64,000 bases of DNA from Anadara kagoshimensis (taxonomy: Eukaryota; Mollusca; Bivalvia; Arcoida; Arcidae). Shown one piece after another: positions 1 to 64,000 of this stretch (positions within the stretch are counted from its first letter, which is position 1; each line of letters starts with the position of its first letter). Made by a program: the position numbers and the translations under genes. Below the pieces are notes generated by a model, which was not told where the DNA came from, ran no database searches, and saw nothing but the letters and a program-made list of their open reading frames with translations. The DNA is taken from positions 310,001 to 374,000 of the forward strand of contig JACFYK010000023.1 of assembly GCA_021292105.1 (NCBI GenBank). The letters run 5' to 3'.

Positions 1-236
1 GGGGGGGGGTGAGAATTATCCAGGATTTTTTGAAAGGGGGTTGAGAATTATATCAATGCTATGTGCGAGCGCCGAAGGCGCGAGCTTTCAGAAACGAGGG
101 GTCTAGGTTAAAGCCCCGATGGGGGCCAAGAAAATAATTCTTAATCAGTCAATAGCTCTCTCTCCCTCTTTTTTTTAATTTTTCAAAGGGGGGGGGGTTG
201 CAACCCCCCGCAACCTCCCCCTTAAATCCGCCACTG
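1..236. mobile_element. Terminal part of a non-autonomous DNA transposon (G-rich, 'gccactg' end)
   Basis: The stretch has long G runs and C runs and ends in aaatccgccactg, which matches the end of a second element at about 4,755-4,766 (aatccgccactgg). No coding potential is seen, and the other end lies outside the window. It resembles the abundant short DNA-transposon derivatives of invertebrates whose tips read CAGTGGCGGAT in the opposite sense. The family assignment is inferred from the terminal sequence alone. Confidence 0.5.
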
Positions 237-510
237 TTATTTATTTATTTATTTTTCTTACATGTCAGAAACATATTGAACAAAAAAATTGTGTAGTGGT
301 TTGTCACCAGTGAAATAGCATGGATTGGCTAACCCGGTAAAAAACTGTAACTGTTCATTTCACTAATCTTATTAATTAATAAATTAATTAATTAATTAAT
401 TTAAATAATTCATATACTGTATTTATTGTCACTGGTCTAAAGAAAACGAATCGTTTTCGGAATTTTTTATGTAGTTGGCAATAGTCCATCTATGTAATTA
501 AAAATCAAAT

Positions 511-3017
511 CAAATCAAATCAAAATCTGAATAATAATCCAAAATTCATCACCGGTTCTTAAACGGGAAACAGTACAGGTAAATAACTTGTTTTGTAATC
601 AAGACATTTGTTAACTCTGTACCAGTATTGATGTAGCCGAAATAACAAATCAGAGATAAGGTTATGTACCGGTAGTCAAATAGTTGGTTGAGACTCAAAC
701 TTGTTTTTAAAACTGCTGGACTAGTTGCATTATCCTTCAATAAGTGAACAAAAATAAATTTAAAACAGAAAAATATTAACCACCGTATGTACACATGTGG
801 ATATTTTTATTTATTGGTGTCAACTGAAAATTCAGTATTAAAAACATACCGACTGCAAAAATATTGTATAATGATTAGGCGGAATAACTCTTCCAGGTAA
901 ATTTCACAAACCTCGTTACCAAGAGCTATCGATAACTGACCACTGGGTAACTGACAACGTGACATGGTCATTATGAGATTAAAATGGACTGATGACGGTA
1001 AAAATGATTCTAAGAGATATTCCAAGCAAAACAGTATATTAATTTAAATGTTTACATGAAGAGGAAAATATACAAGTCGAGAGACAGAAAAAGTAGATGG
1101 TTATTTAGAAGTAGAAGATATACTGTTTGTTAGGCAAAAAACAATGGGATATATATTAAACGTTTATCCTTTTAATTTACACAAAAACAGTAACTTGATC
1201 CAGTCATGAATCAAATTGCATAAAAATACTATATGTTTGCGCAATACAAATATAAGTAAAAATGCTAATACACATTTTATTAAGTGTGATTATTCATGAT
1301 ACACTGCACCCATCCATCCCAATGTTAATGTTTAACTATCTTATCAAATTCATTAAACAAATATTTAATTGGTAAATTCAATATAAATAAATAAATAAAA
1401 TTTTGAATATTTTGGCCCATTATTAGAAAAAAAAAGAATGTATTATTTATATCAATAGAATACATTTTTGCATCAGAAAATTTCTCATATTGCAATAAAA
1501 AAACAAATAATATGTATAAAATCACTTTTACAAAGTTCACATAATCCAAGATGTCTTGGTTTTCTGGTATAATCTTCCCACGGCAAACTTCAATAGGTAG
1601 TTTCTGATTACTATAAATTCACAATAAATTAATATTGCTAAAAGTGGGATCTCACATACCAGTTATTAAAAGATTATCAATAAACATCCTGTTTATTAGT
1701 AGACCTTTATCACCTGTAATCAAAAGAACTTACCGTCCAATTTGCAAAAAATGATTGACACGTGTGTGTAAATCATTAGATATGAAGTCTCTATGATACC
1801 CGGTAAATGTTATTTCTGTAATTTTGAAAAGATATATTTGACCAAATTAATAAGATAAATCCAACAATTAATAAGATTTATTTGGATGGATATACTACTG
1901 ATGGACCAACTTACTGGCCTAATGAAATTAATTTTGAAATTTTAAAATTATTAAATATATATTTTTCTTATTTGACTAAATTAATAATTTATAATTATTT
2001 TTATTGTCTTAAGAGATTATTTCACTTTCATTCTCCTCACTTTTCTCGTTATATTTATTTGAAAAAAAAATCCAGAACATTTATGAAGCTGACTGACAAA
2101 TCTGTCTTTAATTTTTAATTTTTTAAAACTTTTAATAGTATATTCAAAGGTCGAGAAGTATATCACATTTTGTTTGGTTATTATTATTATTATTATTATT
2201 AATATTTACCGTTTTTTACTTACGGGGGAGTCGGTGTAACTTGTACCGGAATATTAGTGGGGAAAATAAAACTTTTATATTTAGTGCGGTGTCGGCCATA
2301 TTGGATATTTCTTCACTAGATATTCACCAATTCCCCTATTTTTAAATAAAATTGGAAGTAATTTGCCGTCAAAACCAACATTTGATTTTTATGTTTTTAC
2401 CTTTATCAAAGTGTGCTCTAACACTTTAGATGTGGTCATTTTTGAAAAAAATCAAATTAGCGTGAAAAAACAGCCTGTAACTAAAGGTCTTTCGCCCACA
2501 TTTTCAAATTAAAAGAATATTAAGAGATCGTGCCGAAATAATGCTATAGTTTTAACTTCAAAATGGAAGTAATTTCCCGACGTCCTAAAATTTTACAAAA
2601 AATACTGAAATAACCTGAATTTAATGAGGAACTCAAATAGATGTCATTTTTTGTATCGTTTTTGGTTTCTTTTTAACGAAACAAAAACTGTACACCTGTT
2701 CTATATTTCTATGTACCGATCGTAAGACACTGAGCTGTAGATCGTTACACAGGTGAAGTACGACAATGTACATAATAGTTGCCTACGGTATTTTGTAATT
2801 TGTATTTTAATGTTTACAATTGTAAATTAAACTAATGCAAGTTATGTTATATTAGAAGTGTATTATGAAAATTTCAAAACCAGAACTGCCTTATGCTGCT
2901 TTTTAAAAGCATCATTATAAATAAATAAATAAATAAATAAATTAATTAACAAACAATGTTGGTTTTTTTTATTATAATTCTCTAGTTACTCAGTTTCCTC
3001 AATTATCCCGGAACTCC

Positions 3018-3066
<49 letters not shown>

Positions 3067-3400
3067 ATAACTTGGGATATACACTGAAGTCATTCAAACG
3101 CATTATTCAATTCAATTCTTTTATTAACTGTGTTCCTTACTCCACATTAGCAAATATATACAGTAGAGTTCGGCTATAGCGTTGTGAATTAATTGAATTT
3201 AATAGGCATACTTTTAAGTCCCGGACAGTATATCGACATACAATCGTACAAGATAGTTTAGTGGAAGACTTACGGATCTTGTGGCACTTGACTTCACACA
3301 CATCTCGAAATCCTGGATGAGACAACGACCCTCGTTACCTCTGTAGTCATTATGTCAGTTGAGAGAGAGAGAGAGAGAGAGAGGACATCAGATACATAAT
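511..3400. other. AT-rich non-coding stretch with microsatellites
   Basis: No gene is supportable here. The stretch holds AT-rich sequence, a (TTA)n run near 2,179, an (AAATA)n run near 2,921 and a (GA)n tract at about 3,021-3,062. Short ORFs in both strands show no domain, compositional bias or splice-site logic. Confidence 0.5.
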
Positions 3401-4267
3401 GGACTAAAGCGTGCGTTGATGGATCAAGATCACAGCACTTTTCACCGCTTAGATTCAAATCCCAATCAGCTTCCATCAAGACTAATCCTACACGATGTGA
3501 AAATGTTTGCTTGTCGACTGTAAACTATCCTAGAACCGTCGGGTCGTCTCAATATAACTGACAAAATCTTGACATCCTCAATTTCTATCCGGCGATCATA
3601 GCGTCTCTGCTAAGGTTTGCATCAAACTTGATTTGACAGGTTCTAGTGTAAGACAATATCTCAGTTCGCTCCGGTTTTACATATGATATAACTGAAATAA
3701 TATTGACGGAACTTTATTACTCCGCTATCCTGATAATGTTGATAAAAGGTTTTAATCCCCAGAAACATATTATTAATTGGTGATCGTCAAACAAAAAATG
3801 TTATCTTAGAATATCACCAGGTCTGAGAGAGAGAGAGAGAGATTTGGGTTTACAGTGCCGTAAACTTTTTTAAATTATTATCAAATGTATTCAAGATATA
3901 TTATATGGCAACAGTAATAAAGATTTTAAAATAGTTCTACTGTGTTAAAGTGTCATCACTATGATGTTTAAACTTTCTATTGAGATTGAATGCACACACA
4001 CACACACATAGACACGTGCAAACACACACACACACACACACTCTCTCTCTCTCTCTCTCCAGATTGACGAATAGGCAAGTAGACAGGTCAACAAGATGGT
4101 AATTCAAAAGTTCAACAAATCAATAAGTTGACAAGCCGACAACTATAATAAAATGTCCAAGTCCATTCGTTTTTTTTAAATAAAATCTCTGTGTGTGTGT
4201 GTGTGCTGTTTTTGAGTGTACTGTCTATCAAACTGCATGGTGCACGTTTATTCCTGTTGGTTATTAT

Positions 4268-4972
4268 AGCTGCATAGGCGTAGGAGGGTTTTTAATATTG
4301 GGGGGGGGGCAAACCGAAGCTATGTCTGATGTCGTGCTGCAGGTACGACCTCGTGCCTATGGCACAAGGCGGGAGAGTATGAGAGGGGTGCTAAACCCCT
4401 CGCATAGGTGGGGGTCCGGGAAAATTTTCAAAACTAAGTCCTGTCTAGACGCATTTTCAATGTATTGTGCATCGTTTTGATAGGTTTAAAATACTAAGGC
4501 AAGATTATATAAAATAACCGTATGTGACAAGTTCCATAATCACCCTCTCAGAGGCTGATCCAGAATTTTAGAAAGGGGGCGTATAATTTGAGATTTGAAT
4601 GCTCGAACCTCCTAGGGGTGTCCGGGGCATCATAGTCCCCCGGAAAATTTTGAAAAAGTGGCGCAAAAATCCTGCATTCTGGTGCAATCTGAGCTGAACA
4701 ATATGTATTATTAGCGACATAAAGGGGGTGCGTATTCCCCCTGCGCCCTCCGCTGAATCCGCCACTGGATATGGGGTACCCCGGAAATTTTGACGCCCTT
4801 TTACAAGTATAATGATGAAATTGATAATTGATTGGTTACCAGATGGACATTTCCTGTTAAAGTTCTTGTTTTTTTTTTCTTTCTTTCTTTCTTTTTTTAG
4901 CATGATACAAAATTTCACACAATATATTGCGGGGGCCTGGCCCCCCTTCTCTGACATTGGGGGGGGGGGGCC
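4268..4972. mobile_element. G-rich nested insertion with an empty site in the inverted arm
   Basis: In the right arm (about 18,430-18,460, reverse complement) the sequence corresponding to ggttattat at 4,260 runs straight into tcccgactgctcg at 4,973. About 705 bp is therefore inserted in the left arm. The insert contains long G tracts and an internal 'gccactg'-ended element (about 4,545-4,767) like the one at 1-236, so it is itself composite. ORFs of 95-179 codons read across it on both strands are low-complexity and are not considered genes. Confidence 0.55.
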
Positions 4973-5433
4973 TCCCGACTGCTCGAAGAAAGTGGTTGAA
5001 ATCAAAGATGTTTTATGGTTAAAAAGAAATTTTGCAAATTGCATAATTTTTTCAAATTGGGTGTCACAGGTGTTTTTGAAAACAGTTTGTAATAAAAAAA
5101 ACTTCAAACTGTGTTGAGCTGAACCATCTTTTGATGCGATTTGCTATAAAGTTTTCTCTAACTTAAGTAATGGGTGAAGTTGAGACCAAGTAAAATGCAA
5201 GAATGTATTTTCATTGTAGGCATATGCAATTTCTGTGTTAATCCACAAACAATTTTCGTCAAAAGGTATTTTCGGAAGCAGAAGAGCATATACTACCATT
5301 TATTTAAGAAATTTAAGCTAATATCTCTCTCTCTCTCATAATTTATCCATTATACATGCAGAAAAAACAATTAGATAAGAAATCCCAAAATATGACCTCT
5401 CTGATTTGGTGATTCAGACACAATGTATCGTAA

Positions 5434-5550
5434 TCCGACTAACCAGCCCACTAAACCCCCATTTTAATTTTTTGACTTGTTGGTGGTTAGGGTTAGGGTT
5501 ACCAACATGTCAAAAATTAAAATGGGGGTCTAGTGGACTGACTAGTCGGA
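5434..5550. repeat. Foldback (inverted repeat) with a telomeric TTAGGG loop
   Basis: The left arm 5,434-5,484 and right arm 5,501-5,550 are reverse complements at about 90 percent identity, beginning tccgacta and ending tagtcgga. The 16-base loop between them reads ggttagggttagggtt, the animal telomere repeat. The region is absent from the inverted-duplication partner arm. Confidence 0.75.
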
Positions 5551-5879
5551 CTAAATGTATCGCACATATCAACATTTGCTGCCATTTGTCTAGCGGCTTA
5601 ATCAACTTTTCACGTTACCTGACTTTAGTAATAACATCATTTTTTTTTTAAATTTCACTTAGTTCCGAGTAACTAGGTAACAGTGTCTTTCAAATGATCA
5701 TCGTTTCTAGCTAAATTCTTTTTAAATACAAGTTTATTTCTTCTGTTTTTGAATTCTTGTCTTTCATCTGACGCCAAATAAATAATCATTTGAATTTTAT
5801 TTCATTTTAAATAAAAAAGAAACAATAATAAAATTTAAAAATATTTTGAAACAAGTGCGTCAATCATCGTTAATGTTGC

Positions 5880-6437
5880 TGGTTCAACCTCAAAGTTTAG
5901 AATGAATGAATGAATGAATGAATGAATGAATTTATTTATTTATTTTTTATTTACATAATTATTAATCTCAATCCACATGAAATTATATAAGAATTAATTT
6001 AATAAAAAAAATAGAGTGAGTACTGGTAATTCATAGATAATATAGGTAATTAGTCTGTTAATGAGGTTAACACCATGCAGGTACATTTTCCACGTAGAAT
6101 ATACTACCGTCCGGTTCGATTGGTTGGAATTTGCTTCTGTTATCAACCAGTTACCTTATATGTTGATAAGGTATGCAGATTATCATTATAAAAATCATTT
6201 TCTCTCTCTCATCACCATCACTTGTGTAATATTATTTTCTAATTTTGTTTAACGTAAGTTACATTTTACAATTAGTCACTCACAGAATTTAATGCACATT
6301 CACAAATAAAGTGAATTAAAGCTATCAGATACCGTACTTTAATTAATGACTTATTAGTTTAAGATTAAAAAACCCAGAATATTACATTTCATATTGAAAA
6401 ACTTAAGTGATTAATAAATAAATAAATAATAAATAGA

Positions 6438-6468
<31 letters not shown>

Positions 6469-6760
6469 ATTAATTTAAAAAAAATGAAATGAATTTAAGA
6501 TAGTGTCTCCTTTCTTTTGTAACAGATAATAATAATAATAATAATAATAATAATATAATAAATATAATAATAAATATAATAATAATCATATAATAATTAT
6601 TATTATTATTATATTATTTTATAATTATTTTATTATTATTATTATTATATTTATTTTAAATAAGATATTTAACAAATGGAGTAAAATGACATATATGCAT
6701 ATATTTTTAAATTATTTATCTAAAACATGAAAGTTTTAGAGCTGGTCACGTGATCCATAT
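5880..6760. repeat. Simple-repeat-rich stretch (GAAT, AAATA, ATA units)
   Basis: There are tetranucleotide runs near 5,900 and 6,420-6,475 and a long (TAA)n/(ATA)n region near 6,525-6,650. A shorter, diverged version occurs in the right arm near 17,115-17,165. No gene is seen. Confidence 0.7.
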
Positions 6761-6803
6761 CCTTTAGCTAACTTATATCTAAATTATAACCCTCTGAATC
6801 ATC

Positions 6804-6896
6804 TCCTCCGTGGCCTAATGGATAAGGACGAAGGGTCAGATAAGAATGTATAGTCTGGGAACCTAAGGGTCGCGAGTTCCAGTCCCGCTGAGGACA
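6804..6896 (+). repeat. tRNA-derived sequence (SINE head or tRNA pseudogene)
   Basis: An A-box-like tggcctaatggataagg near 6,811 and a B-box-like gagttccagtcc near 6,875 with flanking complementary bases give the T-arm of a tRNA-like fold. The roughly 50-base distance between the boxes exceeds a normal tRNA by 15-20 bases, so this is not a functional tRNA gene. The A-box resembles tRNA-Arg. A diverged copy lies at 16,236-16,327 on the minus strand and marks the inner breakpoint of the inverted duplication. Confidence 0.6.
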
Positions 6897-7209
6897 AATT
6901 ATAGGTAAGAAGGGCAAATTAATATCCATAACAAGACAAGCAATATATAAACTGAATTGAAGGGGAAAAATGCAAATAAATAATTAAGAATTAAATATTA
7001 ATAAAATAAAACATAAATAAAACATAGAATTCAATACATTAATAGCTGAATAAAATTATTAAAAATAAATAATTTTTTTTTAGTGAAATATTGCAAGAAT
7101 AATTTTAATTTTTTTTTAATTATCTTTAACATCATATTTATATAATTTGAAAATTTTACTCTGAATTATATATATATATATTTAATCGTACAAAAAACCC
7201 AAACTAAAT

Positions 7210-7345
7210 CTGAATTTAACATAAAGATGCATAAAGATGCGTAAAGATGGCATAAAGAACTTTGGACATTATGCATCTTTATGCATATGCATAAAGATGG
7301 CATAAAGATTGGATAAGACAGCATAAAGATGCGATTTCGTGCTGT
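7210..7345. repeat. Palindromic 'cataaagatg' repeat cluster, copy 1
   Basis: The 10-mer cataaagatg and its reverse complement catctttatg recur many times in both orientations within about 130 bp, giving foldback potential. A second copy with the same order of motifs, including 'aactttggaca' and 'gatttc.tcc.gtg', is at 21,455-21,590. Short ORFs reading through it are artefacts of the repeat. Confidence 0.65.
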
Positions 7346-7876
7346 GTTTTTTCTTGTTTCAGGATTTTGATGCAATTTTATGAAAAAAGTAGCTTGACGA
7401 CCCCCTATTTTTTGTATCCGAAAATCAAACTTATATATTCATGTGCAATATATGTGAAAATCATGGGTCGTATTCGACTTAGTTTTTTAAAAATCTACAA
7501 ATTAACGAAAGGGTGTTACTTTCAGTTTTCCGGAAATGAAATGTTCTTTCTTGATAGGTTGCGCTGTAGAAAAATACCACGTGACCGGAAGTAAAATTCC
7601 ATTGGTACAAATAATCTCCATGACATAATGGTTAATTTAAATGCAAGACACTTTTGGTTTCTAAGCATGACAAAAAATTATTAAAGCTTATTTGTTGATA
7701 ACAGTAGTTATACTTTGATAATTTATGTCGTGAAAATGGCCACCAGGTGGCGCTTCAGAACTTCTTAAGCAAGTCGAATACCTGCCCTGAAATTTTGGCA
7801 TGTTGAAAGGTTTATGCCCATGTAGAACATATTAAAATTTCAATATGCGTTTTCAGGCGATTTGTAAAGTATTGAA

Positions 7877-8825
7877 CTACCTTAATACGGGTATTCCGTT
7901 ACAACACACCGTTCTTTTATCCACCACTTGGCCGTTACAACATTTTTGCCTTAGGAGACTCATTTCAGTTCCGTTACAGCATCCAGTCCATCGTTGATCT
8001 ATCTCCTTACCGTTACAGCAACCCCTGTCTATTTTTATCACTTTGCCGCCATAACATTTTTCCGTAACGGGATTTGTTACCAACTCATTACAACATACAC
8101 TTTTCACCGGCGTCGAATCACACGCTGGTCTGCATGGTCCGGGTCCCGGTTGTAAACTGCCATTGCAACAAATTTGTCGTTTATCAACGTAATTGTACAG
8201 CGAGTCATTTCCACACATTCTAAACTCAGTACATCTACGATAATTACATCTATATGCGATCCAAGGATTGCCGTAATGCTTCATGGGTTTCTGTTGGCAA
8301 CATATGTCAACATCGGTGTCGATCATTTGGCCGTTACAACAGTAATTATTTATTTTTTCTTTCTTGTTGATCAATGGTGGAAGGTATCGTTACAACACAT
8401 GTGTCTACTGGGGTCGATTTTGAAAAGAGATCCGTTACAGCACATTTCAGTCAAGGTGTTATATTCGTAACGAATGTCGTTGGTAATACACACATCGTTT
8501 GGGCAATTTTCCGTTTCCAATCGGTTTTTTTACAACAATAACGCGATTGAGGATCGTAATTGATTCCGTTACACGACTTGTACCTATGCGGTACCATTTC
8601 GTCGTTTTGACATTTCAACTGGTTGTCAACGTCGTAGTATAACGTAGTCCCGTTACAACAATTTGGGAAATCGTCGTTCATACCAAACACCACAACCGAC
8701 CCATTACAGCACGTAATATCTTTTCCACGAAGTGTTACTTGGGGTATGTCCGATATTTCGTATCCACACAATTCTTGTGTGGTCAAGTCTTCCCAATTGA
8801 GTACACCCCGTATACCTTTCCTCAT
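7877..8825 (-). pseudogene. Galaxin-like dicysteine repeat protein, frame-disrupted
   Basis: Read right to left, the region encodes a cysteine-rich protein with at least thirteen Cys-Cys pairs, mostly in CCNG context (CCNGS, CCNGT, CCNGQ, CCNGK, CCNGI). They are spaced roughly 15-30 residues apart, the signature of galaxins, secreted proteins of coral and mollusc skeletal or shell organic matrix. The reading frame is continuous from 8,825 to about 8,451, continues in a second frame through about 8,376-8,450 (two more CC motifs), then in a third from 8,374 to 7,877. Two frame changes are therefore needed and the locus is probably a pseudogene, unless assembly errors are responsible. The apparent start follows ctttaccag, a plausible splice acceptor, so the signal peptide may lie in an upstream exon. 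Introns and regulation are not resolved. Confidence 0.75.
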
Positions 8826-9109
8826 CTGGTAAAGTGCACTGCTGGCTAACTACTACCAGCGGTAAAACGAAAATCAAAGAGAATTTTATAATTATTTCGT
8901 GTGAACGTGGTTAATTAATGACTGGGATGACTTTTATTTACCATTTATATACCCGATTTTTAAACACAGTTATATTTACAAAGTTAAATTACTTTTTCAG
9001 AGGAATTTGTGAATAATCAGTCTTTGTGGTTTTATTTTTTTTGCTGTTAAGGTTCGTAAATAGAATTAACTTTGTGGTGTTCTAAAAACACAAAAACAGA
9101 AAACTAGAT

Positions 9110-9205
9110 CAACTTTGTAATACTAACCACACCTAAGATCCTGTACTGATGTGGGAATGAATTACCGACCACTCCTTAGAAGCGTTTATAATCGCCCACT
9201 CCTTA
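9110..9205. repeat. Dispersed repeat (copy inverted at 52,940-53,050)
   Basis: The run containing cctaagatc, gtgggaatgaattaccg and cactccttagaagcg recurs in reverse complement near 52,945-53,045 with about ten substitutions. An internal tandem of cactccttagaagcg occurs twice at 9,168-9,215. No coding capacity is seen. Confidence 0.55.
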
Positions 9206-9428
9206 GAAGCGGAAATAATCGTTATTCATTCGATATATAAAGTTTTGTATATTACAAAATTGTTTTTAAGGTAGGGGGGTTTTATTAGTCTCTTAGAATA
9301 TTTGTGACAAAATAAACACTTTTTGAAATCAAAGCTTACTGGTAAAGATTGATGGCGATTGTTATTCAAGGAATGGCTCAAAACGTCACAGACGCGTTGA
9401 TGAACACCATTAACGATACGCTCATAAA

Positions 9429-10785
9429 TCAAAAACAAACATACTTATCCATTTCCGAATCACAATCCAGAAGCAAAGTAAAAACTTTGGAACTGACAAG
9501 TTAGGTTAGACACGTGAACTTCCACCAGGGAAGTGAGGCCGGGTGCTCCGGAAGGGTAAGCACCTCCTGTTTAGCTAGCTACAACCGTCACGTGTGTAAT
9601 CAAAATTGTGTGAAAGGAACATGGAACTATGTATATCCAAGGCAATCCTGGACACAGAGACATCAAACTTATCAACAATACTGTGATGACGGCCATAAAA
9701 CTTTTTGAGGGCCTTGATAAGCCTAGGCTTGCAATATCCCTGAGTCAACAATTTATTTGCAAGCAGCCTACTTCGTTGTACAAAGTCCCCGTAGTGGGAA
9801 CAAGCTCTACAATAGCGTATTAATTGGGAAACAAATACACCATAAGCAGGAGAAGCAGGTATATTGCTGCATAAAAAAGGAAAGTTGACAATAGAAAAAT
9901 TGAAGTCATCACGTTTGTCATAAAGTTTCAAATGTAGCCTTTCTTGTGCGTCATATTTCAGGTATAAGTCTAAATATGAAGCAGAACTTGAGGAATCAGT
10001 CGTGTCTTTTATTTCAAGCTCACTAGGATAGATGACATTTACATAGTCTCCAAATTTAGGATTTTTAAGAGACAGAACGTCATCTATGTATCTGTATGTT
10101 GAGTTGAATGATTTGGCGACAGTTTTCTCTCCAGATTTAACAAGGTTCTGCATTAATTCTGCTTCGTAAGAGTAAAGAAACATCAGCAAGCAATGGTGCA
10201 CAGTTTGTACCCATTGGTATACCGATTGTTTGCTGAAAAACTACATTACCAAACACAACAAATATGTTATCTATCAAAAACTCCAACATTTTGTTGATGG
10301 TATCTTTAGTATATTTTTGTTTGGAATCCGTATGATGCTTGACAAAATAACCATTCTAGAATCCCTGTTCAGCACCAGATATTTGTATCTTGGCTTCCCG
10401 TTTTTGTAGAAGAAAGACAAGTGAATAATTTCTTTAAGACGTTCTTTCAATTTAGAATGAGGGATTGTGGTGTATAGTGTAGAAAAATCAAATGTTTTTA
10501 TACTTTTTACATGAGATAAAATATTAGAAGCAAAATGTTCAAGCAATTCTTTAGAATTTTTGAGAATCCACATTTGGTTGATTCCAGATGTAGAATATAC
10601 TTTTTCTGAATAAGACTGAAGACCATCTTTGACGATTGTCAAAATTTGTGTTAGAGTTACCGATAATGATCTAGTAGTACATTTAGATGAGCCTGCTATA
10701 TATCTTTTCTTGTATGGATTTTTATGGAGTTTAGGAATCCAATACAAATAAGGAAGATCAAGATCTTCCTCTTTAAGATTGATAC
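9429..10785 (-). mobile_element. Penelope-like retroelement (PLE), longest copy, 5'-truncated and frame-disrupted
   Basis: Two consecutive minus-strand frames (10,747-10,274 and 10,201-9,575) encode parts of one reverse transcriptase. PKLHKNP and FDFSTLYTTIP match the Penelope-clade RT core, the latter carrying the motif A aspartate. GTNCAP occurs in partial form near 10,205, and YIDDVL (motif C, catalytic DD) is near 10,090. Downstream come KLYDKRDDFNF and KKFYGRHHS, seen in all copies here. No GIY-YIG endonuclease is visible, so this copy lacks at least one domain of a complete element. A frameshift separates the two frames near 10,205-10,270. The 3' end (9,429) reads aatcaaaaacaaacata on the plus strand, the same terminus as the other copies. 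Subfamily is unresolved; Naiad-like invertebrate PLEs are one possibility. Confidence 0.8.
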
Positions 10786-10847
10786 CGAAAGACTCGAGAA
10801 CTCCCCTATGGTTGGAAAGAACTATAAAGATTTATAACGTCACGTTT

Positions 10848-11072
10848 ATGAACAACAATAATAATGACACGGGCGCGGTTATAAACATTAAGAACGCCAC
10901 AAACGCTGGTGTCGAAAAATTATTCCCGTGGTATACAGAAGGCATGTATATTGTTCTTATGTTTTTGTGTGGTATAACGGGTGTATTGGAGATATTGTTT
11001 GTTTGTTACGAATGCGTCCAACTATGCCGTAAAACAAGACATGTATGTGTAAAAAGAGAGGAAAATTGGTAG
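10848..11072 (+). CDS. Small single-pass membrane protein ORF, unknown
   Basis: A 74-residue ORF begins MNNNNNDTGAV. It has a possible N-glycosylation site (NAT, about residue 16) and a hydrophobic segment at about residues 33-54 (GMYIVLMFLCGITGVLEIL). A cysteine- and basic-residue-rich tail follows (CRKTRHVCVKREENW). The open frame extends upstream to 10,779, but that part overlaps the truncated end of the Penelope copy, so the later ATG is preferred. It could be the last exon of a receptor-like gene or a chance ORF. No homolog is recognised. Confidence 0.3.
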   Translation: MNNNNNDTGAVINIKNATNAGVEKLFPWYTEGMYIVLMFLCGITGVLEILFVCYECVQLCRKTRHVCVKREENW

Positions 11073-13087
11073 GCAACGAAGACCAAATATGTTTCCCGAG
11101 TCGGTGTATAAGACGATATTTTGTCACCTGAGTAGGTATTACGAAGAATTTACGTACTCATGTAACCGATTTTTACTACTCAAGTAACCGGTTGACTACT
11201 CGTGTAACCTTTTTCAGTTTACCTTTATCCTTCTTAGTTCCAGCGTTCAAAAATCGATGCATTGAAACATCGATGACGTCGGCACATTGTTGACGTAAAT
11301 TGTTGGTGACAATGACGTAATGAATGTATATGGTACAAGTGCACAGAATTAATCTTGATTCATTTATTTCATTTAAGTGCACAAATATGCATTCGCGGAA
11401 CAAGTCCATCTTTGTGTTCTCAGTCATATGCTTAAATAAGAAAAATGAGGGCATTTCAAATTGTTCTCCTCTGAAGACCAACTTATTAATTATTTTTTTC
11501 TGAAAATATTATCAAAATTTAGTCTTCACGAGTTCTCAAAAAGTGGTCCTCTCAGGAGAAAATGTCAATTTTTGAAAACTCGGGAAAATTAAAACTGGCC
11601 ACTGCACATATAATTGATGGACTGCGGACACTAACTGCTATGGTTAGCTCATTGTGTAATCAGGACGCTTTGTTCATAAGCTGTGGTTCAAATATTTTAA
11701 TTATTTTTTTTATCAGTTTAATTTTATCTTTATAATCTATTTTTCTTAAATTTTTCCTTTTTTACAAATATTTGCTTAAAAATGAATCTCCTTTCTTTCA
11801 CACTATAATCCTTACTAGCAAATCAAGCCAGGTAATATATTTTATACAATGAATCTATACGGATCACCCATGAATTCTTGTTTGTCACACGTTGTTCTAG
11901 TTTTCTGTTTATTGTATAAAGTTGAAAAAAAAAATATAGATAATAAGTTTTGTTCTATAACCTCTGTTCTTCTAGAAAAACAAACTCGATCTAGACCTTG
12001 TCTAATTATATAATGAGAAATACTAAAATGTGTAAAAATAAATCGGTATGTTATACAGTTGATTAAGAGGAGGGGGCACTAATAAAAAACACCTACCTCT
12101 TTGGAGCCAAGAATGTTATGTTGCCCATAACATTGATACGATATCATATCCAAGTATATTTTCAAGAACATGACAACTGTTGCACAGTCTTTGTGTTTTT
12201 AGTATCTTCTGTTTCCAAAGAATGGTCAGTCACTTATTGTAAATATTGTAATTATTTGCCGAAATTTGAAGTAAGATTTTTGTAATAAATAATCTTCAGA
12301 GAAGACATTTTTCATAAAAATACACAGACTGATTTCTGTGTCTATTTTTTGTTTATTTTATCCATGCTATTATTTCCTTATTTTATTTCGGTTATTAAAC
12401 ATGGGTCACGTTTGTGATTTTTTGCCAGTTGTAAAATATTTTGATTCAGATATAAAGCCGTATATCTACAAGCAATAATAAAAAATACAGTCATTGTTAT
12501 TCTAATAATATTCTAACAAGAGAAAAATAGAAGTTGAACCCATTAATCGCTTCGAATTGCTGATTTTGTATATGTTGTATATGGCAATGTAATGGTCACT
12601 ACCTGTCTTGGTCAGACCTTGTCGAGTTTTTGTTCCTTTTGTGGAATATTTCGGAACACTGAAATCAAACTAGAACTGTCTCTTGAGAGCCACCCCCGCC
12701 CAACATTGACCTCCTGATCTTAACCTTTGACGTATGCATGTTAATTTGGTATGCGACACATCGCCTCATGATGGTTTGCACTTGTTCCAAGTTTGATCAT
12801 GGAGGATATGGAGCAGACACCATATTAAAACAGTAAGCCCTTACAATTTGGAGGATATTTTTATGAATCATCATTTTAGCCAAACGACGCATTTAGATGA
12901 TTTATAAACTGTTTCAAGTGGATCATAATTTTAATTTGCATCCTTGGTGCAGTTATTTTGTCATGACAAGTTAGTTATTTCAGTGAGTATGATGTGTTGG
13001 CATCATAACTCTGGAAAGGAAGGGAGAGTCAGAGATTCCATCAATAACACTCATAATAATTCTGAATTATTGGCTCCTCGTGGAAGA
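11073..13087. other. Intergenic stretch, nothing recognisable
   Basis: AT-rich unique-looking sequence. A stretch at 11,090-11,210 repeats a 'ctactcatgtaacc'-like phrase three or four times (cctgagtagg, ctcatgtaaccg, ctcaagtaaccg, ctcgtgtaacc). No ORF with family signature or splice logic was found on either strand. Confidence 0.4.
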
Positions 13088-13180
13088 TCACGTGTTAGAG
13101 TAAGCTTATTTATTAGTTTCGAAGTTTTTACTTTGCCACTGTATTGTGATTCAGACATTGATTAGTATGTTTGTTTTTTA
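13088..13180 (+). mobile_element. Diverged orphan 3' end of the Penelope-like family
   Basis: The string cacgtgttag, then aagtttttactttgc, tgtgattcag and finally gattagtatgtttgttttt follow the order and spacing of the 3' terminus seen in full at 16,870-16,987. No RT sequence precedes it. Confidence 0.6.
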
Positions 13181-13969
13181 ACTTACTGTCAAGGGCGTAT
13201 TTTTCTATGATGCAATCAAGACAACTGCCTCGGTATAAATCAGATCGTATTTTATTTTACAGAAACACGAAGATAATAGAAAAAGTATAAAAAAAACTTA
13301 TATTTTATGGCACTTATACTGTTTTACCACGGTTATAATTGATTCCTATCTACACCCCTGTAATACTAAACCCATTGCAAAATAAAGGCCTACTTCTGTA
13401 AATGTTGCGATTTCCTCATCATCTGAGTTCCCATTGTGCCAACCAACAACACTACATTGATTTTTACATATATAGTATCTTAATTTGTCTCATGTTATAA
13501 CCTGTAATAAATTTGTTAAAAAATACACGAAGACTTTGTTTTTTAATTAAATTAAATGTAGGGTTATTTCTGTCTGGTTGCAGTAGGAGAACAGAGTTAT
13601 CGAATAATAGGTAAAATAGGTAAATAAAGAATCGCAATCACTGTTTGAAGTTCCTCTTTCCATTAGTTCAACACAGTGAGCACATTTACTGCATACTAGG
13701 CAAATCAATCGATCGCAAGGACATATCAGTATAACCAATGACGTCACAAATCAATCCATATGACGTCACGATTATTTAATATTACGTCACCAAAAACGTT
13801 GTCTATCATAATACGGCACACACATTCATATGCATGTTAGTTAAATATCACAAATATAAAAATTTAAAAAAATGTCTTCAATTTTTATAATTTGTTGGAA
13901 ATGGACAAAAATGTCGTTCCGGTATTAAGAGGGTTAAATGAAGGTTACCTCCGGGGTTGCATATTTTCA
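13181..13969. other. Intergenic, AT-rich; nothing recognisable
   Basis: Contains several tgacgtca-like palindromes (for example near 13,738 and 13,760: atgacgtcac, and ttacgtcacc at 13,783), which resemble CRE sites but are not attached to any recognised promoter. The ORF at 13,547-13,747 has no supporting evidence. Confidence 0.35.
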
Positions 13970-14110
13970 TACGATTTCATGTTTAAGTTTGAACGAAGGC
14001 ACTAGCCAAACTTCCTTCATACCATAAAATATACAAGCTAGGGTGGGAATCGAACCCACTAACTCAAACCCAAATATGATAACATAGTCTAAACTTAGCT
14101 ATCATATTTT
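13970..14110 (-). repeat. tRNA-like dispersed repeat (copy of 60,553-60,700)
   Basis: In reverse complement it reads gggttcgattcccaccctagc followed by a tail containing 'atggtatgaagg...ggctagtgccttcg'. The same series occurs in plus orientation near 60,590-60,690. The ggttcgattcc core with gtggg/cccac flanks is a B-box and T-stem, so this is probably a SINE built on a tRNA head. Confidence 0.5.
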
Positions 14111-15415
14111 CATAAATAACAAACAACATAACGAAAGATATATCGTTCACAAAACGAGCGGGGGGTTAACTGTGAAGTTATTTGCCTTCTTTTTGTTTTT
14201 AACATCTCGGGTAACCTTACCCAAGTCGCATTTTTAAATTTTCAACAAAAAACCAAAGTTTTTATCAGATCAGGGTTAGGTTTACATGCATTCTATAAAC
14301 GAAAAATGTCGTGCCAAATTTTCTGTTTTTGTTTTATATTTTGGTACACAAATACCTAGCCAGTCTGATGAAAAACTTTGATAGTTAAACAAACAACTTT
14401 GTCTCCCACGACGGTCCGCACCTGCATTGTTTTAAAATAAGAGCTGTCTGTGTGTAAATGTCAGACGTCACGTACGCCACAGGTGCTGTTGGGTTAAAAG
14501 TCCGATAACAGCTTTTTCCCGCGGTCTGTGTCCATAAACAAGTTGTAACTACGCGACTTAAAATATATCGGACAGATTTTGATAATTACATAAAACTAAC
14601 TAATTCATTTCAAAAACAAAAAAAGTATTAACATTTGTCTTTGTTTTTTTTATTTGTATTTCCGATTCAAATAAGAAAAAAGGATATACAGTATGTAGAG
14701 TAAACTCACTCACACCTAAGATCTAAACATTTTTTTGTCTCTTTGTTAAATTAAAACTGGTACAATATGTAATTACATATATCACCCATGCTGGCGTAAC
14801 GTACACTTGCGATTTGAAAAAAACTGATTTCAAATCAGTAAAAGTATTTAAGAAAGCGTCTTATCGTTTCAAACAAAGGCAATTATATATACAGCATACA
14901 GGTGTACAGATACGAAAACCATGGCGAGAAAAAAAATAACCCATGTCGTTGTTTTTCCCCGCGAAATTGTAATGATAGAAATAAAAATATATGCCTAAAA
15001 CACAACTAGATTGGCCAGTTTTGAAAGTTTTTAAACTGTTGTGATGGTAGTTTAGATATGGACTGTAGTGTATGTTTTTGTTTTATTTATTGTCACCAAT
15101 GTGTCCAAAATGTTTTCAATTGAACAAACACACATTTTGTTCTGCACTCGGCAGTCGTTATCAATTATAAATATCCTGGAAGTTAAAATTTTGAATTTCT
15201 CTAAAACTAGTGTGTGCAATAAGTAAATGATTTGAATAAATTATAATTTGCCAAGCTCAAGCCAAACAAAATACTCATCAAATTATTTATTTTTGTGGTA
15301 TGATGATGTATGTTTAGGGTTATCAAGCAATTAGTCTAAGAAACAAATCTTACACCTCTAAGTACCATTTACCATACCATCAATGCAATATTGCTCGGGT
15401 TGTCGGGAAATATGT
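14111..15415. other. Intergenic stretch, nothing recognisable
   Basis: Mixed AT-rich sequence without ORFs of interest. A phrase at 14,757-14,784 (aaaactggtacaatatg) resembles the sequence just after the hammerhead in the 57-kb array, but no ribozyme core precedes it. Confidence 0.35.
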
Positions 15416-15421
15416 GTATGC

Positions 15422-15895
15422 ATACAGTACCGACCAGTCACAACATAACATCCAAGTTAACTTATAAAGCAGAGATTATGACTGCTATAAGTTAACTTAG
15501 GAGCAGAGATATGACTGGTTAAAACTGTCCTGGCGACAGCTTCAGAAAGCAGAGATTGTCCTGGAAAATGTCCTGATGACAATGTCCAGGACAGTTCTCG
15601 TTCTTGTTCTTATTCCATGACCAGGACCGCGCATGCTCATTTGAAACTAAATACTGTTCTAAATATTGTCCTAGAATTGGTCCTGCTGACCATTTTTGTC
15701 ACGAAGACCGCGCATGCTTAGTACAGTTCTATAAACTGTTCTAAATTCTGTTCTGGACTTAACTTCACGACTGCTTTTGTCGCCAGGACCGCGCATGCTC
15801 TGTTGATTTGCTCTAAAACTGTTCTAAATCCTGTCCTGGACTTCGTCCTACGACTGCTTTTGTCGCCAGGACCGCGCATGCTCTGACAAAACATG
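15422..15895 (+). repeat. Minisatellite-bearing element with ~80-bp units
   Basis: The unit ends gaccgcgcatgct at about 15,626, 15,704, 15,786 and 15,868, a period of 78-82 bp. Units contain ctgttctaaat and a 'gactgcttttgtcgcc' phrase. The left end, acagtaccgaccagtcacaa followed by aagttaactta, recurs in reverse complement at the right end of the block at 23,095-23,605, so the two are copies of one dispersed element. No coding capacity. Confidence 0.65.
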
Positions 15896-16017
15896 TGATT
15901 ATTTCACACCCGTGCGATTTATCGATGTAGACCAAATGTGTTTGTAAATAGCAACAAAAAATGCCTTCTTTGAAAGTGAACAAATTATCGTTATACATTA
16001 GGGAATGAATCGTAATG

Positions 16018-16232
16018 CTGAGAAGAAGTGGGAAAACTGTTGTGGACACTAGACAGGAACTTATAAATTCAGAAGGAATTCAAATTACAAGACAAGCCAT
16101 TAGTTCATTTCTGGAGAGATACAGACAGACTGGTTCTTTGTCAGATGTTCCGAAAGAAAAAAAATAGACCCAGACGTTTAAATGATGAACATATGAATTT
16201 TATTGATATGTCTATTACTATTCTTAATCATA
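16018..16232 (+). pseudogene. Tc1/mariner transposase N-terminal fragment
   Basis: The translation from 16,018 includes RQAISSFLERYRQTGSLSD followed, after a one-base frame change near 16,170, by RPRRLNDEHMNFID. The spacing of a helix-turn-helix, 'RYRQTGS' and 'RPRRL' is the paired-like DNA-binding domain of Tc1/mariner transposases. Only about 70 codons remain and no DDE catalytic domain or terminal inverted repeat is visible. The fragment lies directly beside the inner breakpoint of the inverted duplication. Confidence 0.65.
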
Positions 16233-16235
16233 AAG

Positions 16236-16327
16236 TCAGCGGGACTGGAGCTTGTGACCCTTAGGTTCCCAGACTATACATTCTTATCTGACTCTTCATC
16301 CTTATTCATTAGGCCACGGAGGAGATG
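16236..16327 (-). repeat. Second copy of the tRNA-derived sequence
   Basis: Reverse complement of the tRNA-like unit at 6,804-6,896, sharing the box A region (ggccta...) and box B region with a few substitutions. Beyond its 3' edge the two loci no longer match, so the inversion breakpoint is at or near this edge. Confidence 0.6.
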
Positions 16328-16341
16328 ATTCAACGTTTTAT

Positions 16342-16987
16342 AATCCTAAATTTGGAGACTATGTAAATGTCATCTATCCTAGTGAGCTTGAAATAAAAGA
16401 CACGACTGATTCCTCAAGTTCTGCTTCATATTTAGACTTATACCTGAAATATGACGCACAGGAAAGGCTACATTTGAAACTTTATGACAAACGTGATGAC
16501 TTCAATTTTTCTATTGTCAACTTTCCTTTTTTATGCAGCAATATACCTGCTTCTCCTGCTTATGGTGTATTTGTTTCCCAATTAATACACTATGGTAGAG
16601 CTTGTTCCCACTACGGGGACTTTGTACAACGAAGTAGGCTGCTTGCAAATAAATTGTTGACTCAGGGATATTGCAAGCCTAGGCTTATCAAGGCCCTCAA
16701 AAAGTTTTATGGCCGTCATCACAGTATTGTTGATAAGTTTGATGTCTCTGTGTCCAGGATTGCCTTGGATATATTTGACGTCTCATAGTTCCATGTTCCT
16801 TTCACACAATTTTGATTACACACGTGGCGGGTGTAGCTAGCTAAACAGGAGGTGCTTACCCTTCCGGAGCACCCGGCCTCACTTCCCTGGTGGAAGTTCA
16901 CGTGTCTAACCTAACTTGTCAGTTCCAAAGTTTTTACTTTGCTTCTGGATTGTGATTCGGAAATGGATAAGTATGTTTGTTTTTGAT
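16342..16987 (+). mobile_element. Penelope-like element, 5'-truncated copy within the inverted arm
   Basis: It begins inside the RT gene (frame FGDYVNVIYPSELEIKDTT) and reads through KLYDKRDDFNF, AYGVFVSQLIHY and KKFYGRHH. It then has the conserved untranslated 3' end ccggagcacccggcc ... ggaagttcacgtgtc ... aaatggataagtatgtttg. The left arm of the inverted duplication at about 6,770-6,800 gives the uninterrupted sequence, so this copy inserted after the arms were made. Confidence 0.8.
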
Positions 16988-19118
16988 TATATATAAGTTA
17001 GCTATAAGGATATGTGATCACGCGACCAGCTCTTAATCTTTCATATTTTAGATAATAATTTAAAAATATATGTATATTTGTCATTTTACTCCATTTGTTA
17101 AATATCTTATTTATAATAATAATAATACTAATAATTATTATTAATATTATTATTGTTATTATTATATGTTACAAGTAGAAAGGAGACACTATCTTAAATC
17201 CATTTCAATTTTTTTAATTTATTTATCTATTCATTAATTTATTAAGTTTTTCAATATGAAAATGTAATATTCTGGGATTTTTAATCTAAAATTAATAAGT
17301 CATTAATTGAAGGACGGTATCTGAGAGCTTTATTTGACTTAATTTGTTGAATGTGCGTGTTCTGTGAGTGACTAATTGTAAAATGTAACTTACGTTAAAG
17401 AAAACTAGAAAATAATATTACACAAGTGATGGTAATGAGAGAGAGAAATTACTTTTTAAAATGAGAATATGCATACCTTATCAACATATAAGGTAACTGG
17501 TTGATAACAGAAGCAAATTCCAACCAATTGAACCAGACGGTAGTATATTCTACGTGGAAAATGTACCTGCATGGTGTTAACCTCATTAACAGATTAATTA
17601 CCTATAACCAGTACTCACACCAGTTTTTTTATTAAATTAATACTTCTATAATTTCATGTGATTGAAATTAATAATTATGTAAATAAATAAATAAATAAAT
17701 TCATTCATTCTAAACTTTGACGTTGAACCAGCGACATTTAACGATGATTGACTCTCTTGTTTCAAAATATTTTTAAATTTCTATTATTGTTTCTTTTTAT
17801 TAAAAACGAAATAAAATTCAAATGATTATTTATTTGGCGTCAGATGAGCAATATGTCCTACACAAAAAAGATAAATACGTGGAAAATAGTATAAAAAGTG
17901 CCGCATCAAATTTGAAATGAAAGACAAGAATTAAAAAAACAGAAGAAAAAAACTTGTTTTTAAAAAGAATTTAGCTAGAAAAACCTTAGTCTGAAACACC
18001 AAATCAGAGAGGTCATCTTTTTGGATTTCTTATTTAATTGTTTTTTTCTGCATGTATAATGGATAATTTATGTGATGAGAGAGAGAGAGATTAGCTTAAA
18101 TTTCTTAAATAAATGGTAGTTTATGCTCTTCTGCTTCCGAAAATACCTTTTGTCGAAAATTGTTTGTAGATTAACACAGACATTTCATATGGCTACAATG
18201 AAAATACATTCTGGTCTCAACTTCACCCATTACTTGTTAGAGAAAACTTTGTAGCAAATCGCATCAAAAGATGGTTCAGCTCAACACGGTTTGAAGTTTT
18301 TTATTACAAAATGCCTTCAAAAAACACCTGTGACAACCCAATTTGAAAAAAAGTACGCAATTTGAAAAAAAAAATCTTTTTAACCATAAAACATCTTTGA
18401 TTTCAACCACTTTTTTCGAGCAGTCGGGAGACCGATAATAACCAATAGGAATAAACGTGCACCAGGCAGTTTGATAGACAGTACACTAAAAAAAGCAGCA
18501 GCACACACACACACACACACACACAGACACACAAAAGATTTTATATAAAAAAAAAACGAATGGACTTGGACATTTTATTTTAGTTGTCGGCTTGTCAACT
18601 TGTCGATTTGTTGACCTTTTGAATTGCCATCTTGTTGACCTGTCTACTTGCCTATTTGTCAATCTGGAGAGAGAGAGTGTGTATTTAACTAAGAATGTCT
18701 ACGATTAATATTTCTGCGATACTAGTATAATGATATACAGACAACCTGATATTTCAACTCCAACAAAAAATGCATTTTGTGTGATTTATTTCTTCGGTTT
18801 AAGACAATTGTTATTATCATTTCGATCCCGGGACGGTTCTGACTAAGAGATGAGTAATGACTGTACTTTTTTCAAAGCCGACATTTAGAAATGAAAGACA
18901 CGGGTCTTAAGGAGGAGACCTCAAAAACCAAGTTCCCGTGTGAAGGCAATTCTGCGTCTTTCCCATGAAGCTGGTGACTTAACGATGTAATTAACTTATT
19001 CTTGACTGGGACTTTTTACCTATTTAATCAATCAATCATACAGAGATAGCAGTAAAGTCGTCATATATACAATTTCAATATTTTAATAATTAAAAAAGTT
19101 TACGACACTGTAAACCCA

Positions 19119-19158
<40 letters not shown>

Positions 19159-19640
19159 ACCTGGCGATATTCTAAGCCTTGAAAATAACTTATTTTGTTC
19201 GGCAAACACCATTTAATACATTTCTGGAGATTAAAAGCCCCAATGCCTTCACTTATTCGTGAGTTCTAGAATGGTCGAAAATGGAAAACCCTAGCGAACT
19301 GACACTAGAGCCTGCCCCATCCAGTTTGATGCAAACCTTAGCAGAGACGCTATGATCGACAGAAAATTTACGAGGTCAAGATTTTGTCAGTTATGTTGAC
19401 ACGGCCAGTTCTAGTATAGTTTAATCAAGTAAACAACTTTTTCGGCAAGCAAACATTTTCACACTAGGATTAGTCTGATTGGCAGCTGATTGGAATTCAA
19501 ATCTAAGCGTTGAAAAGTCTGATTTTATTTTTAATTATTTTTGTAATTTTACATATATAGACTATTTCCAACTACATAAAATATTTGCCGAAAATGATTT
19601 TCTTTTTTCGACCAGTGACATATAATAGTGTATAAATAAA

Positions 19641-20027
19641 TAAATAAATAAATATGATTTTGAAAATTTGCAGTCCAACAAGAGCCAAGATTTCCATACA
19701 ATTTATTTCAAAGACTATTTTTCCCGATCATGAAGAAAATGTATTTAAATGCATCTTTGATTGAATATGTGACAAAGATTCCAACGAAAATTATTTATTT
19801 ATTTATTTATATTTGACACTAATAAATAATCGGTAAAATGATGAATAAATGATTGAAAATTTAATAACCGGTGGTAAAATTTTATTATAGTTATTTTTTA
19901 AAATAACAGAATTCTGTCATGCGCCCGTTGTCCGTTATCAGTCTATACATAATATTTTCTTTTCACAATCGGTTCTAAATCCAAGACAACATCAAACGTG
20001 TCATGAAATCCTGCTATCTGTACAAGG
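19641..20027. other. AT-rich spacer with (AAATA)n runs
   Basis: Contains ataaataaataa microsatellites near 19,635 and 19,795. No gene or recognisable element. Confidence 0.4.
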
Positions 20028-20832
20028 TATCCCATCAGTGTTTATATAAAAACAAGAATTATAGGTTTTTGGGCAAATATTGTTACTGGTAAACAAACAA
20101 AATACTCATTTTTGATTTATAATATGCTATATAACAAATTTTTAAAAGGTATCAATTTTGAATGGTTTATGAAAGTTAAGGCAATTTTAGATGAATGTGG
20201 TATGAGTAATATTTTACATTGTCAAAACTTTAATAAAAAGTGGGTAGTTAAGTCTGTTAAATGAAGTTATGTGATCAATTCCAACAGAAATGGAGTAGTG
20301 ATTGTAATAATTCGTCTAAAGGCATATCTTATAGATTATTTAGTAACGATTTTCAACTTCAATATTATCTAAGATCAAATCTTTGTAAGAAAAATAAAAT
20401 TATTTTAAGTAAATTTAGGACAAGCAACCATAGATTACCAATTGAAACTGGACGTTGGCAAAATATAGATAGGAATGAAAGAATTTGTAATTTATGTGGG
20501 GATGAAATTGGGGATGAATATCATTATATATTAAAATGTACTTCTTTAACTAGTGATCGAAATAAATATATTCCCTTTGTATTCTCAAAAAATCCAAATA
20601 TTGTGAAATTTTATGGCTTATTTTCTTCAAAAAAGATGTCTGTTTTAAACAATTTATGTAAATTTATTAGTATTATCAATGAGAGAGTCAGTCCTCCTGG
20701 TTAAATTATACGTTTGATTATGTATAACTCACGTATGCTTATGTAATTATGTATATTATAATGTAATGTATGTTCTCTATATTGTAAATGTACAATTTAT
20801 GAGAAATAAAGAACTTGAACTTGAACTTGAAC
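20028..20832 (+). mobile_element. 3' end of a LINE (non-LTR retrotransposon), 5'-truncated
   Basis: The upstream frame (about 20,028-20,262) reads PISVYIKTRIIGFW ... and the ORF 20,261-20,704 continues it after a one-base frame change. It ends in the C-terminal zinc-knuckle region FRTSNHRLPIETGRW ... CNLCGDEIGDEYHYILKC, the CxxC..H..C module found after the RT in many animal LINE ORF2 proteins. The 3' end has no poly(A) but a short tandem of aacttgaacttgaac after ataaag, typical of CR1/L2/Jockey-like LINE tails. RT and endonuclease are absent, so this is a dead copy. Confidence 0.75.
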
Positions 20833-21454
20833 ACCTGTCAATCAATTTTGTTAATTGTTAGAACACTTCCTGTTGATTAAATGTACGGGTCTCTGTCTAA
20901 GGAATGTCTAATTAACACACTTTTTATGAAGGTGGACTATTAAAATAATAATAATTATCCCAGAACCTGTGGACCAGCTATATTTAGAAGATGGTATATA
21001 ACGTAATAATCTGTAGTAAAACAATCAATAATTCTTAACCCAGATACGTTATTTCGTTACCGAGGAACTTCCGATGACTGACAGGTTTAATAATAATATA
21101 ATAATAATAACAATAATAATCAGCTTCTGTTTCTCTCCGGAAAAATTATTTATGTGATTCTGACATGCAAGAACAATTAAATAAATAAATGAAGAAATAA
21201 AATTAATACATGAAAATAAATAAATAAATAAATAAATAGGAACATAAACAAACTAGTAAATTTATTTATTTATAATATTTTTATTGTTATGAAATGCACA
21301 TTTAGGAAATAGACTATTTCCAGGTGTACAGGTCTCGGGTAAAATTTGGCAATTTTAAAATATATGCTAAACGAGACTATACTTTTTTTAAATGTATGGC
21401 TAAGTGAGACTTAACAATAAAAATGAAAATATACAGTTACCTGTATAAAATATT
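20833..21454. other. AT-rich intergenic, nothing recognisable
   Basis: Microsatellite-like (ATA)n and (AAATA)n runs near 21,090-21,240 only. Confidence 0.4.
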
Positions 21455-21590
21455 TTTATGCATAAAGATGGTTTAAAGGTGGCATAAAGGACTTTGGACA
21501 ATATGACTCTTTACGCTTGCATAAAGATGGCATAAAGACCATCTTTATGCCATCTTTATGCAAAGCTTAAAGATGTGATTTCATCCCGTG
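21455..21590. repeat. Palindromic 'cataaagatg' repeat cluster, copy 2
   Basis: Same motif series as 7,210-7,345: cataaagatgg in direct orientation, 'ggactttggaca' in the middle, then catctttatgcc inverted. Unlike copy 1 it folds into a near-perfect short hairpin around 21,520-21,565. Confidence 0.65.
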
Positions 21591-21639
21591 AATAGTCTTG
21601 GGTACCTGAAAAGACCAACCTATTCGACTGCGTGACGTT

Positions 21640-21930
21640 CATTTATATCAGGACGTCACCAGCAATAGGTAGCAATAGTAGCAGAAATGTTGACCTTTGC
21701 CGTGCGCCCAGGACAATGTGCAGCGAGGGTTCTTTAGCGTACCACGCCTATACCGTGGCACGGGGCATCGGATATAAAGGTCTCATCCGAAGGCCCATTG
21801 ACTTTCATTTCTAATTGCCGAGTGCTTGGTGAAAAAAATCACTACAATTTCAAATATTGGCCAAACCCGGTCGGGGTTCGACCTTACAGGGTGAGCAGTC
21901 TGCCAACTGAGCTACCGTAGTGGTTGCCCC
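21640..21930 (-). repeat. tRNA-derived SINE, antisense
   Basis: In reverse complement, 21,925-21,850 reads ggtagctcagttggcagact (A-box) and, after a shortened anticodon region, ggtcgaaccccgaccggg (B-box/T-arm). The body that follows contains a conserved 'gtgccacgg...tatagg' segment (21,740-21,765 on the plus strand, cacgcctataccgtggcac). The layout of tRNA head plus conserved central domain is that of V-SINE/RUDI-type mollusc SINEs; that specific name is a guess from memory. The 60-codon ORF on the plus strand is not a gene. Confidence 0.65.
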
Positions 21931-22582
21931 ATACTGAGTTACTGTACATATGAACCAGTAAATCCTGAATCATACACCCTCTTGGTACCACTCACCTGGG
22001 CAAGTGACTAACTTACCACCTGTTTCCACCGGCAACCACAGTGTTTCGGCTGATGGCTGGTGAAAAATCAATTCAACGGCGATGAATATTGCATAATGTA
22101 TGAAAATATTTATTTCAAAAAATGGAATTATCATAATATCACACGTTTCATCATGCATCCATTTCTCTTGAATCATGTCTTCCAAGCACAAAACCTCGGT
22201 CATTCTAAAAATATTTTGTTAAGTGCAAAAAGGTCGAATTGATCTGTCAACCCTTCGGTAATAATAGATAGAACTTCTGATAGCAACTTCATTCAAGTAA
22301 ACAAGTAGACTGGAAACTCCTCTCAAAAGGAGAAAGAATATAATAATAATAATAATAATAAAAAACAAGATAATTAAAGTGTCTTTAATCAATAACGTGT
22401 ATTTTAGATGGATTAAGTATCGATAAGAAATCTCTAAATAAACAAAACCGTATTTCATGTCGATAATAAAAAATGTAAAAAAATGAATAATGAGCTTCAG
22501 AACTAATTTGAACTTTTTAATGCCCAAACACCTGTTCAGTGATTGTAAGATTAAAAACATTTTTCGTTATAATCTGTGTAAA

Positions 22583-22628
<46 letters not shown>

Positions 22629-23094
22629 CACAGAAGTCCATTGAGGTATCATCTCTCTCTGCAAAATTAATAAAATTTTATTTCTTGGTCGATTTTCTCC
22701 AAACAAACGCCATACTATTTGGAATTCACACTTTAGAAATAATTTTGTCATTGATATATTCATTAAACGAAAATTAATAATAAATTTAGTTCACCTCACT
22801 CATCTGGTTTATTCTAAACTTCCTAACTAATAAACCGTGACCGTGACCATTTCAAGAATCAGAACTGACACCTTATCGCAATTAACTTCTTATAACTTGA
22901 TATGGTTTTTTTCAACGATTGTTATCGTTGTTATAAAGATTTTCTAGTGATATCTGAATAACATAAACACACGTCCTTGGCATATTAGTAGTTTATACAT
23001 ATGTAATGATAATAAATACTAAATAAATAAATATTAAATAAATAATTAAATAAATAAATAAATTACAAAATATGTGATAATACAGGATCACGCA
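21931..23094. other. Intergenic stretch with a (CT)n tract
   Basis: The CT dinucleotide tract at about 22,588-22,625 generates the spurious serine/leucine and arginine/glutamate ORFs on the two strands. Otherwise there is no supportable feature. Confidence 0.4.
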
Positions 23095-23605
23095 GTACGA
23101 TAAACTATTTCTGTCGTGTCGAACGTTAACCACGCATGCGCTAAAGCAGAGATTTTTCCAGGACAGAATTTAGAAAAGTAGCAGAGATTTTCCTAGGACA
23201 GGACAGGATTTAGAAAAAGCAGAGATTTTCCTAGGACAGGACAGGATTTAGAAAAAAACAGAGATTTAGATAGAACAGAATTCAGAAAAATAGCAGAGAT
23301 TTTTCCACGACAAAAATTCTTGTCCCGAAAAGCAGAGATTTTTCTAGAACATAAATTTGACTGATTTTGGCCAAAAGCAGAGATTTGAACGTGACATCTC
23401 TGGTCATAAGAACGGAGAATATGACTGGTCAGGCAGAGATTAGAAAACTGATTTCGTCCTAGAAAGCAGTCGTAGAACATGTTTAAGTTAACTTATAGCT
23501 GTTCAAATCTCTGGTCAATTGTCCTGGAGCAGAGATCCTGACCAGAGATTCTGACTGCTTCAAGTTAACTTAATGTTATGTTGTGACTGGTCGGTACTGT
23601 ATGTG
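23095..23605 (-). repeat. Second minisatellite-bearing element (relative of 15,422-15,895)
   Basis: Units of about 45-50 bp carry gcagagatttttcc, aggacaggac and agatttaga. The end at 23,575-23,605 (ttgtgactggtcggtactgt) is the reverse complement of the left end of the 15.4-kb element. The repeat units of the two copies differ, so each copy amplified a different internal segment. Confidence 0.6.
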
Positions 23606-23741
23606 TGTTTTTTTAAGATATGATTCTTAACAACATAGATCTTTTCTAAAAATTTGGGTGGCTGCCTTTGTTTTTGACACAAAAGACAGCCGGATTGTTG
23701 GTTGGTTAGTTGGTCGTTTTTTCGCTTGCTTTAAGGCTCTT

Positions 23742-24246
23742 TCACGCTTCTCCCGCTCTACAAAAGGGACATATGTGCATCTTCCAGTCGCAGGAGGCAC
23801 ACCAGACGTTGCTGCACCTCCTGCAGACATACCGGCTATTGCTTTCCAACTGGATGCAACATATCTCACACACACTCTTCTGCATTTTTCCCCTCTTCAC
23901 AGTAACGGAAGTCTTTCTTTGGCTGTGTCAGTGGTTTGACGGGATCAACGGCAAAATATTCATTCTCGATACCCGTCTCCCAAAAGAAGAGTTCTGTGGC
24001 CTTTAACTGCCGCAAATATGCCAATTGCCGATTGACATATCGTGGATCTCTTTCGAGAATCCTCTGCATTCTGCGAACCAGCCCGCACAAGGCAACTCCG
24101 CCGCTGGTTGCTGGCGTTGTTGTCTTGGTCTTCGTCTTGGTCTTGGTCTCGGTCTCGGGCAGCTCTGCTCGTATGCGTTGATTCCCTTCAATAAACGGTC
24201 CACTCTTTTCATCTCGTCTTCCATGATTGTTGTTTTTGTATAGCAT
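23742..24246 (-). CDS. Unknown protein with a RING-like cysteine array
   Basis: The minus-strand ORF from ATG at 24,246 encodes about 126 residues. It has a basic N terminus, a TKTKTKTKTTTPAT low-complexity run, and a globular part with RRMQRILERDPRYVNRQLAYL (about residues 58-78). Over 23,742-23,870, in an overlapping frame, the same strand reads CEIC, then 11 residues, CRRC, 4 residues, CASC, 6 residues, CPFC. This spacing is that of a RING-type zinc finger, usually an E3 ubiquitin ligase module. How the two frames are joined (splicing or a sequence change at a GT-rich run) cannot be decided here. A compact promoter lies just upstream. I do not recognise the family. It is one of three genes in this region with the same promoter design. 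Confidence 0.5.
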
Positions 24247-24420
24247 AAGAAATGACTATGATGAATCTTCAGCTTGGTAAGGTCATTTTATATACGCCGG
24301 CCTACGCCACGCCCATTCGTTTGATTGGATGGGTGGATTGACTTGGCATATTCGTTGGTTCTTTTTGATTGGTTGTTTAATAAACGGCGAACCGTAGGTG
24401 CTGGCAGGTCACGTCGATCC
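24247..24420 (-). promoter_or_regulatory. Compact promoter: TATA, GC box, CCAAT boxes
   Basis: Reading the minus strand, ccaat motifs (about 24,364, 24,351 and 24,328) are followed by gggcgtggcg (about 24,314) and tatataaaa (24,294-24,286), about 40 bases before the ATG at 24,246. Spacing is consistent with a short 5' UTR. The same order of elements precedes the unknown gene pair at 28.7 and 37.2 kb. Confidence 0.55.
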
Positions 24421-25334
24421 TTGTATAGGGGCACACCGGGACGATACCATTTTTCGTTTTGGTTTGCGCGCGAAACCCCCCCCCCCCCCTGTCTCTCTCT
24501 TGAACAAAAAAATTATGTTGTTTTTTACCTATAATGAACATATAGATCTATCTTACTGCCAAGTTCTTCTTAATAGTTTTTAATAAACAACAAACAATGT
24601 ATACTTTTTTTCAATGAACTTGTTTTTGTGTTTTTAATTCTTGTAGGTGACATCGTACATTGTATGCATTTCTGTCAGAGACTTTTAGGTTAGACAGGAA
24701 ACCAACAAACATTGTATACTTTTCTTGAATGAACTTGTTTTAGTTTTTTTCATTTCTTGTAAGTGACGTGACATCTTATCACAAACAACTTGTTTTTGGA
24801 TTTCTGTCAAGGTTACTGACGTTACAATTTATTTTTAATAGATTGTTTACATCTCGTTTAATTTTGATTAAAAAATAATAAATAAAAAATAAAATAAAAT
24901 AAATAAACTTTATTTCTAAATAGTACTTGTATTTTCTATCCAAGTAATATAAAGTACCGATATATATATATATATGAATGACTGTAACATGGATGTCTTG
25001 TAGGGACTGGTCAAGGTGATGGTGATGAACGAAACCCTTCCCCGGGGATCTTGTTTAAACAAAAATTAAGTTTAGGATTTGCACCAGTGGGGTCAAAATA
25101 TTGCTAATCAATTTTCATTTTATGTATCTCTAGGTTATTAAAGCTAATCCGAAGAAGCCGTTTTCTATACAATATCTAAAAAAAAGTTGGTATTGACTTG
25201 CCTTTTTTGTCAAAATTTGCCGACATCTATTTTAAAAACTTTTTTAAAAATGAATTCATTCGTAAAAGAAACAAAAAGGTGATAAGGGATGGGATAAAGT
25301 GTATCTGTTAAATTAAATAAAATTAAATGCTGTT
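24421..25334. repeat. Divergent segment related to the tandem duplication
   Basis: Carries the phrase caaacattgtatacttttc ... gaatgaacttgtttt at 24,590-24,760, repeated at 25,440-25,480 and 30,055-30,210. A diverged copy of the 172-bp repeat (gtaacatggatgtcttgtag) is at 24,945-25,030. It may be a third, partial unit of the tandem duplication. No gene. Confidence 0.5.
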
Positions 25335-25514
25335 TTAATGACCCACATATTACGAACACGATTTCCCGCAAGAGGTTGACCTTAATCATTGAACGACATC
25401 TGTCCGAGTTGTTGTTTTAGGTTAGGCCGAAAACCAACAAACATTGTATAATTTTCTTGAATGAACTTGTTTTTCATTTCTTGTAAGTGACGTGACATCT
25501 TGTCAAAACAAGTT

Positions 25515-25830
25515 TGTGGATTTGACCGAATAAAGTTTGTGGAAAATCGCGCCAGATTAAAGTTTGTGGAAAATCGATTAATGTTTTACGAATTTGACCG
25601 AATAAAGTTTGTGGCAAATCGTTCCAGATTAAAGTTTGTAGATTTGACCAAATAAAGTTTGTGGAAAGTCGCGCAAGATTAAAGTTTGTAGATTTGACCG
25701 AATAAGGTTTGTGAAATATCGGGCCAGATTAAAGTTTGTAGATTTGACCGAATAATGTTTGTGAAAAATCGCGCCAGATGGAAGTTTCTGGAAAGATAGA
25801 TTTCGTTTTAGATGGAAGTTTTTAGATATT
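25515..25830. repeat. ~50-bp satellite array 1
   Basis: Tandem repeats combine aaagtttgtagatttgacc, gaataaagtttgtgg and aaaatcgcgccagatt, about six units with small variants. The same array type recurs at 26,775-27,065. Confidence 0.8.
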
Positions 25831-25961
25831 GTTTGTTAACATCATTCGTTTTGGACTGCAATTACCCGGGCAGTAAGTGGAATGCCTAAACGAGACACGC
25901 GACATAAAACCCTACAAGGGCAAATACGTCTCTAAATGAAATAAAATAAAATAAAATAAAT

Positions 25962-26133
25962 AACAAGTAATATAAAGTACCGATATGTATATCAATAACT
26001 GTAACATGGATGTCTTGTAGGGACTGGTCAAGGTGCTTGTGATGGTGATCAACATGTAAATAATAAACCATAATAATAAACACACATTTCAAATACATGT
26101 TTCGGGACCAGCCCGGTATAGCGGTCTGTGGTG
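25962..26133. repeat. 172-bp repeat, nearly identical copy 1
   Basis: From aacaagtaatataaag to ggtctgtggtg this is the same as 29,699-29,870 with one base difference noticed (aaagtacc versus aaagaacc). The surrounding duplication is much more diverged. Minus-strand ORFs containing 'YLKCVFIIMVYYLHVDHHH' are shared by both copies only because of this repeat. Confidence 0.8.
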
Positions 26134-26620
26134 CATGCATTTCTCGACACACAGGGCATGTACATGACATTGACATGGACATAAACGTTTCTTTTAGGTA
26201 ATAAAGACTGTATGCCATATATTACCGTGTGGATTACAAAGCGCGACATGCCCTACACGGACAAGTAGATACGTTTACTTTAGTGCTACGTAGGACTATA
26301 TAGCATGCATTTCTCGACACACAGGGCATGTACATGACATGGACATAAACGTTTATTTAAGCTACTTCAGATTGTATGTCATATATTACCGTGTGGATTA
26401 CAAAGCGCGACATGCCCTACACGGACAAATAAATACGTTTACTTTAGCAACTAAAAACTAGATACAATGTATTACGGTACGGTATGAATTACAAAACGCG
26501 ACATTCCCTACACGGACAAATGAATACGTTTACTTTAGCTATTTGAGACTGTATAGCATATATAACCGCATGATATGGATTACAAAACGCGACATACCCT
26601 ACAAGGACAAATACGACTGA
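26134..26620. repeat. Satellite-like repeats ('gcatgcatttctcgaca', 'atacgtttactttag' units)
   Basis: Three or more units of gacatgccctacacggacaa, aatacgtttacttta, gactgtat.g.catatattaccg alternate over this stretch. Related units occur at 28,960-29,230, 37,400-37,540, 40,110-40,440 and 41,225-42,045. Confidence 0.7.
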
Positions 26621-26774
26621 CCAGACACGCGATATCAAATCCTCCACGCGACAAAAAACCCTTAAGTTTGGTAATTGATCTCTCAGAACAAAAACACTAT
26701 CCCTTTTACACGAGGTCTGAAATGAAAATGACCAATGACCTTGCGCTTCTTTCTTTTATGTCGTCGTTTCTGAT

Positions 26775-27065
26775 TAACGTTTGTAGATTTGACCGAATAA
26801 AGTTAGTGGCAAAATTAACATTAAACTTTGTGTGAAAAATCGATTAATGTTTGTTGAAAATCGTGCCGGAATAAAGTTTGTAGATTTGACCGAATAAAGT
26901 TTGTGGTAAAATTAACATTAAAGTTTGTAGATTTGACCGAATAAAGTTTGTGGAAAATCGCGCCAGATTAAAGTTTGTTGAAATTCGTGCCGGATTAAAG
27001 TTTGTAGATTTGACTGAATAAAGTTTGTGGAAAATCGTTTCAGATCAAAGTTTGTTGGAAAATGA
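26775..27065. repeat. ~50-bp satellite array 2
   Basis: Same unit as 25,515-25,830 (gatttgaccgaataaagttt, gtggaaaatcgcgccag), about five units with partial ones. The ORFs crossing it are artefacts. Confidence 0.8.
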
Positions 27066-27184
27066 AATCTGTTTCGAACTGAAGTTCGTTGACCTCGTAT
27101 ATGTAGCGCTAGCTTACGCCAATGAAGTCATTTATTTTACTCAGAATATTTACCTGATCTGGGATCTGGTGTTGTACATACCGG

Positions 27185-27325
27185 ACACACATTCCAATTA
27201 CGTTTACGTTAATAGGACATATGGTAATATATGCCATAGTCTTTCCTGGAGATGCTACCCAACTTTAAACTGTATAGCATATTTTACCATATGTATGTCT
27301 AGTAAAAGTAAACGTCTTGGAATGT
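27185..27325. repeat. Imperfect palindrome, unit A
   Basis: acacattccaattacgtttac ... catatggtaatatatgc is mirrored by gcatattttaccatatg ... gtaaacgtcttggaatgtgt, giving roughly 55-base arms around a loop of about 30-40 bases. The paralogous palindrome in unit B is at 30,650-30,812. Confidence 0.6.
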
Positions 27326-27712
27326 GTATGCGGCCAGGAGGTCGTCGTTATGTAATGTGATGTTTCTTCTTTTCGTTCTTTGGATTTCTTCTTTCTTTTC
27401 TTCATTTCATTTCTTCTTTGTTGTTTTGAAGATGGCGAAAGGCGAAGGAGAGAAAACCATCTTTAATTCATGCCTTTGGAGGATAGCGAAGGACGAAGGA
27501 GAGAAAATCATCTGATGCCACGAGGAGAGAGAAAACCATCTTTAACTCATGCCTTTGAAGGATAGCGAAGGACGAAGGAGAGAAAACCATTTGATGCATT
27601 TCGTTTATGTATCTTGGGGATGGGCGGAAAAACCAATCCATTTACGCGTCAAGGTAAATTAAAATTAAAATTTGTTTGAGTGTTTTTTTTATTCATGTAG
27701 CAATTCAATTTA

Positions 27713-28710
27713 TTAAAGAAACGTTGTCCTTAATAGTTCCATAAGTTCGTTGTTGTCCTCTTTTCTTTGCATAAGAGAGCGAATGCATCCCTGTAAATAT
27801 TCAAACTCCACGGATTCTTTCGTCGGCATGGCGAATATCTCATACACTCCTTTGTTGAACAGGAACAACGCCTGGTTGTAAAGTCCTACTAAAAACAAAT
27901 TGGCATGTTTGTATTCAAACGCAAAGTGTCTTATAACCAATATATATAGAAAAAAGTTGATTCTAAACTGTGATTTGCCAAACAGTTCTTGGAATTCCGA
28001 TGGAATTATGTGATCTCTTTCTGGGGTCATTGTAAATTCAAATAGTCCATTAATCATCTGTTTAAGATGCATTTGACGTCTTGTTGTATCCGTAATTTCT
28101 ATGTGAGTCGAAAAAAGGTCGTCCACGACGACATCTGGCATTTCTCCACGTAGCTAAAACAGTTGGTTCCTGATGGCTTGGTCGGAAGTTTTATCCCATT
28201 CTCCGTTTCTCAATGTGTCGTGTATCTGCAAATACATGAATGAATAGAGAATAATTAGAAAAAAACAAAACGAAAACAAAGAGAGAGAGAGAGAACGAGA
28301 GAGTTTAACAAACTTTAACAACTTTATACAAATATATATATATATATTACGTAAAAAAGTGCATTAAACAGGATGTAATTACCCTTCTGGAGCACACGGC
28401 CTCACTTCTCTGGTGGAAATACACGTGTCTAACTAACTAACTAACTAGCTAACCTGTCAGTTCAGTTCCAAAGTTTTTACTTTTGCTTCTAGATTGCGAT
28501 TTCGACATAGATAAGTAAGTTTGTTTTTTTGCTTACCTTGCGGGATGTTAAATCATATAACGACATTTTTCTCTTCTTCCATTGATCTTCTGTCTTTAGC
28601 CTTTTATTAGAATCTTCATCACCACCGACTTCACCACCGAATTTCCTTTTATGCTCCATTGTTGTGTATTTAAGTGTATCTTTGGATAGTTGCGTGAACT
28701 TTGATGACAT
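27713..28710 (-). CDS. Unknown two-exon gene, copy A (lysine/arginine-rich N terminus)
   Basis: Exon 1 (28,710-28,537) begins MSSKFTQLSKDTLKYTT and has a probable nuclear-localisation stretch (NKRLKTEDQWKKRKM). It ends at a consensus donor, caag|gtaagc. The 311-bp intron (28,536-28,226) ends tatttgcag. Exon 2 (28,225-27,713) carries VVVDDLFSTHIEITDTTRRQ, a hydrophobic FRINFFLYILVIRHFAFEY segment and a charged C terminus ending ELMELLRTTFL. Both exons join in the same phase. Exon 2 is not fully open, so the copy is probably not intact. A paralog with the same structure lies at 36,185-37,200. The family is unrecognised. Host gene, domesticated element gene and captured foreign gene all remain possible. 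Confidence 0.5.
28376..28522 (+). mobile_element. Orphan Penelope 3' end inside the intron of copy A
   Basis: Reads acccttctggagcaca ... tggtggaaatacacgtgtc ... aagtttttacttttgcttct ... gataagtaagtttgtttttt, the family's 3' terminus without any RT sequence. A ctaa tetranucleotide expanded inside it. Its end lies about nine bases from the splice donor of the minus-strand gene. The same insertion is in copy B. Confidence 0.75.
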
Positions 28711-28870
28711 CTATACACTAGCTGCTTATATATAGCGCGATGGGCGGGTCTTGTAGGCAGCCAATGAAAGAGACTCGCCGGTCGACCAATCAGAACACGA
28801 CACGTGGGATGTTGATTGGGTGAGACTCCGCCCTTGCTGTAATGCTGCGTTGAGGTCACACGTGATCGGA
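28711..28870 (-). promoter_or_regulatory. Compact promoter of copy A: E-box, GC boxes, CCAAT boxes, TATA
   Basis: On the minus strand in order: tcacgtgtgacc, gggcggag (about 28,833), cccaatc, cacgtgt, a gattgg/ccaat pair, tcattggct, gacccgccca, then ctatatataag (about 28,732-28,722), with the ATG at 28,710. The arrangement is that of a short strong RNA polymerase II promoter and is conserved in copy B at 37,200-37,385. Confidence 0.6.
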
Positions 28871-28959
28871 CTATTAACTGACCGGATAAAAAAAAGAAAC
28901 TAGGTTATGCTGGCCATAATGGTCATACTGGACATGCTAACTAATACTTTTTAGCATTA

Positions 28960-29235
28960 CTTAACTGGACGTGCTACTTAAGATCATATACCATATATTA
29001 CCGTTTGCATGACAAATGAGATACGCAACATGACTTCCACGGACAAATACGTTTACTTTTACTGGACATGCTACTTAAGGGCTATATAGCATGCATTTCT
29101 CGACACACAAGGCATGTACATGGACATAAACGTTTCATGAGGCTACTTCAGACTGTATGCCATATATTACCGTGAGGATTACAAAACACGACATGCCCTA
29201 CACGGACAAAAAACTATTCGCAACAATTTGGTGAT
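28960..29235. repeat. Satellite-like units, unit A
   Basis: Carries aaatacgtttacttttactgg, catgcatttctcgacacac and actgtatgccatatattaccg, as at 26,134-26,620. Confidence 0.6.
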
Positions 29236-29363
29236 TAAAGAGCAGGACGAATCCGCGGTCTTATGCGCACAAATCTATGATACAAGGGCAGAATGAATTT
29301 GACGATAACGCACAGGGTTGAACGATTGGCCGTTACGACGATGATGTGACCGTTTTAACTTAA

Positions 29364-29937
29364 CCATCCAGTTTTCTCCCTCACCCAGGCCCGAAAGGGC
29401 CCCTTTTGTATCAAAGACTTACCGCTTGTAGTTACATTTGTATGTTTTTTTTAATTTCTAATAAAGACCGAATGCGATATATTACCGTATGGTTGCAAAC
29501 GCGACATTGCCAAAGAAAATAAATACGTTTACTTTAGTGCTACTTCGGACTATATAGCATGCATTACTTGACAAAACAGATATGAACATAAACGTTTACT
29601 TTAGGTACAAACGATTGTATACCATACGGTAGCCAATACCGTTTCTAGTTTTTGTACCTAACCCTTTCACCACGAAGTAACTAGGCCCCGAACCATGTAA
29701 CAAGTAATATAAAGAACCGATATGTATATCAATAACTGTAACATGGATGTCTTGTAGGGACTGGTCAAGGTGCTTGTGATGGTGATCAACATGTAAATAA
29801 TAAACCATAATAATAAACACACATTTCAAATACATGTTTCGGGACCAGCCCGGTATAGCGGTCTGTGGTGGGAAAAGAGTTAAGTCTTTGATACAGAAGG
29901 GGCCCTTCGGGCCCGGGTGAGGGAGAAAAGTGGATGG
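29364..29937. mobile_element. 574-bp non-autonomous element with ~57-bp terminal inverted repeats
   Basis: Left end 29,364-29,421 (ccatccagttttctccctca ... tcaaagactta) and right end 29,880-29,937 (ttaagtctttgatacagaag ... gagaaaagtggatgg) are reverse complements with few mismatches. Each end itself holds a gggccc/cgggccc palindrome. There is no internal gene. A solo end occurs at 38,465-38,520. The interior includes the recently duplicated 172-bp repeat. Superfamily unknown. Confidence 0.65.
29699..29870. repeat. 172-bp repeat, nearly identical copy 2
   Basis: Counterpart of 25,962-26,133, here located inside the element with 57-bp terminal inverted repeats. Near identity against a diverged background suggests recent movement or gene conversion. 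Confidence 0.8.
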
Positions 29938-30479
29938 ATAAGTAAAAAAATTTCGAATATTGTCTATTACGACCGACATATTACGAACATGATTTCCCGC
30001 CAGAAGTTGACCTCAGTCATTGAACAACAACATTTGTCTGGGTTAGACAGGAAACACAAACATTGTTTACTTTTCTTGAATGAACTTGTTTTTGTGTTTT
30101 CAATTCTTGTAGCTGACATCATACATTGTATGCATTTCTGTCAAGGTACATGACGTCGACATTCATTCACTGCCAACATTGTATACTTTTCTTGAATGAA
30201 CTTGTTTTTCGTTTCTTGTAAGTGACGTGACATCTTGTCACAAACAACTTGTTTTTGGATTTCTGTCAAGGTTACTGACGTTACAATTTATTTTAAATAG
30301 ATTGTTTACTTCTCGGTAAAATGAAATGAAATAAAATAAAATAAATAAACTGTATAACTCTTACTTGTCATGACTTCGATTTTTTATCCAAGTACATGTA
30401 AAAAATAAACAGTAATAATAAACAGACCACACACACAAACACACACGTTCAAACCAAAAAAATAAAATATAAAAAAATT

Positions 30480-30527
30480 CGTCCCTGGGTGGACTCGAAC
30501 GCGCTAACCAATTACGCTACAGAGACC
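30480..30527 (-). pseudogene. tRNA-Asn pseudogene missing the anticodon arm
   Basis: The reverse complement reads gtctctgtagcgtaattgg, ttagcgcg, then directly ttcgagtccacccagggac. It matches metazoan tRNA-Asn from the acceptor stem through the D arm, and from the T loop to the 3' acceptor strand (gtccctg pairs with the 5' gtctctg with one G-U). About 25 bases spanning the anticodon and variable regions are absent. Both internal promoter boxes survive. Confidence 0.65.
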
Positions 30528-30649
30528 AACCTAAGAAACGTGTTTTATTTGTGTATAATAGCCTTTAGCTGGTGCTAGCTTACGCCAATGGAGTCATTTA
30601 TTTCACTCACAATATTTGCATGATCTGGGATCTGGTGTTGTACATACCG

Positions 30650-30812
30650 CATATACATTCCAAATATGTTTACTTTAATTGGACATATGATAATATATGC
30701 TATACAGTCTTAACTAGCATGCTAGTTAACTCAAAACTGTAAATGACTGTATAGAATCTTTTACCATATGTATATCCAGTAAAAGTAAACGTATTTGGAA
30801 TGTGTATGCGGC
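30650..30812. repeat. Imperfect palindrome, unit B
   Basis: Paralog of 27,185-27,325: acattccaaatatgtttac is mirrored by gtaaacgtatttggaatgt around a loop that contains a further small palindrome (actagcatgctagt at about 30,715). Confidence 0.6.
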
Positions 30813-31778
30813 CGGAAGGTCGTCGTTATGTAATGTGATGTTTCTTCTTTCATTTCTTCTTTTGTTGTCTTGAAGAGGGCGAAAGGCAAAGGGCGAAGGT
30901 GAGAAAAACATCTTTAGTTCATGCCTTTGGAGGATAGCAAAATACAAAGGAGAAAAACCATCTGATGCAACGAGGAGAGAGAAAACCATCTGGTTTATGT
31001 ATCTTGGGGGTGGGCGGAAAAACCAATCCTTTTACGCGTCGGGGTTAATTAAAAAAATAATAACTAACAAAGTTTTGGTTAGTGTGGTTTTTTTTAGCTC
31101 ACCTGAGCCGAAAGGCTCAGATGAGCTGTTGCTATCTATCACCGTCCGTCGTGCGTCGTCCGTCGTGCGTAAACTTTCCATTTTAATCTTCTTCTCCAAA
31201 ACTACTGAGCTAAATTTGATGAAACTTGGCGGTTATTATGCCTGGGTAACAGGCTTTCAATTTTGTGTTCGGGGTTTGACCACGCCCAACAATATGGCTG
31301 CCGTTACTATAAATAGCCAAAAGACAATCAAAGTACTGAAGGTACTGAAGCATCAGCTAAACTGAGCAATTTGATAAAAAAAATGTGCACTTGAAACTGA
31401 GATTTGTCTAATGAATCTGTAACAAATGAAAATCATGCAAATAATAGATACTGTGATCGGGAAGCTTCTAACAACAAGTCTGCTTTTTATGCAAGTTGTT
31501 AGGTTCTAACATATAAATATGTTACAATGGTCAAAATGGACATGCCACGGAATGTTTATCAATTGAGTAAACTAAGTAATTCGCATAAATATAAATTTTC
31601 AATTTTTCAAAAACCAAGAGAGGCTACTAAAGACCCGACCCCCAATCTGAGTGAAATATCTCAAGCGTAACTGAAAAAAGTCCAGAGAAACCATCATTTT
31701 GATAAAATTCACAAAGTGAAAGGGGCATTACTCCACTAAACGCAGTTGACTGGAAGAAAACCCAAACTGGATCTGTAA

Positions 31779-32655
31779 TCACCACCATCATCATCATTAT
31801 CACTCCTCATATCACATTTTGATCATCAACATGAAGATATCATCATCATCGTCGTCGTCATTAGCAGCAGCAGTAGAACCCATGCCATGACAATCACCAC
31901 CACCATTATATTAATCATTTTCAGAAATCCTCATGTTACATCATTAATATGGTCACATCATCATCATAGCTTTTGTGTCACATAATCATCATCATTATCA
32001 CCAGCAGCAGTACTGAATGTCATCATCATCATGTCACATCATCAGCATGAAGACATTGGCTTTGTTATCATCATCATCATCGTGAATTATTATCATCATC
32101 GACAGCAGCAGAACTGAATGTCATCACCACCATCATCATCATCATCACCACCATCTTCATCATCATCAATATCATCATCATACTATCGGCAGTGCTCAGC
32201 AGTACTGAATGTCATCATTGCCACATCATCATCGGTAGCAACAGAACTCATGTCACCATCATAATCATCATCATAGTTCGTCAAGTCACATCGTCATCAT
32301 CACCATCATCATTCATAGCAGCAGAGCTTATTTTCATCACCACCATCACTATCATCTTCTTCATCACGATAATCATTATCATAATCGGCATCAACAGAAC
32401 TCATGTCATCACCATTATCAACATCATTATCATATCTCATCATGGTGACATCATCATCATATCTCCTCATGTCACATCATCATCATTATATCTCCTCATG
32501 TCATATCATCATCATCATGGTGACATCATCATCATCGGCAGCAGCAGAACTGAATGTCATCATCATCATTATTATTGTCATCATCTTCACCAGATCATCA
32601 TGCCACATCATCATCGACATAGTGTCATCATCACAAAAAAAACTTTCACCATGAC
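31779..32655. repeat. CAT/ATC-rich minisatellite
   Basis: Nearly 900 bp of (ATC)n interspersed with 'gcagcagcagaactgaatgt' and 'ctcctcatgtcacat' phrases, forming degenerate longer units. The ORFs of 159 and 83 codons rich in isoleucine, serine and histidine are products of the repeat, not genes. Confidence 0.85.
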
Positions 32656-33947
32656 AAGCTATTTCCCTTGACTTGCAATTGACAGATAACCATTGTTGAA
32701 GTCATTAATTTTATTCATTGAATTCACAATTAATTTGAAAAAAAATAAAAAATAAAAATAAAACCTTTATTTTAGAAATAATTTAAATGTATTTAAAATT
32801 ATTGTTGAATATATATAAATTGTCCAAGTGAGCTTCAAAAGCCTGAATTGGTATAAACCATCCTGACACAATAAGCTAATAATCTGTACCTCCCAATTAC
32901 AGAAGTTGTCCAGGCAACTGTCTCTTTCAAAAAAAGTTTGTTGACAAGAATTGTGTACAAAAGGGGTAAATATTTCTGAATACGATTAATTGATTATTAT
33001 TTAGACAACTAAAATGTTACAATAAAATTACTTTGAATTTAAGAGAAACTGTAAGAGGAGTTGAGTTCACAAAGTAGGTACCCCCATTCTAATACTTGCT
33101 AAAAAGTGACTAAGTTTTAAAGTCTGGAAAAATGGGGGAAAAAATCTTGAAATATTTCCATAAAGTCAGGTGCACATCTTCAATATATATATATATAAAC
33201 ATTCTGTGAAGTTTCAAGGCTTTTGGTTGAAAACTGTAAGAGGAGTTGAGTTCACAAGATTGGTACCATATTTTCCCTGCCCTTAGTTTCTGTTCTACTT
33301 CACCAACGGTGCTCTAGAAATCGGAAGAACTTAAGAAAGCATAATAACTGTTTTGTTTGTTTTCCTGCATGTCCAGTGGCCACATTTTATGTGCAATAAA
33401 GTAATATGGCTTCATGAAAAGAAATTAAAGGTTGTAAAAACCATGGATTAAACTACTGACAGCAACTTTAATCGGATATCCACTGTAAAAACGATCTAAT
33501 AAGGACTTGTAACAAGGTAAATAAATTTTATCTGAAAATTTTAAAACATCGTTTTTTTCAGTTTTGTTTAGATTTTGATTTCAAGGTGTTCTTTCTTGCG
33601 ATTTATTTTGCTGATTCAAAATAAACAACTGGAAAAGGTATTTAAATGAACATTTATGATGAAATTGTCTGTCTTCGGGGACATATGGTGAGAAGTGGAG
33701 TGTGTGCGGAAGATCGGAAACTTGTATGTAGCAGAGATTCGAGAATAAAGCATGTCGTTTTTATATTTAACTGATAACTGAAAAGGACAGGGTGTCATGA
33801 TCATTTTAAAAGGGGCAAGGGTGTACTGGACTAAAAAGGTCAGTCACTACGCTATGTGAATACATTTGAGCAGGGGCATCGGGTGTCAAATGCAGGCATG
33901 CCCCCAAACACATGGCTAATTTGCATACGAACTACGGTATCGATATC

Positions 33948-34112
33948 CTACACAACTTCACGAGTCACAAACGATTTATCAACATAGCCAATAACTTGTA
34001 AATAAGCTTCTTCTTTCAGTTTCGTATCACATTTTTGGAAATAATCTTTGATTTCTACTTTTTTGATATGCATAATTTCGCTACCGGCAAACTGACATAC
34101 CCAATGAAAGCG
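33948..34112 (-). CDS. Possible terminal exon, unknown
   Basis: After a possible acceptor (tgggtatgtcag) the minus strand reads FAGSEIMHIKKVEIKDYFQK ... VIGYVDKSFVTREVV and stops at 33,948. The amino acid mix is protein-like and the frame has a splice acceptor, but no family or partner exon is recognised. It lies inside the composite element. Confidence 0.22.
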   Translation of the reverse strand, partial: RFHWVCQFAGSEIMHIKKVEIKDYFQKCDTKLKEEAYLQVIGYVDKSFVTREVV

Positions 34113-34181
34113 GGAAAATCCTCGTGACGTTATGATGAATATTAATGAACCAGGTCGGGATATCCCATACACGAAATATTA

Positions 34182-34547
34182 TTGTACAACGAAGTAGGCT
34201 GCTTGCAAATCAATTGTTGACTCAGGGATATTGCAAGCCTAGGCTTATCAAGGCCCTCAAAAAGTTTTATGGCCGTCATCACAGTATTGTTGATAAGTTT
34301 GATGTCTCTGTGTCCAGGATTGCCTTGGATATATTTGACGTCTCATAGTTCCATGTTCCTTTCACACAATTTTGATTACACACGTGACGGGTGTAGCTAG
34401 CTAAACAGGAGGTGCTTACCCTTCCGGAGCACCCGGCCTCACTTCCCTGGTGGAAGTTCACGTGTCTAACCTAACTTGTCAGTTCCAAAGTTTTTACTTT
34501 GCTTCTGGATTGTGATTCGGAAATGGATAAGTATGTTTGTTTTTGAT
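34182..34547 (+). mobile_element. Penelope-like element, strongly 5'-truncated copy
   Basis: Begins at the codons for QRSRLLANQLLTQGYCKPRL and runs through KKFYGRHHS, the end of the reading frame and the conserved 3' end to gtatgtttgtttttgat. Nearly identical to 37,760-38,130 and 16,620-16,987, so these copies are young relative to the duplications. Confidence 0.8.
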
Positions 34548-34689
34548 TGACAATCAATTTTTAAAAAAATAAATATAATTTATCATCAAATGTGATCCAT
34601 GTTTAAAGTTATTTAACTTAAAAATTGTTTGATGAGCATACTTTATGTTTATTCATCGATGTCACTTTGCGTAAATTAAAAAAAATCAA

Positions 34690-35180
34690 TATGGCGGCGA
34701 CTGTAAAACAACCACATGTACAGCAATGTAGGTCAAAAAGAAGAACGTCGGCGCGAACTGACAAGATCGTCATTTTTGTTGGGTTTTCCGAGGGGCGTAT
34801 ACTTAATGGATTTTTATGGTTTTTATCTTAAAATTATCATACAAAAGTGAAAAATTAAAATATATATCCAGCAAAAACAATAACGGACTAATACGCGTAT
34901 GAATATATTTCAGATCGGCACATGTGTACATGATGAAAACGTTGCTTTCGTAACTTTCCGGGAGACCCAATCACTCAGATTAGAGTTTATACATACCTGG
35001 GATACCGTAGATGGAAATTCCCGTAATTTCAGTCGAAACGAAGGATTTGATTGGCTGTCAAGGTGAAATGAGAGCGGCGCTAAATACGAAAAAATCCAAC
35101 GATCGCTATAAAGCATTCAGCATGGCTGATGCTTTAAAAAAATCTTCTCTGAAACCAAAAGGTGCAGGCAAATTTTGATT
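34690..35180. other. GC-richer stretch, possible promoter/first-exon remnant
   Basis: Contains atatggcggcgactg at 34,690 and, after ctataaagcattcag, a short frame MADALKKSSLKPKGAGKF at about 35,119-35,178. This resembles the start of a coding exon, but no continuation is found. Kept only as a lead. Confidence 0.15.
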
Positions 35181-35329
35181 TGATTTTTTAATTCAGGATA
35201 CCTAGATACATGAAAATTGTGTTTTTCATGAAAATTGGACGAAAAATAGGTTACGCGTTTTTTGCATAATATTATGTAATTTTTAAAATGAGACATTTAT
35301 TGTTATAACTTCATAATGGCTGAAGATAA

Positions 35330-36125
35330 TTGTATGGAGTTTTCACTGTTGATCTTGTCTTGCGATTTTCTTTCGATTGATGTCAAAGGTCAAGGTCATG
35401 TTCCAGTTTTTTACCTTCGATAAAAAATGCTATTTTTTAAACATTTCTGGTGATAATGACGTAGGATGTTTGGTTAATTGTAGGTATTGACATGATGATC
35501 ATTTTGATATATCGATTAAGGTCCTGGGTTCAAAGGTCAAGGTCACAGATGTACAAGTTTACCAAAATAGTTAATTATCTGAAAAACTATGAATTTTTTG
35601 TATAGGCATGTATATTAGAATATTGTAGGTAATGGTTCAATGGTCATTTTGATATATGAATAAAGGTCATGAGTTCAAAGGTCAAGGTCACAGATGTAAA
35701 CAAATTCTGAAATGATTATTTATCTCAAAAACTATAAACTTTTTGTATAGGCATGTATATTAGAATATTTAGGTATTATCCTAATGATCATTTTGATATA
35801 TGAACGAAGGTCATGGGTTCAAAGGTCAAGTTTACAGATGCGAATGAATACCTAAATGGTTAATTATCTTGAAAACTATTAACTTTTTGTATAGGCATGT
35901 ATATTAGAATATTGTTGGTACTGGCACAATGGTCATTTTGATATATGAATGAAGGGCATGGGTTCAAATGTCAAGATCACAGATACAAACAATTACTGAA
36001 ATGATTATTTATCTCAAAAACTATAAACTTTTTGTATAAAGATGTATATTAGAATATTGGCCTAATTATCATTTTGATATTTGAATGAAGCTCATGGGTT
36101 CAAAGGTCAAGGTCACAGGTGAGCG
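35330..36125. repeat. Tandem array, ~140-bp units, tail of the composite element
   Basis: The phrase cattttgatatatgaa recurs at about 35,503, 35,648, 35,787, 35,932 and 36,070, a spacing of 136-145 bp. Each is followed by gggttcaaaggtcaaggtcac and by aaactataaactttttgtat. Confidence 0.85.
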
Positions 36126-36184
36126 TTAAGGCCCATGGGCCTCTTGTTTATACATGTATCACATTTATATTATTGAACCGCTGT

Positions 36185-37200
36185 CCTTAATAGATCACAT
36201 TTATATAATTGAAACGTTGTCCTCATCAGTTCCATCAGTTCATTATTGTCCTCTTTTCTTTGCATTAGAGATCTAATGCATCCTTCTAAATGCTAAAAGT
36301 CAACCGATCCTTTTGTTGACATGGCAAACATTTCATAAATTCCTTTGTCGTACATAAACAACGATTGGTTGAACAGTCCCACCAAGAAAGGATTTGCATT
36401 TTTGTATCCAAACGCTATGTGTCGTAAAAAAATACATATACAAAAAAGTTTATCCTAAATTGTGTTTTGTCGAAGAATTTTTTGAATGGCGATGGTATGA
36501 TCTGATCCCTTTCTGGAGTCCTGTTTAATTCAATAAGTCCGTTTATCATTTGTTTCAGATGCATTTGTCGCCTTGTCGTCTCCGTTATCTCCAGATGCAT
36601 TGATAGAAGGTCGTCCACGACGACATCTAGCATTTCGCCACGTAACTCAAACAGTTGGTTCTTGATGGCTTGGTCAGATGTTTTATCTCATTCTCCGTTG
36701 TTATAAATGAATAGAGAATGATTAGAAAAAACAAAACGAAAACAAAGAGAGAGTGAAAGAGAGAGTTTATCAAACAAATCTTTATACAAATTTATATATA
36801 TATATACATGAAAACAAAGTTCATTCAACAGGATAAACAAAAGTTCATTAAACAGGATGTAATTACCCTTCTGGAGCACCCGGCCTCACTTCCCTGGTAG
36901 AAGTTCACGTGTCTAACTAACTAACTAACCTAACTTGTCAGTTCAGTTCCATTTTTTTTACTTTTGCTTCTAGATTGTGATTTGTAAAAGGATAAAATAT
37001 GTTTGTTTTTTTTTTGCTTACCTTGCGGGATGTTAAATCGTATAACGACATTTTTATTGTCTTCCATCTTTAGCCTTTTACTAGACTCTTCACCACCGAC
37101 GTCATCATCCAATTTCCTTTTATGTTCCATTGGTATTGTTTGCTGTTCGCTATGTGAAAATGTATTCAAGTGTACCCTTGGATGGTTGCGTGAACTTTAA
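36185..37200 (-). pseudogene. Unknown two-exon gene, copy B (degraded paralog of 27,713-28,710)
   Basis: Exon 1 ends at 37,022 with the same caag|gtaagc donor and encodes MEHKRKLDDDVGGEESSKRLK. Exon 2 carries VVVDDLLSMHLEITETTRRQ and TPERDQIIPSPFKKFFDKTQ, matching copy A at about 75 percent of residues, followed by nucleotide homology to about 36,185. Several changes break it. The intron contains the same Penelope 3' end (36,858-37,005) as copy A, so that insertion predates the duplication. Confidence 0.55.
36858..37005 (+). mobile_element. Orphan Penelope 3' end inside the intron of copy B
   Basis: acccttctggagcacccggc ... ggtagaagttcacgtgtc ... attgtgatttgtaaaaggat ... atgtttgttttttt. Orthologous in position to 28,376-28,522. 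Confidence 0.75.
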
Positions 37201-37385
37201 ATAATATATCTGTACACTAGCCGCTTATACATTGCGCGGTGGGCAGGTCTTGTAGGCAGCCAATGGAAGAGACTGGGTGGTCGACCAATCGAAACACGGC
37301 ACGTGGATGTTGATTGGGTGAGACTCCGTCATTGCTATAATGCTGCGTTGAGGTCACACGTGATCGGACGATTACCTGACCGGAG
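37201..37385 (-). promoter_or_regulatory. Promoter of copy B, conserved with copy A
   Basis: Keeps tcacgtgtgacc, cccaatc, cacgtg, gattgg, cattggctgcc and gacctgccca. The TATA-like position reads atgtataagcgg instead of tatataagcag, so it may be weaker. Confidence 0.45.
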
Positions 37386-37626
37386 AAAAAAAAAGAAACT
37401 AGGTCATGCTGGACATGCTACTAAGGGCTATATAGCATGTACTTCCCGACAAAAACGGACATGGACATAAACGTTTACTTTTGCTACTAAAGACTGTATA
37501 CCATATATTACCGTATGGTTACAAACGCGATATACGTCTGAGTATCATTGAGAATATGAATAATTTGAGAGCAGGGACAATTGTGATGAACAGACATGGG
37601 ATTCTTACGCTATCCTTCCACTATTT

Positions 37627-38130
37627 GTGACACAAACGTGATGACTTCAATTTTTTTATTGTCAACTTCCCTTTTTATGCAGCAATATACCTACTTATCC
37701 TGCTTATGGTGTATTTGTTTCCCAATTATTACGCTATGGTAGAGCTTGTTCCCACTACGGGGACTTTGTACAACGAAGTAGGCTGCTTGCAAATCAATTG
37801 TTGACTCAGGGATATTGCAAGCCTAGGCTTATCAAGGCCCTCAAAAAGTTTTATGGCCGTCATCACAGTATTGTTGATAAGTTTGATGTCTCTGTGTCCA
37901 GGATTGCCTTGGATATATTTGACGTCTCATAGTTCCATGTTCCTTTCACACAATTTTGATTACACACGTGACGGGTGTAGCTAGCTAAACAGGAGGTGCT
38001 TATCCTTCCGGAGCACCCGGCCTTACTTCCCTGGTGAAAGTTCACGTGTCTAACCTAACTTGTCAGTTCCAAAGTTTTTACTTTGCTTCTGGATTGTGAT
38101 TCGGAAATGGATAAGTATGTTTGTTTTTGG
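37627..38130 (+). mobile_element. Penelope-like element, 5'-truncated, between inverted flanks
   Basis: Starts in the RT C-terminal region (acaaacgtgatgacttcaa), runs through the common 3' end and stops at gtatgtttgtttttgg. Flanks are complementary: gggattcttacgctatcc at 37,598 and ggatagcgtaagaatccc at 38,166. Confidence 0.8.
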
Positions 38131-38548
38131 TTAAGAGAGGGTGGAAGAATGGGTGGAAGGTGGAAGGATAGCGTAAGAATCCCTGCTCTCCAATTATTCC
38201 TATTACATCGATGTTACAAAGAAGTACGCATTCAACGTGTTCCGACCACCTCTTACGGCCAGCTTCAGTATGAAGTGATGGTGCTGATCTATGGGGTGGG
38301 CACGCGACCACCGTAATGGTATATCTATATATCTTTTGAATGTGGACGAATCTGCGGTCTTATGCGCACAAATCTATGAAACAAGGGCGAGATGCGGTAG
38401 AATGAATTTCGATAACGCACAGGGTTGAACGATTGGCGGTTACGACGATGATGTGACAATTTTTGACTTGACCATCCATTTTTCTCCCTCACCCGGGCCC
38501 GAAAAAGGCCCCTTTTGTGCCATATATTACAGTATGGTTACAAACGCC

Positions 38549-38743
38549 ATATACGTCTGAGTATCATTGAGAATAGGAATAATTTGAGAGCAGGGATTCC
38601 TGCTTCACTCCATCCATCCATTCTATTCTTAAAAAACTAAGATATGGTATCACAAATATTAGACTGGATGAATGGATGGAGTGAAACGAAGCAGGAATCC
38701 CTGGTCTCAAATTATTCCTATTCCCAATGATACTCGGACGTAT
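38549..38743. repeat. Large hairpin with ~80-base arms
   Basis: Arm 38,549-38,632 (tatacgtctgagtatcattg ... cttcactccatccatccatt) is the reverse complement of 38,665-38,743 (tggatgaatggatggagtg ... caatgatactcggacgtatg) at over 90 percent. A roughly 32-base loop separates them. The outer half also matches the flanks of the Penelope insertion at 37.6-38.2 kb. Confidence 0.8.
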
Positions 38744-40109
38744 GCATTGTATGTGTTCACCCCGCCACTTCTCGGTTTAGTTTTAGTAGTAATAATTTAA
38801 ATCGTGAGTTTCTTTTATTTCAAAAACATACTGTTAAAGTAACTCTGACAAATACTTTTACTTTTTACTGGACATGCAAGTAGAAATTTCCCACTTCAAT
38901 ACGCTGACTGTTTATGGTATACAGATGAGTGGGGGTCATTTCCAAAGATGTAACTTATTTAGTTGACACATAAAAGTTAAATACGAAAATGGTGTACGGA
39001 TTGAATATTACTCATTGTTCTTCTACAAATTAAGAACTTTGTTAAATTTTCTTTTTTATTTAGAAAAGCGTGACATTTTCCGAGAACCGTTTCTGTGTGT
39101 AAAGATATATTTTGTCACTTAAAATACTACAGTGAGAAGGAAGAAAATGGTAACGTCGTTCCTCCCGGTTGATATTGTTGTGTGTTATTTTGATGTCACA
39201 AAAACACACACTTTTTTTACGAATTAGATTAGTGTTGTCCACTTTATCTTGAATGGTATAAAAAAAAAGATATCGAGAATCTTCTATCTAAAAAACAAGG
39301 GCACTAGTCGGCAATATCTAATGATATACGTAATACGTATAGTAAGAGAACCGAATCGTCGTATATAATGTAATCTGGAGTTTAAAAAAAGCTGAAAATA
39401 ATATAGAAATTAAACATTAAAATGTAATAAAATAAAAACGCGAACCTACCGACAGGATAATCTACGTGAGGACAAGACTAAATTTGATTTAATTCGTCAT
39501 TCAGAAAATTCCGACACTATCAAACATTTTGGCTTTTCATAAGATGCAGAACCTGACTAATTTCACATTAAACATTATTTGCATTTTGTCTAGTTTTATG
39601 GCAATTGCATATTATGATTAAGGTTTATTCGTGCAATCTCGCATAAATACTCGAGCATTATATCTAACAGCGTATGTTAATGCTGAGGACTTTAGCCACT
39701 GTTTGGTCCGACCAACAATATAAAATAGAACTCTTTTTGCCAAGTACTCTTCATTTGAAATGACAGTAATAGGGTCATCTGCACACTATACATGTATACC
39801 TTAACATTTAATGCTTATTTTGTGCCAATACGTTATCAAACACGCCGTCTACATTGCTTAACATAAGTCAAAGATATAATTATATCAAGCCATCAGTATT
39901 ATAATAGATCATACTAAAAAGAAAAGTGATAAAATTGTCTCCTTAAATTCAACTGTTCTGGGAAGCGATTCTAAATATTTATGTTTGTAAAAAAAGCGTG
40001 AGAAGGCGTGAATGTATAGATATACTAGGAATTTCAAAATTTTGAATCGACCCCTCAATAGTATATCGTATACCGTCAGTGTGGGCAGTATATCGAAGTA
40101 AGAAATGTC
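38744..40109. other. Intergenic AT-rich stretch, nothing recognisable
   Basis: No ORF, splice pair or repeat family identified apart from short A/T runs. Confidence 0.4.
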
Positions 40110-40440
40110 TAATTGGGACTGTATAGCATGTATTTCCCGACAAAAACGGACATAGACATAGACGTTTCCTTTAGCTACTAAAGACTGTATACGATATTGA
40201 CTACCGTATTGTTATAAACGCGACATTCCCTAAACAAAAAGATGCGTTTACTTTAGGCTAAAGACTATACGATATTCACTACCGTATGGTTACAAACGCG
40301 ACAGTCCCTAAACAAATATATACGTTTACTTTAGGCTAAAGACTATACGATATTGACTATCGTATGGTTACAAACGCGGCATTCCCTGAAGAAATAAATA
40401 CGTTTACTTTAGGTACAAAAGATTGTATACCATATATAGA
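40110..40440. repeat. ~80-bp satellite array, left of the Penelope copy
   Basis: Units of gactgtatacgatattg, accgtatggttacaaacgcg, acattccctaaac and atacgtttactttagg, about four copies. Confidence 0.8.
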
Positions 40441-40457
40441 TAACATAATAGATACAT

Positions 40458-41229
40458 AATAGATAACATATTTGTTGTGTTTGGTAATATAGTTTTTCAG
40501 CAAACAATCGGTATACCAATGGGTACAAACTGTGCATCATTGCTTGCTCATTTGTTTCTTTATTCTTACGAAGCAAAATTTATGCAGAACCTTGTTAAAT
40601 CTGGAGAGAAAACTGTCGCCAAATCATTCAACTCAACATACAGATACATAGATGACGTTCTGTTTCTTAACAATCCTAAGTTCGGAGACTATGTAAATGT
40701 CATATATCCTAGTGAGCTTGAAATAAAAGACACGACTGATTCCTCAAGTTCTGCTTCATATTTAGAGTTATACCTGAATTATGACGAACAAGAAAGGCTA
40801 CATTTGAAACTTTATGACAAACGCGATGACTTCAATTTTTCTATTGTCAACTTTCCTTTTTTATGCAGCAATATACCTGCTTCTCCTGCTTATGGTGTAT
40901 TTGTTTCCCAATTAATACGCTATGGTAGAGCTTATCAAGGCCCTCAAAAAGTTTTATGGCCGTCATCACATTATTGTTGATAAGTTTGATGTCTCTGTAT
41001 CCAGGATTGCCTTGGATATATTTGACGTCTCATAGTTCCATGTTCCTTTTACACAATTTTGATTACACACGTGATGGGTGTAGCTAGCTAAACAGGAGGT
41101 GCTTACCCTTCCGGAGCACCCGGCCTCACTTCCCTGGTGGAAGTTGTCTAACCTAACTTGTCAGTTTCAAAGTTTTTACTTTGCTTCTGGATTTTGATTC
41201 GGAAATGGATAAGTATGTTTGTTTTTGAT
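40458..41229 (+). mobile_element. Penelope-like element with RT catalytic core, internally deleted
   Basis: The frame 40,477-40,980 includes QQTIGIPMGTNCASLLAHL (motif B region), YIDDVLFLNN (motif C) and FGDYVNVIYPSELEIKDTT. The segment between AYGVFVSQLIRYGRAY and KVLWPSS has lost about 100 bp relative to the other copies and changes frame there. It ends in the shared 3' end to atgtttgtttttgat. It sits inside the 80-bp satellite array, splitting it. Confidence 0.8.
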
Positions 41230-42045
41230 ATATTACAGTATGGTTACAAATGCGACATTCCCTAGACAAATACGTTTACTTTTGGTACAAAAGATTGTAT
41301 AGCATTGGCTACAGTATGGTTACAAACGCGCTGTCCCTAAACAAATAAATACGTTTATTTTAGGGACTAAAATCTGTATACGATATTGGCTACCGTATGG
41401 TTACAAAAGCGATATTCCCTAAACAAGTAAATACGTTTACTTTAGGCTAAAGACTGTATACAATATTGACTACCGTATGGTTACAAACGCGACAGTCCCT
41501 AAAGAAATAAATACGTTTACTTTAGGTACCAAAAACTGTATACGATATTGGCTACCGTATGGTTACAAAAGCGATATTCCCTAAACAAGTAAATACGTTT
41601 ACTTAAATGCTACCGAGGACTATATAGCATGCATTACTCGACAAAACGGAGTTGAACATAAACGTTTACTTTAGGTACAAAAGATTGTATACCATATATT
41701 ACCGTATGGTTACAAACGCGACAGACCCTAAGCAAATAATTACGTTTACTTTAATGCTACCGAGGACTATATAGCATGCATAACTCGACAAAACGAAGTT
41801 GAACATAAACGTTTACTTTAGGTACAAAAGATTGCATATATTACCGTATGGTTACAAACGCGACAGTCCCTAAACAAATAGGTTCTTTTACTTTTGACTA
41901 AGGACTGTATACGATATTGGCTACCGTATGGTTACAAACGCGGCATTCCATGAAGAAATAAATACTAGGTACTAAAAACTAGATACGATATTGGCTACCG
42001 TATGGTTACAAACGCTACAGTGCCCAAACAAATAAATACGTTTAC
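41230..42045. repeat. ~80-bp satellite array, right of the Penelope copy
   Basis: taccgtatggttacaaa recurs near 41,308, 41,393, 41,477, 41,562, 41,700, 41,846, 41,922 and 41,998. The common spacing is 76-85 bp, with two longer intervals that include the gcatgcattactcgacaaaa segment. Confidence 0.85.
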
Positions 42046-43432
42046 GGGGCGTGACGAGACATTTATCATGACAGTTGCGCATCACAAGACGGCAATACAA
42101 GGCGCTGTCACCTTATCTTTGCCGAAAAGTATCATGGCTCTCTTGAAAATTTATGTCTAGCATGTTCGTCCAAATCATCCACAAATTGCAGAACATCACA
42201 ATAATGATGGCAGTCCTGTTTTTCTAACACACGGTGATGACACTGAAATTCCAACAGTTATTACACAAAGTGGCATCAATTATTCCCTAAACAGCATCTG
42301 GACGAATGTACATTGTGATAAACCAATCAGTGCCACCAATCTTAGAAAGGCAACAACAACATTTGTCAGAGATAAACATCCGAAACAACGTGAATGCCTT
42401 GCACTCCAGATGACACATAGGGCATCTACTGCCGACCAGTATTATTGGCTAGCACATAAAAAGACTAATGCAGTCAAAATTTCAAAATTAATAACCAAAG
42501 TCATGACAAACATGTCAACGCCTACTCAAGAACAAGACATAGGAGGACCAGTACACACACCAACAAAAGAAACATGCAATGAATCGGAGAACACACTGAT
42601 AGACTAAGAAGCAAGGGTACCAGAACAAGCTATGGAGAGAGCAGATTTAGAGAAAACACTAAGAGAACCGGCACATACACCAGAAAAACAAATAGAGGGA
42701 ACAGAATTAGAATCAGAAGGCAAACTGATAGAATTAGACGCAGGGGTTCCAGAACAAACACCAGAGAAAGATAACGTGAAAAACAAAATCAGAGAAAACA
42801 TTGATACAAAAAGTTGCAAGGGAACAAGGCCTTATACCAGAAAAACAAATAGACGAAAGAGAATCAGAAGGCAAACAGGTAGAACTAGAGGCTAGGGTAC
42901 CAGAACTAACAGCAGAAAATATGGAGAGCAGAATTAGAAAAAACATTGATAGAACAAGCCACAAAGAAACTAGAAAATACGTCACAAAAAGAAAAAGGCA
43001 CGCAAAAATAAGGAAAGACATCGACAAAGGAACCAGACAAAACCAAACTGAAAAACACAAAAGAACAATGTATATCAAAACCAAAAAAAAGATAACCAGT
43101 CGAACAAATTACCATTCCTTGAAGAACCGAACTGGCAGCAGGGTGAAGTACTTATCAGTAGTAGACGGGCATTTGCTCCCACAGACAGCGTTAGAATTTG
43201 TGAACTATGCAATAATTTAGTTACATATTACAAAAAACCAATTACAGCTGTAACAGTGACTGATCTATTGAGTGCTTCAAGTGAAGAGCGTGATCTAATA
43301 AGGAAATATACAAATATATATGGCCGCACTGCTCCCAAAAAATTAGCAGATCGTGTTCGAGCTAAGCGTCGTCAGCTGCAAGGGAAAAACAATAAAACAC
43401 ACACTTTTTTGACAGAAATAAACACTTTTTAG
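42046..43432 (+). pseudogene. Tyrosine-recombinase-like gene fragment with acidic repeats
   Basis: The plus strand encodes, with a stop at about 42,152 and later frame changes, HHKTAIQGAVTLSLP, ISATNLRKATTTFVRDKHP and LQMTHRASTADQYYWL. The order of a HKT basic motif, LRK arginine, H and a terminal YY resembles the catalytic region of tyrosine recombinases, as in Crypton-derived and related animal genes. It is followed by two or three repeats of about 130-150 bp encoding VPEQ(A/T)..E..IRENID (near 42,610, 42,743 and 42,894). A C-terminal part over about 43,138-43,432 reads RICELCNNLVTYYKK and ends NTF. The 5' side is cut off by the satellite array. Whether it is a transposon remnant or a host gene copy is not decided. 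Confidence 0.5.
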
Positions 43433-43744
43433 TTTTGAGAAACTTTGACTAGTATAAACACAATAGTGCCTAAAATATAGTACATGCATTGATCTTTTAT
43501 TTATAAGGACATATAAATCTAGCAGACTTTATTAAAAGGCATACGCTGAAGATTAAGTGGAAAACAGATTCGCATATATGGACATTGATGATAAATTGAT
43601 TGATGTTTCTTACTTTTGTTGTTTGTTTATTACAAAGAAAAAAAGCCCAATCAAGATCACTTATATCGATGGGTGCTAATAACTTCAGTTTATATAGACT
43701 TTGATGTTGTTGTTGTTTTGATGGTGTGGCTAGACAACCAGATT

Positions 43745-43826
43745 GTCTTTGTGCAACACCGTCACATTACCCTTTTGGCAGTAGTGTCTTTGTGCAACAC
43801 CGTCACATTACCCTTTTGGCAGTAGT
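43745..43826. repeat. Perfect 41-bp tandem duplication
   Basis: The unit gtctttgtgcaacaccgtca ... ggcagtagt occurs twice with no difference (43,745-43,785 and 43,786-43,826). Confidence 0.9.
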
Positions 43827-44087
43827 TTTTCCATTACGTCATAAATATTACGCTATGAAACTTTGAAGCGTTTGTATTTAATTTTATCGATAAACACATG
43901 CTTCCACATAAAAACAACCAGAGTCAGTAATAACATACAAGAACAAAAAACAAGAGACATCAGAAAAACACAAAAACATAGGAACCCTAAATACGGAATC
44001 AAGACTTTGGATGGACAACATATATAACGAAAAAAGGTGTCCAGTGTTGTGGTTTGAGTGCTTTTTGGAAGTTTTGGCAGTCGACAT

Positions 44088-46103
44088 TCGATCAAAAACA
44101 TACTAATCCATATCCGAATCACAATCCAAAAGCAAACAAAAGTTTTGGAACTGACAAATAAGGTTTTAACGTGAATACCCACCAAAGAAGTTACGACGGG
44201 TGCTCTGGAAAAGTAAGCACCTCCTGTTTAGCTAGCTACAACTGCCACGTTTGTAATCAAAATTGTGTGAAAGGAACATGGAACTATGAGACGTCAAAAT
44301 TATCCAGGGCAATCCTGAACACTGAGACATCAAACTTATCAACAATACTGTGATGACGGCCATAAAACTTTTTGAGGGCCTTGATAAGCCTAGGCTTGCA
44401 ATATCCCCGAGTCAACAATTATTTGCATGCAGCCTACTTCGTTGTACAAAGTCCCGTAGTGGGAACAAGCTCTACCATAGCGTATTAATTGGGAAACAAA
44501 TACACTATAAGCAGGAGAAGCGGGTATATTGCTGCATAGAAACTAGAAAAATTAAGGTCATCACGTTTGTCATAAAGTTTCAAATATATCCTTTCGTTTG
44601 CGTCATACATAATTCAGGTATAAATCTTAATATGAAGCAGAACTTGAAGAAGCAGTCGTGTCTTTTATTTCAAGCTCACTAGGATAAAAATCACAGTCCC
44701 CAAATTTAGGATTGTTAAGAATAAGAACGTCATCTATATATCTGTATGGTGAGTTGGATGATTTGTCGACAGTCTTCTCTCTAGATTTAACAAGGGTCTG
44801 CATAAATTCTGCTTCATAAGAATAAAGAAACAAATCAGAAAGCAATGGTGCACAGTTTGTACCCATAAGTATACCGATTGTTTGCTAAAAACTATATTAT
44901 CTATCCTAGTGAGTTTGAAATAAAAGACACGACTGATTCCTCAAGTTTTGCTTCATATCTAACCCTATATTCAGTAACTGAAACTTTGTACAACGAAGTA
45001 GGTTGCTTGCAAGTAAGTTGTTGACTCAGGTATAATGCAAACCTAGGCTTATCAAGGCCCTCAAAAAGTTTATGGCCGTCATCACAGTATTGTTGACAAG
45101 TTTGATGTCTCCTTCCAGGATTGCTCTGAATATATTTGACGTCTCATATTTCCATGTTCCTTTCACACAATTTTGATTACACACTTGGCAGATGTAGCTA
45201 GCAAAACAGGAGGTGCTTGCCCTTCCAGAGCACCCAGCCTTACTTCCCTGGTAGAAGTTAACGTGTGTAAACTAACTTATCAGTTCCAAAGTTTTTACTT
45301 TGCTTCTGAATTGTGATTCGGATATAGAATTTCATGTTTGTTTTTGATTAGACTTATACCTGAATTATGACGCACGCGAAAGGATACACTTGAAACTTTA
45401 TGACAAACGTAATGACCTCAATTTTTCTATTGCCAAATTTCCTTTTCTTCGCAGCAATAAACCTGCTTCTCCTGCTTATGGTATATCAAAAACAAACATA
45501 CTAATCGATTTAAGAATCACAATCATATTTGTTTCCCAATTAATACGCTATAGAAGAGCCTGTTCCCACTACAGGGACTTTGTAAAACAAAGTAGGCTGC
45601 TTGCAAATAAATTGTTGACTCTAGGCTAATCAAGGCCTTCAAAAAGTTTTATGGCCGGCATCCAAGTATTGCTAATAGGTTTGAAGTCTCTGTGACCAAG
45701 ATTGTCCTGGATATATCAAAACAAACATACTAATCCATTTCCGAATCACAATCCAGAAGCAAACAAAAGTTATGGAACTGGCAAATAAGGTTTTAACGTG
45801 AATATCCACCAAATAAGTGAGGACGGGTGCTCTGGAAGGGCAAGCACCTCCTGTTTAGCTAGCTACAACTGCCACGTGTGTAATCAAAATTGTGTAAAAG
45901 GAACATGGAACTATGAGACGTCAAATATATCCAAGGCAATCCTGGACACAGAGACATCAAACTTATCAACAATACTGTGATGACGGCCATACAACTTTTT
46001 GAGGGCCTTCATAAGCCTAGGCTTGCACCTATATTTGACGTCCCATTGTTTCATATTCTGAATTTGAGATTCAAACATGGATTAGTATGTTTGTTTTTGT
46101 TAT
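44088..46103. mobile_element. Nested cluster of Penelope-like fragments in both orientations
   Basis: 44,088-44,892 is a minus-strand copy with GTNCAPLLSDLF and YIDDVLILNN. 44,893-45,353 is a plus-strand copy with an internal deletion and a complete 3' end. 45,354-45,713 is plus-strand RT C-terminal sequence carrying a roughly 40-base inverted 3'-end scrap at 45,486-45,527. 45,716-46,025 is a minus-strand 3' end, and 46,027-46,103 a plus-strand 3' end. Head-to-head and partial tandem arrangements are typical of Penelope insertions. ORFs beginning MNIHQISEDGCSG or MNTHQRSYDGCSG are the antisense of the untranslated 3' end. Confidence 0.8.
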
Positions 46104-46713
46104 TTAAGTAGCGTAGCGCAGCACAATTTGATAATTTTTACGTTGTTACACCCCGATAACAACGTTAAAAGTGCAATTCAATTCTTATAATTACAAACCA
46201 ACCCGAAATTTAAGTTTTTAAGCTGACCTACATTTCCGAACTGAGCAGCTGATTTTCAGAAAATCGACGTTACAAGGTTGAACTGCGTATTAATACAATA
46301 AATGACAGCTTTATGAAACAATAAAATATCCGATAAAAAAGCTGAAATATTTTTGAATTTATATCTTTTTATTTATTTCCTAGTTATTTTCAGTCAACAT
46401 ATAAATTATGTTACATTTAAATCCATTGACAAAAAGGGACTATATTATGTCTAGCAATCATGAAAACAAACAACACTTTGTACAACGTCATACGTGACGG
46501 CCATGTACGTTTGTAGGACAGGCGTGTTTACATGTTGTTTTTACCAATAACATAAGAAAAAACTGCATTAGTTGAATGAACAGTGTGTTAAACAAAACTT
46601 GAAACCAACTATTGACATGGAATTAATGTTTTCTTGAATGAATCAATGTTTTACCACCTATGGACTTGATGAGAGATGAGAGATTTTGTCACCGGTGGTA
46701 GCTGTATGGGCTG

Positions 46714-46952
46714 ATCAGGGACATTTGGAGATGGTAAACAAGCGGTATTTACGAGTGAATTTTGGAATATAGTATGTTCTCAATTTTATTAAATTATTAT
46801 AGGCAGGCCTACCACTGTCATTATCATTAAGATCCAGTTCAGGCTCCACAATCTGACTTATCTGCACACTGACTGTGACATTGCATTCCTCAAAATCTTT
46901 ATCCTGATCCCCGTCTATACATTTGTCGTGGGGGATAAAATGTCTTTGCTTT
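46714..46952 (-). CDS. Possible exon, unknown protein
   Basis: An open minus-strand frame without ATG reads FIPHDKCIDGDQDKDFEECN and QISQIVEPELDLNDNDSGRP and stops at 46,714. Composition is protein-like and acidic, and the frame follows a weak acceptor-like ttttaaaag. No family is recognised. Confidence 0.25.
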
Positions 46953-49682
46953 TAAAAGGATGCGTATGTGATGATTTTCAAACAAAACACCCCGCACTGA
47001 GGTTTGTCATCCGAGAATACCATGGTACGTGTCATATTGCTTATACTTAGGCCTATAGACACGTATTTGCTTGGTGACGATAAAATGTCGATTTTGAAAA
47101 ATATTTCATAAATATACAATCTTAAAGGTAAATTATTTAAAATATCGGTGAAAATTAATCAGAACTTGTTTGAATTAATTCGTCAAAATTTTAATTTATA
47201 AAAAAAAGTATTTTAATGTGACTATGTGAAATCGTTCCCGATCTCCCCATTTGTTTACAGTTATTAATAGAATTCAGAGATGGGTAATCCCCGAAACAGT
47301 CTCAAAGTAGTTCCGGTAGAAAACGTTGTAATTGGAAAATAACACCGTGTTTTTGCAAGACAAGAACCAATGAAAATGCTCTAAATTGTGTAACAACGCG
47401 AAGTTTGTAATTATTGTATGTTAGAATATTGTTAAAAGTGTGGTGAATGTGATTCAAAAATATAATTATCGAAAAAAATTACCGTACGAAAATGGTATCA
47501 GAATTGCGTGAAATAACGTAGATAACGCATACCTTATTTCTAATTGGTTTTATTGGTCTTATTCATTTACATACTTATTATTCCATTCTGTCAATATTTA
47601 TTATTTGTTTTATTTATTTATTTATGTGATTCCCCATTTTTTGTATATTTTTGTTTTTCATTAATTGATTTTTATTTATTGATTTATTTTTGATGTTTTG
47701 GTTTATTTATTCATTGATTTATTGCTTGATGTATTATTTCCATTATTCCTTTACTTAGGTCTTATTCTATGTACTTATTATTCTTTGAATGGTTTAAGGG
47801 AAAAGAATTTCGACACCAAAACATTATTAAACGTATGCCTTTGAAAAATCGAATTTTTATTTGTTTTAGTATCGATTTAAGCATTTAATCTTGAGTTTGA
47901 GAATTGGATATTCAATTAACACTGAAATAAATGTATTTAGAACAGGCCGAGCAAACTTAACACAAAACACAACAAAACAAACATATAAATATATAAACGA
48001 TATAGTTAACATTGGTTTTAGATCTCCCAACGTTGTACTGTCGATAATTTGCATTTTATTCAGCACTACAGAGACACTGAAAGCACTTAAAAATAATCAT
48101 GTATATCTGGAAACTTTTGATAGATTGTAAATCTTCATTGAAAATCATAGTACGAAAAAGCTATCAGAATCGCTCTATCTCGTCTATTAACGGAGATAGC
48201 GTATACCTTTTTTAGAATTGGTAAAAGAGCTAGTTTGTCATTTGTCTCTGAAAATAGGATTGATTCTAATTTCCACAAATTGGTACAGTGATTACGGCAG
48301 TAACGGATCATTAGTGCAATATTCACTGCTCTCCGAAAAAAACATCACCGCCGATTGTAATTTTTTGGTACTATCAATTGACATTCCCCCACTCTTTCAA
48401 TTTATCACTAGATAATAAAAATCGTCCGACTATAAGTATGGACAATCCACGCGTTTTGTATCCCATGTATTTAGGTCAGTAACGAATCAATTTGTGAGTA
48501 GCGGATCACGCCACCTAGTGTCAAGAGAACGATAGGGGATCAACTCAAAACATGATTAATTTGAGTTTCCATCATGCAATTGCAACAATTCCAAATCACG
48601 AAACAATATAAAAGTATTTTAGTGGTAATATCAACAAATAAATAACAAAAAACAAATCATCACAAGGTTTCTGATATGAATGTAAAAATGAATTAAGTCA
48701 ATAAACATTGTCTTGAATACTGAAATATAAAAGCAAAGAATATTGAAGAAAATAAAGTAAAATTGTACCTTATAAGTCATAAATATTATGACATACTGTT
48801 GTCCATGAAAATTTTATTCTGACAAGAACAGTATGTACATACAATGATACATATTGGAAGTATACAGCAGCTGATCCGTTATTGCCGTACTTGCACCCTT
48901 CGGAACACTGGTTTATTTTTTATTGTCAAGAACTGTAACGCTCAATAAAAGTTTATGTCGTGAAAAAAGACATATTAACGTTTGTAAATGGCTATTGCAA
49001 TCATTTCAAGTTACCTTTTAAAGTATTGAACACGTTGTCCAAATCGAAAGTAAGTGTTTGGAAAACACATCCGTGTCGTTGAGACGCTTATGGCATTCGC
49101 ATTAAAAAGTCGAGAATTGACGAATTGGGACGTTTATCAAAATAAATTATACGTAGAATGAAGTAAAACTATCCGCTTTACAGAAATATATCAGAGTTTT
49201 ATTGGTTTCTCGTAATGATAGGGTAAAAATTAACTTTATTTCAAAAAATGATCCGTTACTGACTAAGATCCGCTACTGCCGTAATCACTGTAGCTTATAC
49301 TGTTTTAATTATTTTGATTATAGATTTTTCCATACTACTTCAAAGCATTACTATTATATCATTTCTGGTTCAGTTTTTTACCTAGATTCAAATTATATTC
49401 ATCTTGAAATGATTTGAGGGAAAAAAGTTTCAACTCGAAAAAATTCGTAAGGGGTATACCTTGGAAAAAATTGAATTTTACATGTTTTGAATTAGACATT
49501 TAAACTTACTTTAAATAACATACTTTAAAATGAATAATGTGAAATCAACGCTTAAAGCTATTTAAAAACAGTTTTTATCAACTAAATGCATACCCCATAT
49601 TGTGTAACATGCTAACCACAAGTTAAGCAATTTAATTGAAATAACAATTATTTTATTGTTTGCTTGCTTCAATAATTAAATA
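46953..49682. other. AT-rich stretch with diverged internal repeats
   Basis: Phrases recur in altered form: gatccgttactg/gtaatcactg at 48,283 (inverted), 48,866 and 49,250-49,290; ttttagggaaaa.aatttcgac near 47,800 and 49,420; agcgtataccttttt near 47,530, 48,200 and 49,455. Looks like an old dispersed family in two or three pieces. No gene. Confidence 0.35.
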
Positions 49683-49789
49683 ATCAAAAACAAACATACT
49701 AATCCATTTCCGAATCACAATCCGGAACAAAGTAAAAACTTTGGAACTGACAAGTTAGGTTAGACACGTGAACTTCCACCAGGGAAGTA
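49683..49789 (-). mobile_element. Orphan Penelope 3' end, 107 bp
   Basis: From aatcaaaaacaaacatac to tccaccagggaagt, essentially identical to the ends of the longer copies but without any RT sequence. It is a very short, clean truncation. Confidence 0.8.
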
Positions 49790-50389
49790 TAAAGTATTTT
49801 AACAAAAATTAAGGGACATGTAATATCTTGACTAATAAGTAAATGATAATATCCATGAAACAATTGCATGAGTTTGAAATCAGGATACAAACTAGATTTT
49901 ATTTTGAGAATTTTAGTCAATTTATTTATGTTATCGAGAATTTCTTTTTACCGGTTATTTTTCAGTAGAACAGCATCAAACAACAATTTTCTAATCCCAA
50001 TAGATAAAAAAATAGTTGTAAAATTGCAGTGCTTTTTGCAACTTACTTTTCTCTAACCACAGCCAACAAAAATGTTTGCAGCTTATTTTAAAACGTAACC
50101 CATCCAGTGTTCTCAATCTTCTAACCTGAAACTAACTGGCGCTGCTAAAATCCCTGGACATATATTAGCTAGATTAAAAAAACATAGTCGTATAACAGCT
50201 AAAAAATATTCAATATATAATATGTAATTCAAATATGAAACTTGAAAAACAAGTCTGTTTTTAATTTTTTTTATAAATATTTTGAAAAATAATCGTTTAA
50301 ATTTCATGAAATTTACAGAAATTTAATTTCAAATCAAAACACACAAAGTCTCGATACCGATTAAAAAATGGCCCCTGTAGAAAGTCTAC

Positions 50390-50575
50390 GAGGTTGCAAA
50401 CATGAATATTTAAGTTGCAAACATGACAGTTTAAGTTGCAAACATGACAATTAAGTTGCAAATATAACAATTACGTTGCAAACATAACAAAATTAAGTTG
50501 CAAACAAGACCGATTAAGTTGCAAACAAGACACAACTATAACCCCTAACCCTAACCTAACCCTAACCCTGTCATT
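50390..50575. repeat. 20-bp tandem repeat running into a telomere-like repeat
   Basis: gttgcaaacatgacaattaa-type units repeat about seven times from 50,392. They are followed by ccctaaccctaacctaaccc at 50,545-50,568, i.e. degenerate telomere repeats. Confidence 0.8.
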
Positions 50576-50807
50576 AAACGTGGTGGATTCGTTATTTATT
50601 CTTCGGTTTTATTTCGGATGCAAAATAATGCAGAAGGACGAGCAGTGATAGCAAAGTATTTTTCAATCTACGGAAAACAATAATGAAAAAAATTGCAGAC
50701 AAGGTTCGAACCGAAATGAGAAAACAATCACTGAATAATTCAACATTGGTTCACCAAAATTAAAAAAATCCTAATTTAAAGAATTAGTTACTTATACGTT
50801 ACAACTA

Positions 50808-50870
50808 TCACCCTAACCCAACCCTAACCCTGACTACCCCTAACCTAACCTAACTCTAACCCTAACCCTT
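50808..50870. repeat. Degenerate interstitial telomere-like repeat
   Basis: caccctaacccaaccctaac, cctaacctaacctaactc and ccctaaccctt. Similar scraps are at 59,527 and 59,893. Confidence 0.75.
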
Positions 50871-53800
50871 CACCTGATCGCGATTGAATATCATTTCCCA
50901 ATATCTGCAATTACAGCTTGATCATTTACAAATTACATGAAAATAATTATAAAGCAGTATTCTAGAAGACATTCAATCTCAAATTCCCCTATATTGAGGC
51001 GATAGATCGATCCGCCATCTTTAGATGTCTTGTTGATCAAGAAAGTACCATTTTTTAAAATTTTTTTTACCTGATCGTCATTGCATTTCACCTCCTTATA
51101 TCTACAATTACGGCTTGATCATTACCACATTTATAATAATATTTATAATTTAATATGTACCATTTTCTGCAAAATTGTTGGTGAGTGTAAGAAACTATTG
51201 ATTGTCTATACACAATATTGATCATGGCTAGAGTCATATTATGAGATAGTGAATTGAACATGAATCGTTAGGTTTGTGGTTGATTTGTAGTTTTTATTCT
51301 TGCTTGTACTATATGTGGCCTTTCTGCAATGTTTTAACTAGCTTCTACAGTGGCGTATCGTGAAAGGAATGGAAGAGCAAATCTGGTGCCAAATCGGGCA
51401 CCAAACGCGCCGTTATCGCGTCTTGATTAAGTTGTTACAGGGGCATGCTTCACCTATCTCGGCATTATTTTTTTAAATGGAACAATTTAGTGCATGTTTC
51501 TGCATTCTAAATCAATATTAACAGGATAAAAAGGGTTACAATTCTTTTTTTTGTCACGGGCCCTTCTGAAGAGAAATGGAAATTGATGCTCGTTCTACAG
51601 TGGCCAGTGCTGCAACGTTCAAGAACCTTACTTGTACATTGCCCCCTGCAAAGGTAAAACTTTCTGTCACTTCACATACAGCTGGTGACGTCTCAATATT
51701 CATTTTCAGTGAAACGTTCTTAACTTGGACTTAAAATTTCATTCAACGAACAAGCTTGTTCTTTGATGTAACGTGTGAAGCAACCACTCTATTGGTTATC
51801 TCTACAGGGTCTATGGATTATATATTAACAATTAGCTCATTCGGAATAATGTCCCGCTAAACAAGAAGTTTAGCAATACCGAGCGTGGTCTACACCTGGA
51901 TTGATCGAGATTTCCACAACTCGATCAACTTGGCCACCTTCTATTATTCCATATTTTTTTGTTCTGAATTCATATACGGGCTCGGTTAAAGTTCAATTCA
52001 CCTAAGTTGTTTACCCTGAAGTCTGATTTAACGCTTTCGTCCGTCACTCATATCTTCAGTAGTAATTTGAGCTAGATCTGGGTATTTGGGCTCACATGTA
52101 TTCAAGGAAAATGTACACGGCTTATCATCCGAGTTAGACGAACACATTGGCTTATAACTAGACTAAGAGCGAGACAAATTTTTATGTTAAGATTTGAAAA
52201 AAAAAATCATTCTTTTATTTTCGCAATATTTTGTATTTATTTTCATTTGATTATTACAGCTTCATTAACAAAACTTGGGGAGAAAAATATGAAATGTGCT
52301 GTTTGTACTGGTTACCGCTTTAACCTGATTGTCATGTTGAACTCTGTGCTGGGCGTTGTTATCGTATTTATCACACCCGCTTTTCTTATAGAGCAGTTAC
52401 TCAAGGCATGTACATCTATACATTAAAATACATGTATTTCCTTGGCAACATATTTACTCGTAATAACATGTTTATGAAGCATTAAATTTTAAGAAATTGG
52501 TGAATCTAAACATGTATTAACGAGTTTTCAACAGTCAGTATGACGCTATAAAAACGCGCACCATAAGTATACATTTACACAAACCAATTACGGCTTCCGA
52601 AAACTCTTGGCACTGATGACGTGATAATTGTACACGTCAACAATGACGTGACGTAATACATTTTCAAACATCTGGCATTGAAAGGGTTAACATACCAATC
52701 AAAATGCATTTGCTTTAATCAAGGTGGTCCTTTCACTTTGTCCTTGTGGAGAACAACATATTACCAGAGAAAGTCACTGATCTTTTGCAAGCAAACTGAC
52801 AAACTTTCTCAGACTACGATATCGTAGTCTTCACGCAGTGAGAAGCCTGTGTTCCCATAAGGCCTCTGAGTTACCGAGACATCATTAAAAGAAATTATAA
52901 CTTAGGCAAGCTGTTTATTTGAAAAGCTAGTACTTGTAACGTTTCTAAGGCGTGGCCGCTTATTTCCGCTTTTAAGGAGTGGTCGGTAAGTAAAACAAAA
53001 GTCATTCCCACATCAATACCGAATCTTAGCTGTGCTTAGTATAACAATGTTTGATTTGCTTACGAGTAATTTTCAAAGGGAAAAGTAGAGTCTATAAAAA
53101 GACTTTAGCTTTAGTTGTATTTTTATGACAAAAAACAATGACTGTGCTAATGTCTTTGCGTTAGGCGGAAATTTAAACAGTCCCTGTTAATTAATGTAAA
53201 TGTCCTTTGATTTTCTACATCTAAAGTTCGGGTTTGGTTCGGACATGGTTTGGTATGGTTCAGGTATAGATTGGATATGGTTCAGTAGAAATTGATATCT
53301 TTGATGTGATTCTTGGTACTTTTATAGTTCTCCCGACCTCGATTGAATATGATTTTTTTAATATCAAGAATTACGACTTGATCATTACTATATATATACT
53401 AAAGTGATGTAATTAATTCAAAATCTGCATTTCTGAATACTTTCGTTCTGAATTTTATTTATCTCGAGCCAAAAATATATTGTGTTTTATAATCAACAAG
53501 AGATTTTGGACTATGTCTAATCGCTAACCGCCAAGCTTTGTCACGTATTGAAAATGTATCTTGAGGTTGATATTGCTTGATTTAGTTTTTATCATAACTT
53601 TGAAATCGTCACTAGAGAATGATGATATTGATACCATCAGTTGCTATCCCATTCGAATATGATTTCATCCTATAGATGCAAAAACCACTAAAAGTATCGC
53701 CAGAATGCAAAATCGTCATAGGTGTTGGAAATGTAGATTTGTTGATTTTACGTGTTTGTAATACATGATACACGATACATGTTTTGAAACATAATGTGTT

Positions 53801-54260
53801 ATAAAATGTTCAATCTCAAATTCACTTATATCGAGACATTGGATTGATCAACATGTTTTGATGCAAAGTGTACCACGAAAATACTAATTTTCATTATACT
53901 TTCACCCGATCGCTATTGAATATCATTTTCTAATATCTACAATTACAGCGTGATCATTTTCAAGTAACACGCGAGTATGTATATGTTAAAATTCTAGAAG
54001 ACCTTCGATCTGAAATTCACTTATATTAAGGCAATTGATTGATCCGCCATCTTTTGTTAATCAAGATACAATATTTTCACCCGATTGTGGTTCATTTGAT
54101 TTCACAGTATCTACAATTACGGCCTGATTATTTCATATTCCCAATTTAGTATTCAGGAAAACCTTTTACCTCAAAATGACTTATATCGAGACATTCGATT
54201 GATCAACCATGGTCGGTTCGTCAGTCTGTCCGTCGTATGTTTTCATTCACAATATCGAGC
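50871..54260. repeat. Dispersed/tandem family with 'atctacaattac.gc.tgatcatt' units
   Basis: The phrase cctgatcg..attgaatatcattt ... tctacaattacagc.tgatcatt occurs near 50,873, 51,069, 53,335, 53,903 and 54,072. It is usually paired with 'atatcgagacattgattgatc' (51,000, 53,828, 54,035, 54,192). Other sequence separates the units. The part at 54,360-54,440 (ataacttcaacatctatcg ... gataaaacttggtg) recalls the 31-kb composite element. No gene is supported; the 80-codon ORF at 52,184 has no evidence. Confidence 0.5.
52940..53050. repeat. Inverted copy of the 9,110-9,205 repeat
   Basis: cttttaaggagtggtcggta followed by cattcccacatcaatacc matches the reverse complement of the 9.1-kb sequence. Confidence 0.55.
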
Positions 54261-55379
54261 CCATAAAGTCTGATTAAGCCTTTTCACGAATATATACCAA
54301 CATGAACTGTTCTGTCGTGTACCATCTGTTTGTCTGTCTGTAAGCCCGCCGCCCGCCCGTCAGCCCATTTGTTGTCTCTCCCAATATTTTCCCGCTCAAT
54401 AACTTCAACATCTATCGATAAATGTTGATAAAACTTGGTGAAAACTTAATGGGACACGACTCAATGTGTCGCTGTACAAGTCTGACTGTCCATACGTATT
54501 CCCGTCTGTCTATACGATCGCAGCGACTCTCACCGCCTTGGTTTGAATATCACTCGGGGTAGATCGTTGTATGAAAAGGTTTTTGGGCAACAACACTAGC
54601 TTCTGATTAGATGAGCTAATTTACCACCGGATTAATTGATTTATAAACAAAGCGATTTAATCCAAACTTATCCACCTTCTCATCCAAATAAGTAACATTA
54701 CGCTACTTAATTTTTCAAATCCACATAGGTTGCTTATTAGATGTAATGTTTTTGCAACATTGGGTTATAACAGTTTAAAAGTTTACATAGGTTGCTTCAT
54801 TAACATTATTTAAGAAATGACATTTCTTATATTTACAATAAATATTTTGTACCTTGGCGCTATTGTTTTCCATATCTGCGCGTGTGATATATAGTTTTTA
54901 GCCATGCGAGATCGGCGTATCTCACATGACCACGCGACCCCCTGTGTAAGACATGACGTAATATTGCGGGAAAATTGATACACATCAAGGGTCATGACCC
55001 CATTGTCTTTTATTGGGAATTAAAATACAATTGCTTCTGTATGTTTCATCAAAGACAGGTACAGTCAAATTGTAAATATGTTGATATGAAACCTGCAGTT
55101 ACTAAAGTTTTAAAATTCACATAGAAAGCTTAATCAACACATGTTGATTATGTATCTTGAAGCTGCTAAAAGGTTCAAAATCAACATGCTAGATTTCTGA
55201 ATCAACAATGTGTTGTCAATGCATCTTCAAGTAACATTTACAACAAGCATGTTATTTTTGTAACTAACAGTGAATCTAGTGATATGGTTATAGCACTCAA
55301 TCATCCTGCTTAGGTTACAACCCGTGATTGATAAATGCATATATTTTTAAATGCTTTATAATCAAATAATTCCTTTTAG
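54261..55379. other. Upstream flank of the zinc-finger exon; nothing firm
   Basis: Two phrases of 'cacataggttgctt' (54,723 and 54,785) are the only local repeat. No promoter could be identified. Confidence 0.3.
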
Positions 55380-55590
55380 ATGAGGTGTCCAAAGTGCCTT
55401 GTAAAGACAAGTGACCTAAACGGTCACACACAAAGATGTCATCCGGAGTATGACTCTTATAGCGGAGACGACAGTGACCATGACCCCGATTTTAAGGCTG
55501 ATGACACTGATAGTGAAACCGAAAAAGAAGAGGAAAGGAGGAAGAAAAAACTGGAAAAAGACCAGCACGCAGAAGGATACAATTCCAAAA
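55380..55590 (+). CDS. Exon: C2H2-like zinc finger plus acidic/basic region
   Basis: The exon follows the acceptor ttccttttag and encodes MRCPKCLVKTSDLNGHTQRC, a CPxC...H....CH pattern (Cys 3, Cys 6, His 16, His 21). An acidic stretch DSDHDPDFKADDTDSETEKE and a KEEERRKKKLEKD basic coil follow. The frame stops at 55,604 if unspliced. A donor at 55,591 (aaaa|gtaaaag) is in the right phase to join the open frame of the exon at 56,068. Such single degenerate fingers are seen in uncharacterised bivalve proteins. Function unknown; nuclear location is inferred from composition. Confidence 0.45.
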
Positions 55591-56067
55591 GTAAAAGGAA
55601 CTAGCAGGTATAATATTTACAAAAACTGACGCACTATGAAAACTCCAAAATTCCAAATTTCAGTGCCCTTCACCAAAAGCTATTAGACACCCTAAAGCAC
55701 TTTTGCAGTTTAAACTATAATATAAAGGGTGAAATAAAACAGGTCTGAGATATTTTCAGAACACCACCATATAATATACTGATCTCTTGAAAGAAACTAT
55801 ATTAAGGGAAATTAAAACTCAAATATGAGAGCGATGGTCCTCTCATTAAACACCCTAATAATGCTTTTATAATCAGTGTTCCTAATATGTGTTTGTTCTT
55901 TTTTTATCGTGTCTTGTTATTGTTGTCATTAACTTATATTATGGCGTGTTCTTTGTTGTGTTGACTGCTTGTCTCCAACTGCTTGTTTTTCTCTTTCAAA
56001 TATATTTCTTCTTTTTACAAACAAGTATAATTTTCGTTAGACTTAAAACATCAACATTTTGTTTTAG

Positions 56068-56150
56068 AGAGCATCGGTGGCAAGAAAAGAAAGGGCATGT
56101 ATGTGATGACGACTCGAAAAGCAAATGCTCCAACGAAAAGGATTACTAAG
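56068..56150 (+). CDS. Exon: basic linker
   Basis: After acceptor cattttgttttag the open frame is SIGGKKRKGMYVMTTRKANA and ends PTKRITK at aag|gtatac. The phase matches the donor at 55,590. The donor bases are the same gtatactc that is the target duplication of the adjacent hAT element, so the exon end borders the transposon and the ribozyme repeat. Confidence 0.35.
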
Positions 56151-56434
56151 GTATACTCTAGGGGTGTAACGATACGGCAGTGTCGTATCGCGATATATTG
56201 TGATACATGATGCGTGTATTGCAATACGTATCACGGTATATTGGTTTTACAGGTCTGACATAAGAAGGTCAGTACAAATTTAACAATAGTCTTCAATACA
56301 TTCATGGTTATTTTACTTCTTGGCTTTTATTTATAAATTCCAAGATGAAACGCATAAATTATTAGGAAATTATAAAGTCTATGTTTATGTCCTTAACACT
56401 GACCCACCATAAAAGCCTTTAGCAAAATAACTGG

Positions 56435-56767
56435 TCACTTAAGTGTACTTTGCTTGGAAATAAAGTTACCGGTACTTGTTGAAGAATTCTGTTTTGGCTG
56501 CGGCAAATTTGGTTTTGAACTGTCAGCTTCTTTGTCTACTTTCGGTTTCGTTGACGTTGTATGACTTAGCAACCTTGGGTGATGTCGTGTCATATGTGTC
56601 GTTAAATTAGTCGTACCCCCTGCGTTCTTTACATCGTTATTACAATGTCGGCAGACAGCAATTCCAGGGTTTACGGTTTGTGAAGTTTTGTCGAATTTTA
56701 TCCAAAAATGGTTCCATATTGCTGATTTAGCTTTTTTGTTTACGACAAGGTCGTAATTCTCCGACAT
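56435..56767 (-). CDS. BED-type zinc finger, N-terminal remnant of hAT transposase
   Basis: 110 residues: SAIWNHFWIKFDK, then CRHCNN, about 14 residues, and LTTHMTRHHP. The Trp/Phe-rich start, CxxC and HxxxxH are those of BED fingers (DNA binding). The serine/lysine-rich tail ends without a transposase catalytic domain. Start at MSENYDLVVNKKAK is natural. Confidence 0.8.
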   Translation of the reverse strand: MSENYDLVVNKKAKSAIWNHFWIKFDKTSQTVNPGIAVCRHCNNDVKNAGGTTNLTTHMTRHHPRLLSHTTSTKPKVDKEADSSKPNLPQPKQNSSTSTGNFISKQSTLK

Positions 56768-56889
56768 TGTTAATCACTCTCAATCACACGCTTGTTACTT
56801 CTGCAGCTTTCGTATATATTACAAACATCTTAATGACTTAAACTTTACCACGTGTGTGCTTTAAAAATATTTATTTTTAAGATCGTCAT

Positions 56890-56990
56890 TCTACTACTGA
56901 TGAGGAATTGTATTTCGAAAAGGCCGTCTAGAGTGCTGTGAAAAATTAAAATAGGTATATATATGTAATTTCAAGCGTCCGAGTGACATT
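56890..56990 (+). ncRNA. Degenerate hammerhead ribozyme-like copy inside the hAT element
   Basis: ctgatgaggaattgtatttc, gaaaa, ggccgtct and a downstream ataggtatatatatgtaatt follow the better copies at 57.2 and 57.6 kb. Stem I is disrupted (ctacta against tagagtg) and stem II has one mismatch, so activity is doubtful. Confidence 0.55.
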
Positions 56991-57214
56991 CAACAGTCTA
57001 ACAAGCATACAGTAAATGTATTGCAAAATACCGGTTTTCATTTAGTGTATCGCGATACGAACCGGTCTAGTGTGCTCATCACGGTTTACCGGTATATCAT
57101 TACACCCCTAGTATACTCCCTCATGCAAAGTATTTCCTTAGCTTAATTTGGTAAAATATATTTTGGTCCTTATCAACATCTTCAAAATTATTTTGGTTTC
57201 ATAATTTTGGTCCA

Positions 57215-57260
57215 AGCACTACTGATGAGGAATTGTATTCCGAAACGGCCGTCTAGTGCT
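57215..57260 (+). ncRNA. Hammerhead ribozyme, type I, best copy
   Basis: Stem I agcacta (57,215-57,221) pairs perfectly with tagtgct (57,254-57,260). The core CTGATGA is at 57,222-57,228. Stem II is ggaat/attcc with a tgt loop. Core GAAA is at 57,242-57,245, and a very short stem III acggccgt is followed by the cleavage triplet GTC (57,251-57,253). All invariant nucleotides are present. Stem III is only 2-3 bp and self-complementary, as in retrozyme and Penelope hammerheads that work best as dimers. Cleavage would fall after C57,253. Confidence 0.88.
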
Positions 57261-57553
57261 GTAAATATAAAACTGGTATAATATGTAATTTAAACCTCTG
57301 AGCCGATATCTCTGCTGGTGGCTGGTGCCCCGAGGATATCACAAACTCAGTAGGCAATAATTTCGTATTATTGTCAGAAATATACTATAATTGTCTAAAT
57401 TTCCTGCAAGTTAAAATTTGAAATTTCTCACAAACTAAGGTATACTCCCTCATGCTAAGTATTTCCTTAGCCTAATTTGGTAAAATATATTTTGGTCTTT
57501 GGGGTAGCTTTTCAACATCTTCAAAATTATTTTGGTTTCATAATTTTGGTCCA

Positions 57554-57626
57554 AGCACTACTGATGAGAAATTGTATTCCGAAACGGCCGTCTAGTGCTG
57601 GAAATATAAAACGGCCGTCTAGTGCT
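57554..57626 (+). ncRNA. Hammerhead ribozyme, second tandem copy, with duplicated cleavage arm
   Basis: agcacta ... CTGATGA ... GAAAC ... GGCCGTC ... tagtgct is intact at 57,554-57,599. One G-to-A change in stem II gives an A-C mismatch. Immediately after it, acggccgtctagtgctg is repeated at 57,610-57,626, so two GTC/stem I 3' strands follow a single catalytic core. Confidence 0.82.
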
Positions 57627-57976
57627 GAAAATATAAAACTGGTATAATATGTAATTACAAAGGAGCAACCAGATAAAAGTAAGATAATTCATTTTTATAA
57701 CATATATCCTTAAGTCAATATTTTGTCTCAACTAATCGCACAATCAAGATAAACATCAAGATATCGGGGTTTATTCTAACAAATTTTAGCCAAAGATTCA
57801 AGGTACTTGTTGTTTATTGGTCGTAACATTAGCCGAACACAACCCATTATTTCCTTTTATGTGCTTATTTTACGATCATTCTATGCTACCACATCGTATA
57901 TTGTCCTCTCGAATATTCTGTAAAATCTTATTCACTCATAGTTTTGTATGATTTGTCCTTTATCATTACCATGTAG

Positions 57977-58051
57977 GAACAGTTGTAAAAGAACAAGCAT
58001 CTAAACAACTACGCAAAACAATACAAGAAACACAACAGGCTACTAATAAAG
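57977..58051 (+). CDS. Exon candidate, glutamine/lysine-rich
   Basis: Between acceptor catgtag and donor aaag|gtatgt, one frame is open: TVVKEQASKQLRKTIQETQQ ... ATNK. Probably part of the same plus-strand gene, but the phase does not match the exon ending at 56,150, so an exon is missing or the model is wrong. Confidence 0.3.
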
Positions 58052-58327
58052 GTATGTACCTTTAAATACATGAATAATATATAATTATTAAAATATATTT
58101 TCAGATGAGAAATTTAAATCATGATTCGTACTTTATATACATGTTGTTAGTTCTACCTCAATTATGCATGGATGCATTAGTCGGTTGTTTTAACTTCTAT
58201 GCAGCTTCTTTATTTTGAATTGTATTCATGTACCCTGCTTTCAACAGGTACACAAACTCATACAATACTACTAAATTACATTAATTATATGGGTAAATAT
58301 GCAGATGGTTATCAATGAATTTCACCT

Positions 58328-58458
58328 TGGATATAGAAACATCATACTTATTAACAATACTGTGATGACGGCCATAAAACATTTTGAGGGCCCTGATAAG
58401 CCTACGCTTGCAATACCCTGAGTCAACAATTTATTTGTTAGCAGCTTACTTCGTTGTA
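58328..58458 (-). mobile_element. Internal Penelope-like fragment
   Basis: aacaatactgtgatgacggc, cataaaacattttgagggcc and ttacttcgttgta match the RT C-terminal region of the other copies in antisense. It abuts the inverted retrozyme unit with no spacer. Confidence 0.7.
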
Positions 58459-58460
58459 TA

Positions 58461-58709
58461 CAGATGTTGAAACAATTACCAAAGAACCTAAATATATTTT
58501 ACCAAATTTAGCTAAGGAAATACTGTGCATGAGGGAGTATACCTTAGTTTTTGAGGAATTTCAAATTTCGTCTAGCAGGAAAATATTTCTAACAATAATA
58601 CACAATTATTGCCTAATGGGTTAGTGATATCCTCGGGGCACCAGCCACCAGCAAAGATATCGTCTCAAGGGTTTAAATTAAATATTATACCAGTTTTAAT
58701 ACACCACTG
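58461..58709 (-). repeat. Inverted retrozyme unit without hammerhead core
   Basis: The reverse complement runs from agtggtgtattaaaactgg through tataatatttaatttaaacc, ggtggctggtgccccgagga and aaggtatactccctcatg to ggttctttggtaattgtttc. It therefore starts where the tandem units have agtgctgtaaatataaaact, right after the predicted cleavage site. Confidence 0.65.
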
Positions 58710-59638
58710 GAAATTTATTCTAGTGTCCGTCCATAGTCGTGGGTTTTATAACCGTTGGTCCAAATATATGAACAGCTATACGCTGTCTCGTTTATTAATA
58801 ATTACCAGTTAAAACATCTTCTATAAATGACCCTTAAGTTTTGCAACGGACCGTATAGGAATTGAGCCAGCGGAAAGTTAATGAAATAGCTCATAGATTT
58901 ATATAGAAAACATTTGATTTCAATAAAGAATGTGCATCAAACAGTTAACCGCATCACACAATTTCCCTATTATCAGTTTTGCAACGGAGCGATTTGATAT
59001 GGAGCCAGTGGCAAGTTAATGTTACAAACAAAATAAAACATGGATATATCATAAAATATACACCGGTACTTGCCAAGACATACAATATAGAACAATTATA
59101 TTCATTACTAAAACAGATGCGTTTGCCAATTGCCAACTCAGCCAAGAACACGGAACACAATAAGAAATTCTACACATTGCATGAAAAGGTAAATTCAACA
59201 TTTGTTGAAATTGTCATTAAAAAGATATGAGTCAAACTTTTATCTTGTCAATAAAATAATATTTGTTAATTTCGGCCACAAATAAACTTCTAAACTTTAA
59301 AAATAGCAAAGAAAATCTGCAACCTCAATTCACATCAAGTTCTATATCGTCAAGTTGCAAAACTCATTTATGTCACATAAATAGCTTTGCCTGTACATGT
59401 AAAACCATAATTATTGTTTAAGGTTGCAAAATCAACATTTTGGACGTAGCCCGTGTTATGGTCGTTGATTTTGCAACTAAAGGTGACATTTCGGTTGCAA
59501 AATACACATCATCTGGACTTGGACCCTTACCCTAACTCCGACCCTTTTTTATAATTGGTTAACAACTATATAACATGACAGTTATTACATATGGGTGACA
59601 CCTACTTTTTAAATCGCGGGACTATATATACATTTTAG

Positions 59639-59743
59639 ATCAGCGTAAAACTTATTCTCAAAGAAAACACAGAGATGACAATCTGGAAAAGACTTAGAAG
59701 TGAGCAGGGAGAGAGTTTAGAAAGTGAACATTCAGTTGAAAAG
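59639..59743 (+). CDS. Exon candidate upstream of the CARD exon
   Basis: Acceptor acattttag and donor aaag|gttagt enclose 105 bases. The phase-0 frame is fully open (ISVKLILKENTEMTIWKRLR ... SVEK) and joins in phase to the exon at 59,957. Confidence 0.4.
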
Positions 59744-59917
59744 GTTAGTTAATATATTGTTTTACTAAGTATTTTTTTTTGAGGGGGGGGGGTCAAAATT
59801 AAAAAAAAACTATTATCAATTTTATTGTTTCAAAATGTTATTTAGATTATCTTTCCTTCCCTTTTATATTTATATGTTTTTATTTTAAAAAATACCCTAA
59901 CCCTGACTTGTTAATAA

Positions 59918-59953
<36 letters not shown>

Positions 59954-59956
59954 TAG

Positions 59957-60226
59957 ATTTGGGACTGGTTCGACATCCAGAACAAGATCAACATAAAATT
60001 AGATACACTAGTTCATGAAGGTGTCATTCCAAAAATCATTTCAGATCATTTGGCCGATAAATTTATTCTTTGGGAAATAAAAATAAGAAACCAAATGATC
60101 AGAAAGCAGAAGATTTGCGGAATCATTGAATGTTTGAACTGGCAATATCCAGACACCATACCTCCCAGCGAAGTGAAAATTTTTTTAGAAAGACTCCATT
60201 TGCTAACCCGTTTTGCACCAGGCTAG
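59957..60226 (+). CDS. Exon: probable CARD (death-fold) domain
   Basis: After a long T tract and acceptor gatag, the frame reads IWDWFDIQNKINIKLDTLVH, EGVIPKIISDHLADKFILWE, IKIRNQMIRKQKICGIIECL and NWQYPDTIPPSEVKIFLERL before a stop. The hydrophobic pattern with VIP..I.DHL..K.IL...I in helices 2-4 and a closing FLERL resembles CARD domains, which mediate homotypic contacts in apoptosis and innate-immune adaptors. No partner domain is visible. Assignment is by eye from pattern only. Confidence 0.4.
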   Translation: MWDWFDIQNKINIKLDTLVHEGVIPKIISDHLADKFILWEIKIRNQMIRKQKICGIIECLNWQYPDTIPPSEVKIFLERLHLLTRFAPG

Positions 60227-60552
60227 CTACTAGATATTATGTAGGTCTACACAATGAGAAAGTAAATACATGTTGCTATTCGGACGATGATGCACTTCGT
60301 GAGTTGGCATTACCATTAAGAGGAAATGTACATGTTGAACAGTACAAAATGTATAGGAAGAAGTTCATTGACTTTAAGAACACTTTTATCAATTGTAATG
60401 TGTGCGTTTGAGATTTACTCTGTATACCAACAGGTTCTAAACCTGTGAAATGTAGACGCCACACTTGAAACAACGAAATATTATTAAAAATGTATTTTGT
60501 GAACGATATATCTTTTGTTTTGATGTTTGTTATTTCCAAATATGAAAAAATG

Positions 60553-60700
60553 ATAGCTAAGCAGAGCTATGTTATCATATTGGGTTTGAGTTAGTGGGTT
60601 CGATTCCCACCCTAGCCTGTTTTTTTATATGGTATGAAGGAATTTTGGCTAGTGCCTTCGCTCAAACTTAAACATAAAATCTCATGCAACTATACACATG
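60553..60700 (+). repeat. tRNA-like dispersed repeat (copy of 13,970-14,110)
   Basis: tagtgggttcgattcccacc is a T-arm/B-box, followed by atggtatgaagg and ggctagtgccttcgctcaaa. Same element as at 14 kb, opposite orientation. Probably a SINE. Confidence 0.5.
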
Positions 60701-60832
60701 CAAATAATCATTTCAACTAGTAGCAGATCAAGACAATCAAAAACAAACATCCATGTCCAAATAGTGTACTATTTTCGAAAGAGAGTGGTTTATTTGTATT
60801 TTGTTCGAGTCTAAATTATTTGTTTACTTTTC

Positions 60833-60955
60833 AGTTGATATGATTAGCCCCGTAGAGATACAAGCCATGCTAGAAAGCGATGTGTATCAAGATATCAATG
60901 CTTCACCAATTCGAAACCAGATGACGCAATTAATGTTCAACCATATTGCCAAATG
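60833..60955 (+). CDS. Terminal exon candidate, short
   Basis: After acceptor tttacttttcag the frame reads DMISPVEIQAMLESDVYQDI and ends MTQLMFNHIAK at a TGA. An ataaag-type poly(A) signal (caataaagaac) is found about 75 bases downstream at 61,030. It may be the 3' exon of the CARD-encoding gene. Confidence 0.35.
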
Positions 60956-61792
60956 ATTTTTTTTTTATTTTAATGATTTTAATCACAAATAGACAACGTT
61001 CAGGGGCAATTATGAATTTGAATATGAAAGCAATAAAGAACGTTTCAGTAAACAACACAGGCGATGCTCATCTTTTTCATAACGACACATAAAACCTGCA
61101 GAAGTGGCCCTGGTAATCTGGTGTTGAGCAGAGTACTATGGCAGCAATTGAACATTTTTATTGTCAATATGACAATGAAATAACCTGGTACCACAAGTGA
61201 ATGCTTGAATGCAGATGACACGCCGGTGTATTTGTCGTATTTAAGTGGCAATGATAAACCATCCAAAATGAAGTGAAGATCAAAAGGTAAAAAATACGTT
61301 TTTGTCACAAAAATGTCTTCAAAATCTTCAATGCAAATATGAACTCAAGCCGGCATAAACACCGAAAACTAATAATTTTGTATAAATAATCATCTCCTTA
61401 AAGTTACATTCTTGTATTACAGGATCAAGAGAAGAGAAAATTGAAAAGTAAAATTAATAATTTTTAAAGCGTTATAAAACTTCCTCAATGTAACAAATCA
61501 AATCGATAACTTTACATTATTTCTATTTAATTGGTTAACATCCTATCAACTATACAAGTATAAATCATTCATATATTACAGAATCAGATGGCTGTAAACA
61601 TAAAGAAGAAAGAAAGAAGAGAAAAGCAAATGACGAGTGAAAAGGACATCTAAAACTGAACAAGGTAAAATGAAATCATAAAAAAGAAACAAAAAAATAG
61701 TTTTTAGCTAAAACAAATAGCCAGCAAAAACAAAATAAAATTAATTAGCTTAAACGATTTCTTTAAGATATATTATAGAACTATAACCATCA

Positions 61793-62035
61793 AAACAAAC
61801 ATACTAATCCATGTCCGAATCACAATCCAGAAGCAAAGTAAACATTTTGGAACTGACAAGTTACGTTAGACAGGTGAACTTCCACAAGTGAAGGCAGGGG
61901 ACTCAGGAAGGGTAAGCACCTCCTGTTTATTTAGCTACACCCGCCACGTGTATAATCAAAATTGTGTGAAAGGAACATAAACCTATGTCGAACCTATCAA
62001 CAATACTGCGATGACGGCCAACAATACTGCGATGA
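61793..62035 (-). mobile_element. Penelope-like 3' end, diverged
   Basis: atcaaaacaaacatactaat ... gaagcaaagtaaacattttgg ... gtgaacttccacaagtgaag ... ttgtgtgaaaggaacat, followed by a broken RT C-terminal remnant (aacaatactgcgatgacggc). Confidence 0.75.
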
Positions 62036-62257
62036 TGTTACTAAAAACTGGTTGCTTAAAAACACGTTACACAACCTTACAACCTTAAATAATGTTTAAA
62101 TAAGTGAAACACATTGGGGCCAATAACTTTAGACTATAAACATTTTAAGCATGTGCATAGATACTATTAAAGGATTTTAAGCAATACCACATGATTCAAA
62201 GTCAGCAATCCATAAAATAATGCAAACAAATTCAAATTTTGTTTTCAATTATTTTCA

Positions 62258-63151
62258 GTGAAGAGACTTAAATTGAAAAAGCACGCAAATACAAAGGAAA
62301 ATAACCACAGACCAAGAACAAAACAAAGCGTGACCCTTCCATACTCAAATAAGAGAACAAGATACAACTGTCCAATTTGCCTGTTAACTATTATTTATCT
62401 ACCAAGGCATTTAAAGCAAGCTCATGACTACTCAGATGAAAAAGCTATAACCTATACAAAACAAAATAAATACAAATTAACAAACAACCAAAGCAACCGC
62501 AACGTCAGTGTCCGATACAAAACTCCTTCTACTGTTCAAAATCTTGGACAACATCTTTGTTCTGTAGATGGCATTGGCTACTCCCATAGAAAGGAACTTA
62601 TTGAATTGGACATCAGGGAATCAGACGAATGTGAAGGTGAAATGAAAGTTGATGTTTCCCTACTCCCTAAGAAAATATATGCTCCCTCTATCCATAAGAA
62701 ACAACTAACAACACATGTTCCTTTTGGTTTATTACGTAATTTAATCATCTCGTCGGAAAATATGCAACAATCAACGTGTTCCAACCGATAGCACATCTAA
62801 GTTCATCTACACAGTTAAACCCACAATCAACAACGTCTGTTCCAACCTATAGCACAAGCCAGAGTTCAGCCACACAGTTAAACCCACAATCAACAACGTC
62901 TGTTCCAACCTATAGCACAAGCCAGAGTTCAGCCATACAGTTAAACTCACAATCAACAACGTCTGTTCCAACCTATAGCACAAGCCAGAGTTCAGCCACA
63001 CAGTTAAACTCACAATCAACAACGTCTGTTCTAACCGATAGCACAAGCCAGAGCTCAGCCACACAGTTAAACCCACAATCAACAACGTCTGTTCCAACCT
63101 ATAGCACAATGCAGCTAAACTACACAGTTAGACCCGAAATATGTCTACTAT
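62258..63151 (+). CDS. Exon: C2H2-like zinc finger protein with 21-residue VNTR
   Basis: Follows acceptor attattttcag. The first frame (to 62,791) has a basic start (KRLKLKKHANTKEN) and a finger CPICLLTIIYLPRHLKQAHD (CxxC, H and H). It is the same finger type as in the exon at 55,380. After a frame change near 62,775 the sequence becomes five tandem units of QSTTSVPTYSTSQSSAT-type repeats (63 bp each, 62,812-63,110) and ends at a TAA, 63,149-63,151. The frame change coincides with a partly deleted first repeat. A donor (caac|gtaagt) lies just after. Function unknown. Confidence 0.45.
62812..63112. repeat. 63-bp tandem repeat (VNTR), about five units
   Basis: cagttaaacccacaatcaac, aacgtctgttccaacctata and gcacaagccagagttcagcc repeat with only a handful of differences. 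The unit length is a multiple of three, preserving the frame. Confidence 0.9.
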
Positions 63152-63501
63152 AATCAACGTAAGTATACTTTTTGTTTCTCTTGTTTGTTTTTTCTAATCG
63201 TTAATCTGAAAACTTGATGCGATCCTCTTAAATGAAGCTTTTTTTCCATTGTACCACAATGTGAATTGAGGTGCAAAACATCAGATAAGTTGATGTTTTG
63301 TTTTGTCAGTTTAAGTTATAATTATATGGTTATACTCATATTGATTAGTGTGTTTGTTTTTGATTTATACTAAAGAAAATTGTAGGTAAATTACGTTACT
63401 ATAATAAGTTAAATTTGAATCCAAAGTTGTGATAATCTGATTAACAATTTCATTTACCATCTGTAAAATTAACAACTTTGTATAGGAATCACTGTGTATA
63501 G

Positions 63502-63560
63502 ATGGATCCGGAAATAGAATACTTTCGAAGCGAGGAGCTAATCAGGTCAGCGCTCTTGAG
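63502..63560 (+). CDS. Small exon candidate at the right edge
   Basis: Between acceptor tgtgtatag and donor ttgag|gtaaat lies MDPEIEYFRSEELIRSALL. Open, protein-like and bounded by good splice sites, but only 59 bases. Probably belongs to a gene continuing beyond the window. Confidence 0.35.
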
Positions 63561-64000
63561 GTAAATTTAAACACGTCTGGTGATGTTATGGAATTATTTT
63601 ATATACTAATTCAAGTGTGAGCTTGGTTATGAAACCTATTAGAATCTATTTCATGAGAAATGAAGTTGAAACCGAGTCGCGAGAGAAAGTAATTCAACAA
63701 AAATGTCCATTTTAGTACCTCCGAAAATCATCACTTCCAACTTCTGTTGTCATTAACACACGTAATGTTGGATTTTAGACGGATGTTGCTATGTGTACAT
63801 TAACATCATGTCGAAATACACATTCTGTGCAAAAATTAACACTTGGCGAAGCTTATTTATCGAGATATTTACTTGTAAACAAATTCTCCGGTGTACCGCG
63901 TTTAGACGTAGTGCTGTACGGCAATTAGTGAAATGCAATGAAATAGCTGTACGGCGGATAGTGAAAAAACAAAAACTTTACGGTCTTAAATCAATAAAAC

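Follow-up and report, generated by a model that had tools for sequence, protein, structure and literature searches.

The window analysed here is a 64,000-nucleotide stretch of the Anadara kagoshimensis genome (C35:310001-374000 in an assembly of 1.115 Gb and 36 contigs) that carries two tandem type I hammerhead ribozyme (HHR) motifs within a repeated, non-coding element (Table 1). Reading of the sequence places a perfect 7-bp stem I in the first motif, formed by AGCACTA (57215-57221) and TAGTGCT (57254-57260), and enclosed by it are the core elements CTGATGA (57222-57228) and GAAA (57242-57245). Stem II, GGAAT-TGT-ATTCC (57229-57241), has 5 bp and a 3-nt loop. CGGCCG (57246-57251) leads into the GTC triplet (57251-57253), and cleavage is expected after 57253. 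The helix III region, ACGGCCGT, amounts to two pairs (A-U and C-G) capped by the palindromic tetraloop GGCC. The second motif is the first displaced by 339 bp, save for one change in stem II (GAAAT/ATTCC) that leaves a single A.C mismatch.

The two motifs are real and do not reflect chance. The pattern CTGATGA-N5..30-GAAA-N4..20-GTCTA, whose fixed GTCTA misses variants, was matched three times in the window where 0.04 matches were expected, and none of 100 shuffled sequences reached three. The third match, at 56897, is a degraded HHR with a broken stem I and an altered stem III; when a paired stem I was required, the two tandem copies remained and neither the other strand nor the reversed sequence yielded any. 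The claim of two type I HHRs in tandem at about 339-bp spacing, made in an earlier note on this DNA, is thus borne out, as is its claim that the locus has no open reading frame: no stop-to-stop frame of at least 120 amino acids overlaps it, and the longest frame in the repeated unit has 49 amino acids. A Pfam search of five window frames returned nothing at 1e-3, and the HHR core had no exact match in IMG/VR. The Rfam search that the note had suggested as a check went the other way. No match was found anywhere in the window at the gathering threshold, and at E<=10 a 3.5-kb segment gave five sub-threshold matches, of which one, to RAGATH-1, is a hammerhead; it covers 57524-57624 with 23.5 bits against a gathering threshold of 56.3 (E 0.87) and with different pairing. 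Rfam therefore fails to confirm the HHRs, though the motif is real.

Table 1. Positions of retrozyme features and of pieces of the reverse transcriptase element RTX within the window
Feature	Position	Strand	Evidence
Type I hammerhead ribozyme, copy 1	57215..57260	+	Sequence, pattern with shuffles, stem I scan with controls
Type I hammerhead ribozyme, copy 2; predicted cleavage after 57592	57554..57599	+	As for copy 1
Retrozyme insertion B, 5'-truncated array of ~1.6 units	57111..57656	+	BLAST of unit, array table
339-nt unit between both cleavage sites, predicted linear or circular RNA	57254..57592	+	Deduced from cleavage sites
First 37-nt tail copy, internal, continuing into next unit	57254..57290	+	Unit numbered from cleavage site
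Terminal 37-nt tail; element stops at 57656, unrelated DNA beyond	57620..57656	+	Unit alignments, flank comparison
27-bp local tandem duplication (2.1 copies) of HHR end and tail start	57582..57639	+	Tandem Repeats Finder, repeat search
Retrozyme insertion A, separate 5'-truncated copy (E267-E339) with degraded HHR at 56897	56893..56970	+	Pattern, BLAST, array table
Retrozyme fragment C, E1-E230 and a few preceding bases, without HHR	58462..58675	-	Repeat search, BLAST
RTX pieces	9427-10831, 44096-44899, 61782-61987	-	Sequence comparison
RTX pieces	16258-16991, 34181-34548, 37631-38133, 40444-41233, 44983-45350	+	Sequence comparison

Positions within the 339-bp unit are given as E1-E339, numbered from just past the fixed 3' end of the element. 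Insertion B reads E150-E339, then E1-E322, and then the 27-bp duplication, through which it again reaches E339. The earlier note had assigned the locus to 57215..57599; its HHR positions stand but its extent does not, since the insertion spans 57111-57656, with fragments A and C close by. The locus looks like a single retrotransposition product and not like a piece of satellite, and its 339-bp spacing is genuine. The unit has a GC content of 0.342, that of the window being 0.341.

A loose form of the HHR pattern was matched 4713 times on the plus strand and 4645 times on the minus strand of the genome, compared with 140 and 118 times in the reversed control. HHR pairs spaced 324-354 bp apart number 523 and 439 on the two strands, compared with 0 and 0 in the control; genome-wide tandem copies, whose absence the note would have counted against a retrozyme, are therefore present. 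One array, at C3:9334922-9339303, has 12 tandem links among the matches listed and extends over about 4.4 kb, or about 13 units. HHR matches outnumber tandem links about tenfold, as counted with two patterns of unequal strictness.

These properties support the assignment of the window element to the metazoan non-LTR retrozymes, described in 2020 by Cervera and De la Pena (PMC7229834), as a new family of a known kind. The element has an intact type I core, belongs to many-copy tandem repeats in the range of 150-450 bp, has a GC content below 50% and is non-coding; with its 339-bp tandem unit and thousands of dispersed matches, the animal retrozyme identity advanced in the note is upheld. Retrozymes of the mussel Mytilus galloprovincialis likewise combine type I HHRs with repeats of a few hundred bp, low GC content and no open reading frame, and as described they comprise 350-390 bp repeats and about 5000 HHRs (PMC7229834). 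By comparison with that published description, the present family differs in its 339-bp unit and its palindromic helix III region. The HHR repeats of the axolotl (330 and 350 bp) resemble it in unit length, type I HHR and a weak, dimer-favouring helix III but, according to the published text, form two families with 126,247 motifs (PMC7229834). Plant LTR retrozymes share an HHR-driven circular RNA as the proposed transposition intermediate, but are described as having type III HHRs, LTRs, a primer binding site and HHRs 600-1000 bp apart (PMC7761336); the HHRs found here have their open ends in stem I and are not of type III.

The edges of retrozyme copies bear on the open question of how such elements are copied. 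We aligned the unit to loci L001-L050, picked by the HHR pattern and all within the first 4.2 Mb of C1, and to the window, joining adjacent pieces into arrays; after the exclusion of 10 overlapping or duplicate loci, 64 HHR-bearing arrays remained. Forty-four of these end at E337-E339, that is, 35-37 nt beyond the cleavage site. In 60 of the 64, one of them cut by the edge of its locus, the 3' end lies between +8 and +37, and in the other four it lies elsewhere in the unit. Six arrays end at +18 to +20, which is possibly a second 3' end site; five of the six are just 69-81% identical to the reference. When the unit was renumbered from the cleavage site the stop still fell near position 35-40, and is thus not an artefact of the choice of reference. 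The 5' starts range from E1 to E292, and a uniform spread was narrowly not rejected (KS p = 0.057, 63 of the 64 values). A single HHR is present in 55 arrays, two in eight and five in one, so that two cuts could not free a complete unit from most sampled copies. We describe here the fixed 3' end, the scattered 5' ends and the preponderance of copies with a single HHR: we found no report of a fixed retrozyme 3' end in the open-access retrozyme literature among the matches listed, and the main text of PMC7229834 contains no word beginning 'truncat'.

A search for the final 18 nt of the tail, CTGGTATAATATGTAATT, plus a flank whose 13th base is A or T gave 1829 and 1791 exact matches on the two strands (3620 in all; control, 0). 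The pattern demands A or T where a normal tandem continuation has C, and ordinary continuations are therefore left out of this count. The first 100 of the 3620 matches, all on C1, have flanks that are almost all unrelated AT-rich DNA; 84 of them are distinct within two mismatches, and all but two of the 84 (82) lie outside retrozyme sequence. The first flanking base is A or T in 69 of the 82, no further consensus is evident, and TATATA or ATATAT occurs in two. A clear target-site duplication, of 32 bp, was seen at one of 46 copies (L016:1466-1773). General target-site duplication was considered and rejected, as anchored matches of at least 7 nt were found in five of the 46 copies, L016 included, near the background of 2.4 expected.

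Units of the same array are closer to one another than to any other aligned copy in three of nine comparable arrays (L002, L043 and L046). The five units of L002 differ by 2-5 per approximately 338 bases, with no evident rise with distance, and each of the 59 other copies compared is at least 2.8% divergent from them; the units of L043 differ at 1 of 69 positions and those of L046 at 2 of 178. This near-identity is expected from repeated copying of one circle. The six remaining arrays (L001, L019, L022, two in L041, and that of the window) are not closer within, and may be older or composite. In the window array 6 of 163 positions differ (3.7%), compared with 2.8% to the nearest other copy.

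Folding predictions bear on the action of the ribozymes. Two HHR copies are predicted to cofold as a double hammerhead in which each has its stems I and II and both share an 8-bp palindromic stem III, with a predicted energy of -36.7 kcal/mol compared with -13.4 for one copy. The predicted monomer pairs its core differently, and the catalytic core is not formed. The cofold makes dimer action plausible in multimeric retrozyme transcripts. The earlier note had held that the palindromic stem III needs dimerisation; a dimer fold is indeed predicted, but "needs" overstates the case. Most invertebrate HHRs are described as cleaving efficiently alone (about 0.1 per min in the mussel and 0.8 in a coral), while an axolotl HHR, described as similar to those of invertebrates and resembling the present one in a helix III with just two pairs closed by a tetraloop, underwent 22% cleavage in one hour as a monomer and cleaved better as a dimer (PMC7229834). 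A hairpin is predicted just beyond +37 in the unit. In the circular fold predicted for the window unit the HHR stems are absent (0 of 7 and 0 of 5 pairs), and in that of an L002 unit they are present. Two further lines were set aside: the circular fold is no more stable than those of shuffled sequences (z -1.3 and 0.1), and covariation within the genome is uninformative as proof of the HHR fold, with three compensatory double changes over 15 stem pairs in up to 76 copies.

The retrozyme unit contains no open reading frame for a reverse transcriptase (RT) or GIY-YIG endonuclease of the Penelope-like element (PLE) type. PLEs have been proposed as a candidate partner of retrozymes on the grounds of shared HHRs, tandem copies and co-occurrence (PMC7229834); in the account given by PMC7761336, no motif points to the partner. 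Within the same genome a GIY-YIG search gave 50 matches, with 150 of 248 candidates scored, and 24 loci were examined. Four PLE loci read at length have long frames, one of them (L054) split by a stop, in which PK[IV]HK and [FY]LDD lie upstream of the endonuclease, an order that we take to be canonical for PLEs. In 13 of the 24 GIY-YIG loci, a minimal type I HHR whose stem I is paired lies downstream of the open reading frame; none was found in antisense or in reversed sequence. An altered form of this HHR occurs in six loci (L052, L060, L065, L069, L070 and L071), and a different HHR-like motif, with CTGATGA, a 7-bp stem II, GAAA, a palindromic CATG and GTC, occurs in L057-L059; neither an HHR nor an HHR-like motif was seen in L056 and L074. 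The motif of L057-L059 (L057:1239; L058, as its reverse complement; L059:1247) lies about 1 kb beyond the GIY-YIG domain and marks a further PLE family. A divergent HHR in L034 and L039 was rejected as that of a PLE: the two loci duplicate each other, stem I is unpaired and no long RT frame is adjacent.

The PLEs that carry minimal type I HHRs, both here and in the Anolis element PAc, resemble the retrozyme in that the HHR lies near the genomic 3' end, with a short tail after the cleavage site. By eye, 7 of the 13 HHR-bearing PLEs end approximately 38 to 44 nt past that site: homology among the five copies of family P1 is lost about 38-39 nt beyond it, close to the +35 to +37 at which 44 of the 64 retrozyme arrays end, and L051 and L067 of family P2 end near +44. 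Other ends fall at about +54 (L068), +80 (L053, L066 and L073) and +90 (the P3 copies L062 and L064). The PLEs differ from the retrozyme in encoding an RT and a GIY-YIG endonuclease, in a shorter helix III with a palindromic tetranucleotide, and in their tails, which have no recognisable sequence in common with that of the retrozyme. The PLE copies examined also mostly adjoin (TA)n, an adjacency that the retrozyme flanks generally lack; in 26 of 34 P1 tails genome-wide, TATATA is reached no more than 14 nt beyond the final fixed base of the search pattern.

In the Anolis PLE, reverse transcription is reported to start in vitro inside the RNA, downstream of the HHR, at two adjacent sites 111-118 nt into the open reading frame, with the HHR cut at 26 and hence about 85-92 nt away; the enzyme requires RNA beyond its start site and prefers AT-rich targets, and a tail of 30-40 bp is described as optional (PMC11167929). 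HHR mutants are described as inserting normally in vitro (PMC11167929), so cleavage is dispensable for that PLE.

We think it fairly probable that reverse transcription of the retrozyme begins internally, in the manner of a PLE, on a circular or multimeric RNA. Multimeric transcripts would be cut by their type I hammerheads into 339-nt unit RNAs, which a host ligase would close into circles. A reverse transcriptase, most likely supplied by a PLE, would start at one fixed internal position, 37 nt 3' of the HHR cut, at an AT-rich chromosomal site, and would copy round the circle for distances that vary, mostly short of a full unit but at times spanning several. Insertions made in this way would share their 3' end, differ in their 5' end and occasionally form tandem arrays. 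A self-cleaved monomer would end at the cleavage site, and so the fixed internal 3' end is not a monomer end; lying inside the unit, it implies that copying begins inside a circle or a multimer, unless the template is an uncleaved transcript that ends at +37. A PLE is the likely source of the enzyme because PLE families here have the same layout of body, HHR, short tail and end, and the need of the PLE enzyme for RNA past its start site would make circles or multimers natural retrozyme templates. The HHR motifs, their copy number and tandem pairs, the 3' and 5' ends of the sampled copies and the HHRs and tails of PLEs are observed; cleavage, circularisation, the circular template and the supply of enzyme by a PLE are inferred. 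The sharp common 3' end, some 37 nt downstream of ribozyme cleavage and near the tail ends of PLEs, provides a concrete and testable starting point for copying, and thousands of copies in one assembly, some of them in near-identical tandem arrays, make the mechanism itself testable.

Several observations weigh against PLE-type initiation. The tails are not homologous, PLE 3' ends lie at several positions between +38 and about +90, and target-site duplications at retrozyme copies are rare and near background. In the Anolis PLE, initiation lies about 85-92 nt past the HHR cut and not at 37, and insertion proceeds normally with a mutated HHR (PMC11167929). The few compensatory changes in the HHR stems, the unexceptional stability of the circular folds, the absence of the HHR stems from that of the window unit and the selection of the array sample by an HHR pattern count on the same side. 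The retrozyme may also use an endonuclease that differs from that of the PLEs, as the PLE copies examined mostly lie next to (TA)n and retrozymes in AT-rich but otherwise varied DNA. Copying from one circle, in turn, is opposed by the six of nine arrays, the window array included, that are not closer within. As an extension of PLE-type initiation we tentatively suggest, as a possibility short of an even chance, that animal retrozymes parasitise PLEs by imitating their HHR and short tail, the ribozyme-made circle being the step that yields a usable template. If so, an RT start at the tail would need downstream sequence that only a circle or multimer supplies, circle formation would be more than a by-product, and dead ends with a single HHR would make up most of the genomic copies.

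Movement of the retrozyme by some other RT takes up most of the probability that we do not give to PLE-type initiation. Specifically, a LINE-type non-LTR RT, or that of RTX, could have moved the retrozyme and set its fixed 3' end, which we consider rather unlikely. RTX is a very abundant, 5'-truncated, PLE-like RT element with an RYIDD motif and a fixed 3' end ..TTTGTTTTTGATT, and so it shares with the retrozyme a single 3' end, 5' truncations and varied sites. At the 5' junctions of 73 retrozyme arrays (gap of at most 8 nt) RTX was found seven times in the same orientation and never in the opposite one, as template jumping would produce. In two of these seven cases, however, RTX flanks the retrozyme on both sides, and at 3' junctions (gap of at most 5 nt) it was found twice in the same orientation and once in the opposite one. 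A genome-wide search for RTX junctions, in one distance bin and with no opposite-orientation control, gave two matches, neither of them direct. RTX also has no recognisable HHR or retrozyme-like tail, and its own tail is not similar to that of the retrozyme. Mobilisation by RTX through template jumping was accordingly rejected, as a junction bias in a small sample that was unsupported in the one genome-wide bin.

Origin as satellite DNA, a 339-bp repeat spread by unequal crossing-over and rolling-circle DNA amplification with the HHR as a passenger, would account for the long homogeneous arrays, such as that of about 13 units on C3. It is improbable given that 55 of the 64 sampled arrays are dispersed copies with one HHR, that 44 share one 3' end while their 5' ends vary, and that tandem links, by patterns of unequal strictness, are about a tenth as frequent as HHR matches; long arrays alone, without fixed ends, are not what is found. 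The repeat might instead be the pseudo-LTR (HHR and tail) of a PLE and not an independent element, and its order of HHR and tail does match that of PLE copies that coexist with retrozymes in this genome. The unit is, however, tandem with itself, its helix III is longer than that of PLE HHRs and it has no significant match to the four PLE loci read at length, except for a retrozyme copy beside L053, all of which makes such an origin highly improbable. Chance resemblance to a hammerhead, suggested by the sub-threshold Rfam score, can scarcely be credited against three window matches where 0.04 were expected and 9358 genome-wide against 258 in reversed sequence.

Several other features were observed in passing. 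Of 42 genome loci searched, including the one from which the query was taken, 38 contain pieces of RTX, and its relatives make up 7922 of 8000 scored candidates in a protein collection; the 120 RT relatives listed include one from the pearl oyster Pinctada imbricata. One RTX fragment lies about 3.4 kb from the divergent HHR of L039. In the window, 3-4 bp beyond its end at E230, fragment C adjoins an internal RTX fragment on the same strand (58458-58328), and the two together are possibly a chimeric retrocopy. Pairs of C1 retrozyme tails with the same flanks recur approximately 0.4-0.9 Mb apart, in order or inverted (for example 11.81-12.54 and 12.70-13.34 Mb, 21.24/22.03 Mb, and 22.43/22.85 Mb), as if large segments had been duplicated or both haplotypes had been assembled in series. 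Finally, the window holds other tandem arrays at 35477-36118, 40162-42039 and 25510-27063, with periods of 145 bp, 74-164 bp and 23-164 bp, respectively, which are unlinked to the retrozyme.
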